A stretch of 64,000 nt of DNA from Brachyspira murdochii DSM 12563. GTDB lineage: Bacteria; Spirochaetota; Brachyspiria; Brachyspirales; Brachyspiraceae. Location: positions 2,479,510 through 2,543,509 of the forward strand of contig NC_014150.1 in NCBI RefSeq assembly GCF_000092845.1, given 5' to 3'. The position numbers and the translations under genes are program-made. Positions 1 to 64,000 of the stretch are shown here, piece by piece; position 1 is the first letter of the stretch, and the number at the start of each line of letters is the position of its first letter. The notes under the pieces were generated by a model. That model worked only from the letters and a program-made list of their open reading frames with translations. It did not search any database and was not told the origin of the DNA.

Positions 1-409
1 TACCAAATAAGTAATTTACTATACAGCTTAAAACATATTTTATTGATTGATAAAAAGATATTATATTATAAATAACTAAAGTATTTTTGAATACGTATTA
101 TTTTATATTTATCATTTTGTCTAATTATTTAGTATGATTAAGTAATATATTTCGTTTAAGTATAATTCATTAGTTATATAAAATAAATAACATCAAATAT
201 TTTTAATAATTGCAAAATGTATTTATAATTGTATACCATATTTAGGTATATAAAATATAGAATTTTAAATGTTTATTCATTTTATCATTTTCAGGATTTT
301 TAACTTTACATTATTAATGGAGTTTTATTGCTGGAGTATAACAACTAACAAGTGAGTTGAAGCTGGATTATTGCTAATAATATTAGCAGTTTAATAATAT
401 ATTTTTTTT
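1..409. other. AT-rich stretch without a recognised gene
   Basis: No open frame with a ribosome-binding site and no RNA gene was found here. The last 100 bases may include the decayed 5' part of the pseudogene that follows. Confidence 0.5.
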
Positions 410-1054
410 AATGATAATAAAGAGATTGTAGGCATTATAATTATTATAGCGGGAGTGATATCTTTAGTAGTTATTAATACGCAGAAAAATAATGTTAAAA
501 AGAACACTGTAAGATTTTGGAAAAGTTATTTTTTATGCTTAAAGATAAAGTAAACAATGTATATGTTTATGCTTCTAAATAATATTGAAAGCTATAATTC
601 TTTATATTTACCTTCATATAATGCACCTTACTATAAGGAAGAATATATATAAATAATGATAATGACTTTATTATAAATGATGTTGTTTTTTTAATCTGAA
701 AAAATATCAGTTCTATAAGAGTTAAAAGTTTTAATATATTTTATTATGATGATAAGACAATATATTTATATAAAAGACTTTCAAAAAATATAAGAGATTA
801 AGATAATATATTTATAACATTTGAGCCAGAAAGTCAAAGATTAATAAGCACTTATCTTAAAGATTTAGTAAATAATAGTGAAGAATTATTAAAAAATATA
901 ATGCTCCTAGTAATTTTTTATTCTGATATAGATAATTTAGTTTTTGTAGTAACTGATTCTTTTATCATAATCAATGAAAGAAAAAGGATTCGGAAAAATG
1001 TTTATTGATAGTAAGAATATAAAGCAGAGATTATTATTTAGTTTATCTGTTTAA
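410..1054 (+). pseudogene. decayed gene for an N-terminally anchored protein
   Basis: Coding-like sequence runs through this stretch but is split between frames. A piece starting near 416 reads as a hydrophobic anchor (EIVGIIIIIAGVISLVVI) and stops at 551. Another frame continues as KDKVNNVYVYASK and stops at 580. The first frame resumes at 584 (IESYNSLYLPSY) and stops at 650. Further pieces follow with an in-frame stop and a final shift before the terminal stop at 1052-1054. The pieces have a natural amino-acid composition, so this looks like a genuine gene that has accumulated frameshifts and stops. I do not recognise the family. Sequencing error is unlikely to explain so many breaks. Confidence 0.6.
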
Positions 1055-1106
1055 TTAATTTTTGTATATAGATAAACAATGATATTGTATCATTTTTAGA
1101 TTTTTA

Positions 1107-1146
1107 ATTTTATTATTTGTATAGTTAACCATACAAGTAATAAAAT
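1107..1146. terminator. 16-bp inverted repeat, possible terminator
   Basis: Two 16-base arms (1107-1122 and 1131-1146) pair completely, with one G-U wobble, around an 8-base loop. It lies between the end of the pseudogene and the end of the HAD gene, so it could terminate either. It has no clean T-tract, so the assignment is tentative. Confidence 0.45.
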
Positions 1147-1160
1147 TAATATGTTATTTA

Positions 1161-1961
1161 TCAATAAAATAAATCACTTAAGAACTTACCGACTCCATCT
1201 TCTTCATTAGAAAGCGTAATATAATAAGCCTCTTGTTTTACAATCTCTTCAGCATTTCCCATAGCAACGCCAATACCAGCATATTTTATCATCTCTATAT
1301 CGTTAAAATTATCTCCAAATGCAATAGTATCTTTTATATCTATTTTTTTTATTTCACATATTCGTTTTAAAGCATTGCCTTTATTTGAGGCTTTATTTAC
1401 TGCTTCTAAAAATAAGTCCCCAGAAAAACAAGTGTGAACGCAGTTTAATGAATCAATTTCTTTTTTTAATTTTTCTAAAATATCTCTTTGACCTAATATA
1501 AGTATTTTATCAAAATTATAATCGTCCGTATTTTCAAGTCCAACTATTACATTAACAGTTTTTTCAATTTGTACATATGATTTTATAGGAAAGTTTTCTT
1601 TTGATATTATATATTTACCATTATTATAAACATGCATACATACATCATATTTTTTTGATAATTCTATTATTTGTTTAGAAGACTCTTCTTCAATAGTTTG
1701 CTGAAATATTATTTTTCCGTTATTATCAGCAATAGAAGCTCCGTTAAAAATAATGGATAAATTATTATTTTCTAAAAGTTTGTTATAATTTTTTATCCCC
1801 TCAAAAGGTCTTCCGCTTGATAATATGAAGTCTATATTATATTCATTAATAAGTTTCTTAATTATTTTTTGATTGTACTTTGAAATTTCTTTATTGCTGT
1901 TAAGTAGAGTTCCGTCCAAATCAGCAGCTATTAATTTTATTTTTTCTTTTGAGATGTTCAT
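1161..1961 (-). CDS. HAD-superfamily Cof-type sugar/nucleotide phosphatase
   Basis: Probable cytosolic phosphatase of the HAD superfamily, Cof/YidA-like subclass IIB. Seen: motif I DLDGTLL near residues 14-20, with the nucleophilic Asp and the acid/base Asp two residues later; an SSGRPF segment (motif II); and motif IV FGDNFNDIEM near the C-terminus. At 266 residues it has the normal Cof length. I chose ATG at 1961 because AAGGA lies 7-8 bases upstream; an in-frame ATG at 1988 has no ribosome-binding site and lies inside the upstream hairpin. It is downstream of purL on the same strand but separated by a hairpin terminator. These enzymes act on sugar phosphates, FMN or PLP; the substrate cannot be read from sequence. 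Confidence 0.85.
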   Translation of the reverse strand: MNISKEKIKLIAADLDGTLLNSNKEISKYNQKIIKKLINEYNIDFILSSGRPFEGIKNYNKLLENNNLSIIFNGASIADNNGKIIFQQTIEEESSKQIIELSKKYDVCMHVYNNGKYIISKENFPIKSYVQIEKTVNVIVGLENTDDYNFDKILILGQRDILEKLKKEIDSLNCVHTCFSGDLFLEAVNKASNKGNALKRICEIKKIDIKDTIAFGDNFNDIEMIKYAGIGVAMGNAEEIVKQEAYYITLSNEEDGVGKFLSDLFY

Positions 1962-1981
1962 AAATATATCCTTAAAAAATA

Positions 1982-2020
1982 TAAACAAGCATAGTTAAAA
2001 TATTTACATATGCTTGTTTA
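1982..2020 (-). terminator. hairpin after purL
   Basis: Arms of 12 bases (1982-1993 and 2009-2020) pair perfectly. On the minus strand the stem is followed by a T-rich run ending next to the HAD ribosome-binding site. It probably terminates purL transcripts, implying that the HAD gene gets only readthrough or uses a promoter of its own. Confidence 0.6.
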
Positions 2021-2048
2021 TAATATTATTTATTTTATTAGAAAAATT

Positions 2049-5000
2049 TTATTTAAAATAGTTTACACCATTTTCAAAAATATTATAAATATCTTTTGTA
2101 ATGATGTTTTTGTATAAATTATTTGCGTATCTCTCACTGTGCCCCATTTTACCTAATACTTTTCCGTCTTCTGAAATTATACCTTCTATAGCATAGGCTG
2201 AACCATTAGGATTAAATCTAAACTCATTAGTAGGTTCTGATTTGAAGTTAACATACTGAGTAGCAACTTGTCCTTTTTTGATTAGCTCTTTTATAATGTT
2301 TTCATCTGCAAAGAATCTGCCCTCACCATGTGAAACAGGAACAACTAATTCGCTTCCAACAGGTATATTGTAAAGCCAAGGAGAATTGTTTGATACTACC
2401 TTTGTTGTTACCATTTGAGAAATATGCCTTCCTATTTTATTGAATGTAAGAGTAGGGGAGTTCTCTGTAATGTTTCCTATTTTTCCATAAGGAAGAAGTC
2501 CGGATTTTATTAAAGCCTGAAAACCATTGCATATACCTAAAACAAGTCCGTCTCTTTCTAATAATTTATGTATAGAAGTTTTTATTTTTTCATTTGTCAG
2601 TATTGCCGAAATAAACTTTCCAGAACCGTCTGGCTCATCAGCAGCACTAAATCCTCCCGGTATCATAAATATTTGAGAGTTATCTATTTTTTTTGACATA
2701 TCTTCAATGGATTCTTTTATATACTCTGGTTTTATATTTCTAAATACAAAGATGTCGGTTGAAGCTCCTGCATCAGAAAACGCTTTTTGAGTATCATATT
2801 CGCAGTTTGTACCTAAGAATGAAGCTATTAAAACATTAGGTTTAGCTTTTTTATTTTTGCATATAAAAGGAGTTTTCCTCTCATAAATAGCTAGCGGATA
2901 AGTTTCTATTTCTTCATTAGTTTTATATGGGAATACTGATGATAATTTGTCAAGCCATGATTTTTCTATTTCTTCTAAATCTATAATTTCTCCGCATACT
3001 TTTATTTTGTATTCATTGATAGTTTTTCCTATTAGAATAGCATTTTTATAATTAATCTCTTCTTTAGTTTCTGCTATAAATGAAGCAGGCATAAGGTTAA
3101 AGAAGTAAAGCTCATCTTTTATATCAATACCTATTCTGTTGCCGAAAGACATTTTTGTTAAAGCCTCAGCAATACCTCCGAATTTAATTGTATAAGCTGA
3201 TAATATTTTCTTGTCTTTTATATTTTGATGTAGAAAATCAAAGTTTTCTTTTATCTCTTTTATATTAGGCATATAATTTTCTTTCATATTATGCTTTATT
3301 AAGTAAACATAATTATTAGAAGATTTGAACTCTGGAGATATAACATCATTGCTGTTAATAGCTGCTACTGCAAATGATATTAAAGTAGAAGGCACAGATA
3401 TATTATTAAAAGTTCCGCTCATAGAATCTTTTCCGCCTATAGCTGGTATATCAAACTCTGTCTGAGCATATATTGTACCTAAAAGTGCCGAATAAACCTT
3501 TCCCCATTTTTTAGCATCATTGCCTAACTTTTCAAAATATTCTTGGAAAGATAATCTTATATTTTTATAATCTGCTCCAACAGAAACGAGTTTTGACATA
3601 GATTCTATTACAGAGTATATTCCTCCATGAAATTCTGACCATTTCATAATAGAAGGATTGTACCCCCAAGTAATAGCAGAAGCCGTATTAATTTCTTTTG
3701 CATTGTTGTCAAATATTGGTATTTTTTGAATGCTTACATCACTTGGAGTCATTTGATATTTACCTCCGAAAGGCATTAACACAGTGGAAGCTCCTATTGA
3801 TGAGTCAAACATTTCAACTAAACCTTTTTGAGAAGCAACATTCAAATCTTCTGCCATATTAAACCAATGCGATTTTAAAGAGCATGCATTTTTTGTACTG
3901 AAAGGATTATTTTCAAAGTCAATATCTTTTAATACTGCATTAGTTTCCTGTTTAGCTCCGTTGGTGTCTAAAAACTTACGGCTTATATCTACAATTTTTT
4001 TGCCTTTCAAATACATTACCAGTCTGTTAGTGTCAGTTATAACAGCAACCTTTGTAGCTTCGATATTTTCATCATTGGCTAATTTTATAAACTCATCAGC
4101 ATCTTTACTTTCAACTACAACAGCCATTCTCTCCTGAGATTCTGATATTGCTAGTTCAGTACCATTTAGTCCTAAATATTTTACTGGAAGCACATCAAGA
4201 TTAATATCTATTCCATCAGACAATTCGCCAATAGCAACGGAAACACCGCCTGCACCAAAATCATTACATTTTTTTATTAATTTTGTAACTTCTTTATTTC
4301 TAAACAGTCTCTGTATTTTTCTCTCTTCTGGGGCATTACCCTTTTGTACTTCAGCACCGCAAAGCCTTAAAGATGTGTCAGTATGGCTTTTTGATGAACC
4401 TGTAGCTCCTCCGCATCCGTCTCTTCCTGTTCTTCCGCCAAGCACTATAACAATATCGCCTGCTTTTGGTTTTTCTCTTCTCACATAGCTTACTGGAACA
4501 GCTCCTACAACTGCACCTACTTCGAGTCTTTTTGCTTTATATCCTTCATCATATATTTCATTAACCAAACAAGTTGTAAGTCCTATTTGGTTGCCGTAAG
4601 AGGAATATCCAGCAGCTGCAGTAGTTGTAATTTTCTTTTGAGGAAGTTTTCCAGCCAAAGTATCTTCTAATTTTTCAAGCGGGTTTGCACTTCCTGTAAC
4701 TCTTATAGCCTGATATACATAGCTTCTTCCAGAGAGAGGATCTCTTATAGCTCCACCCAAACAAGTAGAAGCTCCTCCGAAAGGTTCAATCTCTGTTGGG
4801 TGATTGTGGGTTTCATTTTTAAACATTAATAAATATTTTTCTTTTTTATTATTGCCGTTTTCATCTACAGCATCAGCATCTATATATATGGAACATGCAT
4901 TTATCTCATCTGAAATCTCTAAATCTTCAAGTTTGCCTTTTTTCTTTATATATTTCGCTGATACTGTAGCCATATCCATTAAGTTAATATCTCTTTTACT

Positions 5001-5807
5001 GTCAACATCTTCACCGTAAAGCTCTTTTCTCATATCATAGTATCTATTAATAGCGTTAAGTACAACTTCTGCAAAATTATTTTTATTTTCTTTTAATGTG
5101 TCTTCTAACTGCACATCATTAATTTTTGTCATAAATGTTGTGTGTCGGCAGTGATCTGACCAATATGTATCAAGAACTTTTATTTCTGTTTCTGTTGGGT
5201 TTCTTTTCTCTTCATTTTTGAAATAATTTTGTACGAACTCTATATCTTTATATGTCATAGCCAAATCAAGATTATTTCTGTACTCTGCTAATTCTTCACT
5301 GTTGAAATTAATAAAGTTTTCTACGTCCTTTATATCATCAGCTTTTTGAGATTCTTCTATTTCTAATTTGCTTAAATCTTTTTCTCTGCTTTCAACTGGG
5401 TTAATATAGAATTTTTTTATTTTTTCTATAGTGCTTTCATCAATATCGCCTTCAAAAACTATAACCTTACCGCTTACTATAGAAACATTTTCAATATTGT
5501 TATATATTAGTTTAAGGCATTGAACTGCTGAATCTGCCCTTTGGTCAAACTGACCTGGTAAATACTCCACTGCAAAATGTTTTAAGTGTTCAAAATCTTT
5601 TTTTTCAACTATTTTATCAGTAGGGGGTTCTGAAAATATTACTTTAATAGAGTTTTGTAACTGACTTTCTTCTATATTAAATATATCATAAACATTGAGA
5701 AGTCTTACACTAGATTTTATTTTAAAATTTTCTTTTAATTGATTTTCTAATCTTTTAGCTTCCAAATTAAAGCCGTCTTTTTTTTCGATGAAAATGCGAT
5801 AGTTCAT
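2049..5807 (-). CDS. purL: phosphoribosylformylglycinamidine synthase, large single-chain type
   Basis: FGAM synthase catalyses the fourth step of de novo purine synthesis, converting FGAR to FGAM with glutamine and ATP. At 1252 residues this is the fused form carrying synthetase and glutaminase on one chain, so no separate PurQ/PurS is needed. Seen: the AIRS-like synthetase core (DTYWSDHCRHTTF near residue 215; NETHNHPTEIEPFGGASTC), a second synthetase half, and a C-terminal class I glutamine amidotransferase with the nucleophile motif GICNGFQ and the opening FLGTNCEYDTQKAF. ATG at 5807 is preceded by AGGAAA. No other purine gene is in the window. I looked for a purine riboswitch upstream and did not recognise one. 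Confidence 0.96.
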   Translation of the reverse strand: MNYRIFIEKKDGFNLEAKRLENQLKENFKIKSSVRLLNVYDIFNIEESQLQNSIKVIFSEPPTDKIVEKKDFEHLKHFAVEYLPGQFDQRADSAVQCLKLIYNNIENVSIVSGKVIVFEGDIDESTIEKIKKFYINPVESREKDLSKLEIEESQKADDIKDVENFINFNSEELAEYRNNLDLAMTYKDIEFVQNYFKNEEKRNPTETEIKVLDTYWSDHCRHTTFMTKINDVQLEDTLKENKNNFAEVVLNAINRYYDMRKELYGEDVDSKRDINLMDMATVSAKYIKKKGKLEDLEISDEINACSIYIDADAVDENGNNKKEKYLLMFKNETHNHPTEIEPFGGASTCLGGAIRDPLSGRSYVYQAIRVTGSANPLEKLEDTLAGKLPQKKITTTAAAGYSSYGNQIGLTTCLVNEIYDEGYKAKRLEVGAVVGAVPVSYVRREKPKAGDIVIVLGGRTGRDGCGGATGSSKSHTDTSLRLCGAEVQKGNAPEERKIQRLFRNKEVTKLIKKCNDFGAGGVSVAIGELSDGIDINLDVLPVKYLGLNGTELAISESQERMAVVVESKDADEFIKLANDENIEATKVAVITDTNRLVMYLKGKKIVDISRKFLDTNGAKQETNAVLKDIDFENNPFSTKNACSLKSHWFNMAEDLNVASQKGLVEMFDSSIGASTVLMPFGGKYQMTPSDVSIQKIPIFDNNAKEINTASAITWGYNPSIMKWSEFHGGIYSVIESMSKLVSVGADYKNIRLSFQEYFEKLGNDAKKWGKVYSALLGTIYAQTEFDIPAIGGKDSMSGTFNNISVPSTLISFAVAAINSNDVISPEFKSSNNYVYLIKHNMKENYMPNIKEIKENFDFLHQNIKDKKILSAYTIKFGGIAEALTKMSFGNRIGIDIKDELYFFNLMPASFIAETKEEINYKNAILIGKTINEYKIKVCGEIIDLEEIEKSWLDKLSSVFPYKTNEEIETYPLAIYERKTPFICKNKKAKPNVLIASFLGTNCEYDTQKAFSDAGASTDIFVFRNIKPEYIKESIEDMSKKIDNSQIFMIPGGFSAADEPDGSGKFISAILTNEKIKTSIHKLLERDGLVLGICNGFQALIKSGLLPYGKIGNITENSPTLTFNKIGRHISQMVTTKVVSNNSPWLYNIPVGSELVVPVSHGEGRFFADENIIKELIKKGQVATQYVNFKSEPTNEFRFNPNGSAYAIEGIISEDGKVLGKMGHSERYANNLYKNIITKDIYNIFENGVNYFK

Positions 5808-6047
5808 TGATATAATTTCCTAATTTTAAATTTATAATATAATGATTATATATGCAATGCTTATTATATCAATAGTTTTGAAAAGTGATTTTTGTTATAA
5901 TTATTTTTATTAATAAAAAATTCTATATAATTTTTAATCAATAGTTCATTATTTTTGCTGTAATTACTCATATAAAAAGAAAATAACTATTTTTAATTTT
6001 GATATTAATGTTATAATAATATAAGAATTTTGTTATGAGGCTATAAC

Positions 6048-6431
6048 ATGAAAATATCTCATATTGCTGTTTGGGTTAAAGATTTAGAGAGTATTAAAAA
6101 TTTTTATATTAAGTATTTTAATTGTAAATGCAATGATAAATATGTTAATGAAAAAAAAGGTTTTGAATCATATTTTCTTACATTTGAAGATAACTGCCGA
6201 TTGGAAATAATGACTAGAAAGGATATAAAAGAAAGAAACACTAATGATGATATATACGGTTTTGCTCATATTGCTTTGTCTGTCGGAAGCAAAGAAAAAG
6301 TTGACAGCCTCACAAAAGAATTAGAAAGTGACGGATTTAAAATTTCATCATATCCAAGAACCACAGGCGACGGGTATTATGAGAGCGTAATACTTGATAA
6401 TGAAAATAATAAAATAGAAATAACAATATAA
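6048..6431 (+). CDS. VOC (glyoxalase/bleomycin-resistance fold) protein
   Basis: Small single-domain protein of the vicinal-oxygen-chelate superfamily, 127 residues. Seen: the opening ISHIAVWVKDLESIKNFYIKYF, with a possible metal-ligand His, a mid-protein FAHIALSVGS, and a C-terminal YYESVILDNENNKIEI with the terminal acidic ligand position, which is the normal double beta-alpha-beta-beta-beta pattern. GAGG lies upstream of the ATG and a TATAAT at 6012-6017 is a plausible -10. It is ten bases from the amidohydrolase gene, so the two are probably cotranscribed. It could be a lactoylglutathione lyase relative, but the substrate is unknown. Confidence 0.8.
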   Translation: MKISHIAVWVKDLESIKNFYIKYFNCKCNDKYVNEKKGFESYFLTFEDNCRLEIMTRKDIKERNTNDDIYGFAHIALSVGSKEKVDSLTKELESDGFKISSYPRTTGDGYYESVILDNENNKIEITI

Positions 6432-6441
6432 GGAGATAAAA

Positions 6442-8133
6442 ATGAAAAATATATACTTCTTTGTCTTTTGCTTACTAATAGGCTTTATTATTAACTCATG
6501 CTATGATAAAACATCGCATAAAATAAAAGTTTATCATAATGGAAACATACTCACTATGAAAGGAGAAGAACCTTCTTATGCTAGGGCTATTGAAGTGAGA
6601 GATAATACTATCATGAAAGTAGCCTATACAGAAGAAGATGAAAAGAGTTTAGTAAATAATGTTTATGCTGAAATAGTAGACTTAAAAGGAAAAACTTTAA
6701 TGCCTTCTTTTATAGATGCCCATAGTCATATGGTGAGATTTGCTCAGTCGCTTACTACAGTAGATTTGACAGGCTCTACTAATATGCTTGAAATAGCTCA
6801 AAGAATTACTAATTATATAGAAGTTAATAAATTAAAACCAGATGCTTGGGTAGTTGGTTTCGGATATGATAATAATTTACTTCCGGGCAAAAAAAATCCT
6901 GACAGAGATGACTTAGATAAAATTTCTACTACTCACCCAATATTTATAACTCATGCTTCCGGACATGTCGGAGCTATGAACTCAAAGGCATTAGAAGAGT
7001 TTGGAGTTAATGAAAATACTCCGGATATACCGGGCGGCGTAATAGCAAGATACCCTAATAGCAGAAAACCTACTGGATATATGGAAGAGGCAGCCTTTAT
7101 GCATTATGCTCAGAGTATAAAATTTTCTTTTACAGATAAAGATTTGATGAACTTTATTAATCAGGCAGAAGATGTTTATTTGGGATACGGTATTACAACA
7201 GCACAGGATGCATTAATTTCTACGGCAGAATTTCCTCTTATAAATAATATGATAACTAATAACAGATTTAGAATTGATGTTATAGGTTTTATAGATTTGA
7301 AAAATTCTTATTCATTAGCAAAAACTAATAGCGATATGATAGGTAATTATAGTAATAGATTTAAGATAGGCGGATATAAAATATTTCTGGACGGTTCTCC
7401 TCAAGCAAAAACAGCATGGCTTGAACAGCCTTATGTAAGCGGTCCTGCAAGATACAGAGGATATGGAATATATAGTAACAGCGATGTAGAAAAATTTGTA
7501 GAAACTGCATTACATGATAAAGTGCAGCTTCAGGCTCATTGCAACGGCGATGCAGCAGCAGATCAGTATATCAATGCATTCAGTAACGTTATGATAAAAA
7601 GAAATACTACAAATAATTACAGAGCTGTTTTAGTACATAGCCAAATAATAAGAGAAGAACAGTATACTTCTATGTCTAATCTTAATATAATACCTTCTAT
7701 ATTTGTAGCACATGTATATTATTGGGGAGATGTTCATTTGGCAAATTTAGGTATGGAAAGAGCTTCTCAGATTAGTGCTTCAAAAACAGCATTAAATAAT
7801 AATTTAGCCTTCACATATCATCAGGACACACCTGTTATAAAACCTAATATGCTTGAGACTATTTGGTGTGCTGTTAATAGGATTACAAGAGACGGAGTAC
7901 TTTTAGGAGAAAATCAGAAAGTTACTCCTTATGAGGCTTTAAAGGCTATAACTATTAATGCTGCTTATCAAAACAAAGAAGAGGATATAAAAGGAACTAT
8001 TGAAGAAGGTAAATTGGCAGATTTGGTGATATTAAGCGATAATCCTCTAACATGCGACCCTATGACAATAAAGGATATAGAAGTGCTTGAAACTATCAAA
8101 GAAGGGAAAACTTTGTATACAAAAAAGAAATAA
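6442..8133 (+). CDS. amidohydrolase family lipoprotein (YtcJ/COG1574-like)
   Basis: A 563-residue metal-dependent hydrolase of the amidohydrolase superfamily. The N-terminus is a lipoprotein signal with lipobox ending at Cys20 (FIINSC), so it should be anchored on the outer side of the inner membrane or in the outer membrane. Seen: the metal-binding DAHSH at 92-96, an HASGHVGAMNS segment, an AHCNGDAA segment later in the barrel, the HQDTPV motif near the C-terminus, and a KGTIEEGKLADLVIL tail typical of the small beta-sandwich domain. AAGGAG precedes the ATG. Relatives include N-substituted formamide deformylase and AepA-type proteins; the substrate is unassigned. Most relatives are cytosolic, so the lipobox is notable. 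Confidence 0.85.
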   Translation: MKNIYFFVFCLLIGFIINSCYDKTSHKIKVYHNGNILTMKGEEPSYARAIEVRDNTIMKVAYTEEDEKSLVNNVYAEIVDLKGKTLMPSFIDAHSHMVRFAQSLTTVDLTGSTNMLEIAQRITNYIEVNKLKPDAWVVGFGYDNNLLPGKKNPDRDDLDKISTTHPIFITHASGHVGAMNSKALEEFGVNENTPDIPGGVIARYPNSRKPTGYMEEAAFMHYAQSIKFSFTDKDLMNFINQAEDVYLGYGITTAQDALISTAEFPLINNMITNNRFRIDVIGFIDLKNSYSLAKTNSDMIGNYSNRFKIGGYKIFLDGSPQAKTAWLEQPYVSGPARYRGYGIYSNSDVEKFVETALHDKVQLQAHCNGDAAADQYINAFSNVMIKRNTTNNYRAVLVHSQIIREEQYTSMSNLNIIPSIFVAHVYYWGDVHLANLGMERASQISASKTALNNNLAFTYHQDTPVIKPNMLETIWCAVNRITRDGVLLGENQKVTPYEALKAITINAAYQNKEEDIKGTIEEGKLADLVILSDNPLTCDPMTIKDIEVLETIKEGKTLYTKKK

Positions 8134-8176
8134 TTATTTAATAAAGTTAAGCTTTTTTATAAAACTATAAACTATA

Positions 8177-8205
8177 TTTACAAATATATATAGTTATGTT
8201 ATAAT
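8177..8205 (+). promoter_or_regulatory. promoter of cdaA, probably giving a leaderless mRNA
   Basis: TTTACA at 8177-8182 and TATAAT at 8200-8205 are separated by 17 bases. The expected transcription start (6-8 bases after the -10) falls at 8212-8214, directly before the ATG at 8215, and there is no Shine-Dalgarno sequence. Confidence 0.6.
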
Positions 8206-8214
8206 ATCACAGCT

Positions 8215-8997
8215 ATGTTTTACAGTGTTAGTAATTTTATATCAACAACAAATTGGCGATATTTCTTTTATGGTCTGGATATAATCTTAGTTGCGATACT
8301 GTTTTATATAATATATATGCTTATGTATAATACTAGGGCATACAGCATAGCAATAGGTTTTATTATACTTTTTTTCATTACAATAATAGCAAAAATATTC
8401 GGACTTTCTACATTATCATGGATATTTGATAAATTCTTTCAGGTAGGACTTATAGCTATAGTTGTACTTTTTCAGGCGGAAATTAAACATGGGCTTAGAA
8501 TATTAGGAGGAAGGGCTTTTTTAAAAAAGTCTTTCAGATATGATGAAGATCAAATTCAAAAAATATTAAGTGCTACTTTTAATTTGTCATATAAGGGATA
8601 CGGAGCATTAATAGTTTTTCAAAGAAATATATCTCTTCACTCTTTAGTAGACAGAGCAGTTAAACTCAATGCTGATATATCTATGGAGCTTGTAGAGTCT
8701 ATATTTTTTAAGAATAATCCTATTCATGATGGTGCTGCCATAATAATGGAAAACAGAATAGCAGCTGCCAGTGCATATCTGCCTCTTACAGAGATAGAGC
8801 CTCAGATAAAAAACAGAAGACTTGGTACTAGGCATAGAGCAGCACTTGGTGTTTCTGAGCAGACTGATGCAGTTGTTATAGTTGTTTCAGAGGAGACGCA
8901 GTGTGTATCTATAGTACATAACGGAATACTGGAATATAATTTAAGCAGAGAAGAGCTTGACAGAAGAATAGGGGAGCTTTTAGAGATAAAAAAATGA
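8215..8997 (+). CDS. cdaA: diadenylate cyclase CdaA (c-di-AMP synthase)
   Basis: Makes cyclic di-AMP from two ATP at the cytoplasmic face of the inner membrane. Seen: about three N-terminal membrane segments within residues 18-85, then the DAC (DisA_N) domain with the DGA motif at 172-174 and the RHR motif at 206-208, both needed for catalysis. The length (260) fits the CdaA family. The ATG at 8215 has no ribosome-binding site and sits just behind a good promoter. The stop overlaps the start of the YbbR gene by four bases (ATGA), the classical cdaA-cdaR arrangement. c-di-AMP controls potassium and osmolyte homeostasis in many bacteria. Confidence 0.95.
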   Translation: MFYSVSNFISTTNWRYFFYGLDIILVAILFYIIYMLMYNTRAYSIAIGFIILFFITIIAKIFGLSTLSWIFDKFFQVGLIAIVVLFQAEIKHGLRILGGRAFLKKSFRYDEDQIQKILSATFNLSYKGYGALIVFQRNISLHSLVDRAVKLNADISMELVESIFFKNNPIHDGAAIIMENRIAAASAYLPLTEIEPQIKNRRLGTRHRAALGVSEQTDAVVIVVSEETQCVSIVHNGILEYNLSREELDRRIGELLEIKK

Positions 8998-9995
8998 GCG
9001 AAAAAAGAAAATCAGAGTTTAAAAAGTTTAGCTATAAAAAGGTGTTATATTATATAACAAATAGATTTTGGATAAAGCTATTATGTCTTCTTATGTCTTT
9101 TTTGCTTTTTTTATTTGTAAGGTACCAAAAAGAATACACTAAAGACTATATTACTAAAATAGAACTTAGAAATATACCTTCAAGACTTCTTATAGCAAAT
9201 CAGCTGCCTGAAAATGTTACTATAACATTAAAAGGTTTTAAAGATAATGTTTATGAGCTTCCTACGGAGTTTAGTGCCTATATAGACCTTACAAACTCAT
9301 CAATAGGAAGTAATATGTATGAAATTTATTTAGCCGGCGATATAGATTACAGTAAAATGAATATTACAGTATCTCCAAGCAAACTTCCTATAGTTTTAGA
9401 TGAATTAGCATACAAAACAGTGCCTATAGAAGTACCTACTATAGGTGTAGCTTCTCTAGGTCTTAGTGTTGATGATATTATAGTTAATCCTTCAAATACT
9501 ATTATATCAGGACCTAAAAGTTTAATATCTGCTATAGATGAAATAAAAACTTATAATCTTGATTTAACTGATAAATATTTAGACTATTCAACAATATCAA
9601 GACTTAATTTACCTAGAAATATTAAATCTGATGTATCTAGGGTTAATATTAATGTTATTTTTAATAAAGACGTTGAGAGAATGGAGTTTAATAATATTGC
9701 AGTTAATATAGATAATTTAAATAGCAGACTTAATATTAACAGCGACAGTGCATTTATTGTTAATAAGGTGGTATTAGAGGCTAATAATATTTTACTTACA
9801 AATGTATCTGTGAATGATATTGTGCTTTCTATAGATTTGAAAGATATTACAAATGCAGGTATATATTCAAATATATCTGTTGAGGCAAATATACCTATTC
9901 ATACAAAATTGGTTCAGATAGAGCCTTCATATTTTGATGTAGAAATTATTGACAGAGAAGCAGGTACTAATAAATTTGAACGGGCAGAACAGTAA
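8994..9995 (+). CDS. cdaR: YbbR-domain protein, CdaA regulator (CdaR)
   Basis: Extracytoplasmic partner of CdaA. The 333-residue protein has a basic N-terminus, one membrane segment at about residues 27-46 (FWIKLLCLLMSFLLFLFVRY), and then repeated YbbR-type beta modules (for example VPIEVPTIGVASLGLSVDDIIVNP, followed by ISGPKSLI). In Firmicutes YbbR proteins modulate cyclase activity through the membrane; the same role here is inferred from gene order and translational coupling to cdaA. No glmM follows, unlike the Firmicutes operon. Confidence 0.88.
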   Translation: MSEKRKSEFKKFSYKKVLYYITNRFWIKLLCLLMSFLLFLFVRYQKEYTKDYITKIELRNIPSRLLIANQLPENVTITLKGFKDNVYELPTEFSAYIDLTNSSIGSNMYEIYLAGDIDYSKMNITVSPSKLPIVLDELAYKTVPIEVPTIGVASLGLSVDDIIVNPSNTIISGPKSLISAIDEIKTYNLDLTDKYLDYSTISRLNLPRNIKSDVSRVNINVIFNKDVERMEFNNIAVNIDNLNSRLNINSDSAFIVNKVVLEANNILLTNVSVNDIVLSIDLKDITNAGIYSNISVEANIPIHTKLVQIEPSYFDVEIIDREAGTNKFERAEQ

Positions 9996-9998
9996 TTG

Positions 9999-10361
9999 AT
10001 GAAAAGTTTAAGATTCGGAGATATTATTATATTTATTTTTATAATATTATTTTCTTTTCTTTATGCAAAAACTCTTATACAAAATAAAAGCAGTAAAATA
10101 ATAATAGATTCATACAGCAAATCATTAAGATATGATTTAAATACAGACAGAGAAATTATTATTGAAGGCTTGCTTGGAGAGTCTAAAATCATTATAACTA
10201 ATGGTAATGTGAGGTTTTCAGATTCCTGCTGCAGAGATAAATTATGCGTAAAAGCAGGTGTTTTGAAAAATGCTCCTATAATATGCATGCCTAATGGTAT
10301 ATCTATAAGATTTGAAAAAAATGTTGAAAATGACATTGAAATAGATTCTATTGTTCAATAG
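9999..10361 (+). CDS. NusG domain II-containing membrane-anchored protein
   Basis: A 120-residue protein with one N-terminal membrane segment (residues 8-23) and a small extracytoplasmic domain of the NusG-II type. Seen: REIIIEGLLGESKIIITNGNVRFSDSCCRDKLCVKAGVL..IICMPNGI, with the conserved Cys cluster and the PNG turn. In many anaerobes and spirochaetes such proteins sit next to Gx-type transporters, as here. The ATG at 9999 is three bases after the cdaR stop, so it is translationally coupled. A TTG at 9996 is an alternative start. The function is unknown; an envelope role linked to flavin or quinone handling is only suggested by neighbours in other genomes. Confidence 0.75.
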   Translation: MKSLRFGDIIIFIFIILFSFLYAKTLIQNKSSKIIIDSYSKSLRYDLNTDREIIIEGLLGESKIIITNGNVRFSDSCCRDKLCVKAGVLKNAPIICMPNGISIRFEKNVENDIEIDSIVQ

Positions 10362-10370
10362 GAATTGTTT

Positions 10371-10901
10371 ATGAAATTTTTTAATGATATAAAAAATCAT
10401 ACCGGAAAAAGAAGAATATATGATATAATATTTTTTGCTTTTATATCATCATTTATAGCAGCTGTTGAAAATATGTTTCCAAGACCTATACCTTATTTTA
10501 GAATAGGTTTTTCTTTTATTGTAATATTAATGGTAATAGATGTATTTAGTTTTAAAGAACTTATTCTTCTTATACTTATAAAAAATGTATCGGTTGCTTT
10601 AGTATTTGCATATATATTTACGCCTCCTTTTTATCTTGGATTGTGCGGCGGTATTAGCTCTATTATAGTGATGAAGATTATGAGTTATTTTAAAAATGTA
10701 TTTTCTATTTTTGGTATAAGTTTGGCAGGATCACTTGTTAGTAATTTATCGCAGGCATTTTTATCAAAGTATTTATTTAGTCTGCCAGATATTAGTTTTT
10801 TGATAGTACCTGTATTTATACTTTCACTTATAACTGGCAGTATAGTAGGCATTATCACCATGATATTATGCAGCGATAAGTCTGTAATTCAAGATAATTA
10901 A
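10371..10901 (+). CDS. Gx transporter family membrane protein (Hpre_diP_synt_I type)
   Basis: A 176-residue integral membrane protein with about five hydrophobic segments. Seen: the PRPIPYFRIGFSFIVILM segment and later GLCGGISSIIVMKIM, resembling the family once labelled heptaprenyl diphosphate synthase component I and now called Gx transporter. I chose ATG at 10371 because TAGGAA lies seven bases upstream. It is the last gene of the cdaA-cdaR-NusG-II run. Its stop is only four bases from the stop of the convergent LTA-synthase gene and no hairpin lies between. The substrate is unknown. Confidence 0.72.
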   Translation: MKFFNDIKNHTGKRRIYDIIFFAFISSFIAAVENMFPRPIPYFRIGFSFIVILMVIDVFSFKELILLILIKNVSVALVFAYIFTPPFYLGLCGGISSIIVMKIMSYFKNVFSIFGISLAGSLVSNLSQAFLSKYLFSLPDISFLIVPVFILSLITGSIVGIITMILCSDKSVIQDN

Positions 10902-10905
10902 TTTA

Positions 10906-12654
10906 TTATTTGTCATTACTTATATAAGTATAAATATATTTTTTGCCTCTTAATATATCTTCAGATAATATTTTTTGAGCATGATTAACTATATATGAAG
11001 TGCTGTCTTTTTTTACTTCTATTTTTTTTATACTTCCATTATCATTAGTGTAAAAAGCATTATAATATCTTATAATATTATCTATTTTATCCTTATATAA
11101 AAGTGATATTATAGAGTTGGTATAATTTGCTTTTGTGTTTACTGCTGCAAACATAGGAATATTTTCTGGAGGAAATCCGTCTTCTTCAAATCTATAAGCT
11201 CCGTTTGTACCATTCCATATTAACATAGGAGATACTGTATTATCATTAAAAAAATCTTCTTTTATTTTGTTATCTATAGATGAGTTTTCTATTATCGTTT
11301 TTAAATACGGATATAAGTGATCATGTTTAAATATTATAATTGCGTCAGGATATTTTTCTAATATAGTATCTCTTGTATCTATTATATCCTTGGCTGCTAA
11401 TGCAGAGTTTTCCATAGTTTCTATAAGTACTGGTATATCTTTTTTATTTATTTTATCCATCAATCTTTTATTGTTATCATATACATTTAAATCATTTTCA
11501 ACATGGCTTCCAGCATGCCCCATAAATGTAAAACCTGCCAAAAATATAGGGTTATTATAATTATTAGTTTTTATATAATTTTTTATATTAGTAAGTCCTA
11601 AGCTGAAAACTACTTCTTCCATTCCAATATTTGGGAGTAATGCATCAAGATAGTAAGTTACTCCCGATTCTTCTAATGCTATTGTATGATACCCATTATC
11701 TTTCATAATATAGGGTAGAGCTGAATATATAGGAGTTTTTTGTTTTTTAGGAAATAAAGGCGAAGAAGCTATAAGACCCGATGTTCTTGCAAATAAACTT
11801 CCATGACTATCATTAGGTCCCACTCTTGTAGAATTGCTTGCCCATTCTCTATACTCTTTTGGGAAAGGGTCTTTATCCATAAGGGGAAGAAAATGTTCAT
11901 AATCGTAAAATGATTCCATAAATATTATAAATACATCTCTTTTTTTATCGGTATCATATGGAAGTATTAAGTTTGATACATCTCTTTTATTTTGAATGTC
12001 TGTTAATAATTTTAAAGACTTTTCAACACTTTCTTTATCGGCTCTTGCTTCTACAGATTTATCGTATGATATTCTGTAGCTTATAGTGTTGATAATTCCG
12101 TATTTATTTGCTATATCACTATAGTCAGCATATATTGAATTAATTTTTACAGGTCTGAAAAATGATATGTAAGTTACAAGTATAACTACTATTGTCATTA
12201 TGATAGCTTTTTTTATATTTGTTTTATACATTTTATAAAGCCCGTATATAAAGTATAAAGCATAAGCAAGTAATAGACCGAAATAAAGAGTTGTGGCAGT
12301 AATAGTGATTATTTGCATATATAGCGGAAGTACCTCTATAAGAGATGGATACATGTCCGGCATATCAGTAAAAAATAAAGGTTTTGCTTCTATTGTCATA
12401 CCTAATGGTTCTATTGTGAAAAAAGAAAATACTGCTACTATTATAAACAAGTATGAAGTTAATTTATTTTTATTTGAAAGTATATATGATATTATTGAAA
12501 ACACATATACATAAATTATATCTATAATGCTGAAATTCATTTTATTTACAGAGAACATTGGGAATATTAATTGAGTTATAGAATAGTACATTGCTGTTAT
12601 CAATATTAATGATATTATAAAAAAACTATTATTTTTTAATGTATTGATTTTCAT
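10906..12654 (-). CDS. LTA synthase / phosphoglycerol transferase-like membrane sulfatase-fold enzyme
   Basis: 582 residues: five hydrophobic segments in residues 10-165, then an extracytoplasmic alkaline-phosphatase-superfamily domain. Seen: VFIIFMESFYDYE (E247 at the first metal-site position), GSLFARTSGLIASSPLF (nucleophile region, where Ser286 or Thr291 is the likely nucleophile), and FKHDHLYPYL (the DH metal motif). This is the layout of LtaS and OpgB enzymes, which transfer phosphoglycerol from phosphatidylglycerol to cell-surface glycans. A diderm spirochaete is not expected to make lipoteichoic acid, so decoration of a periplasmic glycan or glycolipid is more likely (inference). The ribosome-binding site is weak (GGATAA). 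Confidence 0.8.
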   Translation of the reverse strand: MKINTLKNNSFFIISLILITAMYYSITQLIFPMFSVNKMNFSIIDIIYVYVFSIISYILSNKNKLTSYLFIIVAVFSFFTIEPLGMTIEAKPLFFTDMPDMYPSLIEVLPLYMQIITITATTLYFGLLLAYALYFIYGLYKMYKTNIKKAIIMTIVVILVTYISFFRPVKINSIYADYSDIANKYGIINTISYRISYDKSVEARADKESVEKSLKLLTDIQNKRDVSNLILPYDTDKKRDVFIIFMESFYDYEHFLPLMDKDPFPKEYREWASNSTRVGPNDSHGSLFARTSGLIASSPLFPKKQKTPIYSALPYIMKDNGYHTIALEESGVTYYLDALLPNIGMEEVVFSLGLTNIKNYIKTNNYNNPIFLAGFTFMGHAGSHVENDLNVYDNNKRLMDKINKKDIPVLIETMENSALAAKDIIDTRDTILEKYPDAIIIFKHDHLYPYLKTIIENSSIDNKIKEDFFNDNTVSPMLIWNGTNGAYRFEEDGFPPENIPMFAAVNTKANYTNSIISLLYKDKIDNIIRYYNAFYTNDNGSIKKIEVKKDSTSYIVNHAQKILSEDILRGKKYIYTYISNDK

Positions 12655-12784
12655 ATTATTATCCGAAGTATAAAATATATTAAATTATATAATATAATTT
12701 TTTTTACACAATTTATTTTTTGTTTATTTTTGCTTAATTGTTTATATGATAATATGCATACTTGTTTGAAATGTAAAAAAATAC

Positions 12785-12813
12785 TTGAATAATATGTTAA
12801 CATATGGTAATAT
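12785..12813 (+). promoter_or_regulatory. promoter with an internal palindromic operator-like site
   Basis: TTGAAT at 12785-12790 and TAATAT at 12808-12813 are spaced by 17 bases upstream of the outer-membrane protein gene. Between them, at 12792-12805, is the perfect palindrome ATATGTTAACATAT. This is the usual place for a repressor site. No candidate repressor gene is adjacent. Confidence 0.5.
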
Positions 12814-12840
12814 AACTTCATACTAAAAGAAAGGATAAAG

Positions 12841-13626
12841 ATGAAAGCATTAAAAATATTACTAGTATTATTTGCTTTTACTTCTGTTTCGTTTGCAAAA
12901 AGCGGATTGGAATTAGGTATTTTTGTACCGCTCGGCATAGGTGTAGGGATTCATTATTATAATAAACCTCCTTCAACCTTAAACAAAGCTCAGAGCAATA
13001 CATATAATAACTATATAAGCAATAATACAATGACTTCGCAGGCAGGCTTTGAAGCAGAAGTTTTGTTTCAGGCAGGCTACAGATTAGAACTTAATAGTGA
13101 TATGAGTTTTAGTTTTATGGGTGAGTTTGGATATAGCAGAGATACTCTTAACTACAGAGGCAATGATATTAATACTAATTCTCTTGCTTTAAGGATGCAG
13201 AAATATAAATACTATAATTTTGATAGTATTGTTATAGGATTGCTGCCTAAATTTAATTATCAGAGATTTTCTATAGGTATAGGATTTGGTATGAAAATTA
13301 TTATAGGCGGTACATTTAATGATTCCAGCTATAATAAACTTTTGGGCTATTCTACAGAAACTATTAAAATGATTAATACGAAAAATTATAAAGATTATTT
13401 TTCTTCTAATATAATACCATATTTAAAAGTAACTATTGATTACGCGGTATATACATCTGCTAAATTTGATTTTGTTGTAGGGGCATATTTGGGATATGAC
13501 TTTGCTTTAAAATATCCTAGTAGTGTAGGGAAAATTAATAATACTCAGGTAGATGTTCCTATAGGAAATATGTCTAGTGTTGATTTAGGAATTCAGATAG
13601 GCACTAAAATAAGACCTATGAATTAA
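12841..13626 (+). CDS. outer-membrane beta-barrel-like protein, paralogue 1
   Basis: A 261-residue exported protein: signal peptide of about 19 residues ending FAK, then alternating hydrophobic/polar strands with Gly and aromatic residues (LELGIFVPLGIGVGIHYY, FSIGIGFGMKIIIG, FVVGAYLGYDFAL) and a C-terminal GIQIGTKI strand. This is the pattern of a small outer-membrane barrel. It is the first gene of a four-gene run; its neighbour at 13675 is a clear paralogue. AAAGGA lies eight bases before the ATG. I do not recognise a named family; a surface or porin-like role is inferred. Confidence 0.72.
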   Translation: MKALKILLVLFAFTSVSFAKSGLELGIFVPLGIGVGIHYYNKPPSTLNKAQSNTYNNYISNNTMTSQAGFEAEVLFQAGYRLELNSDMSFSFMGEFGYSRDTLNYRGNDINTNSLALRMQKYKYYNFDSIVIGLLPKFNYQRFSIGIGFGMKIIIGGTFNDSSYNKLLGYSTETIKMINTKNYKDYFSSNIIPYLKVTIDYAVYTSAKFDFVVGAYLGYDFALKYPSSVGKINNTQVDVPIGNMSSVDLGIQIGTKIRPMN

Positions 13627-13674
13627 TTTTTAAGTAAAAAAGGATATAAGTAAAAAATAATAACAGAGAAAATT

Positions 13675-14448
13675 ATGAAAAGATTATTTTATATATTGAT
13701 AATAGTATTGCTATTTGCAGCAAACAGTCTTTTTGCTAAAAGCGGTATAGAAATAGGTATATTTGTACCTTTAGGAATGGGAATAGGAATTAATAGTTAT
13801 TCTCTTACTAATAAAAAAGCAACTAAGCAGCAGACAAATGATTTTAAGGCAGCTGTAAAACAGGCAGACAGACATTCGGGTGTAGGTTTTGATGCAGGAG
13901 CTTTATTTCATATAGGCTACAGGTTTGAAATAAACAAAGATATGAGTGTCAGTGTCCTCGGGGAATTGGGATATTCTCATGATGAATTTGTTTTTTATAG
14001 AAAAAGCACGGATAAGAACTATAAAAATACATATACATATATGTTTGAAAGTTTAGCTATTGGAATATATCCTAAATTTAATTGGAAAAAGTTTTCATTT
14101 GGATTAAATGTAGGTATGAAAATTCCTTTATATGCAAAATCAATATCAGCATATACCGATTATAAAGCAGAAACTATAGATAGAAATATAGAACATTATA
14201 ATGTTTCTCAAATGAAAGAAGTATTTAATGTTCCTTTAATGGCTTATTTAAGATTTTCAGTAGATTATTCTATTTATACTGACAGAAAATTTGCTTTAGT
14301 ATTGGGCGGATATATAGGCGGAAATTTTGGTATGTCATTAAAAAGTCCTTTAATTAATAATCAGACTATTGCTAAAATGACTAAACAGACTATATCTAGC
14401 TTTGATATAGGCTTTCAGGTAGGTGTTAAAATACTTCCTAACAATTAA
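13675..14448 (+). CDS. outer-membrane beta-barrel-like protein, paralogue 2
   Basis: 257 residues with a signal peptide ending near residue 22 (NSLFAK). It shares with paralogue 1 the mature opening KSGxExGIFVPLGxGxGI, a central IGYRFEINKDMSVSVLGELGYS and the closing strand GFQVGVKI, so the pair arose by tandem duplication. It lies 48 bases after paralogue 1 and 15 bases before the first metzincin-like lipoprotein, so it probably belongs to one transcript. The mature loops have diverged well beyond the strands, as expected for surface-exposed segments. The function is unknown. Confidence 0.72.
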   Translation: MKRLFYILIIVLLFAANSLFAKSGIEIGIFVPLGMGIGINSYSLTNKKATKQQTNDFKAAVKQADRHSGVGFDAGALFHIGYRFEINKDMSVSVLGELGYSHDEFVFYRKSTDKNYKNTYTYMFESLAIGIYPKFNWKKFSFGLNVGMKIPLYAKSISAYTDYKAETIDRNIEHYNVSQMKEVFNVPLMAYLRFSVDYSIYTDRKFALVLGGYIGGNFGMSLKSPLINNQTIAKMTKQTISSFDIGFQVGVKILPNN

Positions 14449-14463
14449 TTTAAGGAGAAATAT

Positions 14464-15270
14464 ATGATAAAAAAATTATTTGTATTTAGTTTGGTATTAT
14501 TATCTGTTTTAGGCTGTACTAATAATGCATTAAAACCAAAAGATTTCAGTGAAGAAACTATTGATAAAAAATATCCTTATTGGCAGGTAGGAGTATCGCG
14601 TTTTGAGATTGCTAGTTCTGAGAAAACTTATACTACAATAACAGTTGAAGAGAAACGTTTTATATTATTATGTATGGCATATATGAGATTAGTTGTTAAT
14701 ACTGAAGAGTTTGTTGAAGAGGTATATAAAAATAAGGATCAGCTTAGATCTTCAGTAACAGATCAGTTTGCAGCAAGTGCTTATAAAATAAAACAAGGTG
14801 AATTATATGATCCGGACCGACTTATAGAAATAATAAGAACTCTCAAATATGATTTTTTATATAGAAAATCAAATTCCAATCCTGCAGGTGCAAGCGGTGC
14901 TGTAGGAGATATAAGATATGTACGTTACGGATATACCACAGTAAAAACTGGTGATTTTGTACAGTTTGTAAATGCCAACTGGATATCTTGGTCAACTTGG
15001 CCGGGCGGAAATACCATAGGAGGCTTTGCAAGTACGGCAGCATTGCTTTTTCATGAACATATGCATAATATAGGCTTTCAGCATGTTGGAAATAATCAGG
15101 TTCCATATGTACTTCAGCTTAATGTTATGCAGCCTATATTAAACAGAATATTGGCAGGAGATTTAAAAGATAAATATGCTAAACAATTAGATGAGCTTAC
15201 TGCTTACTACTATACAGCATATAAAGATTTATTAACAGAAGACAGTGTTTTTGACCCTAATTTGAAATAG
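14464..15270 (+). CDS. lipoprotein with metzincin-type zinc motif, paralogue 1
   Basis: A 268-residue lipoprotein (lipobox SVLGC, Cys18). Near the C-terminus is FHEHMHNIGFQH: His197-Glu198-x-x-His201-x-x-Gly204-x-x-His207, the full HExxHxxGxxH zinc site of metzincin proteases. A Met (NVMQPI) follows about 20 residues later and could serve as a Met-turn. The N-terminal half (YPYWQVG, TTITVEEKRFILLCMAYMRLVVNTEEF) does not match a domain I can name. It is eight bases from its paralogue and belongs to the outer-membrane protein run. I infer a surface or periplasmic zinc protease; there is no evidence for the substrate. AAGGAG precedes the ATG. Confidence 0.7.
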   Translation: MIKKLFVFSLVLLSVLGCTNNALKPKDFSEETIDKKYPYWQVGVSRFEIASSEKTYTTITVEEKRFILLCMAYMRLVVNTEEFVEEVYKNKDQLRSSVTDQFAASAYKIKQGELYDPDRLIEIIRTLKYDFLYRKSNSNPAGASGAVGDIRYVRYGYTTVKTGDFVQFVNANWISWSTWPGGNTIGGFASTAALLFHEHMHNIGFQHVGNNQVPYVLQLNVMQPILNRILAGDLKDKYAKQLDELTAYYYTAYKDLLTEDSVFDPNLK

Positions 15271-15278
15271 GAGAATAT

Positions 15279-16124
15279 ATGATAAAAAAATTATTTGTAT
15301 TTAGTTTGATATTATTATCTGTTTTAGGCTGTACTAATGGTGCATTAAAACCAAAAGATTTCAGTGAAGATGAGATAAATAAAAAATATCCTTACTGGCA
15401 GGTAGGCATAGATAGTTTCGAGATAGACAGCAGATTGACAAAATATACCACTATTACAGTAGATGAAAAAAAATATATGTTAATATGTATGGCACTTATT
15501 AGACTGGCAGTTAATACTGAAGAGTTTGTAAATGGTGTAAATGCCGCTGCTTCTCAATTAGGGTCTTCTGTAAATGACAGCTATGACGGGCATGTACTAA
15601 AAATAGGAGATAAATATGATGCTCAGAAAGTTATAGACTGTGTTCGTTCTCTCAAATACGATTTTGTATACAGAAAAATGAATACTGCCGCAGGTGCTGG
15701 TACAGGTGAAATGGGAAAATCAAGATATTTGCGTTACGGACTTCAGCCAGAAAGTCAAATACCTACAGGCGGATGGGTAGGATTTAGCAGCGGTAAATGG
15801 GGCAGTTTAGACGATCCTTTGTATGGCGACTATTATACATATATGAAAAGTCAGGCATACGCCAATGTAGCAGCTTTAATGTTTCATGAACACATGCATA
15901 ATATAGGTTTTCATCATGTAGGACAATATGCTGTTCCTTATACACTTGATGGTATAGTAAGAGATATTTTGAATAGAATCTTATGGAAAGATGCAATAAA
16001 CTGGACTACGCCAAGTTTAAAAGATAAATATAAAAAACAGGTTGATGAACTTATAGCTTATTATCTTACAGAATATAAAGATTTATTAAATGAAGATACT
16101 ATTTTTGATCCTAATGTGAAATAA
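15279..16124 (+). CDS. lipoprotein with metzincin-type zinc motif, paralogue 2
   Basis: A 281-residue lipoprotein (Cys18 in SVLGC) sharing the whole plan of the upstream gene. The zinc motif is FHEHMHNIGFHH: His203, Glu204, His207, Gly210, His213. The methionine that could form a Met-turn in paralogue 1 is replaced (GIVRDIL), so either the turn lies elsewhere or this is not a canonical metzincin. About the first 95 bases of the two genes are almost identical, while the rest has diverged, suggesting a recent exchange at the 5' ends. A strong hairpin follows the stop, closing the four-gene unit. Confidence 0.7.
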   Translation: MIKKLFVFSLILLSVLGCTNGALKPKDFSEDEINKKYPYWQVGIDSFEIDSRLTKYTTITVDEKKYMLICMALIRLAVNTEEFVNGVNAAASQLGSSVNDSYDGHVLKIGDKYDAQKVIDCVRSLKYDFVYRKMNTAAGAGTGEMGKSRYLRYGLQPESQIPTGGWVGFSSGKWGSLDDPLYGDYYTYMKSQAYANVAALMFHEHMHNIGFHHVGQYAVPYTLDGIVRDILNRILWKDAINWTTPSLKDKYKKQVDELIAYYLTEYKDLLNEDTIFDPNVK

Positions 16125-16145
16125 TTATACAATCATATAAAAAAT

Positions 16146-16180
16146 AAAGGACTTATGAAAATAATCATAAGTCCTTTTTA
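16146..16180. terminator. bidirectional terminator
   Basis: Perfect 13-base arms (16146-16158, 16165-16177) around a 6-base loop, with T-rich tails on both strands. It separates the lipoprotein unit (+) from the convergent PepSY-like gene (-). Confidence 0.85.
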
Positions 16181-16199
16181 GTTATTTGTTATTTAAATA

Positions 16200-16637
16200 T
16201 TAGTCTAATTTATCGCCTACTATTTTACCGCTGTTATCAACATAAACTTCTCTGTTATTTCCTAATTTTAATTTGTAGCTTAAATATTCTTTGCTTATTT
16301 CTAGTACAACAACACCTTGATATTTTCCTTCAACAGCTTTCATTATATTGGCAGGTATAAATTTTGTAGGCAAAGGAGTGCGTTCAGAAGCTACATCAGT
16401 CCAGTCGCCGTTTCTGTCAAAGTCAATTTCTACTCCGCTTTGAAGTTCTGCCTTAAAACTGTTTCTGTCTTGTTCTGCATATACTATAGCGTCATTTGCA
16501 AAGTTAGCACTTATAAAGTCCTGAGCTTTTTTTGGAAGCTGATTTGCTTGTATAGGCATGTCTGCCGCAAATACGCTTGCAATTGATAACATCATTATAG
16601 ATGCTAATAAAATAATTTGTTTTAATTTTCTTTTCAT
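16200..16637 (-). CDS. periplasmic PepSY-like domain protein, paralogue 1
   Basis: A 145-residue exported protein with a signal peptide of about 24 residues ending SVFAAD. The mature part is two PepSY-like repeats: LPKKAQDFISANFANDAIVYAEQD..SFKAELQSGVEIDFDRNGDW, then a second half LPTKFIPANIMKAVEGKY..VLEISKEYLSYKLKLGNNREVYVD. Such proteins (PF11396 type) are common in Bacteroidetes and spirochaetes; their role is unclear, with inhibition or binding of peptides proposed by relation to BLIP. It lies next to a paralogue on the same strand. GGAG lies upstream of the ATG. Confidence 0.8.
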   Translation of the reverse strand: MKRKLKQIILLASIMMLSIASVFAADMPIQANQLPKKAQDFISANFANDAIVYAEQDRNSFKAELQSGVEIDFDRNGDWTDVASERTPLPTKFIPANIMKAVEGKYQGVVVLEISKEYLSYKLKLGNNREVYVDNSGKIVGDKLD

Positions 16638-16812
16638 AAAAAAATCGCTCCTTTTTTGTTTTTTTATTATAACTACAGTATAGTAAAAAAATAAAGTTTT
16701 GTCAATATTTTTTACATTAAAATTAATAAAAATTTACTTTTTTATATGAAAAGTAAATAAAAAGTAAATAAATATAGTGCTAAGTAAAGATATATGTATG
16801 TATTTTGGCAAT

Positions 16813-16845
16813 AAAAAAGCTGGTATAAAAATACCAGCTTTTTAT
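16813..16845 (-). terminator. terminator of the second PepSY-like gene
   Basis: Stem AAAAAGCTGGTAT / ATACCAGCTTTTT with an AAAA loop, followed on the minus strand by a T-run. It sits just downstream of the gene at 16865-17302, so the two PepSY-like genes are separate transcription units. Confidence 0.85.
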
Positions 16846-16864
16846 TAGTTTTTAGTTAAGTTTA

Positions 16865-17302
16865 TCAGTCTAGTTTATCACCTACTATTTGTCCGTTATT
16901 ATTAACATAAACTTCTCTGTTGTTTCCTAGTTTTAGTTTATAGCTATTGTATTCTTTGCTTATTTCTAGTACAGGTACTTGAGGATATTTTGCTTGTACT
17001 GGATTTATGATGTTAGCGGGTATAAAGTTAATAGGCAAAGGAGTGCGTTCAGAAGTTACATCAGTCCAATCACCGTTTCTGTCAAAATCAATTTCTATTC
17101 CGCTTTGTAGTTCTGCTTTAAAACTATTTCTGTCTTGTTCAGCATATACAATATTGTCATTAGCAAAGTTAGCACTTATAAAATCCTGAGCTTTTTTGGG
17201 AAGCTGGTTTGCCTGTATAGGCATGTCTGCTGCTGTCAATATTGAAGCTTGCAAAATAGTTAGAAATAGTATAGAGATGAAAAGTTTAGTATTTTTTATC
17301 AT
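16865..17302 (-). CDS. periplasmic PepSY-like domain protein, paralogue 2
   Basis: 145 residues. The mature region is nearly identical to the gene at 16200 (MPIQANQLPKKAQDFISANF, WTDVxSERTPLP, KLGNNREVYV), while the signal peptide (MIKNTKLFISILFLTILQAS) is unrelated to that of paralogue 1. The pair therefore shows strong conservation of the mature protein with independent export signals, the reverse of what the lipoprotein pair shows. GGAGG lies upstream. It has its own terminator and therefore probably its own promoter in the 250-base gap that follows. Confidence 0.8.
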   Translation of the reverse strand: MIKNTKLFISILFLTILQASILTAADMPIQANQLPKKAQDFISANFANDNIVYAEQDRNSFKAELQSGIEIDFDRNGDWTDVTSERTPLPINFIPANIINPVQAKYPQVPVLEISKEYNSYKLKLGNNREVYVNNNGQIVGDKLD

Positions 17303-17559
17303 ACTTTACCTCCTTGTTATTTTTTGATAATAATAAAACATAGAGTTACATAAAAGGTAAAATTAGTATATAAAAAATATAATATATTTTACAATTTTGT
17401 GTATATTTTGTTTGTATTATGTAATTAAAAATTAAAATAAACGGATATTTATGATTTTTTTATACAAAAATGAGTATTTATGTATTATTTGATTAATATA
17501 TTGATTGACTTTTTTATAAAAATTCTTAAATTCTGTTTATATTAAAAATTGGAGGAAGT

Positions 17560-17799
17560 ATGGCTCATAACATTATAGATGGATATAGAAAAATAGAGGG
17601 AAATTACCCTACATACAGAGAGTATTTAATTCATTTTTACTGTAAAGATTGTTCAAATTTCTGGGCAGTAGATGATAAAGAAATAAATATATCCGAAGAT
17701 GATGATATAACTCAAATTGATGATATAATAGAGGATTCAGTATCACATTGTCCTATATGCGGCTCTACTAATATAACAAGAAGCAATAACAATAATTAA
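17560..17799 (+). CDS. small zinc-ribbon protein
   Basis: A 79-residue cytosolic protein with two Cys pairs: CKDC at 29-32 and CPICGS near residue 67, a likely zinc ribbon separated by an acidic stretch (KEINISEDDDITQIDDIIED). Excellent GGAGG before the ATG and a hairpin terminator directly after the stop, so it is a monocistronic gene. I do not recognise the family; nucleic-acid or protein binding would fit a ribbon, but nothing else supports it. Confidence 0.65.
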   Translation: MAHNIIDGYRKIEGNYPTYREYLIHFYCKDCSNFWAVDDKEINISEDDDITQIDDIIEDSVSHCPICGSTNITRSNNNN

Positions 17800-17802
17800 A
17801 AA

Positions 17803-17842
17803 AATAAAAGAGGTGTTTATATTTAAATGCCTCTTTTATTTT
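17803..17842. terminator. bidirectional terminator
   Basis: Arms 17803-17818 and 17823-17838 pair through AAAAGAGG/CCTCTTTT with wobble pairs above, and a T-run follows. It separates the zinc-ribbon gene from the convergent ankyrin gene and overlaps that gene's last codons. Confidence 0.75.
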
Positions 17843-18309
17843 GCTTTATTTTCTATAAAATCTGTAATTTCTTTATATCCTAAATCTTTGGCTATATTTA
17901 AAGCATCTTTATTATCTTCATTTTTTATGTTCAAATCTGCCCCCTTTTCTATCAGTAACTGAGAGGCTTTTATATTATTATTTTTAACAGCTATAATTAA
18001 TGCACTGTCTCCTCTGACATCAGTATCATTAATATTAGCACCATTTCTTATTAAAAAGTCAATAGTATCTATAGCTCCGTCTTCTGCAGCATACATTAAA
18101 GGAGTTTTATTACTGAAATCTTTAGAATTAATATTTATTCCAGAGGCAAGAAGTCTTTTTATTTTAGACAAGTCCCCGTAAAGACAGGCTATATGTATGC
18201 TTTCAGAGTTTTCTATTTTTATGTTTTTGGTAATTTTTTTGATAATAGGCCACAATATAACAACAGCTACTATTATTACTATAATCAGAGTATTAATATT
18301 GATATTCAT
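17836..18309 (-). CDS. membrane-anchored ankyrin-repeat protein
   Basis: 157 residues: a membrane segment at residues 5-24 and then about four ankyrin repeats (ESIHIACLYGDLSKIKRLLASGININ, KTPLMYAAEDGAIDTIDFLIRNGANIN, DSALIIAVKNNNIKASQLLIEKGADLN, and a shorter last repeat). Ankyrin repeats bind proteins; the partner is unknown. The repeat domain should face the periplasm or cytosol depending on orientation, which the flanking charges do not settle. It lies 69 bases from dhaM on the same strand. The ribosome-binding site is weak (GGAA). Confidence 0.82.
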   Translation of the reverse strand: MNININTLIIVIIVAVVILWPIIKKITKNIKIENSESIHIACLYGDLSKIKRLLASGININSKDFSNKTPLMYAAEDGAIDTIDFLIRNGANINDTDVRGDSALIIAVKNNNIKASQLLIEKGADLNIKNEDNKDALNIAKDLGYKEITDFIENKAK

Positions 18310-18378
18310 TTTTTATTCCAGTTATTATATTATATAATAAACAATAGACATTTGTTAATGTAAAATATGGTTTTTTAT

Positions 18379-19830
18379 CTATTTTTTTAAATAAATAACT
18401 TTTCCTTCTTTATTTTTAGTATCTATTATTATTTCTTTACCCTTTAACTGCATAGCATATGGGTATATTATATAAGGTACATTCAATGATTTTAATAATA
18501 TAGCAGCATGAGACATTGCACTTCCGTTAATAGATATAACTCCTTTTATATTTTCGCCTATTTCTGTTACTATAGAAGCATATATATTGTCTACTATAAG
18601 TATTACATCATCTTCTTCCGGTAAATTTATTTTCATATTCAATAAGTATTTTAATACCTGATAAAGTATATCCTCTACATCATATTTTCTTTCTTTTATA
18701 TATCCGTCATCTAATGAATCAAAACTTTTGAATATATTTCTCATCACTTTATTGTATGAATAAGCAGCTGAATATTTTTTATCTTCTATTAAGCTGTAAA
18801 CTTCTTTTAGGGCATAATCATCAAAAAGCATTGATATATATGTTTCAAATATTAAATATTCATTGTTCTGCAATTTCTTTTTTTCTATGATGCTTTTTTG
18901 TTCTAGAAGATCCTTTTTTACATTTTCAATTGCCAATTTAAATTTTTCTTTTTCAGCCTCTATATCTTTTACATATTCTTTTTTAACATTTATATCAAAG
19001 TACATATATGTAGCTTTACCGCTTACAAATCCATCGCATACAACTTTATAATTACTTTCTATATCTTTATCTTTTGACTGTTGAGTTTTGTATTTTGTTT
19101 CAAATTTTCCGTTTACCAAATATTCAAATCTTTCTAATACCTCTTCGGCATCAGCACCCTTAGCATAAATCTCCATTACATCGCCGTATTCTATATTGAG
19201 CAATGTTACTTTAGTTATACTGTCAGCAGATACAGGCGGTTTATGTTTTGTTTTATTAGAAATAAATACTTTACTTTTTGAGTTTGCTATTATATTAATA
19301 AACATAAATACTGGTCTTGCATGAAAACCGTTTTCTAAAAGTATTTTGTATTCACCTTTTACATAATCTTTAAACTCTATATCATCAAGCAAATCATTAT
19401 TATTTATGGAGTAATCAAACTTATCTTTTACATATGATATTTTAGGTGTTAAACTTTCAAGCGATTCATTAATAACCTCATCAATATTTTTACCCAAAGA
19501 TGATTGTATAGCTGCATTAATGCCGCCTTCTATAAAAGGAGCTGAAGTCATTCTTACATTTTTTGATTTTTCTTCATCAAGCATAGATAAAGCAAGTTCA
19601 GAACTTATCAAGGCACTTCCCAAATCGCAGAATATTATAACTCCGTCATCAGAATACACACTCTCTATAGCATTAAAAACTTCTACAGCATCAGTACCAA
19701 GCTCTTTATGATCATCTCCGCTTCCTCCAGAAAAAGCTATAGGTATATCAGTATTTGTAACTTTTTTTATATATTCAGCTGTAGTTTTAGCAAGATCATA
19801 GCTATGTGAAACAAATATTAAACTAATCAC
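18379..19830 (-). CDS. dhaM: PTS-dependent dihydroxyacetone kinase phosphotransferase subunit DhaM
   Basis: A 483-residue multidomain phosphocarrier that passes phosphate from PEP to ADP bound in DhaL. Domains in order: EIIA-mannose-like domain with the phospho-His at residue 9 (VFVSHS-type FVSHSYDL); HPr-like domain with ENGFHARP (His170); and an EI N-terminal-like domain ending in GSAMSHAAIL (His441). This is the three-domain E. coli DhaM plan, 472 residues there. The start is GTG at 19830 with AAAAGGA upstream. It is the last gene of dhaK-dhaL-dhaM, 37 bases after dhaL. Confidence 0.93.
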   Translation of the reverse strand: MISLIFVSHSYDLAKTTAEYIKKVTNTDIPIAFSGGSGDDHKELGTDAVEVFNAIESVYSDDGVIIFCDLGSALISSELALSMLDEEKSKNVRMTSAPFIEGGINAAIQSSLGKNIDEVINESLESLTPKISYVKDKFDYSINNNDLLDDIEFKDYVKGEYKILLENGFHARPVFMFINIIANSKSKVFISNKTKHKPPVSADSITKVTLLNIEYGDVMEIYAKGADAEEVLERFEYLVNGKFETKYKTQQSKDKDIESNYKVVCDGFVSGKATYMYFDINVKKEYVKDIEAEKEKFKLAIENVKKDLLEQKSIIEKKKLQNNEYLIFETYISMLFDDYALKEVYSLIEDKKYSAAYSYNKVMRNIFKSFDSLDDGYIKERKYDVEDILYQVLKYLLNMKINLPEEDDVILIVDNIYASIVTEIGENIKGVISINGSAMSHAAILLKSLNVPYIIYPYAMQLKGKEIIIDTKNKEGKVIYLKK

Positions 19831-19867
19831 ATTAATTCCTTTTAATATTTTTATTTTGTTAATATTT

Positions 19868-20482
19868 TTATAATATATTTATCAATTCTTTTATCATCAT
19901 ATAAGAGGAAGCAGCACCTGCATCCTGATGCCCTTTGCTCCTCTCTCCCAAATAACTAGCTCTTCCTTTAGTAGCTATCATATCGATTGTAGATTTCATT
20001 CCATTTTCCGCAGATATTAGCACTTCTTTTTTGAAACTTTCTAAATTATCAGCATTATTTTTCATAGCTTCTGCTGCTGGATATAAAGTATCAAGCATAG
20101 TTTTTTCGCCAGCTTTTGATTTTCCTAGTGCAGATATAGCATTTGTACCTTTATTAAATATTTCTGCTATATCATTTAATGATAATTCTTCCTTATTTGA
20201 AGATACACTTACAGCATTAAGAAAGAATGTACCATACAAAGGTCCTGAAGCTCCGCCTACATTTTTTATAAGCATAGCAGCTGTTTGCTTAAATATAGAT
20301 GATATAGAAGCATTATCATCTTTATTAAGTGCCTCTCTTACAAAACCAAAACCTCTGCTTATATTTATACCATGATCAGCATCTCCTATGTCAGCATCAA
20401 GTTTTGTGAGATAATCTTTATTTTCATCATAAACTTTAGAGAGATTAATAAGCCATTCTTTTATTTTTATGCTATTGTACAT
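19868..20482 (-). CDS. dhaL: dihydroxyacetone kinase ADP-binding subunit DhaL
   Basis: Holds the permanently bound ADP that DhaM rephosphorylates, and transfers the phosphate to dihydroxyacetone on DhaK. Seen: LDADIGDADHGINISRG, with the Mg-binding Asp residues, and GGASGPLYGTFF and DAGAASSYMM segments. The start MYNSIKIKEW at 20482 has AAGGAG upstream and gives 204 residues; an ATG six codons earlier would place the Shine-Dalgarno inside the gene. It lies between dhaK (34 bases upstream) and dhaM. Confidence 0.93.
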   Translation of the reverse strand: MYNSIKIKEWLINLSKVYDENKDYLTKLDADIGDADHGINISRGFGFVREALNKDDNASISSIFKQTAAMLIKNVGGASGPLYGTFFLNAVSVSSNKEELSLNDIAEIFNKGTNAISALGKSKAGEKTMLDTLYPAAEAMKNNADNLESFKKEVLISAENGMKSTIDMIATKGRASYLGERSKGHQDAGAASSYMMIKELINIL

Positions 20483-20516
20483 CAATATCTCCTTTTTCAT
20501 TTAAGATTTATTTATT

Positions 20517-21512
20517 TTACATACCCCATCTTAAAGCAGCAGTATGAACAGGATAATCCCATAATTTTAGTATATCATCATTAACTTTTATCAAACTTAT
20601 AGAAGCTCCTGCCATATCTATAGAAGTAACATAATTTCCAATAAGATTTCTTACTATTTTTATGCCTTTTTTTTCAGCTATTTTTTGAACATCATTGTAT
20701 AATATATAAAGTTCCATCAAAGGAGTAGCTCCCATACCATTAACCATACATATAACTTCATCTCCGTCTTTATATGGTATATCAGAACATATTGCCTCCA
20801 TCATAGTTTCAGCAATTTTTTGAGAGCTTATTAATTTTATTCTTTCTCTTCCAGGCTCTCCATGTATTCCTATTCCCATTTCTATTTCATCATCAGATAT
20901 ATCAAAAGTAGGTTTTCCAACAGCAGGTACTGTGCATGAAGTTAAAGCCATACCCATAGAACGTGCATTTTCTTTGCAGTAATTAGCATATTCTAAAACT
21001 TTATCTATATTATCTCCTCTTTCAGAAGAAGCCCCGCAAATCTTTTCAAAAAATACTGTAGCACCAACTCCGCGTCTTCCAGTGGTATACAAACTATTTT
21101 TTACAGAAACATCATCATCTATAATAATACTTCTAACATCAATATTTTCAGCTTTACAGAGGTCTTCAGCCATTTGGAAGTTCATCACGTCTCCAGTATA
21201 GTTTTTTACCAAAAATACAACACCTTTTTCATAATTTACAGACTTAACAGCTTCTTCCATTTGATCTGGTGTAGGTGAAGTAAATATTTCTCCGGGACAT
21301 GCAGCGTCAAGCATTCCGTATCCTACAAAGCCTGCATGCAAAGGCTCATGACCAGAACCTCCTCCTGATATTAAAGCTACTTTACTGCTTTTAGAGGTTC
21401 TTGTTACAAATATAGGGTCATAATTTACTTTTATTAAATTACTATATGCTTTTTGCATTCCCTCAAGTTCTTCTGTTATTATGCTGTTTATATTATTGAT
21501 GATTTTTTTCAT
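20517..21512 (-). CDS. dhaK: dihydroxyacetone kinase substrate-binding subunit DhaK
   Basis: Binds dihydroxyacetone covalently as a hemiaminal through a histidine; together with DhaL and DhaM it makes DHAP from dihydroxyacetone using PEP. Seen: [26 protein letters not shown] (substrate loop) and [11 protein letters not shown], with the covalent His at residue 217 of the 331-residue form. The start at 21512 is preceded by GGAGGATATT; an in-frame ATG at 21524 has no such site. It is the first gene of the minus-strand dhaKLM unit. No DhaR/DhaS regulator or glycerol dehydrogenase gene is adjacent. Confidence 0.94.
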
Positions 21513-21789
21513 AATATCCTCCATATATATTTTATGAATTTTATTTTGTACATATATGTTATATTATGTATACTAATAATTATAAATGTAAAACATCTTT
21601 TTGCAAGAGATTATTAGAGATTTTATTATAAATATAATGTAAAAAGTAAAAAGAATATGTAATTTCATTTTGTATATATTGTATGCAGTAAGCTTAATAA
21701 TTATTTTTTATAAATTTATTAAATTTGCTTGCAATTATTGGATAATAATAGTATTATTAATAGAACTTAATATATTAAGGGGTTGTATA

Positions 21790-22515
21790 ATGCTCAAGAA
21801 AATATTTATCGTAACATTAATGTTTGCATTTTCTTTATCATCTGTTTTTGCTCAAGACACTACTACTACTGAAACAACAACAGAATCAGAAGGTAATAAA
21901 CCAAGAGAAGAGTTGTCTCAAAACTTTGTAGATGCTTTGGCTGGTCAAGATGAAAGACTTTTAATATCTGCTATAGAGGGAGGTTCTCCTCAAGTTAAGG
22001 CTTTATGCTTCAAAGCTTTAAGTGAAAAAGGTGCTAATTCAGAAGCTTTATTAGAAGCTATCAATAGATATGTAAGCTATGGTTTGAATGCTCCTAGTAC
22101 TCAAAACTCTGACTCTATGGTTCGCTATCAGGCTTTGCAGGCTGCTAAAGCTGCTAAATCAGAAACTTCTGTAGAATATATTTCTCAAATGTTGTATTCT
22201 GAACAGGAAACTTCTAATATCATAGCTGCTGCTCAGGCATTAGGTGAAATAGGAAGTGCTAAAGGCGTACCTGCTTTGCTTTTCCAGTTAAGATTAGCTA
22301 AAACTCAGGCTATTGTTTATGAAGTTACTGTTGCTTTAGGTAAAATAGGTGATCAGGCTGCTTTAAGCGATTTAATAGATTTAGCTCAAAATGATCAATA
22401 CTTTGTAGTTGTTAGACAGGCTGCTGTTGATGCTATAAAAAACATTAAACCTGCTTCAGGTGATAATGGCGGTTCTTCAACTACTACTACTGATGATACT
22501 GCTGCAGCTCAATAA
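21790..22515 (+). CDS. exported HEAT-repeat protein
   Basis: 241 residues: a signal peptide of about 22 residues (SLSSVFAQ), a Thr/Glu-rich linker (DTTTTETTTESEG), then PBS/HEAT-type alpha-helical repeats (SPQVKALCFKALSEKG, SMVRYQALQAAKAAK, SNIIAAAQALGEIGSAKGVPALL, AIVYEVTVALGKIGDQAALSDLI, FVVVRQAAVDAIKNI) and a Thr/Asp tail. The start at 21790 follows AAGGGG; upstream in-frame ATGs lack a site and a signal peptide. HEAT repeats serve as scaffolds; the partner is unknown. A hairpin terminator follows. Confidence 0.82.
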   Translation: MLKKIFIVTLMFAFSLSSVFAQDTTTTETTTESEGNKPREELSQNFVDALAGQDERLLISAIEGGSPQVKALCFKALSEKGANSEALLEAINRYVSYGLNAPSTQNSDSMVRYQALQAAKAAKSETSVEYISQMLYSEQETSNIIAAAQALGEIGSAKGVPALLFQLRLAKTQAIVYEVTVALGKIGDQAALSDLIDLAQNDQYFVVVRQAAVDAIKNIKPASGDNGGSSTTTTDDTAAAQ

Positions 22516-22540
22516 TTAAGACATTAATTTTATTTTAATA

Positions 22541-22575
22541 AAAAAGCCTATCAGTAAAATGGTAGGTTTTTTTAT
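22541..22575 (+). terminator. terminator of the HEAT-repeat gene
   Basis: Stem AAAAAGCCTATCA / TGGTAGGTTTTTT with a 6-base loop and a long T-tract. Confidence 0.88.
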
Positions 22576-22918
22576 GCTTTTTATATTTATAAATTATAAA
22601 ACTAATATTTTACAATTTATTATTTTAGTATATAAAAATATATGCTTAGTTTGCCTAAGTCACCAAAGCGGGGTGTAGTTTGTATGTACCAACAATACCA
22701 AATGGTGCTTCCTTAAGTTACGAAAAAAGTTGGAGGATTTTTCTAAAAGCTAGTACTCATAATTAATGAATAGAATTAGTTTTGAAACAAGTCTGATAAT
22801 TTTTTGTTATTGGAAAAATATTATTTTGCGATAATATAATAATTATAACTTGATAAATAAAAATTTAGCTGTTACAATACCGCATTAATTTTTATAATAA
22901 ATATTTTAAGGATTATTG
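22576..22918. other. intergenic region with a degenerate repeat remnant
   Basis: No gene. A locally GC-richer stretch at about 22650-22740 differs from the surrounding sequence, and the dispersed motif AGTTTTGAAACAAGTCT occurs at 22778-22794. The ribosome-binding site AAGGATT of the ABC gene lies at the end. Confidence 0.5.
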
Positions 22919-23929
22919 ATGATAAAAGTTGATAATATAGTTAAATATTATGGAGAACATCTTGCTCTTAAAGGTGTATCTTATTCTATAAATAAGGGAG
23001 AAATAGTAGGATTTTTAGGACCTAACGGAGCTGGTAAAAGCACTATGATGCGTATAATTACTGGTTATCTTCCTGCTACAAGCGGATACGTTTATTTAGA
23101 TGATTATGAAGTATATGATAACCCTATAGAAATAAAAAAAAGAATAGGATATATGCCAGAAAATGTTTCTCTATATACAGAAATGACTGTAATAGACTAT
23201 TTAAGATTTTGTGCCAAACTTAAAGGCATACCTAGGAAACATATAAAAACTGCTTTGGAAAATACTATAGAAATTACAGGGCTTACAAAATATAGAAATA
23301 GAATAATAGGTCATTTATCAAAAGGGTATAAGCAGCGTACTGGAATAGCTCAGGCTATAATTCATGATCCTGAGGTTTTAATATTAGATGAGCCTACAAG
23401 CGGACTTGACCCTAATCAGTTAATAGAGGTAAGATCACTTATCAAGAGTTTGGGGGGAACTAGAACTGTTATACTTTCTACTCATATATTAAGCGAAGTA
23501 GAAGATACCTGCGAAAGGGCTTTGATTATAGACAGCGGAGAATTAATCGCTGAAGATACTATTGAAGGTTTAAAAATGGCTATGGATAGAGAGATATTGG
23601 GAGGAAATATCGAACTTAAAGTGGCTGGAAGATATAATGACGCTCTTTTATGTGTGAGAGAAGTTAATGGAGTAGTACAGGCTGAGGCTAATGCTTTCGG
23701 AGATATAATTATAGAATGTGAAAGAGGTAATGATTCTAGGGCGGCAATAGTTAAACATTTGGTTAATAATAACTTTGATGTTTTAGAAATCAGAGCTAAA
23801 GAGAGATCTTTGGAAGAGGTATTTATTTACTTCACAGATAAAAAGAAAAATGAAGATTTTGATAAATCTAAATATATAAGAGATGAAATAGTTTCTTATA
23901 ATGATAATAAAGAAAAAACTGATAATTAA
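22919..23929 (+). CDS. ABC transporter ATP-binding protein (GldA-like)
   Basis: 336 residues. Seen: Walker A GPNGAGKST, signature LSKGYKQR, Walker B VLILDEPTSGLDP and the switch His in LSTHIL, then a C-terminal extension of about 100 residues like the DUF4162 domain of GldA/NatA-type exporters. The ATG at 22919 has AAGGATT upstream. The permease gene begins 16 bases after the stop, so the two form one exporter. Homologues export unknown substrates; the gliding-motility name comes from Flavobacteria and should not be read as a function here. Confidence 0.9.
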   Translation: MIKVDNIVKYYGEHLALKGVSYSINKGEIVGFLGPNGAGKSTMMRIITGYLPATSGYVYLDDYEVYDNPIEIKKRIGYMPENVSLYTEMTVIDYLRFCAKLKGIPRKHIKTALENTIEITGLTKYRNRIIGHLSKGYKQRTGIAQAIIHDPEVLILDEPTSGLDPNQLIEVRSLIKSLGGTRTVILSTHILSEVEDTCERALIIDSGELIAEDTIEGLKMAMDREILGGNIELKVAGRYNDALLCVREVNGVVQAEANAFGDIIIECERGNDSRAAIVKHLVNNNFDVLEIRAKERSLEEVFIYFTDKKKNEDFDKSKYIRDEIVSYNDNKEKTDN

Positions 23930-23945
23930 TGTTTAAGGGGTTAAG

Positions 23946-24653
23946 ATGAGAAATATATATGTTGTATTTTCAAGAGAGATTCAGTCCTTTTATGTATCGC
24001 CTTTGTATTATATATTAGGATTTATATATTTAGCTTTGACTGGATACTTTTTTACTATAGAAGTTTATTATAGCAGATTGGCAGTTATGGAAAACACTAT
24101 GTATAATATAGGTTTTTTTACAATACTATTTCTTTCTATTCTTTGTATGAAACTTATAGCTGAAGAACGTGCTTCTGGTACATTTGAGCTCATAATGACT
24201 GCACCTATTACTTCTTTGCAGTATGTTTTGGGTAAATATTTATCAGTATTAGTTGTTTATGCTTCTCTTCTTGTTATGACTTTTGTTTATCCTATACTTC
24301 TTATGGTATTCGGAAAACCTGATATAGGAGTTATATTCAGCGGATATTTGGGATTATTTCTTTTAGGTACTGCAATACTTGGACTTGGTCTTATTGCTAC
24401 AAGTATATCTAAAAGTCAATTAGTTGCAGCTATTTTGGGTGTTTCTATGGGAGTATTTGCCTACATCATAAATTGGCTTAGTGAAATGTTTACTGGAGCT
24501 AGCAAAATATTAAATGCTATTTCCATCACTACATATTTTTCGGATTTTACTAAGGGTATGATAGATATACAAAATGTAATATTCTTTTTTATTTGGGCTG
24601 TTGCTTGTATAGCAATATCTACTATGTTTGTAGAGTCATATAAATGGCAGTAA
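23946..24653 (+). CDS. ABC-2 type permease (GldF-like)
   Basis: A 235-residue permease with six membrane segments and the signature cytoplasmic loop MKLIAEERASGTFELIMTAPITSLQYVLGKYLS of GldF/NosY-type ABC-2 permeases. AAGGGG precedes the ATG. It pairs with the ATP-binding gene just upstream. In many Bacteroidetes and spirochaetes a GldG-like large membrane component follows; here the next gene is an ankyrin protein. Confidence 0.88.
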   Translation: MRNIYVVFSREIQSFYVSPLYYILGFIYLALTGYFFTIEVYYSRLAVMENTMYNIGFFTILFLSILCMKLIAEERASGTFELIMTAPITSLQYVLGKYLSVLVVYASLLVMTFVYPILLMVFGKPDIGVIFSGYLGLFLLGTAILGLGLIATSISKSQLVAAILGVSMGVFAYIINWLSEMFTGASKILNAISITTYFSDFTKGMIDIQNVIFFFIWAVACIAISTMFVESYKWQ

Positions 24654-24686
24654 TTTTATAAATCTATTAAAAAGGGCTTTGTCAAA

Positions 24687-25262
24687 ATGTCTGATATAGT
24701 TGAGTATGTAAAAAATAATGATTTTGAAAATGTGAAAAAATGTTTGGAAGCTGACAGCAGTTTATCTGATGCAAGAGACGAAGAGACTAAGTTTACATTA
24801 CTTATGATATGTGCTAAAAAAGGTTATTTTGATATAGCCAAAATTTTAGTAGAAGAAGGTGCTAATATCAATGCAAGAAGCAAAACTGGTATAACTGCAT
24901 TGATGTTTGCCTGTGCAGAAAAGCAGAAAGATATTGCTGTATATTTAATAGATTCTGGTGCTGATGTCAATTTGAGAGATAAGCCATTATTTTCAGCTCT
25001 TCTTTATGCCGCTCTAACAAAAGAATATGATATAATAAAAGCATTAATTGATGCTGGTGCTGATGTTAATGCTAAAAATTTCAAACTTGTAACGCCTTTA
25101 ATGTTTGCCGCTGGAATTGGAGATATTGATACTATTAAACTTTTAATAGAGAATGGTGCTGATATAGAACATAAAAATAAAGACGGCGAAAGGGCTTTAG
25201 AGTTTGCTATTCGTAAAGAGCAGAAAGAAGCAGCAGATTATTTAAAAACTCTCTGTAAATAA
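24687..25262 (+). CDS. cytosolic ankyrin-repeat protein
   Basis: 191 residues with no signal peptide and about five ankyrin repeats (for example FTLLMICAKKGYFDIAKILVEEGANIN, ITALMFACAEKQKDIAVYLIDSGADVN, VTPLMFAAGIGDIDTIKLLIENGADIE). It follows the permease gene by 33 bases and may be cotranscribed, so a link to the exporter is possible but unproven. AAAGGG lies upstream of the ATG. Confidence 0.85.
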   Translation: MSDIVEYVKNNDFENVKKCLEADSSLSDARDEETKFTLLMICAKKGYFDIAKILVEEGANINARSKTGITALMFACAEKQKDIAVYLIDSGADVNLRDKPLFSALLYAALTKEYDIIKALIDAGADVNAKNFKLVTPLMFAAGIGDIDTIKLLIENGADIEHKNKDGERALEFAIRKEQKEAADYLKTLCK

Positions 25263-25508
25263 CTTTTTATTTTTTGATATACAAAAAAATTAAATAATTA
25301 TACTTTCTAATATCAAATAAAAAGTAAATATTATATTTATAAAATATGCTTAATTATCTATAAATGTATTTAAATCATAAGTATTTACATCATCTTTATA
25401 AAAATCTTTTATCTTATCAATTATAATTAATAAAAATCTTATTTGAATTTGACTAATTGTTAAATATATATTATACTAATTAGTAATTATTATTAATAAG
25501 GATATATT

Positions 25509-26501
25509 ATGAACAATGGTAAAAAAGAAACAGTTATACTTTTTAATATGGGAGGAGCTAATAGCATAAAAGAAGTAAATACATTTTTAATCAATATGTT
25601 TAATGATTATCATATATTAAATATAAAAAATAGTTTTATGAGAAGCATTATAGCAAAGAAAATAGTAAATAAAATTAAGCCTGATGTAATAAAACATTAT
25701 GAAGCAATAGGAGGAAAATCGCCAATAAATGAATATACAGAAAAACTAGTTAATAAACTAAATGAATTGGATAATTCAAAAGATTATAAATACGCTATGA
25801 ATTATAGTAATCCTTTATCTTATGATATATTAAAAAAATTAAAACATGATAATGTGAGAGAAATTACATTATTTAGCATGTATCCGCAGTATTCAGAAGT
25901 TACTGTAAAATCATCATTAGAAAGTATTTATAAAGCTATGAAGAAATTAAAATATAATCCCAAAATAAATATAATAGACAGATATTATGACAATGAATAT
26001 TATAATAATGCTATAGTAGAATTAATAAAAGGAAGTATGATAGGAAAAGATATTAATGAGTATATATTAATATTTTCAGCTCATTCAATACCTAAAATGT
26101 ATATTGATAAAGGAGATCCTTATAAATATGAATGCAATTGCAATGCAGAGATATTAAAAGAGAAACTTTATAAAGAAGGATTACATTTTAAAGATATTGT
26201 ACTTTCTTATCAATCAAAGATAGGAAAATTAGAATGGCTTTCTCCTACTACAATAGACACGATAAAAAAATACAGAGGCGAAAAATTAATAATACATCCT
26301 TTGGCATTTACTATAGATAATTCTGAGACAATTTATGAGATAGATATAGAATATAGAAAAGAAGCATTAAATAAATACGGTATCAAAGATTTTATATTAT
26401 GCCCTTGTTTAAATGACAGCACATATTTTGCCAAAACTATTATTGAATTATCAAAAATGAATAAAGAACTTAATATTAGTTATAGTAAGAAAATTATTTA
26501 A
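25509..26501 (+). CDS. hemH: ferrochelatase
   Basis: Inserts ferrous iron into a porphyrin (protoporphyrin or coproporphyrin). 330 residues, normal for the bacterial enzyme. Seen: the opening ETVILFNMGGANSIKEVNTFLINMF, an EAIGGKSPI loop, the catalytic His192 in FSAHSIP followed by KGDPY, then SYQSKIGKLEWLSPTT, and the catalytic Glu274 in DNSETIYEID. AAGGA lies upstream. The family is divergent but all signature blocks are present. No other haem gene is in the window, and it stands alone between AT-rich gaps. Whether it works on an imported porphyrin or another tetrapyrrole is open. Confidence 0.85.
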   Translation: MNNGKKETVILFNMGGANSIKEVNTFLINMFNDYHILNIKNSFMRSIIAKKIVNKIKPDVIKHYEAIGGKSPINEYTEKLVNKLNELDNSKDYKYAMNYSNPLSYDILKKLKHDNVREITLFSMYPQYSEVTVKSSLESIYKAMKKLKYNPKINIIDRYYDNEYYNNAIVELIKGSMIGKDINEYILIFSAHSIPKMYIDKGDPYKYECNCNAEILKEKLYKEGLHFKDIVLSYQSKIGKLEWLSPTTIDTIKKYRGEKLIIHPLAFTIDNSETIYEIDIEYRKEALNKYGIKDFILCPCLNDSTYFAKTIIELSKMNKELNISYSKKII

Positions 26502-26675
26502 TAAATAGCACTTTTTTATATTTTTTTAGTTTTATATACTGATATGTAATTTTATAGTAAATAAAAAATATTAAAATATTATAATGTATAAAATATTTTT
26601 ACTTTTGTAGTTTACTTTTAATTTATATATGATATAACTTTATAAAATTAAAAATATAGTTTGTCGGAGAAGTTT

Positions 26676-29600
26676 ATGTTAAATATGTTAAAATTGAAAA
26701 CTATTTATTATTCTGCTATTATGTTATTTATAATGGGGGTAAGTATGTTTGCAGCAGTTGCTATTGATAGAACAAGTCCAATAGGTGAAAATACTAGCAG
26801 ATATAACTATGAGGCAATAACTGTAACATTCAATCAGCAGATGGTTGCTTTGCAGTCTATAAAAGAAGTAACTAATGAATATTTCAGTTTTAATGTAGAT
26901 GTTAAGGGAAGTTATAGATGGCTTTCTATTAATACTTTAGCATTTTATCCTAGCGAGCCTTTGCCGGATAATACAGCTATTGAAGTTACGCTTAAAAAAG
27001 GAATAAAAAGCGAACTTACGGGAGAAGTATTAGAAAATGATTATACTTGGACTTTTAATACTTTAAGACCTATAATGCAGAAAAGCTCTCCTTATGACAG
27101 ACAGTCAGATTTGGCTACTGATGTTAATATAGTTGTTTATTATAATATGCCTATATATCTTGAAAGTGCCAAAGAAAATATAGAATTAATTTCAAGCAAT
27201 ACCTACAAGAATATAGATTTTGATGTTAGATATGCAAGATTAGAAGATTTAAGAGAATGGGAAACTAATGAATACAAACTTGAACAGGTATTAGTTATAA
27301 AGCCTAAAAGTGTTTTAGATAAGAACGATAAAATAACAGTGTATATAGAAGAGGGGCTTGCTGCCATTAATGGAAATTTAGGAACAGCAGATAATGACAG
27401 TTTTACTTTTTCTACACATGATAACTTCTATTTCAATGGAGATAGTGAGCAGACAGTAACAGCGTCATACTCACCAGACGCACCTAGAATTAATTTCTCT
27501 ACAAGAGTTGAATGGGCTGACTTAATAAGAAATATGGAAATCACTCCGGCAATTCAGCTTCCTACAGAAGAAGATATACAGCAAAACTCTTGGAGCTCTA
27601 AAAGTTTTTCACTTTACTCTTTAAGGTTTAATCCTAATGTTACATACAATATAAAAATAAACGGAAGTCTTAAAGATGCTTACGGTCAAACTTTAGGAGA
27701 AGAACAAAACATTACATTAAATGTTACAGACTATAATCCAAGCCTTTCTATACCTTCTGGAATGGGAGTTGTAGAATCTTATGAAGGAATAAAACTTCCA
27801 GTACAGGTAATGAATCCAAATACTATTAATATACAAAGCAGATATGTTGATAAAGAAAATATCATACCATTTTTATTTGTGAATAAAGAAGTATACAGAT
27901 ATGATGAAAGTGCAGAGTTTAGAAATTATACAAATCAATATAAAAACTTATTAGGCTATAATAATACTACACAATACACTCCAGATGTTGAAAGAAACAG
28001 ATACATCACAACAGCACTTTATTTAACAAACTATATGAATAATAAACAATACGGACTTTTATCAATAGAGTTTAAAAGTAAGACTGGATATCAAAGTCAG
28101 TATGACTATTCATCATCTTCACAGATACAAATTACATCTATGGGAGTAACAGGAAAATTCTCAGGAGATTCAAATACAATATTCGTAACAGATTTAAAAA
28201 CAGGAATGCCTATTGAAGGAGCTACTGTAGAAATAAGAGATGACTTTAACAGAGTATTAGAAAAAGCAATTACCGATGAAAACGGAATAGCTACTACTAA
28301 AGGATTTAGAACTTTAGGTATAAACAGAGTAAGCAGATGGTCATCACCAAGACAATGGGCTATAGTTACAAAAGGAGATGATGTATCTTTTATAAATAGT
28401 GATTGGGGTACTGGCGTTTCACCTTGGAGAATGGATATAAGCTATAATGATGCTCCTCCTACTAAAGATTATAACGGCTCTATGTTTACAGAAAGAGGTA
28501 TTTATAAACCAGGAGAAGAGGTACATATAAAAGGTGTTATAAGGGAAAATAAAATAGGCAGTTGGCAGATACCTAATGATTTAAAAAACGGAACATTTAC
28601 AATCAACAATTCAAGAGGTGAAGAGATACATAAAGGAACAATTACTTTAAATGAATATGGTTCTTATTTGATAGATTTTACACTTCCAGCCGATGCTCCT
28701 ACAGGTTATTATAATGTAAATGCCGAGTTTAAAAGCGATTCTAATAATGACAGAGAAGAAAATACTTCATACAGTTTATCACAAAGTTTCAGAGTAGAAG
28801 AGTTTAAACCTTTAGAATATGAAAGCAGATTATGGGTTGAAGATAAAAATTATTATTTAGGCGATACTATGCCTATAAAAATGTCTGGCTGGTATTTATT
28901 CGGCGAGCCTATGATATCTAATCAGGTAGACTATAATATATCTATGAATGAAACTTTCTTCACTCCGCCTAATAATGCAGGATTCAGATTTACAAAATTA
29001 AGCTGGTTTGAAGATGAATATTATAATAATTATTATTCTATGATAGCAAACGGTACAGCTTCATTAGATGAAAACGGAGAATATGCCTACTCTCCTACTG
29101 TAGATGCAAGCCGTTCTATACATGCAGCTTATGTTACTATAGAATCAACTATATCAGGAGAGGATTCTCAGAGAGTAAGCACAACTAAAAGCGTATTAGT
29201 TCATGGAAGCGATTATTATATAGGTATAAAAAGACAAGGTTATTTCTTAGAAACTGACAAGCCTACACAATTAGAGTTTATAGCAGCAGACCCTGAAGGC
29301 AATAGACTTGAAGGCAAACAAATAGAAGTACAGGTTATAAGAAGACATTGGGAATCTGTAAGAAAGGCTATAACAGGCGGAAGATTTGAATGGGAATCTA
29401 AACAGATTGATGATGTTGTTGAAACTGCTACCGTTACAACAGCTAAAGACCCTGCTGCTTTTAGTTTTACTCCTACAAACTCCGGACTTTATATAGTATT
29501 GGCAAGGGCAAAAGATTCTAAAAACAGAGAGGTTGCTTCTGATGAATATATGTATGTTATAGGTAAGGATTATGCTCCTTGGGCTATGTTTGATGATGAT

Positions 29601-32426
29601 TTGCTAGAGCTTATAACCGAAAAAGAAGAGTATCAGCCTTATGAAACAGCTAGAATAATGGTAAAATCTCCTTATGAATCTGCTACTGCTTTGGTAACAG
29701 TTGAAAGAGAATATGTAATAGATTCTTTTGTAACAAATATAGAAGGCTCTACTGCTTTAATAGAAGTACCTATAAAACCAGAATATTTACCTAATGTTTA
29801 TGTAGGTGTTTCACTTGTTAAAGGAAGAGTTGAAAATGAAGCTTATACTAATTATGCTACTGATGAAGGAAAGCCGTCATTTAAAATAGGTTATGCAGGA
29901 CTTTCAGTTTCTCCTCGTGAAAAAGAGCTTAATGTAAAAATAACAAAATCTGCTGACAGCCTAGAGCCTCGTGATGAGATGACAGTTGATTTGTATGTTG
30001 AAACAAAAGAAAGCAAACCTATGGAAACAGAGATAATGTTAAGCGTTGTTGATGTGGGAGTACTAAATTTAATAGGATATAAAACTCCTAATTGGTTTAA
30101 TACATTCTACGGAAAAAGACCTTTGAGTGTTGCAAGTGCCGATACAAGAATACATTTGATAGGTCAGCGTAACTACGGAGAGAAAGGAGATACACCGGGC
30201 GGAGATGGTATGAGAGCTAATGCTTCACTGATGGCTAAAGCTGAAGCTATGGGTATGGACGTATTCAGCATAAGAAAAAATTTCCTTACTACTGCATTCT
30301 ATCAAGGAAGAGTAAAAACTGATGCTGAGGGTAAAGCTACAGTTACATTTAATTTACCAGATAATATTACATCATTTAGAATAATGGCTTCTGCTATAAA
30401 TAAAGACGGTTATTTCGGTGCTTCTGATGATGTTGTTGTAGTTAAGAAAAATATTATGCTTATGCCTACACTTCCAGAGTTTGCTTATGTTGAAGATAAA
30501 TTAAAAGCTGGTACTTTAGTTTACAACTATTCTGATAAAGATTTAGAAATAGAAGTTCAGGCCGTTGCTTCTAATGCTATGATAGAAAATGATGTACAAA
30601 AAATAACAGTTCCTAAAGGCGGAAATGCTGATGTAAGATTTGATATTATAGCTACAAACAGAGGAGAGGCTAAAGTTACAATACTTGCTAAAGGTGGAGA
30701 ATATACTGATGCTGTAGAGAAATCATTTGAAGTTAATGTACCTATGACTACAGAGTCAGTTGCAGTATTCTCAAGCACTACAAACAACAATACCGACTTG
30801 ATGATAAGAGTACCTAATATTACAGAAGCGTATAGAGGTGCTGGAAGTTTGGAAGTTTATATGTCGCCTAGTGCATTTAGTGAACTTTCTGGAGGAATTA
30901 ATTATCTTATTAATTATCCTTATCTTTGTTTAGAACAGCAGTTATCAAGAGTTTATCCTATAATAACAAGCAAAAGATTATTAGTAGATATGAAACTTAC
31001 TGATATATCAGAGGCAGAATTAGATAAGACAGTAACTGATTTCTTGAAAACTATGCCGACATATCAAAGTCTTAATGGCGGATTCTCATACTGGCCTAGC
31101 AAAACTTGGATATCACCATGGCTTACTGCTTATGCTGCTGATGCTATGATTAAGGCTAAAAAAGAGGGATACTCTATTGATGAAAACTCTTTACAGTTGG
31201 CATTAGAATATATAAACAATTATGCTAAAAGCGGAAATGCTGAAAAACCTAGCTTCTGGAATGATGAATACATTAATTTATCTTCTATAGCTTATATTGC
31301 TGCAGTTCTTGCTGAAGGCGGATACAATACTAATGATGTAAAAGCTATAATAGATAGAATATACCCAGAAGTTAATAATATACCTTTCTATGGACAGGTT
31401 CAGTTAATGAGGGCTATGTATTATAACAAATACGACAATAATGCATTTACTAATGTAAGGCAGTATATACTTAATACTATTAAAGAAGACCCTACTACTG
31501 CACATTATGAACTTGAAGGAAGATATGCTAATCTTTATTGGATACACTCTTCATCAGTAAGAGATACTTCTGTTGCTTTATATGCATTAATAGAAACAGG
31601 ATATGATAATGCTATTAATGAAAAAGTGGTTCGCTGGCTTGTTCAGTCAAGAAAAAACGGCAGATATTTAAATACTCAGGATAATGTTTCAGTATTTGCT
31701 GCTATGAATATGTATTATAAAAAATACGAAAATGTTAGTCCTAATTTCAAAGCAGAGTTTATATATCAGGGACAAACTTTACTTGCAGAAACATTCAGTT
31801 CAAGAACTCAGCCTAGCTTAACAAAAAATTATGCTTTAGATAAGTTTATGAATGACAGATTAAGTAATTTAAATACTAGAAGTGCTTTAGCAAGTATCAA
31901 AAGAAACGGAGACGGAAGGCTTTATTATGGAGTAAGACTTACTTATGCACCTCGTGATTTAGCTGTAAATAGAGACGCTGGAATAAAAGTTGTTAGAGAG
32001 TATCAAACTAAAGACGGTAAAGTATTAGACCTTACAAAAGATAGATTCAAACAAGGCGAAGAATATGTTGTTGTAGTGAAAGTTACAGTTCCTTATGAGA
32101 GACATTTTGTAGTAGTTGATACTCCTATTGCTTCTGGTATGAGAATATTAAACTCTTCATTTGCTACAGAAAGCAGCGAAGTTAAAAACATTACCGGCAA
32201 TCAAGGTACAAGCTGGTGGGGCGGGTTTAATCATACTGAAAACTACAATGACAAAATATTATTATTTGCTGATATTCTTGACAAGGGAGAGCATGTATAC
32301 AAATATGTAGTTAGAGCAGCTACTCCTGGTGAATATTTGCTTCCTGCTACTAAAGCTGAAGAGATGTACAATCCAGAAGTATTTGGTTATGACGGACAGT
32401 ATAAAGTAATAATTGAGGCTAAGTAA
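26676..32426 (+). CDS. alpha-2-macroglobulin-like protease-trapping protein
   Basis: A 1916-residue exported protein of the bacterial alpha-2-macroglobulin family. Seen: a signal peptide (MLFIMGVSMFAAVA), Ig-like MG domains over the first ~1100 residues (MG2-like MFTERGIYKPGEEVHIKGVIR), the A2M core near residue 1205 (FYQGRVKTDAEGKATVTFNLPD), the thioester motif CLEQ with Cys near 1418, an alpha-helical thioester domain and a C-terminal receptor-like domain. It traps proteases in the periplasm or at the surface. Unlike E. coli YfhM it has no lipobox, and no pbpC follows. The ATG at 26676 follows GGAGAA. The rest of the gene is intact. Confidence 0.93.
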   Translation: MLNMLKLKTIYYSAIMLFIMGVSMFAAVAIDRTSPIGENTSRYNYEAITVTFNQQMVALQSIKEVTNEYFSFNVDVKGSYRWLSINTLAFYPSEPLPDNTAIEVTLKKGIKSELTGEVLENDYTWTFNTLRPIMQKSSPYDRQSDLATDVNIVVYYNMPIYLESAKENIELISSNTYKNIDFDVRYARLEDLREWETNEYKLEQVLVIKPKSVLDKNDKITVYIEEGLAAINGNLGTADNDSFTFSTHDNFYFNGDSEQTVTASYSPDAPRINFSTRVEWADLIRNMEITPAIQLPTEEDIQQNSWSSKSFSLYSLRFNPNVTYNIKINGSLKDAYGQTLGEEQNITLNVTDYNPSLSIPSGMGVVESYEGIKLPVQVMNPNTINIQSRYVDKENIIPFLFVNKEVYRYDESAEFRNYTNQYKNLLGYNNTTQYTPDVERNRYITTALYLTNYMNNKQYGLLSIEFKSKTGYQSQYDYSSSSQIQITSMGVTGKFSGDSNTIFVTDLKTGMPIEGATVEIRDDFNRVLEKAITDENGIATTKGFRTLGINRVSRWSSPRQWAIVTKGDDVSFINSDWGTGVSPWRMDISYNDAPPTKDYNGSMFTERGIYKPGEEVHIKGVIRENKIGSWQIPNDLKNGTFTINNSRGEEIHKGTITLNEYGSYLIDFTLPADAPTGYYNVNAEFKSDSNNDREENTSYSLSQSFRVEEFKPLEYESRLWVEDKNYYLGDTMPIKMSGWYLFGEPMISNQVDYNISMNETFFTPPNNAGFRFTKLSWFEDEYYNNYYSMIANGTASLDENGEYAYSPTVDASRSIHAAYVTIESTISGEDSQRVSTTKSVLVHGSDYYIGIKRQGYFLETDKPTQLEFIAADPEGNRLEGKQIEVQVIRRHWESVRKAITGGRFEWESKQIDDVVETATVTTAKDPAAFSFTPTNSGLYIVLARAKDSKNREVASDEYMYVIGKDYAPWAMFDDDLLELITEKEEYQPYETARIMVKSPYESATALVTVEREYVIDSFVTNIEGSTALIEVPIKPEYLPNVYVGVSLVKGRVENEAYTNYATDEGKPSFKIGYAGLSVSPREKELNVKITKSADSLEPRDEMTVDLYVETKESKPMETEIMLSVVDVGVLNLIGYKTPNWFNTFYGKRPLSVASADTRIHLIGQRNYGEKGDTPGGDGMRANASLMAKAEAMGMDVFSIRKNFLTTAFYQGRVKTDAEGKATVTFNLPDNITSFRIMASAINKDGYFGASDDVVVVKKNIMLMPTLPEFAYVEDKLKAGTLVYNYSDKDLEIEVQAVASNAMIENDVQKITVPKGGNADVRFDIIATNRGEAKVTILAKGGEYTDAVEKSFEVNVPMTTESVAVFSSTTNNNTDLMIRVPNITEAYRGAGSLEVYMSPSAFSELSGGINYLINYPYLCLEQQLSRVYPIITSKRLLVDMKLTDISEAELDKTVTDFLKTMPTYQSLNGGFSYWPSKTWISPWLTAYAADAMIKAKKEGYSIDENSLQLALEYINNYAKSGNAEKPSFWNDEYINLSSIAYIAAVLAEGGYNTNDVKAIIDRIYPEVNNIPFYGQVQLMRAMYYNKYDNNAFTNVRQYILNTIKEDPTTAHYELEGRYANLYWIHSSSVRDTSVALYALIETGYDNAINEKVVRWLVQSRKNGRYLNTQDNVSVFAAMNMYYKKYENVSPNFKAEFIYQGQTLLAETFSSRTQPSLTKNYALDKFMNDRLSNLNTRSALASIKRNGDGRLYYGVRLTYAPRDLAVNRDAGIKVVREYQTKDGKVLDLTKDRFKQGEEYVVVVKVTVPYERHFVVVDTPIASGMRILNSSFATESSEVKNITGNQGTSWWGGFNHTENYNDKILLFADILDKGEHVYKYVVRAATPGEYLLPATKAEEMYNPEVFGYDGQYKVIIEAK

Positions 32427-32458
32427 TTTAATATATTAAATCGTTAGAATAAAATTTT

Positions 32459-32496
32459 AAGGGCGGTATCTTTTTTTAAGGTGCTGTCCTTTTTAT
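32459..32496 (+). terminator. terminator of the macroglobulin gene
   Basis: Twelve-base arms pair completely using several G-U pairs, around a T-rich 9-base loop, followed by TTTTT. Confidence 0.75.
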
Positions 32497-32778
32497 ATTT
32501 GATATAAAATTAATTTATTAATTAATGACGCTGGTAAATTCTGATTATGCATAGTGCTGCTTGAGTACTTTTCTAGTCAAGCCCAATTATAAACTATATT
32601 TAGTTATTATAAATATCATAAAAATAGTTTTAAATAAATATATTATAATATTTTATTAAGTTTTATTATTTTTTTGTAAAATTAACATGTATTTATTTTA
32701 CAAAAAATTGACAATTATTGTTTTTTGTTTATACTATTATTTGAAAAGTATGATTATTTTATAAGTTGGAGATTTTTT

Positions 32779-33213
32779 ATGAGAAACATATTTATTTTTA
32801 TGATTATTTTTAGTGTAAGTTTATTTGCCAAACAGTATGCTTCACCTTTAATGGAGGCTTTAGAGAGAAGAGATGTAAAAAAAGCAATAGAATTAATAAA
32901 CTCAGGAGCTGATATTAATATTAAAGACAGAATGGGGGAAACTCCATTAATAGAAGCAGCAGAAGAGGGCTTAACAGAAGTGGTTCAGGTTTTAGTTGAT
33001 AAAAAAGTTAATCTTAATGTAGGGAATGTTAGAAACAGAACAGCATTGAGCAGAGCTTCTTCCAGAGGTCATGCAGAAATAGTACGCATATTGGTAAAAG
33101 CTGGTGCAGATGTTAATATTAAAGATAAATATGGTAAGAGTGCATTAAATTATGCCTCTGAAAGAAATCATAAAGAAATAGTATCAATATTAAAGAACGC
33201 AGGAGCAAGATAA
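32779..33213 (+). CDS. exported ankyrin-repeat protein
   Basis: 144 residues: a signal peptide of about 18 residues (IFSVSLFAK) and three to four ankyrin repeats (SPLMEALERRDVKKAIELINSGADIN, ETPLIEAAEEGLTEVVQVLVDKKVNLN, RTALSRASSRGHAEIVRILVKAGADVN, KSALNYASERNHKEIVSIL). ATG 32779 has GGAG upstream; an in-frame ATG 54 bases earlier lacks one and would hide the signal peptide. It is probably periplasmic and stands alone. Confidence 0.85.
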   Translation: MRNIFIFMIIFSVSLFAKQYASPLMEALERRDVKKAIELINSGADINIKDRMGETPLIEAAEEGLTEVVQVLVDKKVNLNVGNVRNRTALSRASSRGHAEIVRILVKAGADVNIKDKYGKSALNYASERNHKEIVSILKNAGAR

Positions 33214-33373
33214 ATATTATTGATTTTAATTAATTATTTAAGCGTTTTTATAAAAAAATAATAATTATTAAAAAAATATTTATATTTTAATGATTATTAC
33301 TATTTATAACATTGATAATAAAATTTAATTATATTATAATATTGTCTAAAATTTTAATTTTGAGGAAAATAGA

Positions 33374-33856
33374 ATGAAAAAATTATTATCACTAGTTCTC
33401 GCAGGTATGGGAACAATCTTTGCAGTATCATGTTCAGGAAATAAAACTGATACATCATCTAATGCACCTACTGATACAGCTATAACAGCAGCTGTAATTA
33501 CAGTTGATGATTTAGTAGGTAAAGAATTTTCTCTTACTAATATGTATGAAGGAAAAGAAGTTACTATAGCTTTTCCAGCAGCTAATATGTTAGGCGGAAA
33601 ATCAGCTGTTAATAGCTATACTACAGAGTTTGCTTTAGACGGAGAAAAAATTACATTAACTGCTTTAGCTTCTACTAAAATGGCAGGACCTGAAGAAGAT
33701 ATGGCTGTAGAAAATGAATATTTAGAAATATTAAACGGAGCTAATACTATTTCTTTAGACGGAGATGTATTAACTATAACTACAGCTTCAGGTACAAATT
33801 TAATTTATACTTTTATAGGTAATGTAGAGCTTCCTGCTGCTGATACTAACAATTAA
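33374..33856 (+). CDS. META-domain lipoprotein
   Basis: 160 residues. Lipobox FAVSC (Cys20), a short Ser/Thr linker, and one META (HslJ-like) domain: VGKEFSLTNMYEGKEVTIAF, then VNSYTTEFALDGEKITLTALASTKMAGPEEDMAVENEYLEIL. The family typically has MxCP at the TKMAGP position; the Cys is replaced by Gly here. META lipoproteins occur widely in spirochaetes with an unclear envelope role. GAGG precedes the ATG and a terminator follows, so it is monocistronic. Confidence 0.8.
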   Translation: MKKLLSLVLAGMGTIFAVSCSGNKTDTSSNAPTDTAITAAVITVDDLVGKEFSLTNMYEGKEVTIAFPAANMLGGKSAVNSYTTEFALDGEKITLTALASTKMAGPEEDMAVENEYLEILNGANTISLDGDVLTITTASGTNLIYTFIGNVELPAADTNN

Positions 33857-33876
33857 TAATTATTGAAACTTAATTG

Positions 33877-33912
33877 GCAGGGTAATATTTTATTATTATC
33901 CTGCTTTTTTAT
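33877..33912 (+). terminator. terminator of the META lipoprotein gene
   Basis: Arms GCAGGGTAATA (33877-33887) and TATTATCCTGC (33894-33904) with one wobble pair, followed by TTTTTT. Confidence 0.88.
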
Positions 33913-34042
33913 TTTTAAATAATTTAAATAATAGTTTTACTATAATAATATAAATTTGTAAGTAAGTATTGACTTTTACAGTTAGTAGTATAATATAAAA
34001 GTATATTATAGTTTTTTCTTATAAAAATAGTTTGGAGTAATT

Positions 34043-34633
34043 ATGCAGTTAAAAAAATATATTTCTACAACATTATTATTTAGTTTAGTTTTTGTAATAT
34101 CCTGTTCAGAAACTATGCCGTTAAAAGAATATAAAGATGCCTCTGCTTTAAGAGAGAAAGCTATTAAGTATGATTTGCAGAACTATTCCAAAGAACAGTT
34201 TGATATAGCTGAAGCAAATTTTTCAGAGGCTGTAATTCTTATAGATGAAAATAAAGAACCTGAAAAAGTAAAAGAACTTCTTACTACTGCATCAAATAGT
34301 TATCAAACAGTACTTAATGAAGGCTTGCCTCAGTATGCAGAAGTATTAAAAGAAGAAACATCTTTGGAGAGAGTTTATTCTAAAGAAATAAAAGCATACA
34401 GAGTTGATAAAGATAATTATGAGTTTGCTGAACTTAATTATATAAATGCCTTATCAGCTTTAAGCACTAATGATTATGAAGGTGCTGTGAGCTGCTTTTT
34501 AAATGCTAAAAAATATCATCATAAGGCGTACTTTACAACTAAAAAAAGATATGATGAAAGTATGAGAGGTATAAAAGAAGCATCAGAAAAAATTAAACAA
34601 GTTGATGAACTAGAGAAAACATCTGCTAAATAA
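34043..34633 (+). CDS. lipoprotein with helical (TPR-like) repeats
   Basis: 196 residues; lipobox VISC (Cys21), then a helical region with repeat character (REKAIKYDLQNYSKEQFDIAEANFSEAV; later RVDKDNYEFAELNYINALSALSTNDYEGAVSCFLNAKKYHHKA). It lies 62 bases before the LysM gene, whose N-terminal half has the same helical flavour (both carry AEANF/YNQSIEYSRQSKEYS-like segments), so the two probably act together at the cell wall. GGAG precedes the ATG. Confidence 0.72.
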   Translation: MQLKKYISTTLLFSLVFVISCSETMPLKEYKDASALREKAIKYDLQNYSKEQFDIAEANFSEAVILIDENKEPEKVKELLTTASNSYQTVLNEGLPQYAEVLKEETSLERVYSKEIKAYRVDKDNYEFAELNYINALSALSTNDYEGAVSCFLNAKKYHHKAYFTTKKRYDESMRGIKEASEKIKQVDELEKTSAK

Positions 34634-34695
34634 AAAACAATAATATTTAGTTTTATTATAACTTATATTTTATAAAATATTTTGGAGTTTATAAA

Positions 34696-36198
34696 ATGAA
34701 AAGAGGACTATTTTTATTTATTACTTTATCATTATCAAGTTTATTATATGCTCAGGAAGAGCTGGTACTTCCTCCTGAACTTCCTGATAATTTGCCTTTG
34801 TCTATAAAGGAAAGCGATGATTATAAATTGGCACAGAGATACAGAGAAATGGCTTTAGAAGCACATGATGCTGGTGATTATAATCAAAGTATAGAATATT
34901 CAAGACAAAGTAAAGAATATTCTGATAAAATTATATCAAGATACGGTGTTTATGAATATGTTTTAAATAGCCAGAGAGATGCTGAAAGAAAATTGAGTTT
35001 ATTTAAAGGTGTAGGCGGAGATACCAATGAACTTACTATGAACTTATACAATTTATCAGTTAATGATATTAATTCAGCAAATAATATGTTTGATTCTGCT
35101 GCCAACAGTACAGATTATACAAATACTATGCTTGAATATAATAAATCTTCTGAAAAATCAGAATTGGGTTATAATGTACTTGCTATAGATTTGAGAAGAG
35201 AATATTTAATCAGCGAATCAGTATTAACTAACGGAGATGCTAATGATACTCAAATAACTAACTTAAGAGATGAATCTGCAAACTTATTAGCAAGTAATGA
35301 TTATACAAACTCTCTAACAAAATCAAGAGATGCTATGAGTATACTTGACAGATTAGAAGCTCCTTTAGAATATGCAAAAGCTCAGGAAGCTATGGATAAA
35401 GCTAAAAAAGATGGTTATAATGAAAGCAAACCTAATATGTATAATGAAGCTTCAAAATCTTTATCTTCTGCCGGAGAAACTTTGATAGCTAATAATTATT
35501 CAGAATCTTTAATGCATTCAAAAAATGTTATTAGTTTAGTAAATTCAATGGGTGTTTCAGGCGATAATAATGAAGCGGTTGCAGTAACAGACGGAGCTTT
35601 CCCTAAATATTATACAGTTCAGGCAAGAAAAACTAATACTGACTCTTTATGGCGTATAGCTTCTTATGACTTTATATACGGAAACGGTAATTTATGGAAT
35701 AAAATATATGAAGCTAACAAGGATAAAATTAAAGATCCTTCTGTAATAAGAGCAGGACAAGTATTAACTATACCAAGCCTTAAAGGGGAACTTAGAGAAG
35801 GTACTTATGATTCTAATCAAACTTATAGCAGTATAAAAAACTTCTCTACAAATAATCAGAGAACTTCTGAAACTACAGTTAATGAAGAAACTGCAGCAGA
35901 AGAAGAAACAGTAGGTGAGAATGTAGCAGTAGATGAAGAAGCGGTAATAGAAGAAGTTGTAACAGAAGAAGAAATGACAGAAGAAACAGCAACAGATGAA
36001 GAAACAGCAAATGAAGATATGGCAGCAGATGAAGAATTAACAGAAGAAGATACTATCACAGCAGAAGAGAGAGCCGCTGTTAAAGAGGGTGAAATTGTTG
36101 TAGAAGATGAAGAAGAAGTTCAGGAACAAGCAGAAGAGACAGAAAATTCTGTTATAGATGAACAAATAGATAACACTGCTGAAACTGAAAATCAATAA
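34696..36198 (+). CDS. exported LysM-domain protein with acidic tail
   Basis: 500 residues: a signal peptide (SSLLYAQ, ~20), a helical TPR-like region to about 290, one LysM peptidoglycan-binding domain at about 305-361 (YYTVQARKTNTDSLWRIA..GNGNLWNKIYEANKD..IRAGQVLTIP), and a 110-residue tail of Glu/Thr/Ala repeats (EEETVGENVAVDEEAVIEEV). In spirochaetes this layout is typical of periplasmic proteins that bind the cell wall. It follows the helical lipoprotein gene. The acidic tail is low in complexity and likely variable in length between strains. GGAG precedes the ATG. Confidence 0.85.
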   Translation: MKRGLFLFITLSLSSLLYAQEELVLPPELPDNLPLSIKESDDYKLAQRYREMALEAHDAGDYNQSIEYSRQSKEYSDKIISRYGVYEYVLNSQRDAERKLSLFKGVGGDTNELTMNLYNLSVNDINSANNMFDSAANSTDYTNTMLEYNKSSEKSELGYNVLAIDLRREYLISESVLTNGDANDTQITNLRDESANLLASNDYTNSLTKSRDAMSILDRLEAPLEYAKAQEAMDKAKKDGYNESKPNMYNEASKSLSSAGETLIANNYSESLMHSKNVISLVNSMGVSGDNNEAVAVTDGAFPKYYTVQARKTNTDSLWRIASYDFIYGNGNLWNKIYEANKDKIKDPSVIRAGQVLTIPSLKGELREGTYDSNQTYSSIKNFSTNNQRTSETTVNEETAAEEETVGENVAVDEEAVIEEVVTEEEMTEETATDEETANEDMAADEELTEEDTITAEERAAVKEGEIVVEDEEEVQEQAEETENSVIDEQIDNTAETENQ

Positions 36199-36279
36199 AA
36201 AAATGATATAAAAAATTACTATTATCATTATGATTGGTTAATTGATTAATAGTAAAAAATAAATTAAGAGGTACATATT

Positions 36280-36855
36280 TTGGGTAAAAAGTTAAAAATT
36301 ATTCTTATTTCACTGGTTTGTGTTGCTGTATTTGGGGCTGTACTTATAGCACAGAAACCTAAAACTTCAAAAGAACATTTATTTATTGAAACGGATTTTG
36401 GTACTATAGAAATAGCTTTCTTTCCGGATAAAGCACCAAAACATGTAGAAGCTATAAAAAAACTTGCTAATGAAGGTTTTTATAATGGTACTCTTTTTCA
36501 CAGAGTTATACCGGGTTTTATGATTCAGGGAGGAGATCCTTTGAGCAAACAGCCTAACAGAGCTTTGCATGGTACTGGAGGTCCTAATTTTGTTATACCT
36601 GCTGAGTTTAATGATGTTTCTCATAGAAGAGGAATATGCTCTATGGCTAGGAGTCAGAGCATTAACAGTGCTGGTTCTCAATTCTTTATCTGTGTAGCTG
36701 ACAGTACATTTTTAGATGGTCAGTATACAGTTTGGGGTGAAGTTGTTAGCGGAATGGATGTTGCTGATAAGATAGCAGCTTTAAAAAGAGATGCTAATGA
36801 TAATCCTATAGAACCTGCCAGAATGAACAGAGTTTATGTAAAAACAGTTAATTAA
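36280..36855 (+). CDS. membrane-anchored cyclophilin-type peptidyl-prolyl isomerase
   Basis: 191 residues: an uncleaved or signal-type N-terminal membrane segment (residues 5-24, IILISLVCVAVFGAVLIAQ), then a complete cyclophilin domain: FHRVIPGFMIQGGDP with the catalytic Arg, GSQFFICVAD and a DGQYTVWGEVV segment. It probably assists folding in the periplasm. The start is TTG at 36280 with AAGAGG eight bases upstream; no ATG would keep the membrane segment. It lies 24 bases from its cytosolic paralogue. Confidence 0.88.
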   Translation: MGKKLKIILISLVCVAVFGAVLIAQKPKTSKEHLFIETDFGTIEIAFFPDKAPKHVEAIKKLANEGFYNGTLFHRVIPGFMIQGGDPLSKQPNRALHGTGGPNFVIPAEFNDVSHRRGICSMARSQSINSAGSQFFICVADSTFLDGQYTVWGEVVSGMDVADKIAALKRDANDNPIEPARMNRVYVKTVN

Positions 36856-36879
36856 TATTTTTTAATAAAGGAAAGTATA

Positions 36880-37368
36880 ATGGAACATTTATTTATAGAA
36901 ACAGACTATGGTACTATAGAAATAGAATTCTACGAAAAATTAGCACCAAAGCATGTAGAAGCTATAAAAAAGCTTGCTAATGAAGGTTTTTATGACGGAA
37001 TTAGATTTCATAGAGTAATACCTAACTTTATGATACAAGGGGGAGATCCTGTAAGTAAAGATGCTGCAAAAAGACATTTGCATGGTACTGGAGGTCCGGG
37101 ATTTAATATTCCTGCTGAGTTCAGTGATAAACCTCATAAAAGAGGAATATGCTCTATGGCTAGAAGTCAGCATCCAGACAGTGCAGGCTCTCAATTTTTT
37201 ATTTGTGTTGCTGATGCTCCTCATTTAGACGGTCAGTATACAGTATGGGGTAATGTTGTTAATGGAATGGACGTTGCTGATAAGATAGTATCATTAAAAA
37301 GAGATCATAATGATAATCCTTTGGAAAACTCTGCTATGAATAAAGTTTATATTAAAGAGGTAGAATAA
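36880..37368 (+). CDS. cytosolic cyclophilin-type peptidyl-prolyl isomerase
   Basis: 162 residues, with a full cyclophilin domain and no signal (starts MEHLFIETDYGTIEIEF). Seen: FHRVIPNFMIQGGDP, GSQFFICVADAPHLDGQYTVWG. It is a close tandem paralogue of the membrane-anchored enzyme, so the pair serves two compartments. GGAAAG lies upstream of the ATG. A terminator follows. Confidence 0.92.
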   Translation: MEHLFIETDYGTIEIEFYEKLAPKHVEAIKKLANEGFYDGIRFHRVIPNFMIQGGDPVSKDAAKRHLHGTGGPGFNIPAEFSDKPHKRGICSMARSQHPDSAGSQFFICVADAPHLDGQYTVWGNVVNGMDVADKIVSLKRDHNDNPLENSAMNKVYIKEVE

Positions 37369-37396
37369 TTTTCTTATAGAGTATTATCTAAAAATA

Positions 37397-37433
37397 AAGA
37401 CGAAGTATATTATTTATATGCTTCGTCTTTTTT
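37397..37433. terminator. bidirectional terminator
   Basis: AAAGACGAAG pairs with CTTCGTCTTT around a short AT loop, with T-runs on both strands. It ends the cyclophilin unit (+) and gltS (-). Confidence 0.85.
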
Positions 37434-37446
37434 ATATATTATAATT

Positions 37447-38871
37447 TTATGCTTTTACTTTTCTTTGAAAGAAATACACTATAAATGCAAATGCCAAATA
37501 AAGTGCTGAACTTATCACAGCAGTAATAAAATTATCAAAAGTAGAGCCTACAGCAAGTACAGTATTAAGTATTGGTACTATTAAAAGACCAGTAACTGAC
37601 ATAAGAGAAAATCCAAGAGAAAATTCGGTTAGAGCAGGGCTTTTATATTCTGGGTCGCATATTTTTAGAAGAGTCATTCCAGTTATAAGTACGCCTGTTA
37701 AAGTACCCCAAGAAATTATAGCTCTTTCAAATGCATAATCATTTTTAAATAGCATATTATTGAATATAAATACTATTAAGTAAGTAAATATAAACCCTGC
37801 TATACACATAACTATTATAGGAACTATATAATGCATAATAGCTTTTATAGGCAGGCTCGTTATTGCAGATACTATGGCAAAGTCGCTTAATGTACCCATT
37901 ATTTTAGCCTTTACTTTTGCATCTACCATCCATGCAAGTTTTAATTTTTTTATGAGCATATTTAAAGCAAACATTATTATCATAGAGTAAGTCCATACAG
38001 GAAGAACATCCAAACCAGCTATGCCTAATTTTTTTATAAAGTTTAAAACTATGTAGGCAATACCGCATACTGCAAATATAATAGCCAAATGAAAAGTAAT
38101 AGTCTCTATGGAGCTGCTTAAAAAAGTCTCGCGTCCTAAACTTGATTGAGTATTTATATCATTATTATATCCTCTTTCCATATTTCTATCTATTTTATTT
38201 ATGTTTTCAGTATTTTCATTAACTATTTTTTTTATAACGCTTGTTTTATTTGTTCTAACAGCAATGTTTATAAATATAATACCAAATATCATTCCTCCTA
38301 CAAGCCCTATAGTAGCAGTGGTTAAAGCAACACCCTGAGCTATTTCCCATTGAGGTATTCCAAAACCTTCAAGAAGTTTTCCGGTAGCAGCAGCAAGTCC
38401 ATGACCTCCTGCAAAACCGGCAGACAGTTCGTATCCGAAAGTTCTGTACATTCCAATTTCCGGATTTATTTTTGTAAATAACATATTAGTAGCATATCCT
38501 ATAGCTGACTGAAGCATACTTGCACATTGAAATATACCAAATGCTATTAATACTTTTGTTGGGTATAATGATTTAATATTTTTCTTTTCATTTAAAAACA
38601 TTCCTAAAGGTACAGCTGCAAATATAGGAACAGATAAAATACCGGGTAAAAGCGAATAAGTTTTGATATATTCTTCTGATATTGATATGCTTGATAATCG
38701 TCCTAATATTTCAGGGGATATCAAAAGCCCTATAAAACCGCCTATTACAGAAGCTGGAAGATATAGTTTTTGAAATAGTTTTACTTTAGCCCTTAAAAAT
38801 ACCCCCAAAAGAAGAAGCACTGAAAGTAGAGATAATGCTTGAAGTAATTGTGTTAAGATTTGAGATGTCAT
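37447..38871 (-). CDS. gltS: sodium/glutamate symporter family transporter
   Basis: 474 residues with about 12 membrane segments and the two inverted-repeat halves of the GltS family. Seen: LPASVIGGFIGLL, a central GYELSAGFAGGHGLAAATG substrate/sodium motif and the second-half ERAIISWGTLTGVLITGMTLL. It is longer than E. coli GltS (401) because of an extended hydrophilic loop around 220-250. Imports glutamate, or a related acid, with sodium. It is 33 bases from the SanA/YdcF-like gene and may share its transcript. Confidence 0.85.
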   Translation of the reverse strand: MTSQILTQLLQALSLLSVLLLLGVFLRAKVKLFQKLYLPASVIGGFIGLLISPEILGRLSSISISEEYIKTYSLLPGILSVPIFAAVPLGMFLNEKKNIKSLYPTKVLIAFGIFQCASMLQSAIGYATNMLFTKINPEIGMYRTFGYELSAGFAGGHGLAAATGKLLEGFGIPQWEIAQGVALTTATIGLVGGMIFGIIFINIAVRTNKTSVIKKIVNENTENINKIDRNMERGYNNDINTQSSLGRETFLSSSIETITFHLAIIFAVCGIAYIVLNFIKKLGIAGLDVLPVWTYSMIIMFALNMLIKKLKLAWMVDAKVKAKIMGTLSDFAIVSAITSLPIKAIMHYIVPIIVMCIAGFIFTYLIVFIFNNMLFKNDYAFERAIISWGTLTGVLITGMTLLKICDPEYKSPALTEFSLGFSLMSVTGLLIVPILNTVLAVGSTFDNFITAVISSALYLAFAFIVYFFQRKVKA

Positions 38872-38904
38872 ACTTGTTTCCTTAAAAATTGAATTGTTTT
38901 TATT

Positions 38905-39711
38905 TTATGATTTATCGAATTTATTGCTTTTATTTATAATAGTATTTTGCTGTTCTTCTATTTTGATTATATCTCCATAAAACTTTGGAGGTCTGTTTAA
39001 TAAAATATCAATAAACATTAAAGCCCTAGCTCCTACTTCTCTTGGAAATTGTCTTAATCTATATAGTTTTCGTACATTGTGTGCATTATATGCTATTGCA
39101 TCAATTTTTTTCTGTCTTGCTATAAGTATTGCTCTTTCATTATGAAAAGGCTGAGAGACTATAGTAAAATTGGTAAGATCAAAAACTTTATTGGCTCTTA
39201 TAATAGAATCTCTAGTTCTAAATCCTGCAAAATCAAGGAATATATGTTTTTTATTTACACCTAATTTTATCAAATCAAGACGCATTTGTCTGGGTTCATT
39301 GTATGATCTGTATCTGTTATCACCGCTTACAAGTATATACTTTACTTTTCCGCTTTTATATAATTCATAAGCAGCATCCATTCTGAATTTGAAGTACATA
39401 TTTATTTTTCCGTTATGCAGATATTTGCTTGTTCCAAGTACCAATGCTACATCATTGTATGGTATGTCTTCTATAGAAGAGTATATATATTTTTTTGAGT
39501 ATAATGATACTGATAAATATAATGATGATATCAATAAGAGAGAAAGTATTATAATTTCTGGTATAAATTTACATGCTGATAAAAATATAAAAATGATATA
39601 ATTAATAAATTTATTAAAAAAAGATTTGTTTTTAACAGTTTCTTTTATAATATATTTATTATTTTTTATCTCTGATATTTTTTTCTTGTATCTGTTTTTT
39701 AATATCTTCAT
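38905..39711 (-). CDS. SanA/ElyC/YdcF family (DUF218) membrane protein
   Basis: 268 residues: a basic N-terminus, a membrane segment at about 48-70, and a DUF218 domain outside the membrane: DVALVLGTSKYLHNGKINMYFKFRMDAAYELYKSGKVKYILVSGD..YNEPRQM, then ITRDSIIRANKVF-like FRTRDSIIRANKVF and SQPFHNERAILIARQKK. SanA-type proteins affect envelope permeability and lipid-linked envelope precursors. The enzymatic activity is not established. Confidence 0.85.
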   Translation of the reverse strand: MKILKNRYKKKISEIKNNKYIIKETVKNKSFFNKFINYIIFIFLSACKFIPEIIILSLLLISSLYLSVSLYSKKYIYSSIEDIPYNDVALVLGTSKYLHNGKINMYFKFRMDAAYELYKSGKVKYILVSGDNRYRSYNEPRQMRLDLIKLGVNKKHIFLDFAGFRTRDSIIRANKVFDLTNFTIVSQPFHNERAILIARQKKIDAIAYNAHNVRKLYRLRQFPREVGARALMFIDILLNRPPKFYGDIIKIEEQQNTIINKSNKFDKS

Positions 39712-39798
39712 AAATCCTGCATTATTAACTTTATGATTAGTATACTAAAATAATTTATATTGTCAATTAAAAGTTAATAAAAAAGTTGTTTTTAAGTA

Positions 39799-39826
39799 TT
39801 GCAATATTACTCAAAAATATTATAAT
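39799..39826 (+). promoter_or_regulatory. promoter of the ilv leader and operon
   Basis: TTGCAA at 39799-39804 and TATAAT at 39821-39826 with 16 bases between. The expected transcript start is near 39833, about 23 bases before the leader ATG and 300 bases before ilvB. Confidence 0.55.
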
Positions 39827-39855
39827 ATGTATCAAATATCGAAAGGAGAAAGAAG

Positions 39856-40005
39856 ATGAAAATGTCACCTGCTTACAGTATGACCTACGATTCTGTTTTT
39901 ATTAAACAAATCTCATCTGCAATTAATTTTAATAATTCTAGTAAATCAATAAAAAATATTATTCTCAATATTCTCCTATCTATTCTTGTCAATATCCTGT
40001 TATAA
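39856..40005 (+). CDS. branched-chain amino acid leader peptide (putative)
   Basis: A 49-codon open frame with AAAGGAG seven bases before its ATG, between a promoter and ilvB. The peptide opens MKMSPAYSMTYDSVF and ends with residues 32-49 IKNIILNILLSILVNILL, in which 13 of 18 residues are Ile, Leu or Val. The six Leu use five codons (CTC twice, CTA, CTT, CTG, TTA), including several that the surrounding genes seldom use. This is the hallmark of an attenuation leader that senses charged tRNA. No intrinsic terminator was found before ilvB; the CTCCT at 39973-39977, inside the Leu-Leu codons, could pair over five bases with the ilvB ribosome-binding site AGGAG at 40125-40129. The function is inferred. 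Confidence 0.8.
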   Translation: MKMSPAYSMTYDSVFIKQISSAINFNNSSKSIKNIILNILLSILVNILL

Positions 40006-40050
40006 TATAATCCAAAATCTAAAAATATAATACAATTTTATTTAAGTTAA

Positions 40051-40086
40051 CATAGTTTTATAATAAAGTTTCTATGAATAGAAATA
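40051..40086 (+). promoter_or_regulatory. alternative RNA hairpins in the ilvB leader
   Basis: TTTCTA/TAGAAA can pair around TGAA, and CATAG at 40051-40055 can instead pair with CTATG at 40072-40076, so the two foldings exclude each other. Neither has a T-tract. A regulatory role is only suggested by the position between the leader peptide and ilvB. Confidence 0.3.
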
Positions 40087-40135
40087 CTAATGATAAAATT
40101 TAAAAAAGGCTATAAAATAATTTAAGGAGTTTGTT

Positions 40136-41809
40136 ATGAAGTTGAATGGTTCAGAAATAATAATGGAAGTTTTGATAGAAGAAGGCGTGGACACTGTATT
40201 CGGATATCCGGGCGGTGCTGCATTGTTTATATATGATGCTATCTATAAATATAGAGATAAACTAAAACATATAATGCCTGTAGATGAAGTAGGAGCATGC
40301 CATGCTGCTGACGGTTATGCCAGAGCAAGCGGAAAAACAGGGGTTGTAATTGCTACTAGCGGACCGGGAGCTACTAATTTGGTAACGCCTTTAGCTACTG
40401 CTTATATGGATAGTGTGCCTTTAGTTGCAATAACAGCTAATGTTCCGGAAACTTTAATAGGCAAAGATTCATTTCAGGAGGTTTTTATTGCCGGTATAAC
40501 AATGCCTATAACTAAACATAATTTTGTTGTCAGGGATATTAATGAACTTGCAAACACTATAAGAAAAGCATTTGTAATAGCTAATAATGGAAGAAAGGGA
40601 CCTGTTTTGATAGATATACCAAAAAATTTCACATTAGCAGAAACAGAGTTTACTAAAAGAGAAAAATTTTCTCCAAAACAAATAGAGATAAGTTCAGAAG
40701 ATGAAAAAACAATAGAGTTAGTTGCAAAATTAATAAATGAATCTAAAAGACCTATTATATATTTCGGAGGCGGTGCTAAGGATTCAAGTGATAAATTAAG
40801 AGAGTTTATGATTAATTCTAATATACCTTCAGTACATACATTAATGGGGGCTGGAGTATTAGGATATAATGAAAAGTTGAATATAGGGCTTTTAGGAATG
40901 CATGGTTCTGCTACTGCTAATAAGGTTATGAATGAAGCTGATTTAATCCTTGCTGTAGGTACAAGATTTAGTGATAGAGTTGCTTTAAATACTTCCAAAT
41001 TCGGAGGAGCTGCTAAAAAGGTGCATATAGATATTGACAGAAGCGAGATTAATAAAAATGTTAATGTCGATTATAGTATAATTGGCGATTTGAATGATGT
41101 ACTAGATAGATTTAATAAATTGGTAAAAAGAGTAGATGATGATGAATGGGTAAAATATTTATCAGATTTAAGAGCCAAAGAGATGAAAGAGGATTCTGAT
41201 AGAAATACCAATAAAGACGGAATTTATCCTAGCAAAGTTATGGATATAATAGGAGAAAAAACTAAAGACGAAGCTATTTATGTTACAGATGTAGGTCAGC
41301 ATCAAATGTGGGCTGTTCAATATATAAGACATACCAAGCCTAGAAGTTTTATAACAAGCGGAGGTTTGGGTACTATGGGATTCGGATATGGTGCTGCTTT
41401 AGGCTGTCAGTTTGCTAAGCCAGATAGAAGGGTAATACATATAACTGGGGACGGTTCTTTTTATATGAACTTAAACGAGGTAGCTACTGCTGTTGAATAT
41501 GATCTTCCAGTTATATCTATCATACTTAATAATAGTACATTGGGTATGGTTAGACAATGGCAGACTATATTTTATGATAAAAGATATTCAAGCACTGATA
41601 TAAATAAAAAAATGGATTATGTAAAAGTTGCAGAAGGTTTCGGAGCTAAAGGCTTTCATTGTGAGACTATAAAAGAGTTTGAAGAGGCTTTTGAAGAGGC
41701 TTTGAAATGTAAATGTCCAGTGTGGATAGAATGCATTATAGATAAAGATTTAAGAGTTTTGCCTATGATACCAGCTGGCGGAACTATAGACGATATAATA
41801 GTAGATTAA
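40136..41809 (+). CDS. ilvB: acetolactate synthase large (catalytic) subunit
   Basis: Condenses two pyruvates, or pyruvate and 2-ketobutyrate, in the first step of Val/Leu/Ile synthesis. 557 residues with the three ThDP-enzyme domains. Seen: an N-terminal YPGGAALFIYDAI..VDEVGACHAADGYARASG, containing the activating Glu, a central FAD-binding-like domain and the ThDP motif GDGSFYMNLNEVATAVEYDLP followed by NN. AAGGAG precedes the ATG. First structural gene of ilvB-N-C-leuA-C-D-B, about 130 bases downstream of a leader peptide. Confidence 0.95.
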   Translation: MKLNGSEIIMEVLIEEGVDTVFGYPGGAALFIYDAIYKYRDKLKHIMPVDEVGACHAADGYARASGKTGVVIATSGPGATNLVTPLATAYMDSVPLVAITANVPETLIGKDSFQEVFIAGITMPITKHNFVVRDINELANTIRKAFVIANNGRKGPVLIDIPKNFTLAETEFTKREKFSPKQIEISSEDEKTIELVAKLINESKRPIIYFGGGAKDSSDKLREFMINSNIPSVHTLMGAGVLGYNEKLNIGLLGMHGSATANKVMNEADLILAVGTRFSDRVALNTSKFGGAAKKVHIDIDRSEINKNVNVDYSIIGDLNDVLDRFNKLVKRVDDDEWVKYLSDLRAKEMKEDSDRNTNKDGIYPSKVMDIIGEKTKDEAIYVTDVGQHQMWAVQYIRHTKPRSFITSGGLGTMGFGYGAALGCQFAKPDRRVIHITGDGSFYMNLNEVATAVEYDLPVISIILNNSTLGMVRQWQTIFYDKRYSSTDINKKMDYVKVAEGFGAKGFHCETIKEFEEAFEEALKCKCPVWIECIIDKDLRVLPMIPAGGTIDDIIVD

Positions 41810-41828
41810 TAAATATCAGGAGTAAAAA

Positions 41829-43389
<1,561 letters not shown>

Positions 43390-43392
43390 TAA

Positions 43393-43648
43393 TATATACC
43401 TAAACAAATATAGTTTGTCAATTTTTAGCTATTTATAAATGTAATCATAAGTTATATATAGTATAAAGTATTATTAATCATTCATAAAATAGGTTTTAAA
43501 TGTATGATAATACCTGTATTTTAGTTAAAAATGCAGTCCTTTTGCTTCTTTGGGGCACCAAAAGAAGTGGGGGGGCGGGGGCTAGTCCCCGAAAATATTA
43601 AAATATAAAAACTAATTTTTGACAAACTTAAAAATTTTCAGTATATAT
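43393..43648. repeat. intergenic inverted-end element, copy A (between ilvC and leuA)
   Basis: About 256 bases bounded by imperfect inverted ends: the left begins TATATACC...TAGTTTGTCAA (43393-43421); the right is TTTTTGACAAACTT...TTTCAGTATATA (43616-43648). The right end is found again, inverted, at 51533-51559 over 26 bases. The centre carries AAAAATGCAGTCC (as at 59450) and an unusual G-rich stretch at 43567-43592 (GGGGGGGCGGGGG... then CTAGTCCCCG) in an otherwise AT-rich region. It encodes no protein. It resembles a non-autonomous (MITE-like) element. Confidence 0.6.
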
Positions 43649-43720
43649 TATAATAAATATTTTTTATAATCCAAAGCATCTTTAGTTATAAATGATGTTT
43701 TTATTATAAGGGTTTTAACA

Positions 43721-45220
43721 ATGAGAAAGATTAAGATTTTTGATACTACTTTAAGAGATGGAGAACAATCTCCTGGTTGTACTATGAATTTAGAAGAGAA
43801 ATTAGAAATGGCAGCCGAGCTTGATAAATTAGGCGTTGATGTTATAGAGGCTGGTTTTGCTATATGTTCTGATGATGACTTCAATGCTATAAAAGAAGTA
43901 AGCAAGGTTGTAGAAAATGCTAAACTAGCTAGTTTGGCAAGATGCAATAAAAAAGATATAGACAGAGCTTATGAGGCACTTGCTGAGGCTAAACACCCGA
44001 TGCTTCATACTTTTATAGCTACAAGCGATATACATTTAAAGCATAAATTGGAGATGACCAGAGAGCAGGTATTGGAAACAATAAAAGAATCTGTTTCTTA
44101 TGCTAAAACAAAATTTGAGTTTATAGAGTTTTCTGCTGAAGATGCTTCAAGAAGTGATAAAGACTTTTTAGTTCAGGCATATTCAGCAGCTATAGAAAAC
44201 GGAGCTACTACAATCAATGTTCCAGACACTGTAGGATATACTACTCCTTTAGAAATGGCTGAACTTATAAAATATTTAAAAGCCAATGTTAAGGGTATAG
44301 ATAATGTTGATATATCAGTGCATTGTCATGACGATTTGGGACTTGGTACTGCTAATTCTTTATCTGCTGTTTTGGCGGGTGCTACTCAGGTAGAGTGTAC
44401 TATTAACGGTATAGGTGAGCGTGCGGGTAATACTAGTTTGGAAGAAATTGTAATGGGTATTAAAACCAGAAAAGATTTTTATAATGCCTATACTGATGTT
44501 AATACAAAACGTATTTATAAAATTTCAAAATTATTATCTACTATATCAGGTATGGTAGTTGCTCCTAATAAAGCTATAGTTGGTGCCAATGCATTTGCTC
44601 ATGAGGCCGGCATTCATCAGCATGGTGTATTAAAAGAGCGTTCTACTTATGAGATTATGAATGTTGAAGATATAGGAATACCTCAGAATAAAATGGTATT
44701 AGGCAAACATTCTGGAAAGCATGCTTTTAAAGACAGAATAGAATCTTTAGGTTATGATATTGATGATAAGACTTTAGAAGAGGCTTTTATTAAGTTTAAG
44801 AACTTAGCAGATAAGAAAAAAATAGTCACTGATACTGATATAGAGGCATTGCTAATAGGAAATAATGCTTCTGTAGAAAATCCTTTGTATACTTTAAAAA
44901 GCTTTATGGTTAATGACAGCGATTCTATATCATCTTTTGCTTCAGTATCTATACTTGACAATAAAGAGAATATTGTTGAGGCTATAGGTAAAGGAAACGG
45001 TCCTATAGATGCAGCATTCGGAGCTATAGATTCTCTTACTTCAAACAGAGCTAAATTGGTTAATTATAGTATTAATGCTATTACAGAGGGTGAAGATGCT
45101 TTGGGAGAGGTTATTGTCAGATTATCTTCTGATGATAAAACAGTTATAGGAAGAGCAGTTAGTACAGATATTATAGAGGCCAGTTTGATGGCTTATATTA
45201 ACGGCTTGAATAAATTATAA
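43721..45220 (+). CDS. leuA: 2-isopropylmalate synthase
   Basis: First committed step of leucine synthesis: 2-ketoisovalerate plus acetyl-CoA. 499 residues: an HMGL-like TIM barrel (FDTTLRDGEQSPG with the metal Asp; SVHCHDDLGLGTANSL; ERAGNTSLEEIVMGI), a linker (HEAGIHQHGVLKERSTYEIM) and a C-terminal LeuA regulatory domain that senses leucine. Citramalate synthase was considered; the barrel motifs and operon favour LeuA. AAGGG lies before the ATG. Confidence 0.92.
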   Translation: MRKIKIFDTTLRDGEQSPGCTMNLEEKLEMAAELDKLGVDVIEAGFAICSDDDFNAIKEVSKVVENAKLASLARCNKKDIDRAYEALAEAKHPMLHTFIATSDIHLKHKLEMTREQVLETIKESVSYAKTKFEFIEFSAEDASRSDKDFLVQAYSAAIENGATTINVPDTVGYTTPLEMAELIKYLKANVKGIDNVDISVHCHDDLGLGTANSLSAVLAGATQVECTINGIGERAGNTSLEEIVMGIKTRKDFYNAYTDVNTKRIYKISKLLSTISGMVVAPNKAIVGANAFAHEAGIHQHGVLKERSTYEIMNVEDIGIPQNKMVLGKHSGKHAFKDRIESLGYDIDDKTLEEAFIKFKNLADKKKIVTDTDIEALLIGNNASVENPLYTLKSFMVNDSDSISSFASVSILDNKENIVEAIGKGNGPIDAAFGAIDSLTSNRAKLVNYSINAITEGEDALGEVIVRLSSDDKTVIGRAVSTDIIEASLMAYINGLNKL

Positions 45221-45232
45221 TAAATATATAAT

Positions 45233-45275
45233 AGGGCTTATACAATGAATAAAAATTGTAAAAGCCCTTTTTTAA
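45233..45275 (+). terminator. intrinsic terminator inside the leu operon (leuA-leuC gap)
   Basis: Fourteen-base arms, AGGGCTTATACAAT (45233-45246) and ATTGTAAAAGCCCT (45255-45268), with one A-A mismatch, an 8-base loop and TTTTTT. The leuC ribosome-binding site AAGGA follows immediately at 45280. It should reduce transcription into leuCDB unless bypassed. Confidence 0.85.
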
Positions 45276-45290
45276 TTTAAGGATAAAATT

Positions 45291-46538
45291 ATGACTATTA
45301 CTCAAAAAATTTTAGCTGCACATGCAGGTGTTGATAAAGTTGAAGCAGGCGAGCTTATTATGGTTAAAACTGATTTGGTTTTAGGCAATGATATAACAAG
45401 CCCTGTTGCAATTAATGAATTTGAAAAATATGGTTTTGATAAAGTTTTTGATAAAGAAAAAATAGCTTTGGTTATGGATCACTTTGCTCCAAACAAAGAT
45501 ATAAAAGCTGCAGAGCAATGCAAACAATGCAGAGATTTTGCAAATAAGTATGATATTTCAAACTACTACGATGTAGGCGATATGGGAGTAGAACATGCTC
45601 TTTTACCAGAAAAAGGCTTAGTTTCACCCGGTGAGGTTATAATAGGTGCTGATTCTCACACTTGTACTTACGGGGCTTTTGGGGCTTTTTCTACAGGTGT
45701 TGGAAGCACTGATATGGCTGCTGCTATGGCTACAGGTCAGGTTTGGTTTAAGGTGCCTTCTGCTATTAAATTTAATCTTAAAGGTAAATTAAAACCAAAT
45801 GTATCTGGTAAAGATGTTATACTTCATATTATAGGTATGATAGGTGTTGACGGGGCTTTATATAAATCTATGGAGTTTAGGGGAGAAGGTGTTTCTTCCC
45901 TTACTATGGACGATAGAGCTTGTATTGCTAATATGGCTATTGAGGCAGGTGCTAAAAACGGAATATTTGAAGTAGATAATCAAACTATAGAATATTTAAA
46001 AGATATAGTAAAAAGAGATTATACTATTTATAAAGCTGATGATGATGCGGTATATGAAAAAGAATATGATATTGATTTATCTTCAATAGAACCTACAGTT
46101 GCTTGTCCGCATTTACCAGAAAATACAAAAGATGCTAAAGAATTAAAAGATATAAAAGTTGATCAAGTTGTTATTGGTTCTTGTACTAATGGAAGATTAT
46201 CAGACATGGCAACTGCTGCCAACATCTTAAAAGGAAAGAAAATAGCTAAAAATGTTAGATGCATAATTATACCAGCTACTCAGAAAGTGTATAAAGAATG
46301 TATCAAACTAGGTTATATGGATATATTTATTGATGCGGGCTGTGCGGTATCTACTCCTACATGCGGACCTTGTTTGGGAGGATATATGGGAATACTTGCC
46401 CATGATGAGGTTGCTGTTACTACAACTAATAGAAACTTTGTAGGAAGAATGGGAGATAAAACTTCTAAAGTATATTTAGCTAGTCCTGCCACTGCTGCAT
46501 ACAGTGCTTTGACTGGATATATAACAGAGCCTAAATAA
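45291..46538 (+). CDS. leuC: 3-isopropylmalate dehydratase large subunit
   Basis: Aconitase-family [4Fe-4S] enzyme that isomerises 2- to 3-isopropylmalate with LeuD. 415 residues, the shorter archaeal/HacA-like type rather than the ~465-residue E. coli type. Seen: [34 protein letters not shown], and [13 protein letters not shown], supplying the cluster cysteines. AAGGA precedes the ATG, directly behind the terminator-like hairpin. Confidence 0.95.
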
Positions 46539-46582
46539 TGATTATAACAAATGATTATAATAAAATAGGAGAGATTAAATAA

Positions 46583-47071
46583 ATGAAAGCTAGAGGTTTC
46601 GTTCATAAATATGGGAATAATGTTGATACTGATGTTATTATTCCAGCAAGATATTTAAATACTGCAAATCATAAAGAGTTAGCAGCTCATTGTATGGAAG
46701 ATATTGATAAAGATTTTGTAAGCAAGGTAAAGAAAGGCGATATAATGGTAGGAGGAGAGAATTTCGGATGCGGTTCTTCAAGAGAGCATGCTCCTATTGC
46801 CATTAAAGAATCTGGTATATCATGCGTTATAGCTTCTTCTTTTGCCAGAATATTTTACAGAAACTCTATTAATATAGGTCTTGCAATACTTGAATGCGAA
46901 GAGGCAAGCAAAAAAATAGACAATGGCGATGAAGTTGAAGTTGATTTTGACAGCGGCGTTATAACAAATATTACTAAAAATGAAAGCTATAAAGCAGAGC
47001 CTTTCCCAGAGTTTATTAAAAATATAATTAATTCTAATGGGCTTTTGAACTCTATAAAGAATAAGGGGTAA
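46583..47071 (+). CDS. leuD: 3-isopropylmalate dehydratase small subunit
   Basis: 162-residue swivel-domain partner of LeuC. Seen: [18 protein letters not shown] and [18 protein letters not shown], the substrate loop. AGGAG lies upstream and the gene sits 44 bases after leuC. The length agrees with the archaeal-type small subunit that goes with the short LeuC. Confidence 0.95.
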
Positions 47072-47077
47072 TTATTT

Positions 47078-48166
47078 ATGGAAAAAAATATTGTTGTTAT
47101 TAAAGGAGACGGAGTAGGTCCTGAAATAGTTGACAAGGCTATTGATGTATTAAATAAAATAGCTGAAAAATATTCTCATAAGTTTAATTTAGAATATGTT
47201 GATATGGGGGGCTGTTCTATTGATAAATACGGAGTTCCTCTTACTGATGAAAATTTGGAAAAATGTATTAAGTCTGATTCTGTGCTTTTAGGTTCTGTAG
47301 GAGGTCCTAAATGGGATAAAGCAGCTCCGGAAAACAGACCAGAAAGAGGCTTATTAAAACTACGTAAAGAAATGAAGCTTTATGCCAATATAAGACCTAT
47401 AAAAATATTAAAATCTTTAGAATATGCTTCTCCTCTTAAAGAAAGTATATGTAAAGATGTGGTTGATTTTGTTATTGTAAGAGAGCTTACTGGAGGAGTA
47501 TATTTTGGTGAGCATAAATTTGAAGTAGTTAATGGTGTAAGACAGGCGACTGATCTTATGGTTTATAAGGAAGATGAGATATTAAGAATAGGAAAAGTAG
47601 CTTTTGATTTGGCTAGAAATCTTAAAAAACCTTTAACTTCTGTAGATAAAGCTAATGTTCTTCATACTTCTAAATTATGGCGTGAAATTATGAATACTCT
47701 CTCTAAAGAATACAGTGATGTTCCGTATAATGATATGTATGTTGATAATGCGGCTATGCAGATAACTGCTAATCCTTCTCGGTTTGGCGTTATAGTTACA
47801 GAAAATATGTTTGGGGATATACTTTCTGATGAGGCTAGTGTCATAAGCGGTTCTATAGGTATGGCACCTTCTGCCAGTCTTTCTGACGGAGCTATTGGTA
47901 TGTATGAGCCTATACATGGTTCTGCTCCTGATATTGCAGGTAAGGATTTGGCTAATCCTATAGGTACTATACTTTCTCTTGCTATGATGTTCAGATATTC
48001 TTTTGGCATGTTTAATGAGGCAGAAGACATAGAAGATGCTGTTTATAAGGCTATAGATGAAGGATATAGAACAGCCGATATTATGCCTAAACATAATATG
48101 ATGACTTATTTATATAAACAGGTAAGATGTTCTGAAATGGGTGATATTATAGTATCTAATATATAA
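47078..48166 (+). CDS. leuB: 3-isopropylmalate dehydrogenase
   Basis: NAD-dependent oxidative decarboxylation of 3-isopropylmalate to ketoisocaproate. 362 residues, normal. Seen: KGDGVGPEIVDKAIDVL, SVGGPKWD, the RPERGLLKLRKEMKLYANIRPIK substrate loop, and DAAMQ/NPSRFGVIVTENMFGDILSDEAS with the metal-binding Asp residues. It starts six bases after the leuD stop. Last gene of the operon; a hairpin follows. ilvD and a branched-chain aminotransferase are absent from the window. Confidence 0.95.
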   Translation: MEKNIVVIKGDGVGPEIVDKAIDVLNKIAEKYSHKFNLEYVDMGGCSIDKYGVPLTDENLEKCIKSDSVLLGSVGGPKWDKAAPENRPERGLLKLRKEMKLYANIRPIKILKSLEYASPLKESICKDVVDFVIVRELTGGVYFGEHKFEVVNGVRQATDLMVYKEDEILRIGKVAFDLARNLKKPLTSVDKANVLHTSKLWREIMNTLSKEYSDVPYNDMYVDNAAMQITANPSRFGVIVTENMFGDILSDEASVISGSIGMAPSASLSDGAIGMYEPIHGSAPDIAGKDLANPIGTILSLAMMFRYSFGMFNEAEDIEDAVYKAIDEGYRTADIMPKHNMMTYLYKQVRCSEMGDIIVSNI

Positions 48167-48183
48167 TAAGTCTATAAATATAA

Positions 48184-48228
48184 ATTATTGCAGTAATTAT
48201 GATTTTATTTTTAATTACTGCAATAATT
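48184..48228 (+). terminator. probable terminator of the ilv-leu operon
   Basis: Perfect 16-base arms (ATTATTGCAGTAATTA and its complement, 48184-48199 and 48212-48227) around a T-rich loop. The following T-tract is weak. Confidence 0.6.
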
Positions 48229-48243
48229 ATTATTCAATTATAC

Positions 48244-48271
48244 TTGACAATCGTTTTATAATGTACATAAT
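48244..48271 (+). promoter_or_regulatory. promoter of the coiled-coil/pgeF pair
   Basis: TTGACA at 48244-48249 and CATAAT at 48266-48271 with 16 bases between, about 40 bases before the GTG start. Confidence 0.55.
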
Positions 48272-48309
48272 AGATAATATGAGATTAAATAATTGAGGAC
48301 TTTAGGGAA

Positions 48310-48546
48310 GTGGAATACAGCGATAAAGACATAATTTTAGAATTGCAGGAAGATAATAAACTGCTTTCTTCTAAAATTGATATTTATAAAGAAGAGATAA
48401 ACGAATTAAAACAAAAACTAGAGTATGCCCAAAAATTTTTTACTTTATATGAAAATATTATGGAACAATCCAGAAATGAGACTAAAGAATTAACTAATAG
48501 GGTAAAAGAATTAGAAGCTGAGATAAAAAGGCTTAAAAATGCCTGA
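48310..48546 (+). CDS. short coiled-coil protein
   Basis: 78 residues, almost entirely coiled coil by heptad pattern (LQEDNKLLSSKIDIYKEEINELKQKLEYAQKFF; ETKELTNRVKELEAEIKRL). GTG start at 48310, with GAGG and AGGGA sequences upstream; there is no in-frame ATG giving the full coil. Its end overlaps the pgeF start by eight bases, so translation is coupled. It resembles small cell-division or scaffold coiled coils (ZapB-like size), but no specific family can be claimed. Confidence 0.65.
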   Translation: MEYSDKDIILELQEDNKLLSSKIDIYKEEINELKQKLEYAQKFFTLYENIMEQSRNETKELTNRVKELEAEIKRLKNA

Positions 48547-49249
48547 TATTTTTTATCCTTCAAAAAATGATAATATATATATAGCGGTGCTTGCTAAAGG
48601 CAGAAATATCGAAGCTAAAGATGTAACTGCCGAATGCCGAAGAAAAAAAGAAGATGAGTTTTTTAGGTATATAAATCTTGATATAAATAAATCCATTTTT
48701 ATGCATCAGGTTCATCAGGTAAATATAGAAAAGATAGATGAAAATAATATTAATAAGTTTGGCGGAAGAGAAAAACTTGTTGAAAATACTGATGGATTAA
48801 TAACAAATCTTAAGAATGTACCTTTAGTTGTGCAGACTGCCGACTGTGCTCCTGTTATTATATACTGTAATAAAACAAAGTCCATGGCTGCCGTTCATTC
48901 CAGTTGGAAAGGAACACGCGATAAAATAGTGCCTAAAACTATCGAATTAATGATAAAAGAATATAATGCTGAGCCTAAAGAAATGTATGTTTATATTGCT
49001 CCTTATATAGCTTTAAAGAATTATGAAGTAGGGGAGGAGGTTGCTGTATATTTTAAAAATAAAACTATGATTAATAATAGATGGCATTTTGATAATGGAC
49101 TTGAGATAAGGGATCAGATAATTAATTTAGGTGTTTTGAAAGATAATATAGAAATTTCTTCACTCAATACTTATGATAAAGAGTTTTACTCGTATAGAAG
49201 AGATGGAGGGCAGCTTGGAAGAATGCTTACGGTTGGGGTTATTCTTTAG
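48539..49249 (+). CDS. pgeF: PgeF/YfiH peptidoglycan editing factor (laccase-domain family)
   Basis: 236 residues of the multi-copper-polyphenol-oxidase-like (DUF152) family. In E. coli YfiH removes wrongly incorporated L-Ser from UDP-MurNAc-peptides; other members act as purine nucleosidases/phosphorylases. Seen: MHQVHQVNI (His), TADCAPVIIY (Cys), VHSSWKGT (His), the three zinc/catalytic positions. It starts inside the end of the coiled-coil gene. Confidence 0.87.
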   Translation: MPDIFYPSKNDNIYIAVLAKGRNIEAKDVTAECRRKKEDEFFRYINLDINKSIFMHQVHQVNIEKIDENNINKFGGREKLVENTDGLITNLKNVPLVVQTADCAPVIIYCNKTKSMAAVHSSWKGTRDKIVPKTIELMIKEYNAEPKEMYVYIAPYIALKNYEVGEEVAVYFKNKTMINNRWHFDNGLEIRDQIINLGVLKDNIEISSLNTYDKEFYSYRRDGGQLGRMLTVGVIL

Positions 49250-49632
49250 TTTTTTATTTTGCATACTGCTAACTATATTTCCATAGATTTCAGCTGTATT
49301 TTATGGAGTGTTAAAATATTAAATTAGTTTTATAAAATAAGCAGTTATTAAATTGAGAAGATTTTGAGGTTTATATATAGTATATATTTTATATACTATA
49401 ATATCATAAATTTTGTATTATTAATTAGTTATTTATAATATTTTCGTATTAAATGTAGTGTAAAAATTGCGTGTAATATCAAAAATACAGTATTATATTA
49501 TTGTCAGCACAAATAAAAATATATACAAAAATTTAACTTTATATTTTATTGTATACAAAAAGCCTTAGATATAATATGTATAACATTATTACAAAAAAAA
49601 TGTAAATAAATATTTATTTATTTTTAATAATA
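49250..49632. other. AT-rich intergenic region, no gene seen
   Basis: No open frame with a ribosome-binding site, and no terminator with a clear T-tract after pgeF. It leads into the promoter of the small gene at 49685. Confidence 0.5.
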
Positions 49633-49649
49633 TAGTATAATCTATACTA
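49633..49649 (+). promoter_or_regulatory. -10 box within a perfect inverted repeat
   Basis: TAGTATA-ATC-TATACTA is a perfect 7-bp inverted repeat that includes TATAAT at 49636-49641. The -35 region (TTTATT) is poor, so the repeat may be an activator or repressor site. Expected transcript start is near 49648. Confidence 0.5.
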
Positions 49650-49684
49650 AGAACAAAGCTATATTTAAAAAGGAGTTTACAAAT

Positions 49685-49840
49685 ATGGTTACAGCTATCA
49701 CAACGACTGACACAACTAATACTTATGTTACGTCAATAGGCGGGGTAAATATCACTGTTAGAAATAATTTTTCTGACAATACAGCAACAGTAGAGGTAGA
49801 ACCAAAGATTACAGGCGGTGCTTTAAACGTACAAGGGTAA
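49685..49840 (+). CDS. 51-residue Thr-rich orphan protein
   Basis: Short gene with AAGGAG nine bases before the ATG, its own promoter-like box and its own strong terminator. The product begins MVTAITTTDTTNTYVTSIGG and ends ITGGALNVQG; it is rich in Thr, Val, Asn and Gly, with no Cys, no signal peptide and no membrane segment, and alternates in a beta-strand-like way (VNITVRNNF, ATVEVEPKI). Codons such as ATC, GAC, AAC and GGC are more frequent than in neighbours, which could reflect high expression. I do not recognise the family. Confidence 0.7.
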   Translation: MVTAITTTDTTNTYVTSIGGVNITVRNNFSDNTATVEVEPKITGGALNVQG

Positions 49841-49909
49841 TATTTTTCCCTTATCGCATGTAATTATCGGTTCTTATTTTTTTTACTTTAATGAAAAAGT
49901 ATAAAAAGT

Positions 49910-49952
49910 AATGGGGCTATTGGTGGGATAATAGCTCCATTTTATTTTTTAT
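49910..49952 (+). terminator. terminator of the 51-residue gene
   Basis: Twelve-base arms AATGGGGCTATT / AATAGCTCCATT (one G-U pair), an 8-base loop, then a T-rich tail. Confidence 0.85.
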
Positions 49953-49969
49953 AGTCAAATCTTATATTT

Positions 49970-50167
49970 AGAGTTGTTTCAAAGCTACTTGATAAACAAT
50001 TTTATATGCTATGAAATTATTACAACAACGAATGTTTTAATTATATATTAAAACTATGTAAATGCGGTGGTTCTTTTATACCACGGGCGGACAAATTACT
50101 AACTATAATTATAAAAATGTTAAATTAAAAAACTATATATTAACAAATTGAGTTTTGAAACAAGTCT
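49970..50167. repeat. intergenic element bracketed by an inverted 17-bp motif
   Basis: The motif AGTTTTGAAACAAGTCT at 50151-50167 matches 15 of 17 bases with the complement of 49970-49986, so it brackets about 200 bases as inverted ends. The interior holds a small GC-richer hairpin (GTGGT...ACCAC, 50067-50084). The same motif occurs at 22778-22794, and variants at 51359 and 62906. It encodes no protein. Confidence 0.5.
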
Positions 50168-50265
50168 ATTAATAATTTTCAAATTTAAAAATCAATTTTA
50201 TATCACCATTGCAAAAATATTTTAAAGTGATAGTATTATATATTATTAATTAATTTAAGGAAATT

Positions 50266-51345
50266 TTGATAAATATGATGGATATACAAAATATTAACGA
50301 TATAAGAAAAAAAGTAAGAACTGTAAAAATAGGAAATATTTTAATAGGTTCTGATAATCCTATAAGTGTTCAGTCTATGACAAATACAGATACAAGAGAT
50401 ATAAAATCTACAGTAGAACAAATAAAATCACTTGAAAATGCAGGTGTTGATATAGTAAGGCTTGCGGTACTAGATATGGATGCGGCAAAAGCCATAAAAG
50501 AAATAAAAAAACATACTGAAGTTCCATTAATAGCAGATATACATTTTGACCATAATTTGGCATTAGAGAGTATGAAAAGCGGTATTGATGCTTTAAGATT
50601 GAATCCGGGTAATATAAAAAATAAAGAGAAGGTAAAAGAGGTTATAAAAGAGGCTAAAGAGAGGAACCTTACTATACGTGTAGGAGTTAATGGCGGAAGT
50701 TTAGATAGAAGCGTATACAAAGAAGTAACAGCTGAAAATATGGTAAAAAGTGCCGCTGAGCATATAAAATTAATGGAAGATTTAGATTTTACTAATATTA
50801 AAGTATCTTTAAAATCTTCTGATATAAAAACTACAATAGAAGCAAATATGTTATTTAGAGAAAAGTTTAATTATCCTATACATCTTGGAGTAACTGAAGC
50901 TGGTACATTGAGAAGTTCTCTTATAAAAAGTACAAGTGCCTTATCATTTTTAATAATGCAGGGAATAGGAGATACTATAAGATATTCTATAACTGGGGAT
51001 CCAGTAGAAGAAGTAATGGCTGGAAAGATGCTTCTTAAATTTTTAGGACTTAGAAAAGAGCCTTCTATAGAAATAATTTCATGTCCTACTTGCGGCAGAT
51101 GTCAGGTTAATGTTGAGGAGGCTGCAAGTTTCATAGAAAAGCATGTCCAGAATATAAAGAAGAATATTACCATAGCTATTATGGGCTGCGTTGTTAATGG
51201 TCCGGGTGAGGCTAGGAATGCTGATTTTGGTGTTGCTGGAACTGGTGATGGTAATTTTATTTTCTTTGAAAAAAATAATGAGCCTATAAAAGTTTTGGGT
51301 GATAATATTATAGATTTTCTTACAAAAAAAATAGAAGAGTTTTAA
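50266..51345 (+). CDS. ispG: 4-hydroxy-3-methylbut-2-enyl diphosphate synthase (IspG/GcpE)
   Basis: Iron-sulfur enzyme of the non-mevalonate isoprenoid pathway that converts MEcPP to HMBPP. 359 residues, the bacterial two-domain form. Seen: SVQSMTNTDTRD near the start, LRLNPGNI, VNGGSLDRSV, and the cluster cysteines in CPTCGRCQVNVEE and GCVVNGPGEA. The start is uncertain: TTG at 50266 lies four bases after AAGGA, while ATGs at 50275 and 50278 are rather far from it. It stands alone between repeat-bearing gaps. Confidence 0.94.
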   Translation: MINMMDIQNINDIRKKVRTVKIGNILIGSDNPISVQSMTNTDTRDIKSTVEQIKSLENAGVDIVRLAVLDMDAAKAIKEIKKHTEVPLIADIHFDHNLALESMKSGIDALRLNPGNIKNKEKVKEVIKEAKERNLTIRVGVNGGSLDRSVYKEVTAENMVKSAAEHIKLMEDLDFTNIKVSLKSSDIKTTIEANMLFREKFNYPIHLGVTEAGTLRSSLIKSTSALSFLIMQGIGDTIRYSITGDPVEEVMAGKMLLKFLGLRKEPSIEIISCPTCGRCQVNVEEAASFIEKHVQNIKKNITIAIMGCVVNGPGEARNADFGVAGTGDGNFIFFEKNNEPIKVLGDNIIDFLTKKIEEF

Positions 51346-51532
51346 GTTTTTATAAGTTAGTTTTGAAATAAGTATAATATATACCTAAAACAATTATAAT
51401 TTGTCAAAAAATTAATTTGTTCAATTTGTTATATATTTGTATATATTGTCATTGAAGCACAGTATATTTCGTCATTTGAATAAGCGAATACATTTAGAAA
51501 GATATAAAAATCGGCAAAATAAAATTGTTCCA
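51346..51532. other. intergenic repeat fragments after ispG
   Basis: A variant of the AGTTTTGAAA motif at 51359, merging into TATAATATATACCTAAA...TTTGTCAA (51373-51408), which matches the left end of the element at 43393. It is probably an element fragment; no gene. Confidence 0.5.
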
Positions 51533-51875
51533 GTATATACTGAAAATTTTTAAGTTTGTAATTTTTTCGTTGTTCTTTTTCTCGGCTTTGCCAAAAGAAC
51601 CTTATATCATTGACAAGCTCGGATACTCTTCGCAAAACTGCAAGTATAAAATAATACTAAATTGTACTATCTGATGTTTTGTATGTAGAATAATTTATTG
51701 AATTTAACCTGAAATATAGTATTTCGCTACTGAATGCATGCAAAGCGGCTGGCTATGCCTGTTTCTTTTTGGCATACTATACCTAACAGTACTTCCTTCG
51801 GTCGCGTTGTCATTTGATAAGAACAAAGAATACAGGGCATTGATTTTTGAAAACTTCAAAATTTTAAGTATATAC
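51533..51875. repeat. intergenic inverted-end element, copy B
   Basis: About 343 bases with related inverted ends: left GTATATACTGAAAATTTTTA then AGTTTGT (51533-51559); right TTTTTGAAAACTTC then AAAATTTTAAGTATATAC (51843-51873). The interior is GC-richer than the flanks and includes short fragments shared in kind with copies A and C (TTTGCCAAAAGAAC; compare CACCAAAAGAAG at 43558). It encodes no intact protein. Confidence 0.6.
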
Positions 51876-52005
51876 AGAGTATAGCGTATATAATATATAT
51901 TTTGATTTATCGTGTTTAAAATATTAAAAATTAACATTATATAAACTAATAAATTTTTAGAATATATGTTATTATATTTTTTATATAATTTAGGAGATAA
52001 ACTTT

Positions 52006-52476
52006 ATGGATATAGAGATAGTAAAAAAAGAAGATTTTGAAGTGGTAGGAAAAGTAGCTTCTGGAGAAAGTGAAAAACATTCTCAGTGGGTTCTTCCTCT
52101 TTGGCAGAATTTTAATAAGAACATAAAAGAAATAATTAATTTAGTTAAAGTTGATGAAAATAATAATTTAGCTGGCATATGGGGAATAATGAACGATATG
52201 GATGAAACTTTTTCTCCTTGGGGAGAAATGGGAAAATATATGGCCGGCGTTGAGGTTAAAGAAAACTCAGCTGCTCCAAAAGGTTGGATAAAATGGAATA
52301 TTAAAGGAGGTAAGTTTATTAAAGTAAAATGTAATATAGAAAATTATAGTGAAATATTTAATAATATAGTTGAAAATTATGCCCCTAAAAATGGATATAC
52401 TATAATAGGAAATGTTATGGAATATTATATTCCAAACAGTAAAGATTTTTATTTATTTTTTAATATTAAGGATTAA
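52006..52476 (+). CDS. GyrI-like effector-binding domain protein
   Basis: 156 residues made of a single GyrI-like (SOUL/BRE) small-molecule-binding domain with no DNA-binding domain. Seen: the opening MDIEIVKKEDFEVVGK, a central WGIMNDMDETFSPWGEMGKYMAGVEV, PKGWIKWNIKGGKFIKVKC, and the closing DFYLFFNIK strand. AGGAG precedes the ATG. Stand-alone GyrI proteins may bind or degrade small aromatic or cationic compounds; the ligand here is unknown. The rdgB gene follows after 40 bases. Confidence 0.78.
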   Translation: MDIEIVKKEDFEVVGKVASGESEKHSQWVLPLWQNFNKNIKEIINLVKVDENNNLAGIWGIMNDMDETFSPWGEMGKYMAGVEVKENSAAPKGWIKWNIKGGKFIKVKCNIENYSEIFNNIVENYAPKNGYTIIGNVMEYYIPNSKDFYLFFNIKD

Positions 52477-52516
52477 TAAAAGATTAATTAATTTAAGTAT
52501 ATTTAAGGATATTAAT

Positions 52517-53110
52517 ATGTTGAATAAATTGGTAATAGCTACATCAAACAAACATAAATTAAAAGAAATAGAAGATATATTCAAAGGAAGAGCAATAAAA
52601 GAAATACTTCCTATGCCTAAAGATATTGGAGAGATAATAGAAGACGGAAATACATTTATTAAAAACTCTATTATAAAGGCTAAAGCTGTATATAATTTTA
52701 CTAAACTTCCATCTTTAGCAGATGATTCAGGACTTTGTGTTAATGCTTTAGAAGGACGTCCGGGTATATTTTCAGCTAGATACGGCGGGGAAAATTTAGG
52801 TTATAAAGAAAAAATGCATATGCTTTTAGAAGAACTTAAAGATAAATCTGACAGAAGTGCATATTTCATAACTTCAGCTGTATGTGTATTAGATGATAAT
52901 TATTATATAGCAGTTGAAGGCAGAGTTAATGGCATAATAATAGACAATCCAAGAGGTTTTGACGGATTTGGATATGATCCTATATTTCAGCCAGACGGAT
53001 ATAATGTTACATATGCTGAGATGAGTTTAGAAGAGAAAAATTCTATGAGCCATAGATCTATTGCTATGAACAAAATGAAGGATATTTTATTGAGTATTTA
53101 TCATAGTTAA
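52517..53110 (+). CDS. rdgB: XTP/dITP diphosphatase (RdgB/HAM1)
   Basis: Removes non-canonical purine nucleotides (ITP, XTP) from the pool. 197 residues. Seen: IATSNKHKLKEIEDIF, SLADDSGLCVNALEGRPGIFSARYGG and FDGFGYDPIFQPDGY, EMSLEEKNSMSHR, all family signatures. I chose ATG 52517 because AAGGA lies upstream and the protein starts as the family does; an ATG 105 bases earlier is inside the upstream gene. Confidence 0.95.
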   Translation: MLNKLVIATSNKHKLKEIEDIFKGRAIKEILPMPKDIGEIIEDGNTFIKNSIIKAKAVYNFTKLPSLADDSGLCVNALEGRPGIFSARYGGENLGYKEKMHMLLEELKDKSDRSAYFITSAVCVLDDNYYIAVEGRVNGIIIDNPRGFDGFGYDPIFQPDGYNVTYAEMSLEEKNSMSHRSIAMNKMKDILLSIYHS

Positions 53111-53111
53111 A

Positions 53112-53156
53112 AAAATAGTATTTTCTTAATAAATATTGATACTATTTTATTTTTTT
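53112..53156 (+). terminator. terminator of rdgB
   Basis: AAAATAGTAT (53112-53121) pairs with ATACTATTTT (53139-53148) and is followed by a T-tract. Confidence 0.7.
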
Positions 53157-53456
53157 ATGATTGGAGCTTTTCTTATATTTATGCTTGTTTATTAAAGCAC
53201 ATTATAATTATATATATATTGTCTTAATAAGTTTTGAATTTTAAATAGCAAATATAAAAAATGATAAATAATGATATTTTTATATACTAAAAAATAAAAA
53301 ATATCGATAATGTATTGACAATATACAATATTTACTATGTACAATAATTATAAATACTATAATGCTAACTTATAATATCAATTTTATAATATTGCAAAAA
53401 ATAATTTAATATCATATACTAAATAATAACCAATACTAATTAATATGTATAGAAAC
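53157..53456. other. AT-rich intergenic region, no gene seen
   Basis: About 300 bases with no open frame that has a ribosome-binding site. A TTGACA at 53315 has no convincing partner -10. Confidence 0.5.
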
Positions 53457-53484
53457 TTGACAATGGAAAAAATCTTTATATAAT
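53457..53484 (+). promoter_or_regulatory. promoter of the 53506 gene
   Basis: TTGACA at 53457-53462 and TATAAT at 53479-53484 with 16 bases between. GGAGAAA at about 53493 supplies the ribosome-binding site. Confidence 0.65.
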
Positions 53485-53505
53485 ATATAGCATGGAGAAA
53501 TTAAT

Positions 53506-54030
53506 ATGGCTAAACTTCACATCGATAATGAAAATGTAAAAAAATACATATTCAATGTTTCAGAGAAATTAATGAGACATTTTGATTTAGAATATGAAAT
53601 TGATAAAGAAGATGAATATTTTGATCTTTATGCTTTTCATAGAAATGACTTTTTTAAATCATTTATAACAAAATCTACAGTATATGAAGGTTATTCAGTA
53701 TTTGAGCATATGCTTTTAAGATTTATTAAAGAGTTGAAGAAGGAAGATATAGAGAATTTTCAGGAGATGTTAATCAGATTAACTCCTATACTTTCAAACC
53801 CTAATAAATTTCATAAAAGAAGTGTAATTACAGGCATATTAGTAACAGAAAGCCCATTAGAAAAAGAATGGGAGAAGATGACTAAAAAGTTTTTTTATAA
53901 AGTTAATTACAAACTATTATTTCATGGCTGGTCAGAGACGCAGTATGCTATAGTGTCTATGACAGATAAAAATGTATACTTACCTAAAATGCGTAAGAAA
54001 GAATTAAAAGTTCTTCTTTCGGATTTTTAG
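53506..54030 (+). CDS. hypothetical protein
   Basis: A 174-residue soluble protein, charged and mainly helical in its centre (FEHMLLRFIKELKKEDIENFQEMLIRLTP), with many aromatic and acidic residues (EYEIDKEDEYFDLYAFHRNDFF). No signal peptide, membrane segment or motif that I can name. It has its own strong promoter and GGAGAAA before the ATG. It lies 34 bases before cstA, so cotranscription is likely. Confidence 0.65.
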   Translation: MAKLHIDNENVKKYIFNVSEKLMRHFDLEYEIDKEDEYFDLYAFHRNDFFKSFITKSTVYEGYSVFEHMLLRFIKELKKEDIENFQEMLIRLTPILSNPNKFHKRSVITGILVTESPLEKEWEKMTKKFFYKVNYKLLFHGWSETQYAIVSMTDKNVYLPKMRKKELKVLLSDF

Positions 54031-54064
54031 GAAGTTATAAAACAAATAAAAAAAGGAGATAAAA

Positions 54065-55732
54065 ATGAATGCTTTCATTCTTCTATTGCTAGGTATGGTT
54101 ATATTTTTCATAGCCTACATAGCTTACGGCTCATATTTAGCAAAAAAATGGGGAATAGACCCTGGTAAAAAAACACCTGCTCATACTCTTAATGACGGTA
54201 AAGACTATGTACCAACAGATGCTAAAGTATTGTTGGGACACCACTTCTCATCAATAGCCGGAGCTGGTCCTATTACAGGTCCTATTATCGCCACTATGTT
54301 CGGTTGGCTTCCTGTATATTTGTGGATTATATTCGGATGTGTATTCTTCGGCGGCGTGCATGATTATGGTTCATTGGTTGCTTCTTTAAGACATGAAGGT
54401 AAATCTATTGGAGAAGTTATAAGACACAATGTTAGTCAAAAGGGTAAAATAATGTTTACTCTTTATGCATTTATTACTATTTGTTTGGTAGTAGCTGCTT
54501 TCTTAGACATTACTGCTGGTACTTTTGCTGTAAACGTTGATAATGCCAGAGAATCTGCTGCTGCTGGTACTGCTAGCATGCTTTTCATTGTTTTAGCTTT
54601 ATTATTCGGATTTTTAGTATATAGAAGAGGGGCAGGCGTTGCTGTTTCTACAATCATTGGGGTTGTATTATTAGCTGCTATTATTTTCATTTCTGATAAG
54701 TTTCCATTTTTGGCTTTAGAAAAAATACACTGGCAGATAATATTAGTTATTTACATAATATTAGCTTCTTTAATGCCTGTATGGATATTATTACAGCCTA
54801 GAGACTATTTATCATCATTCCTGCTTTATGCTATGGTAGTTGGCGGTGTTGTTGGTTTGGTAATAATGAGACCTGCTATACAAACTCCGGCTTTCACTAG
54901 CTTTATGCCTAGCGAAGGCAACTACTTATTCCCTATATTATTCATTACTGTTGCCTGCGGTGCTATATCTGGCTTCCATGCTCTTGTAAGTTCTGGTACT
55001 AGTGCTAAACAGCTTAACAGTGAAAAAGATGCAAAATTAGTAGGATACGGTGCTATGCTTATTGAAGGTATAGTTGCTATAGTTGCTTTAATGAGTGTTT
55101 CTGCTGTTGCTGGTAATGGCGAAGGTACTCCTGCTGCTAGATTTGCTACAGGTGTTGCTACTTTCATGACTTCTTTCGGAGTTCCGCTAAGTATGGGTAA
55201 AACTTTCGTTACTTTGGCATTTGCTTCTTTTGCTTTAACTTCATTAGACAGTGCTACTCGTATAGGAAGATACTTAATACAGGAATTAGGCGAATACACT
55301 TCTGCTGACGGAAGAGTACATAAAACTATACTTACAAATCCTTATGTAGCTACTGGTATTACAGTACTATTCTCTTTAGGATTTACTCTTTACGGTTATG
55401 CTAGAATTTGGCCTATATTCGGAAGTGCTAACCAATTATTAGCTGGATTGTCTTTACTTGCTGTTGCTGCTTGGATAAAAAACAGACAAAAAAGAAATTC
55501 TTGGGAAAATATTATCCCTCTAACATTCATGTTCGCTGTTACTCTTTCAGCTTTATGTTTGGTAGTATATACTAATGTTATGAAAGCTAGTTTTGATGGT
55601 TATGTATTAGCTGCTATAGCTGCTGTTATGATAATATTAGCAGTTGTTGAATTATTCATTACAGGTCAATGGGCTCGCGGATTATCTAAAGAAGCTGCTT
55701 CTAACCCTAATGATCCTATTAAAAACAAATAA
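54065..55732 (+). CDS. cstA: CstA family carbon-starvation / pyruvate or peptide transporter
   Basis: 555 residues with about 14-16 membrane segments. Seen: the signature GHHFSSIAGAGPITGPIIA near residues 57-75, FGGVHDYGSLVASLRHEGKSIGEVI, SGFHALVSSGTSAKQL, and LDSATRIGRYLIQE. It is the shorter CstA form; E. coli CstA is ~700. Family members import pyruvate or peptides. AAGGAG precedes the ATG. The product is Ala-rich with many GCT/GGT codons, suggestive of good expression. A terminator follows. Confidence 0.92.
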   Translation: MNAFILLLLGMVIFFIAYIAYGSYLAKKWGIDPGKKTPAHTLNDGKDYVPTDAKVLLGHHFSSIAGAGPITGPIIATMFGWLPVYLWIIFGCVFFGGVHDYGSLVASLRHEGKSIGEVIRHNVSQKGKIMFTLYAFITICLVVAAFLDITAGTFAVNVDNARESAAAGTASMLFIVLALLFGFLVYRRGAGVAVSTIIGVVLLAAIIFISDKFPFLALEKIHWQIILVIYIILASLMPVWILLQPRDYLSSFLLYAMVVGGVVGLVIMRPAIQTPAFTSFMPSEGNYLFPILFITVACGAISGFHALVSSGTSAKQLNSEKDAKLVGYGAMLIEGIVAIVALMSVSAVAGNGEGTPAARFATGVATFMTSFGVPLSMGKTFVTLAFASFALTSLDSATRIGRYLIQELGEYTSADGRVHKTILTNPYVATGITVLFSLGFTLYGYARIWPIFGSANQLLAGLSLLAVAAWIKNRQKRNSWENIIPLTFMFAVTLSALCLVVYTNVMKASFDGYVLAAIAAVMIILAVVELFITGQWARGLSKEAASNPNDPIKNK

Positions 55733-55759
55733 TTTTTAATAATATTAAATAATTTTCTC

Positions 55760-55796
55760 CCCCTTTCATAATATATTTATGGAAGGGGTTTTTTTA
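55760..55796 (+). terminator. terminator of cstA
   Basis: CCCCTTTCATAA pairs with TTATGGAAGGGG (one wobble) around a short loop, followed by seven T. Confidence 0.88.
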
Positions 55797-55832
55797 GTCT
55801 AATTAAAATTTTATCTTTGTCGATATTAATAT

Positions 55833-56297
55833 ATGTATTATATTCTAAATAAAGGTGAAATATTTTCTAATATTATGTCTAGTAAAAAATTTAAACTTAA
55901 AGAAGAAAAAGCAATATTTGCTGATATTAGGTCTGCTATATCAATAGCAATATTTGACAGTGAAATTAGTAATTATGACGGCAGCGTTGATACTGATGTA
56001 AGACGTGCTGTTATGTATAATAAAATAGTATTTGAAAATTTAGTGAAACGCTTATTTTCATATCAGGCAAGCAGAGAAGACAAAAAGGATAAATTAAAAG
56101 AACTCTCACTTATAAAAATGATAAAAAATGATACTTTATCATTATCAAAGGAAAGACTGTACTATATAGAAAATCCTGATGAAAAAACATTTGAGTTTTT
56201 AAATGATGTTTTGGATAAAAATAAAAAGGTAAGAGGATATAGTGAGTATATACTTTACTCCCTATTTAATCATTATTTTGACTATATAAAAAATTGA
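55833..56297 (+). CDS. hypothetical protein
   Basis: 154 residues (or 140 from ATG 55875), soluble, mostly helical, rich in Lys/Asp/Glu (SSKKFKLKEEKAIFADIRSAISIAIFDSEI; ASREDKKDKLKELSLIKMIKND). No recognised motif. Neither candidate start has an ideally placed ribosome-binding site, so the start is uncertain. It lies 48 bases before the large DGS-repeat gene. Confidence 0.55.
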   Translation: MYYILNKGEIFSNIMSSKKFKLKEEKAIFADIRSAISIAIFDSEISNYDGSVDTDVRRAVMYNKIVFENLVKRLFSYQASREDKKDKLKELSLIKMIKNDTLSLSKERLYYIENPDEKTFEFLNDVLDKNKKVRGYSEYILYSLFNHYFDYIKN

Positions 56298-56345
56298 TAG
56301 TTTTAAATATTATCCTTTAAAATAAATAAAGAGGATTATATTATT

Positions 56346-59186
56346 ATGAAAAAACTTCTTATAATATTTAGTATTTTTATATCATTATCATCATTATTTG
56401 CACAAAATGTTGCTCCTAATGATGAAAGAAATATAGACAGAGAATTTTATAATGCTGAAAAACTTTTCTTCCAAAAAAAATATAATTTTGCAAGAGAGGC
56501 TTTTCTTTTATATTTGAAAAGAAGACCATTATCTACAAATGATATGCTTTACTACTATATAGGAGCATGCTATTTTCAAGATAAACAGTATCAAAATGCA
56601 ATAGATTATTATAAATTAGCCTTTGATATAAATGATTCTTATTCATACTGCAACAATATAGCAAACTCATACTATCAATTAAAAAATTATGAGGATGCTC
56701 TTCTTTGGTATAACAGATCTATTGAGCGTCTTTATTCTCCATATACTACTAAATTAAATTATGAAGTTTTAACAAATTATACAGTTTCTCAAAATATTGT
56801 AACTAATACAGTATTTATTTTTAATGTTGATGAAGTCTCTTCAAATGAGTCAATAACAAATTTATCATTAACCAATGAACTATCAACTAATACATATTTG
56901 ACTGCAGAATCTCCTACTAACGATATGACTATATTATCAACTAATTCATCAGCTGATAATATAGTATCTACTAATACTGCATCAACCAATACAATATCTT
57001 CAAACTATATATCAGATGCAATAAATAATCTTAATCAGGCAAATGAAAATATAAAAAATACTATAGATAATACATTTACAAAATTACCTTTGTTTACAAA
57101 TGTTGTTATTACAAATACATACACAAATAATTATGAGTTTACTAATACAACAGTAATATTTGAAGCAAATACAAATTTTAGCATTGAAGTTGTAGACCCA
57201 TTATCATCTTCAACTTCTCTTCCTCCAGACAGTGTTACTAATGAGGCAGGCGATTCAAATACTGTTACTTTAAATACAAACTCTACTGTTACGGGCTCTA
57301 CATATGTTATAACAGAAGAAAATCCATATACTGTAACAAATATAGTTGTAATGACTAATGTTATGGATACAAATGGTAATATGATAGAGATAAAAACTAA
57401 TGTAGCATCTGTTGATGAATATAACAGCTGGGCTTTGTATTACAGTGCATATCTTAATATGGGGCATACTTTCCTAGCACTTGGAGAGATAACCAATGCT
57501 GCTATTTCATATGAGATATTTTTAACTAATGTAGGAAATGACTATTATCAAAAAGAATCATTAGAAAGAGTTATATCTCTTATAAGAAGCAATGATACAT
57601 CTATAAAATTTATGCCTTTTACAAATAATTATAGAGTAAATACTAATAATGACGGAAGCATCACTACAGAAAGTATATCTCCAAATTTTGATTATGAAAG
57701 AGAGACAATATATCCTAATGGTGTTAGAATAATTTATGAAAATGGAAAAATAGAAAGAACAAAAATGTATTCAAATAATTATGAAGTTTCTGATATAATT
57801 TATCCATACGGAAAAAGAGAAATAGAAACTGTTTTTGAAAACGGTGATAAAAGAATAGAAACTTATATGATAGATAATTCTAAATCTATTAATACAAAAA
57901 CCTCATCAGGCGATACTTATGAATATACTTTATACCCAGACGGTTCTTTTATAAATAGAAAAACTTTAGACAGCAATAAAGCATTTGTTGTAGAGAGATC
58001 TGACGGCTCTATTACTACAAACTATAAAGATGATAACGGATCATTTTTCTATACTAGGAGTTTGGATGGAACGGAAGTAAAAAGAACTGAAGATAATTCT
58101 GGAAATATAGTAACAGAAACAAAACGCATTGACGGGGCTTTAATCGTAAAAACAGAAAATCCAGACGGAAGTTATGTTGTAGTGGCAAATTATATAGACG
58201 GAAGTATAGGAACTACAACTGTAGATACTAATGGCACAAGCAGTTTAAAAGTAGTTTATCCGGACGGAAGAGTAGAAGAGAGAAACTCAACTGGAGCGGG
58301 AGCTGGTACATTTTCATATAATGTTAAAGCTGATGACGGAAGTATTATTACAAAAACGTATAATGATGACGGTTCTTTCACTGTTGTAACCAAAAAAGTT
58401 GATGGTACTATTATTACTGATACGGTATCTGATGACACTATAAGCGAAATAAAAATGCCGGACGGTACTGTTATAAAAAGAATAATAAGAGAGGACGGTT
58501 CAAGAGAAACTACAACTATTAATAGAGATTCAAGCACTATAACCGAAGTTGTATCAGCAGATTCAAGCAGTATTACAACTACAGTAAAACCAGATGGATC
58601 TATTACAATAACTACAAGAGATACTGCAGGTAATACAGAAACTACTACAACAGAAGCTGACGGAAGCACTTCTACATCAAAAACTTATATAGATGGAAGA
58701 AGTTCTTTAAATGAAGTAAGAGCTGACGGCGTTACTATAGATATGGAAAATGACGGCAGAAATAAAACAACTACAGCAAGGGATTCTGAAGGTTATGTTC
58801 TTGAAATGAAGCAGTATAGAAATGAAGACCCTGAAATAACATTGCTTGATGCTTTGGGAGAAACTGTTGATATTGAAACTGCGAAAATGGTTATAAGAAG
58901 AATGGATTTAAGTATTAGGGCGGAAGATATTGATAATCTTAAATTGCCTCCTAAAGAAGAGCCGGCATCAAATGAAATAGTTACAAGCCCTACAGATGAT
59001 ACAGCTGAAACTATTACAGATGAGACAACTGTAGCTGATGATACTGCAACAGATGAAACAATAACAGGAGAGGAAACAACAACTACTGATGATACAGTAA
59101 CAGAAGACACTGCAGCAAATGAAACTGATACAGAAGATACAACGGATAATGATACCGCAGAAAATGCTCCAGACGCTGTAAATTAA
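56346..59186 (+). CDS. exported TPR protein with DGS-type repeats and acidic tail
   Basis: 946 residues. Order: signal peptide (~20, SSLFAQ); TPR units at about 25-125 (AREAFLLYLKRRPLS, YYIGACYFQDKQYQNAIDYYKLAFD, NIANSYYQLKNYEDALLWYNRSIERL); a Thr/Asn/Ser-rich linker with recurring TNT and TNxxS motifs; a short second helical part near 360-410; about fifteen short beta-like repeats at ~430-790 built around (P)DGS or (D)DGT with a Thr-rich strand (LYPDGSFINR, NPDGSYVVVANYIDGSIGTT, MPDGTVIKR); then a Thr/Asp/Glu tail. The repeats resemble MORN/YD-like modules. Location is periplasmic or surface. No named family. Confidence 0.7.
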   Translation: MKKLLIIFSIFISLSSLFAQNVAPNDERNIDREFYNAEKLFFQKKYNFAREAFLLYLKRRPLSTNDMLYYYIGACYFQDKQYQNAIDYYKLAFDINDSYSYCNNIANSYYQLKNYEDALLWYNRSIERLYSPYTTKLNYEVLTNYTVSQNIVTNTVFIFNVDEVSSNESITNLSLTNELSTNTYLTAESPTNDMTILSTNSSADNIVSTNTASTNTISSNYISDAINNLNQANENIKNTIDNTFTKLPLFTNVVITNTYTNNYEFTNTTVIFEANTNFSIEVVDPLSSSTSLPPDSVTNEAGDSNTVTLNTNSTVTGSTYVITEENPYTVTNIVVMTNVMDTNGNMIEIKTNVASVDEYNSWALYYSAYLNMGHTFLALGEITNAAISYEIFLTNVGNDYYQKESLERVISLIRSNDTSIKFMPFTNNYRVNTNNDGSITTESISPNFDYERETIYPNGVRIIYENGKIERTKMYSNNYEVSDIIYPYGKREIETVFENGDKRIETYMIDNSKSINTKTSSGDTYEYTLYPDGSFINRKTLDSNKAFVVERSDGSITTNYKDDNGSFFYTRSLDGTEVKRTEDNSGNIVTETKRIDGALIVKTENPDGSYVVVANYIDGSIGTTTVDTNGTSSLKVVYPDGRVEERNSTGAGAGTFSYNVKADDGSIITKTYNDDGSFTVVTKKVDGTIITDTVSDDTISEIKMPDGTVIKRIIREDGSRETTTINRDSSTITEVVSADSSSITTTVKPDGSITITTRDTAGNTETTTTEADGSTSTSKTYIDGRSSLNEVRADGVTIDMENDGRNKTTTARDSEGYVLEMKQYRNEDPEITLLDALGETVDIETAKMVIRRMDLSIRAEDIDNLKLPPKEEPASNEIVTSPTDDTAETITDETTVADDTATDETITGEETTTTDDTVTEDTAANETDTEDTTDNDTAENAPDAVN

Positions 59187-59224
59187 AATATCACTAATAC
59201 CACTTTAAAATATAAATTATTTTT

Positions 59225-59260
59225 AAGAGCTATGCATTATTGTCATGGCTCTTTTTATTT
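59225..59260 (+). terminator. terminator of the DGS-repeat gene
   Basis: AAGAGCTATG (59225-59234) pairs with CATGGCTCTT (59244-59253), followed by TTTTT. Confidence 0.82.
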
Positions 59261-59269
59261 TAAAAATTA

Positions 59270-59600
59270 TATATACTGGAACAATTTCATTTTGTCAAAT
59301 AATGCACTTTATATGGAATTATCAGCTTTTTTGTTGCGATTTCGTAAAAGTTTTTATACTTCATATACGCTCACAAAAAACTTAATTGCTAGAACTTTAC
59401 TTTTAAATATATGTATCAAATGTAGGCTATACCTAAATTTAAACTAAAAATGCAGTATTTTTTTTGCTGCTGATGCCTGTACATGGTTCTTTGTGCAGAT
59501 AGCGTACAAAATAACTGGGGTACAACTGTGTGGTTCTCAGCAAAGCCGCGAAAATATTTATAATTTAAAAGACTAATCTTGACAAACTTATATAAACAAT
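59270..59600. repeat. intergenic inverted-end element, copy C
   Basis: The left end TATATACTGGAACAATTTCA then TTTTGTCAAA (59270-59299) is related to the left end of copy B, and the right part GACTAATCTTGACAAACTTA (59571-59590) to the right end of copy A. Inside lies TATACCTAAATTTAAACTAA followed by AAATGCAG (59428-59455), also found in part in copy A. A GC-richer centre (59465-59560) has no intact open frame. Confidence 0.55.
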
Positions 59601-59688
59601 TTGTCATAGAATATTAGATAATTATTATAAATCACTAAATTTATTTAAACTTTACGGCAAAATAATTATTAAAAACATTTACGGTTAA

Positions 59689-60012
59689 TTAAATAAAAAC
59701 TAAAAGTAAATTTGAAATACCATTTTCTGCAATGCCTATCATAGAATGCACAGAATGCGGTCTTACTCTTATAATATCGCCTTCTTCTAAATCCACAATT
59801 TCTTCTTCTACTACATATCTTACTTTACCTTTTAATACTATTACCATTTCTTCAGAAGGGTGCTCATGATATGGTATAAGCTGATTAGATTTTTGGGCTA
59901 TTGCATAAACCGTGTAGCCTTTATCCGATAAAGTTTCTATTAATCTTTCATCATCCTTTACACAGTCAAATTCTCTTTCAGTTGTTGATTTGTAATAGTA
60001 TTGTTCAGTCAT
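59689..60012 (-). CDS. small cupin-domain protein
   Basis: A 107-residue single-domain cupin. Seen: LIPYHEHPSEEMVIVLKGKVRYVV (metal ligands His, His, Glu) and EEGDIIRVRPHSVHSM with the fourth His. Such small cupins bind metal and a small ligand; the substrate is unknown. The start MTEQYYYK at 60012 has GAGGTG upstream; an ATG four codons earlier would overlap that site. Confidence 0.85.
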   Translation of the reverse strand: MTEQYYYKSTTEREFDCVKDDERLIETLSDKGYTVYAIAQKSNQLIPYHEHPSEEMVIVLKGKVRYVVEEEIVDLEEGDIIRVRPHSVHSMIGIAENGISNLLLVFI

Positions 60013-60101
60013 TGTACACCTCATTATTATAATATAATTTCGGCTTATAAATCATAAAATTGAATTTATACAAAAATACATTTATACGAAAACTTGTGTT
60101 T

Positions 60102-62786
60102 TTATATCATATTTTTCCATTTATTAATTAAATTTATAGCATCAATTGGGGTAATATTATTTATATTTAATTCTTTAATTTCTTTTTCTATTTCGCTTTC
60201 TTTTGTTTTTTCTTCTATTATGTAGTCATTATTTGTATTGTCATAAAATGGAAGTATATCCTTTGATTTTTGAGTATTTAATTCTATATTTTCAACTTGT
60301 ATGCCTGCCTCCGTTTCAAGTTTTTTTAATATCTCACTTGCTCTTCTTATAACCTTATTAGGAGCTCCTGCTATTTTTGCTGCATATATTCCGTAGCTTG
60401 ACTGTGCTGCTCCTTCTGTAACTTTTTTCATAAATATTATTTCATCTTTATATTCTTCTACTAATACTTTATAGTTTTTAACCCCTTCTAAATCTTCAAG
60501 CATAGTAAGTTCATGGTAATGCGTAGCAAATAGAGTTTTAGCCTTTTTATTTTCTTCATGAACCAAATATTCTACTATAGCCCAAGCAATAGAAAGTCCG
60601 TCATAAGTAGAAGTACCTCGTCCTATTTCGTCCATTATAACAAGGCTTTTGTTGGTACAATGATTAAGTATATATGCTGTTTCATTCATCTCTACCAAAA
60701 AAGTACTTTCACCTCTTGCAATATTGTCGCTTGCCCCAACACGAGTAAATATACGGTCAACTATAGATATCTTAGCACTTGCAGCAGGCACAAATGAGCC
60801 AATCTGAGCAAGAAGCACTATTAAAGCGGTTTGTCTTAAATATGTACTTTTACCGCTCATATTAGGTCCTGTAATTATAAGCATATGCTCATTTTTGCTG
60901 TCTAAATATGTATCGTTTGGAATGAAACTTTCTGTTTTTAGATTGACCTCTACAACTGGGTGTCTTCCTTCTTTTATATCTATTATTCCGTCATCTGTTA
61001 TTATTGGCTTAACATAATTATCCTCTTTAGCAAGGCATGCAAGAGAAGAATAAACATCTATTATAGAAATTACTCTTGCCATTTTTAATATTGAGTTCAA
61101 ATATTCATTGGTTTTGTTTCTTACATTAATAAATATATCATATTCTAATGCGTAACTTTTTTCATTAGCTTCATTAATAATATTTTCATACTCCATTAAT
61201 TTGCTTGTGGTGTATCTTTCACTTCCTATTAATGTTTGTCTTTTGATAAAATCGCTTGGTACTGATGAGGCATTTGCTTTGGTTACTTCTATATAATAGC
61301 CTATAACATTATTGTAGCGTATTTTTAAATTATTTATTCCAGTATCTAATTTATAATTATGCTCAAGTTCTGCTATCCAAGAGCGTCCTTCTCTTCTAGC
61401 TTCATTGTATTTTTTTAATGTCTCATCATAATCATCTTTTATAATGTCGCCTTCATTTATAACTATTTTAGGTTCTTCCAGTATGGCACGTTCTATCAAA
61501 TCAGTAATTATTTTTATATCGTTAACCTCTTCAAAGTTTACATCCTCAAAATTATTCATAGCAAGTTCTGTTATAACCTCAAGTGAAGTTACCAAAAATC
61601 TTTTTAATGATACTAGTTCTTTAGGGTTAATCCTTGAAAGTGCTAGTTTTGATGCAAGTCTTTCTATATCTCCAATATCCTGAAGCAAATCTCTTATTTT
61701 ATACATAAACTTTTGATTTTTATAGAAAAACTCTACATTATCAAGTCTTTTATTTATATCATTAATATTTAATAATGGCTCTACTATTATTCTTTTTAAG
61801 TATCTTGCTCCCATAGAAGTTTTTGTTCTGTCTATAGTGTCAAACAATGTCATTTTATTGTTATCATTTCTTATTGTTTCTAATATTTCCAAACTTGCTA
61901 TAGTAGCATAGTCCAAAGTCATTGAATCTTTTCTATTATATAGTTTAATATTAGATATATGTTCAAGTGAAGTTTTTGAAAGTTCTTGAATATAAAATAT
62001 AGTTGAACCTAAAAGCGATATTAAAAGAGGTTTTTCTTCTATACCAAAACTTTTTAATGACACTGTTTTAAAATGATTAGTTAAAGTTTTGTATGCATAA
62101 GAGTATTCAGCAGTATAATTTGCCGTTGTACTATAAAATATATTTGAAAACTTATTTTTTATCTCTTTTATAATTATACTTTCTGAAACGGATTCTATAG
62201 TCATAATCTCTTTTGGAGAAAATCTTATAATCTCTTCTATAAGTTCATTAATAATTTCTTTTACAGCTTCATTTTGATTTTCTAAATTAGAGTTTATTTC
62301 TGAAGCGTAAAGCTCGCCTGTAGAAATATCGCATATAGATAAAGCTGCATTTTTTTCGCTTTTTGAAACTATTATAGAGGCTAGATAATTATTGCTTTTT
62401 GATTCTAAATATTTATTTTCTGAAATAGTACCCGGTGTTATAACCTGAGTAACTTCTCTTTTTACAATACCTTTTGCTGTTTTTGGGTCTTCCATTTGAT
62501 CGCATATAGCAATTTTCATTCCAGATTTAACTAACTTTGATAAATAGTTATCTATTGCATGATAAGGAACTCCAGCCATAGGTACATTAGCTCTTTTGGT
62601 GAGGGTAAGTCCTAATATATCTGACACTACTTTTGCATCATCAAAAAATACTTCATAAAAATCACCCATTCTAAAAAGTAGTATGCTGTCATTATATTTA
62701 TCTTTAATTTCTTTATACTGCCTCATCATAGGGGTGAGTTTTTGAGTTTCTTCTTTATTATCGCTTCCAAAAAATGTTTCCTGCAT
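60102..62786 (-). CDS. mutS: DNA mismatch repair protein MutS
   Basis: Recognises mismatches and small loops and starts repair with MutL. 894 residues, all MutS1 domains. Seen: MMRQYKEIKDKYNDSILLFRMGDFYEVFFDDA (mismatch-stacking Phe and Glu), VPMAGVPYHA, a lever/clamp region with ERYTTSKLMEYE, Walker A GPNMSGKST near residue 640, SLVIMDEIGRGTSTYDGLSIAWA (Walker B and signature) and a C-terminal extension. The ribosome-binding site is weak. No mutL in the window. Confidence 0.96.
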   Translation of the reverse strand: MQETFFGSDNKEETQKLTPMMRQYKEIKDKYNDSILLFRMGDFYEVFFDDAKVVSDILGLTLTKRANVPMAGVPYHAIDNYLSKLVKSGMKIAICDQMEDPKTAKGIVKREVTQVITPGTISENKYLESKSNNYLASIIVSKSEKNAALSICDISTGELYASEINSNLENQNEAVKEIINELIEEIIRFSPKEIMTIESVSESIIIKEIKNKFSNIFYSTTANYTAEYSYAYKTLTNHFKTVSLKSFGIEEKPLLISLLGSTIFYIQELSKTSLEHISNIKLYNRKDSMTLDYATIASLEILETIRNDNNKMTLFDTIDRTKTSMGARYLKRIIVEPLLNINDINKRLDNVEFFYKNQKFMYKIRDLLQDIGDIERLASKLALSRINPKELVSLKRFLVTSLEVITELAMNNFEDVNFEEVNDIKIITDLIERAILEEPKIVINEGDIIKDDYDETLKKYNEARREGRSWIAELEHNYKLDTGINNLKIRYNNVIGYYIEVTKANASSVPSDFIKRQTLIGSERYTTSKLMEYENIINEANEKSYALEYDIFINVRNKTNEYLNSILKMARVISIIDVYSSLACLAKEDNYVKPIITDDGIIDIKEGRHPVVEVNLKTESFIPNDTYLDSKNEHMLIITGPNMSGKSTYLRQTALIVLLAQIGSFVPAASAKISIVDRIFTRVGASDNIARGESTFLVEMNETAYILNHCTNKSLVIMDEIGRGTSTYDGLSIAWAIVEYLVHEENKKAKTLFATHYHELTMLEDLEGVKNYKVLVEEYKDEIIFMKKVTEGAAQSSYGIYAAKIAGAPNKVIRRASEILKKLETEAGIQVENIELNTQKSKDILPFYDNTNNDYIIEEKTKESEIEKEIKELNINNITPIDAINLINKWKNMI

Positions 62787-62904
62787 TATATTTATCCGTT
62801 TATAATTTTTTAATTAGTATAATATATTTTTATTCTTTAATCAAATTTGAATCAAACTATGATTAAAAAATATGAAATTAAAAGATTATAGGCATTAATA
62901 AATT

Positions 62905-62925
62905 GGGTTTTGAAACAAGTATAAT
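62905..62925 (+). repeat. copy of the AGTTTTGAAACAAGT motif
   Basis: GGGTTTTGAAACAAGTATAA lies eight bases from the end of the membrane-protein gene. It matches the motif copies at 22778 and 50151 in 14 of 15 core bases and shares the following TATAAT with the variant at 51359. Confidence 0.5.
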
Positions 62926-62932
62926 GTAGATT

Positions 62933-63766
62933 TTATAAATATGAATATGCTTTTATATAATTGGCTAATAAAAGAGAAATAATAAATGATAATAATATTA
63001 TTATAGAAATTATAATAAACATTTGGATTTTAAATGTAAAGAAAATAGTTATTACAATAAAAGATATTATTAATGAAAAAATCAAAGATATTATATAAGC
63101 AATATTTACAAATATAAATCTGCTCCAAGGATTCATAAACTTAGATGACATTATATTAAAAACTGATAGTATAGCTGATGACAATAAAGAGTTTGATATA
63201 CTTAATAAAATAATAATGTATTTAGCTTCATAAAATAAATATAATGATATAAAAGCCGATGTATAGAGAAATGATATTAATAATATATTTGAAATAGATT
63301 TAATACTAAAAAAGCGTTTATCTCCATTTATAAAAATTTTTTCTAATATGAAATATACTGTATTAGCTAGTATTATAGAAATAAAATTCATAATAGGAAG
63401 AAGTGCGTATATATAATTAAATACTACTGATTTATTAAAAACATTTTTTGTAATTAAAATATATAAAATTAATGATATAACAAAACCAATAAAAGAAAAT
63501 AGAGTTTTATTTTTAATTTCTTTCTTGTAATTTTTAAAAATATTAGTATAAACTGTACGGGAATTGATAAACATGAATACTGAAAATAAACTAAATAAAT
63601 ATACGGCATTAAATATTATATTTATATTGAGTAATGCTGTTAAATTTATTAAAGCTGATATTAAAGAGATTATTAAATTAACTCTTCCTTTGTATTTATA
63701 TATTGGAGATGCATATTTGTTCATAATATTATTATATACTTTTTTAAAAGTAAAAATTTTCAGCAT
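62933..63766 (-). CDS. polytopic membrane protein of unknown function
   Basis: 277 residues (263 if started at the ATG at 63724) with about eight hydrophobic segments, few charged residues, and no motif that I recognise. Neither start has a clear ribosome-binding site. It lies 31 bases from the end of another membrane-protein gene on the same strand, so the two are probably one unit. Composition is strongly Ile/Phe/Ser-biased, as expected for membrane proteins at this G+C. Confidence 0.6.
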   Translation of the reverse strand: MLKIFTFKKVYNNIMNKYASPIYKYKGRVNLIISLISALINLTALLNINIIFNAVYLFSLFSVFMFINSRTVYTNIFKNYKKEIKNKTLFSFIGFVISLILYILITKNVFNKSVVFNYIYALLPIMNFISIILANTVYFILEKIFINGDKRFFSIKSISNILLISFLYTSAFISLYLFYEAKYIIILLSISNSLLSSAILSVFNIMSSKFMNPWSRFIFVNIAYIISLIFSLIISFIVITIFFTFKIQMFIIISIIILLSFIISLLLANYIKAYSYL

Positions 63767-63797
63767 ATATAATTTTAAGCTGCATAATAAAAATCAA

Positions 63798-64000
63798 TTA
63801 TCTGAAAAAACCAGCTATATTTTCAATAAATCCTGATATTGCATAGAATATAAAAGATGGTATAGCAACTATAATTATAAGTAGAAGTATAAAAATAGGG
63901 TATAATATATCATTAAATATTTTACTAAAAATTAATTTTATATTATATGTAAATCCTCCTTGATATGCTTTTTTTCCATTATTATTTTTTATGTTTTTAT
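63798..64000 (-). CDS. membrane protein, C-terminal part (runs off the window)
   Basis: The minus strand is open from the window edge to a stop at 63798-63800. The visible 67 residues read ...NNGKKAYQGGFTYNIKLIFSKI, a membrane segment (YPIFILLLIIIVAIPSFIF), and the end GFIENIAGFFR. The 5' part is outside the window. It resembles the C-terminal membrane part of zinc-ribbon or YIP1-type proteins only in general layout; the family is not assigned. Confidence 0.55.
   Translation of the reverse strand, partial: KNIKNNNGKKAYQGGFTYNIKLIFSKIFNDILYPIFILLLIIIVAIPSFIFYAISGFIENIAGFFR

Follow-up and report, generated by a model that had tools for sequence, protein, structure and literature searches.

A candidate branched-chain leader attenuator of ilvB without an intrinsic terminator in Brachyspira

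Leader attenuators rich in branched-chain amino acids (BCAA) are known in Proteobacteria, Actinobacteria and Firmicutes, and in Leptospira as a prediction. For Brachyspira, we have found none described in the open-access literature. While BCAA leader attenuation as such is known, the genus-wide, terminator-less form with extreme codon choice that is described here is new.

The closest described systems are of several kinds. Like the Corynebacterium ilvB-II motif and the Mycobacterium tuberculosis ilvB1 leader (PMC10272879, PMC13236596), the Brachyspira locus has a BCAA-rich upstream open reading frame (uORF) before ilvB, no T-box, and the ribosome as the presumed sensor. Those leaders, however, carry a U-tract terminator and an antiterminator, while Brachyspira has neither. 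The Leptospira ilvB motif WRC-14-1 (PMC8632094, PMC10272879) is likewise a spirochaetal case of a BCAA-rich uORF predicted ahead of ilvB. It has seven representatives and combines a structured RNA with a peptide that contains three or more Val codons in a row, about 70 nt upstream of ilvB; both the peptide and the RNA of Brachyspira are different.

A further parallel is the LEU element of actinobacterial leuA, in which a run of Leu codons has been proposed to pair with the Shine-Dalgarno sequence (SD) of the first gene, and for which mutating the Leu codons reportedly gave results that did not fit classical attenuation (PMC1262725). In contrast to the present locus, which precedes ilvB, that element is a conserved pseudoknot at leuA in Actinobacteria. 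No comparable conserved structure was obtained here, where only a hairpin of 6–7 bp and a helix between run and SD are predicted by RNAalifold, a program that does not predict pseudoknots. Finally, the terminator-less cys leaders of Mycobacterium (PMC1262725) also lack any obvious terminator and have the regulatory residue in runs, and Rho was suggested there, but they involve cysteine instead of BCAA and belong to hosts of high G+C content.

The leader and its operon

The window, that is, the whole stretch of 64 kb that was analysed, belongs to a genome of one contig with 3,241,804 bases. Its features around ilvB are the following.

39797–39826, + strand: leader promoter, possibly also an operator, with the palindrome TATTGCAATA (39797–39806) overlapping the −35 box TTGCAA (39799–39804), a 16-nt spacer and the −10 box TATAAT (39821–39826)
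39842–39848, + strand: SD of the leader ORF, AAAGGAG
39856–40005, + strand: leader ORF of 49 codons, MKMSPAYSMTYDSVFIKQISSAINFNNSSKSIKNIILNILLSILVNILL
39961–40002, + strand: regulatory run of 14 codons, ATT CTC AAT ATT CTC CTA TCT ATT CTT GTC AAT ATC CTG TTA
39973–39977, + strand: CTCCT within the Leu-Leu codons, a candidate anti-SD of leader and ilvB alike
40069–40084, + strand: short hairpin TTTCTATGAATAGAAA in the spacer, without T-tract, main clade only
40106–40118, + strand: AAGGCTATAAAAT block upstream of the ilvB SD, with conservation limited to the main clade
40125–40129, + strand: core of the ilvB SD, AGGAG
40136–41809, + strand: ilvB, acetolactate synthase large subunit (TIGR00118, 668.9 bits)
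41829–42356, + strand: ilvN, acetolactate synthase small subunit (TIGR00119)
42388–43389, + strand: ilvC, ketol-acid reductoisomerase (TIGR00465)
43721–48166, + strand: leuA, leuC, leuD and leuB (curated families), 331 nt from ilvC

The elements on which the original prediction was built, namely the 49-codon frame, its SD, the TTGCAA-16-TATAAT promoter, the 13 Ile, Leu or Val among the 18 C-terminal residues and the six Leu spread over five codons (CTC twice, CTA, CTT, CTG and TTA), were all reproduced from the sequence at the same coordinates, and CTCCT and AGGAG are present where it had placed them. Among the 48 short ORFs of the window that are preceded by an SD, the leader ranks first for Ile, Leu and Val in the last 16 codons (12, with a runner-up at 9), and also for the rarest codons of these amino acids (5). 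An Ile/Leu/Val leader upstream of ilvB is far above chance expectation.

The leader had been proposed to act on ilvBNC-leuACDB as one unit. Because of the 331-nt gap between ilvC and leuA, only ilvB, and probably ilvBNC, can confidently be assigned to it, while its link to leuACDB is unproven. The same gap holds a G+C-rich element (CTTTTGCTTCTTTGGGGCACCAAAAGAAGTGGGGGGG..., 43530–43605), which with 15 matches in the genome is a dispersed repeat.

Conservation of the frame and codon choice in the run

Of the 26 congeneric genomes, 24 contain an intact ilvB together with the sequence upstream of it; G019 is without ilvB, and in G023 the region is cut by a contig end. An alignment of this region across the genus had been put forward as a check of the leader, and it supports the leader throughout: in 24/24 species ilvB is preceded by a short ORF that has a GGAG- or GGGG-type SD and ends in an Ile/Leu/Val run, its frame unbroken and its indels being multiples of three. 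The leader has 43–52 codons in 19 species and 24 codons in the other five (G010–G013 and G016), and its stop codon is 92–134 nt from the ilvB ATG. C-terminally, the leaders finish in versions of ILNILLSILVNIL(L) or of SIILLSLIIIL, whereas the N-terminal part is clade-specific and is missing in the 24-codon form, which indicates that the peptide itself is unlikely to matter. Summed over species pairs, pN/pS is 0.51 for the whole frame and 0.44 for the last 14 codons; by this measure, the frame is under purifying selection. The comparison shows the leader to be a real frame, of the translated type, that has been kept through the genus. We also note that G015 has a second ilvB-like gene (L064, G015:C8:2323286-2324878) with three in-frame TAA stops, which is probably a pseudogene.

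Since the C-terminal run is hydrophobic, the ORF could be taken for a small functional membrane peptide without a regulatory role. This is highly improbable, considering that the N-terminal half is absent in the five species with the 24-residue form, that the synonymous codon choice is conserved beyond the amino acids, and that the ORF is always located before ilvB.

The use of rare codons is the strongest signal of the leader analysis. With the 47 genes of the window as background, Val in the run is GTC in 14/14 cases, a codon that makes up 1.6% of Val codons in the window genes. Outside the last 16 codons of the same leaders, the GTY codons are GTT in 20/20 cases and GTC in 0/20. For Leu, CTC and CTG account for 41% and 19% of the codons in the run, compared to 1.9% and 1.7% in the window genes, and the share of CTC among the CTY codons is 51/68 (75%) vs 7%. 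The shift is also seen for Ile, where ATC rises to 26% from 4% in the window genes, and ATA falls to 5% from 67%. By chance, such rare-codon use has a per-species probability of 0.05 in G001 and of 1e-9 to 6e-4 in the other 23 species. For Asn (8/49), Ser (0/24) and Thr (0/12), the C-ending codons are at the background level, and for Phe they are raised (9/14), mostly in one clade. The rare codons are thus limited to Leu and Val and, modestly, Ile, and this restriction of the C-ending bias to the regulated amino acids (with Phe in part) means that it reflects codon choice and not base composition. The original prediction had pointed to uncommon Leu codons in this one leader; the observation can now be extended to Val GTC and Ile ATC across the 24 species.

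The position of the codons is also restricted. CTG is the final or penultimate leader codon in 24/24 species (here 39997–39999), despite representing 1.7% of Leu codons. Among the same species CTC never occurs at that position, and CTG is never the first Leu of a Leu-Leu pair.

The tRNA genes found in G000 comprise one each for Leu with the anticodons GAG, UAG, UAA and CAA, one for Val (UAC), and Ile GAU. As CUC and CUU share one tRNA, AUC and AUU likewise, and GUC and GUU depend on the sole tRNA-Val, differential charging cannot explain the preference for C-ending codons. The selective-charging theory (summarised in PMC1183508) does not by itself account for it, which makes the preference a puzzle for theory; decoding speed or a constraint at the RNA level remain as its possible sources.

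From these comparisons of sequence, we consider it very probable that the short Ile/Leu/Val leader senses amino-acid supply by ribosome stalling. The logic of the enterobacterial leaders, which had been proposed to act here, is consequently retained in its first half, with a conserved Ile/Leu/Val leader and rare codons, but a terminator is lacking and the output step can only be inferred.

Absence of an intrinsic terminator

In the classical design, the leader is followed by a terminator. We therefore scanned for hairpins of −4 kcal mol−1 or better followed by a T-tract, with A+U-rich ones included, and found no intrinsic terminator between leader and ilvB in any of the 24 Brachyspira species (0/24). 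The lack of a T-tract terminator, which had been noted for this genome, is thereby confirmed and extended to the genus. Good terminators are present elsewhere in the window (at 32459, 33876 and 37396), and the same scan identifies, as a positive control, a strong terminator of −17.3 kcal mol−1 between leader and ilvB in G026, from a sister genus in the same family. In this genome (L061) ilvB is also preceded by a BCAA-rich leader, MQSLLVIIIIAILVAFYSVTQREA, but one with fewer C-ending rare codons, and its terminator ends 32 nt before the ilvB start.

Leader and terminator are found together upstream of ilvB also in G052 (L129) and G031 (L148), among 40 further regions from the phylum, and, by eye, at the second ilvB copy of G029 (L123). 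These arrangements in other Spirochaetota are apparently classical BCAA attenuators, meaning that terminator-based leaders exist around Brachyspira, which itself has no terminator. Brachyspira and the terminator-bearing genus of the same family would thus form a natural pair for following a shift of attenuator output away from transcription, towards translation or Rho. In another genus of the family (G028, L060) we observed a uORF rich in Ile and Leu, EIINIILDIILKIIL, which has a strong SD and lies at −113 to +43 relative to ilvB. It crosses the ilvB start in another reading frame and uses common codons, and could be a third design or a product of chance.

The Rfam covariance models (T-box, ppGpp and other riboswitches) have 0 matches within the window at the gathering threshold. 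Nor is there a mutually exclusive antiterminator, that is, a conserved alternative stem with covariation; with no terminator, there is nothing for it to oppose.

One can still imagine transcription attenuation of the classical kind in which a weak A+U hairpin (TTTCTAT...ATAGAAA in the main clade, a 10-bp A+U hairpin in G001) serves as pause site or terminator. The main-clade hairpin is kept in 16/17 species, and the corresponding position in G026 holds a true terminator, as G052, G031 and the second ilvB of G029 combine leader and terminator. Yet the stem has 6–7 pairs with one G-C and is followed by no T-tract, the hairpin is not conserved between the clades, and the systematic scan returned 0/24. 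We regard this mechanism as improbable. The hairpin was also considered as a genome-wide operator and rejected, as the exact motif is single-copy in the genome and near matches are no commoner than in the reversed control.

The main rival to occlusion of the ilvB SD, which is the output preferred here, is Rho-dependent attenuation. In such a scheme, with the amino acids in good supply, the ribosome would leave at the leader stop, after which Rho would load on the exposed C-rich run or the next 110 nt and end transcription before ilvB, whereas a stalled ribosome would shield the run. With a rho gene in the genome (PF07497, 107.5 bits), Rho control is possible. It would also fit with the missing intrinsic terminator and with the Rho sites that were suggested, weakly, behind the terminator-less Mycobacterium cys leaders (PMC1262725). 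Moreover, the run together with 52 nt lies at the 88th–98th percentile for C minus G in 22/24 species. The enrichment is nevertheless confined to the codon run, and the spacer offers no C-rich, G-poor untranslated loading region: the 100 nt past the leader stop are at the 35th–78th percentile for C minus G and at the 0th–33rd for YC steps. These ordinary values and few YC steps make a usual downstream rut unlikely and leave only a rut within the run. There, the C-ending enrichment concerns only Leu, Ile and Val (Phe in part) and not Asn, Ser or Thr, which points to codon choice. The original prediction gave Rho equal standing; the rho gene agrees with that, but the spacer, neither rich in C over G nor in YC, does not, and we consider Rho-dependent output rather unlikely.

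Pairing of the run with two Shine-Dalgarno sequences, and the promoter

The original prediction further proposed a switch in which CTCCT pairs with the AGGAG of ilvB, and RNA folding of the region as a check. For the 17 main-clade sequences, the RNAalifold consensus is indeed the CUCCU-AGGAG helix, in 17/17 (in one through a C-to-U wobble), together with the 6–7 bp spacer hairpin. In the main clade the helix has only 5 bp and spans about 150 nt, and in the short-leader clade a pairing of run and SD is predicted in another register. CTCCT is intact in 21/24 species, being replaced by CTCTT in G001 and G017 and absent in G003. By prediction, the run engages the ilvB SD with a probability of 0.6–0.99 in 21/24 species and of about 0.3 in G018, G020 and G002; with random coding sequence in place of the run, the mean is 0.09–0.32 (11 species).

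A point absent from the original prediction is that the SD of the leader itself pairs more strongly with the same codons, its AGGAGAA being complementary to UUCUCCU, with duplexes of 7–9 bp in most species. Compared to random coding sequence, this duplex is in the top 0–5% in 10/11 species, and compared to permuted codons it is not exceptional in most species. The pairing energy between run and ilvB SD is −9.4 kcal mol−1 for own-species/within-clade combinations vs −8.6 kcal mol−1 across clades, while for the leader SD the within-clade value of −12.1 kcal mol−1 is worse than the cross-clade one of −12.9 kcal mol−1.

Several controls limit what these numbers can carry. The CUCCU-AGGAG pairing is no stronger than with the same codons permuted, and no covariation or compensatory change for the anti-SD pairing was found in the main or the short-leader clade. 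As permuted codons pair similarly, the RNA pairing follows from the codons that are present. The predicted SD accessibility of 18 other SD-bearing genes in the window has a median of 0.32, so that a low value for the ilvB SD is not rare. The folding energy of the whole region is not clearly lower than that of shuffles in most species (z of about +1.1 for G000). The proposed switch hence keeps its consensus helix, but it has neither covariation nor an excess over permuted codons, and CTCCT is missing in three species; likewise, the folding check returns the helix, whereas the region as a whole is, in G000, no more folded than shuffles.

Considering all of the above, the best explanation, to which we give close to an even chance, is an attenuator of ilvB (probably ilvBNC) without an intrinsic terminator, in which the leader would sense Leu-, Ile- and Val-tRNA and act by SD occlusion. 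The occlusion step, taken by itself, we prefer tentatively, at slightly less than even. In this mechanism, the ribosome on the leader run would sense the charged Leu, Ile and Val tRNAs. When the amino acids are plentiful, it would clear the run, and CUCCU could then pair with the AGGAG of the ilvB SD, so that ilvB would be translated less. Under shortage of Leu, Ile or Val, the stalled ribosome would cover CUCCU and the ilvB SD would be free. The leader's own SD would compete for the same codons, thus limiting the reloading of the leader after it has been read. It is possible, if doubtful, that the Leu codons are a single anti-SD contested by the leader SD and the ilvB SD, such that amino-acid sensing and the gating of translation fall to a single run, with a terminator-bearing counterpart in the sister genus.

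Finally, control could lie at the promoter, with a DNA-binding regulator at the palindrome as the main control and the leader only fine-tuning. TATTGCAATA is a perfect 10-bp palindrome that overlaps the −35 box, and the segment from it to TATAAT is conserved in nearly all of the 24 congeners. Taken alone, the promoter-like score lacks significance (4 found vs 5.2 expected by chance), and the palindrome-centred motif has, with up to three mismatches, 379 matches in the genome vs 268 in the reversed control. A regulator would leave the conserved leader, its SD and its codon bias unexplained, and only a single near copy was found in the genome, which renders this alternative, too, improbable. That copy, with one mismatch (15/16), lies upstream of argF (L066, about 1501–1516) and suggests an operator or promoter type shared with the ilvB leader.
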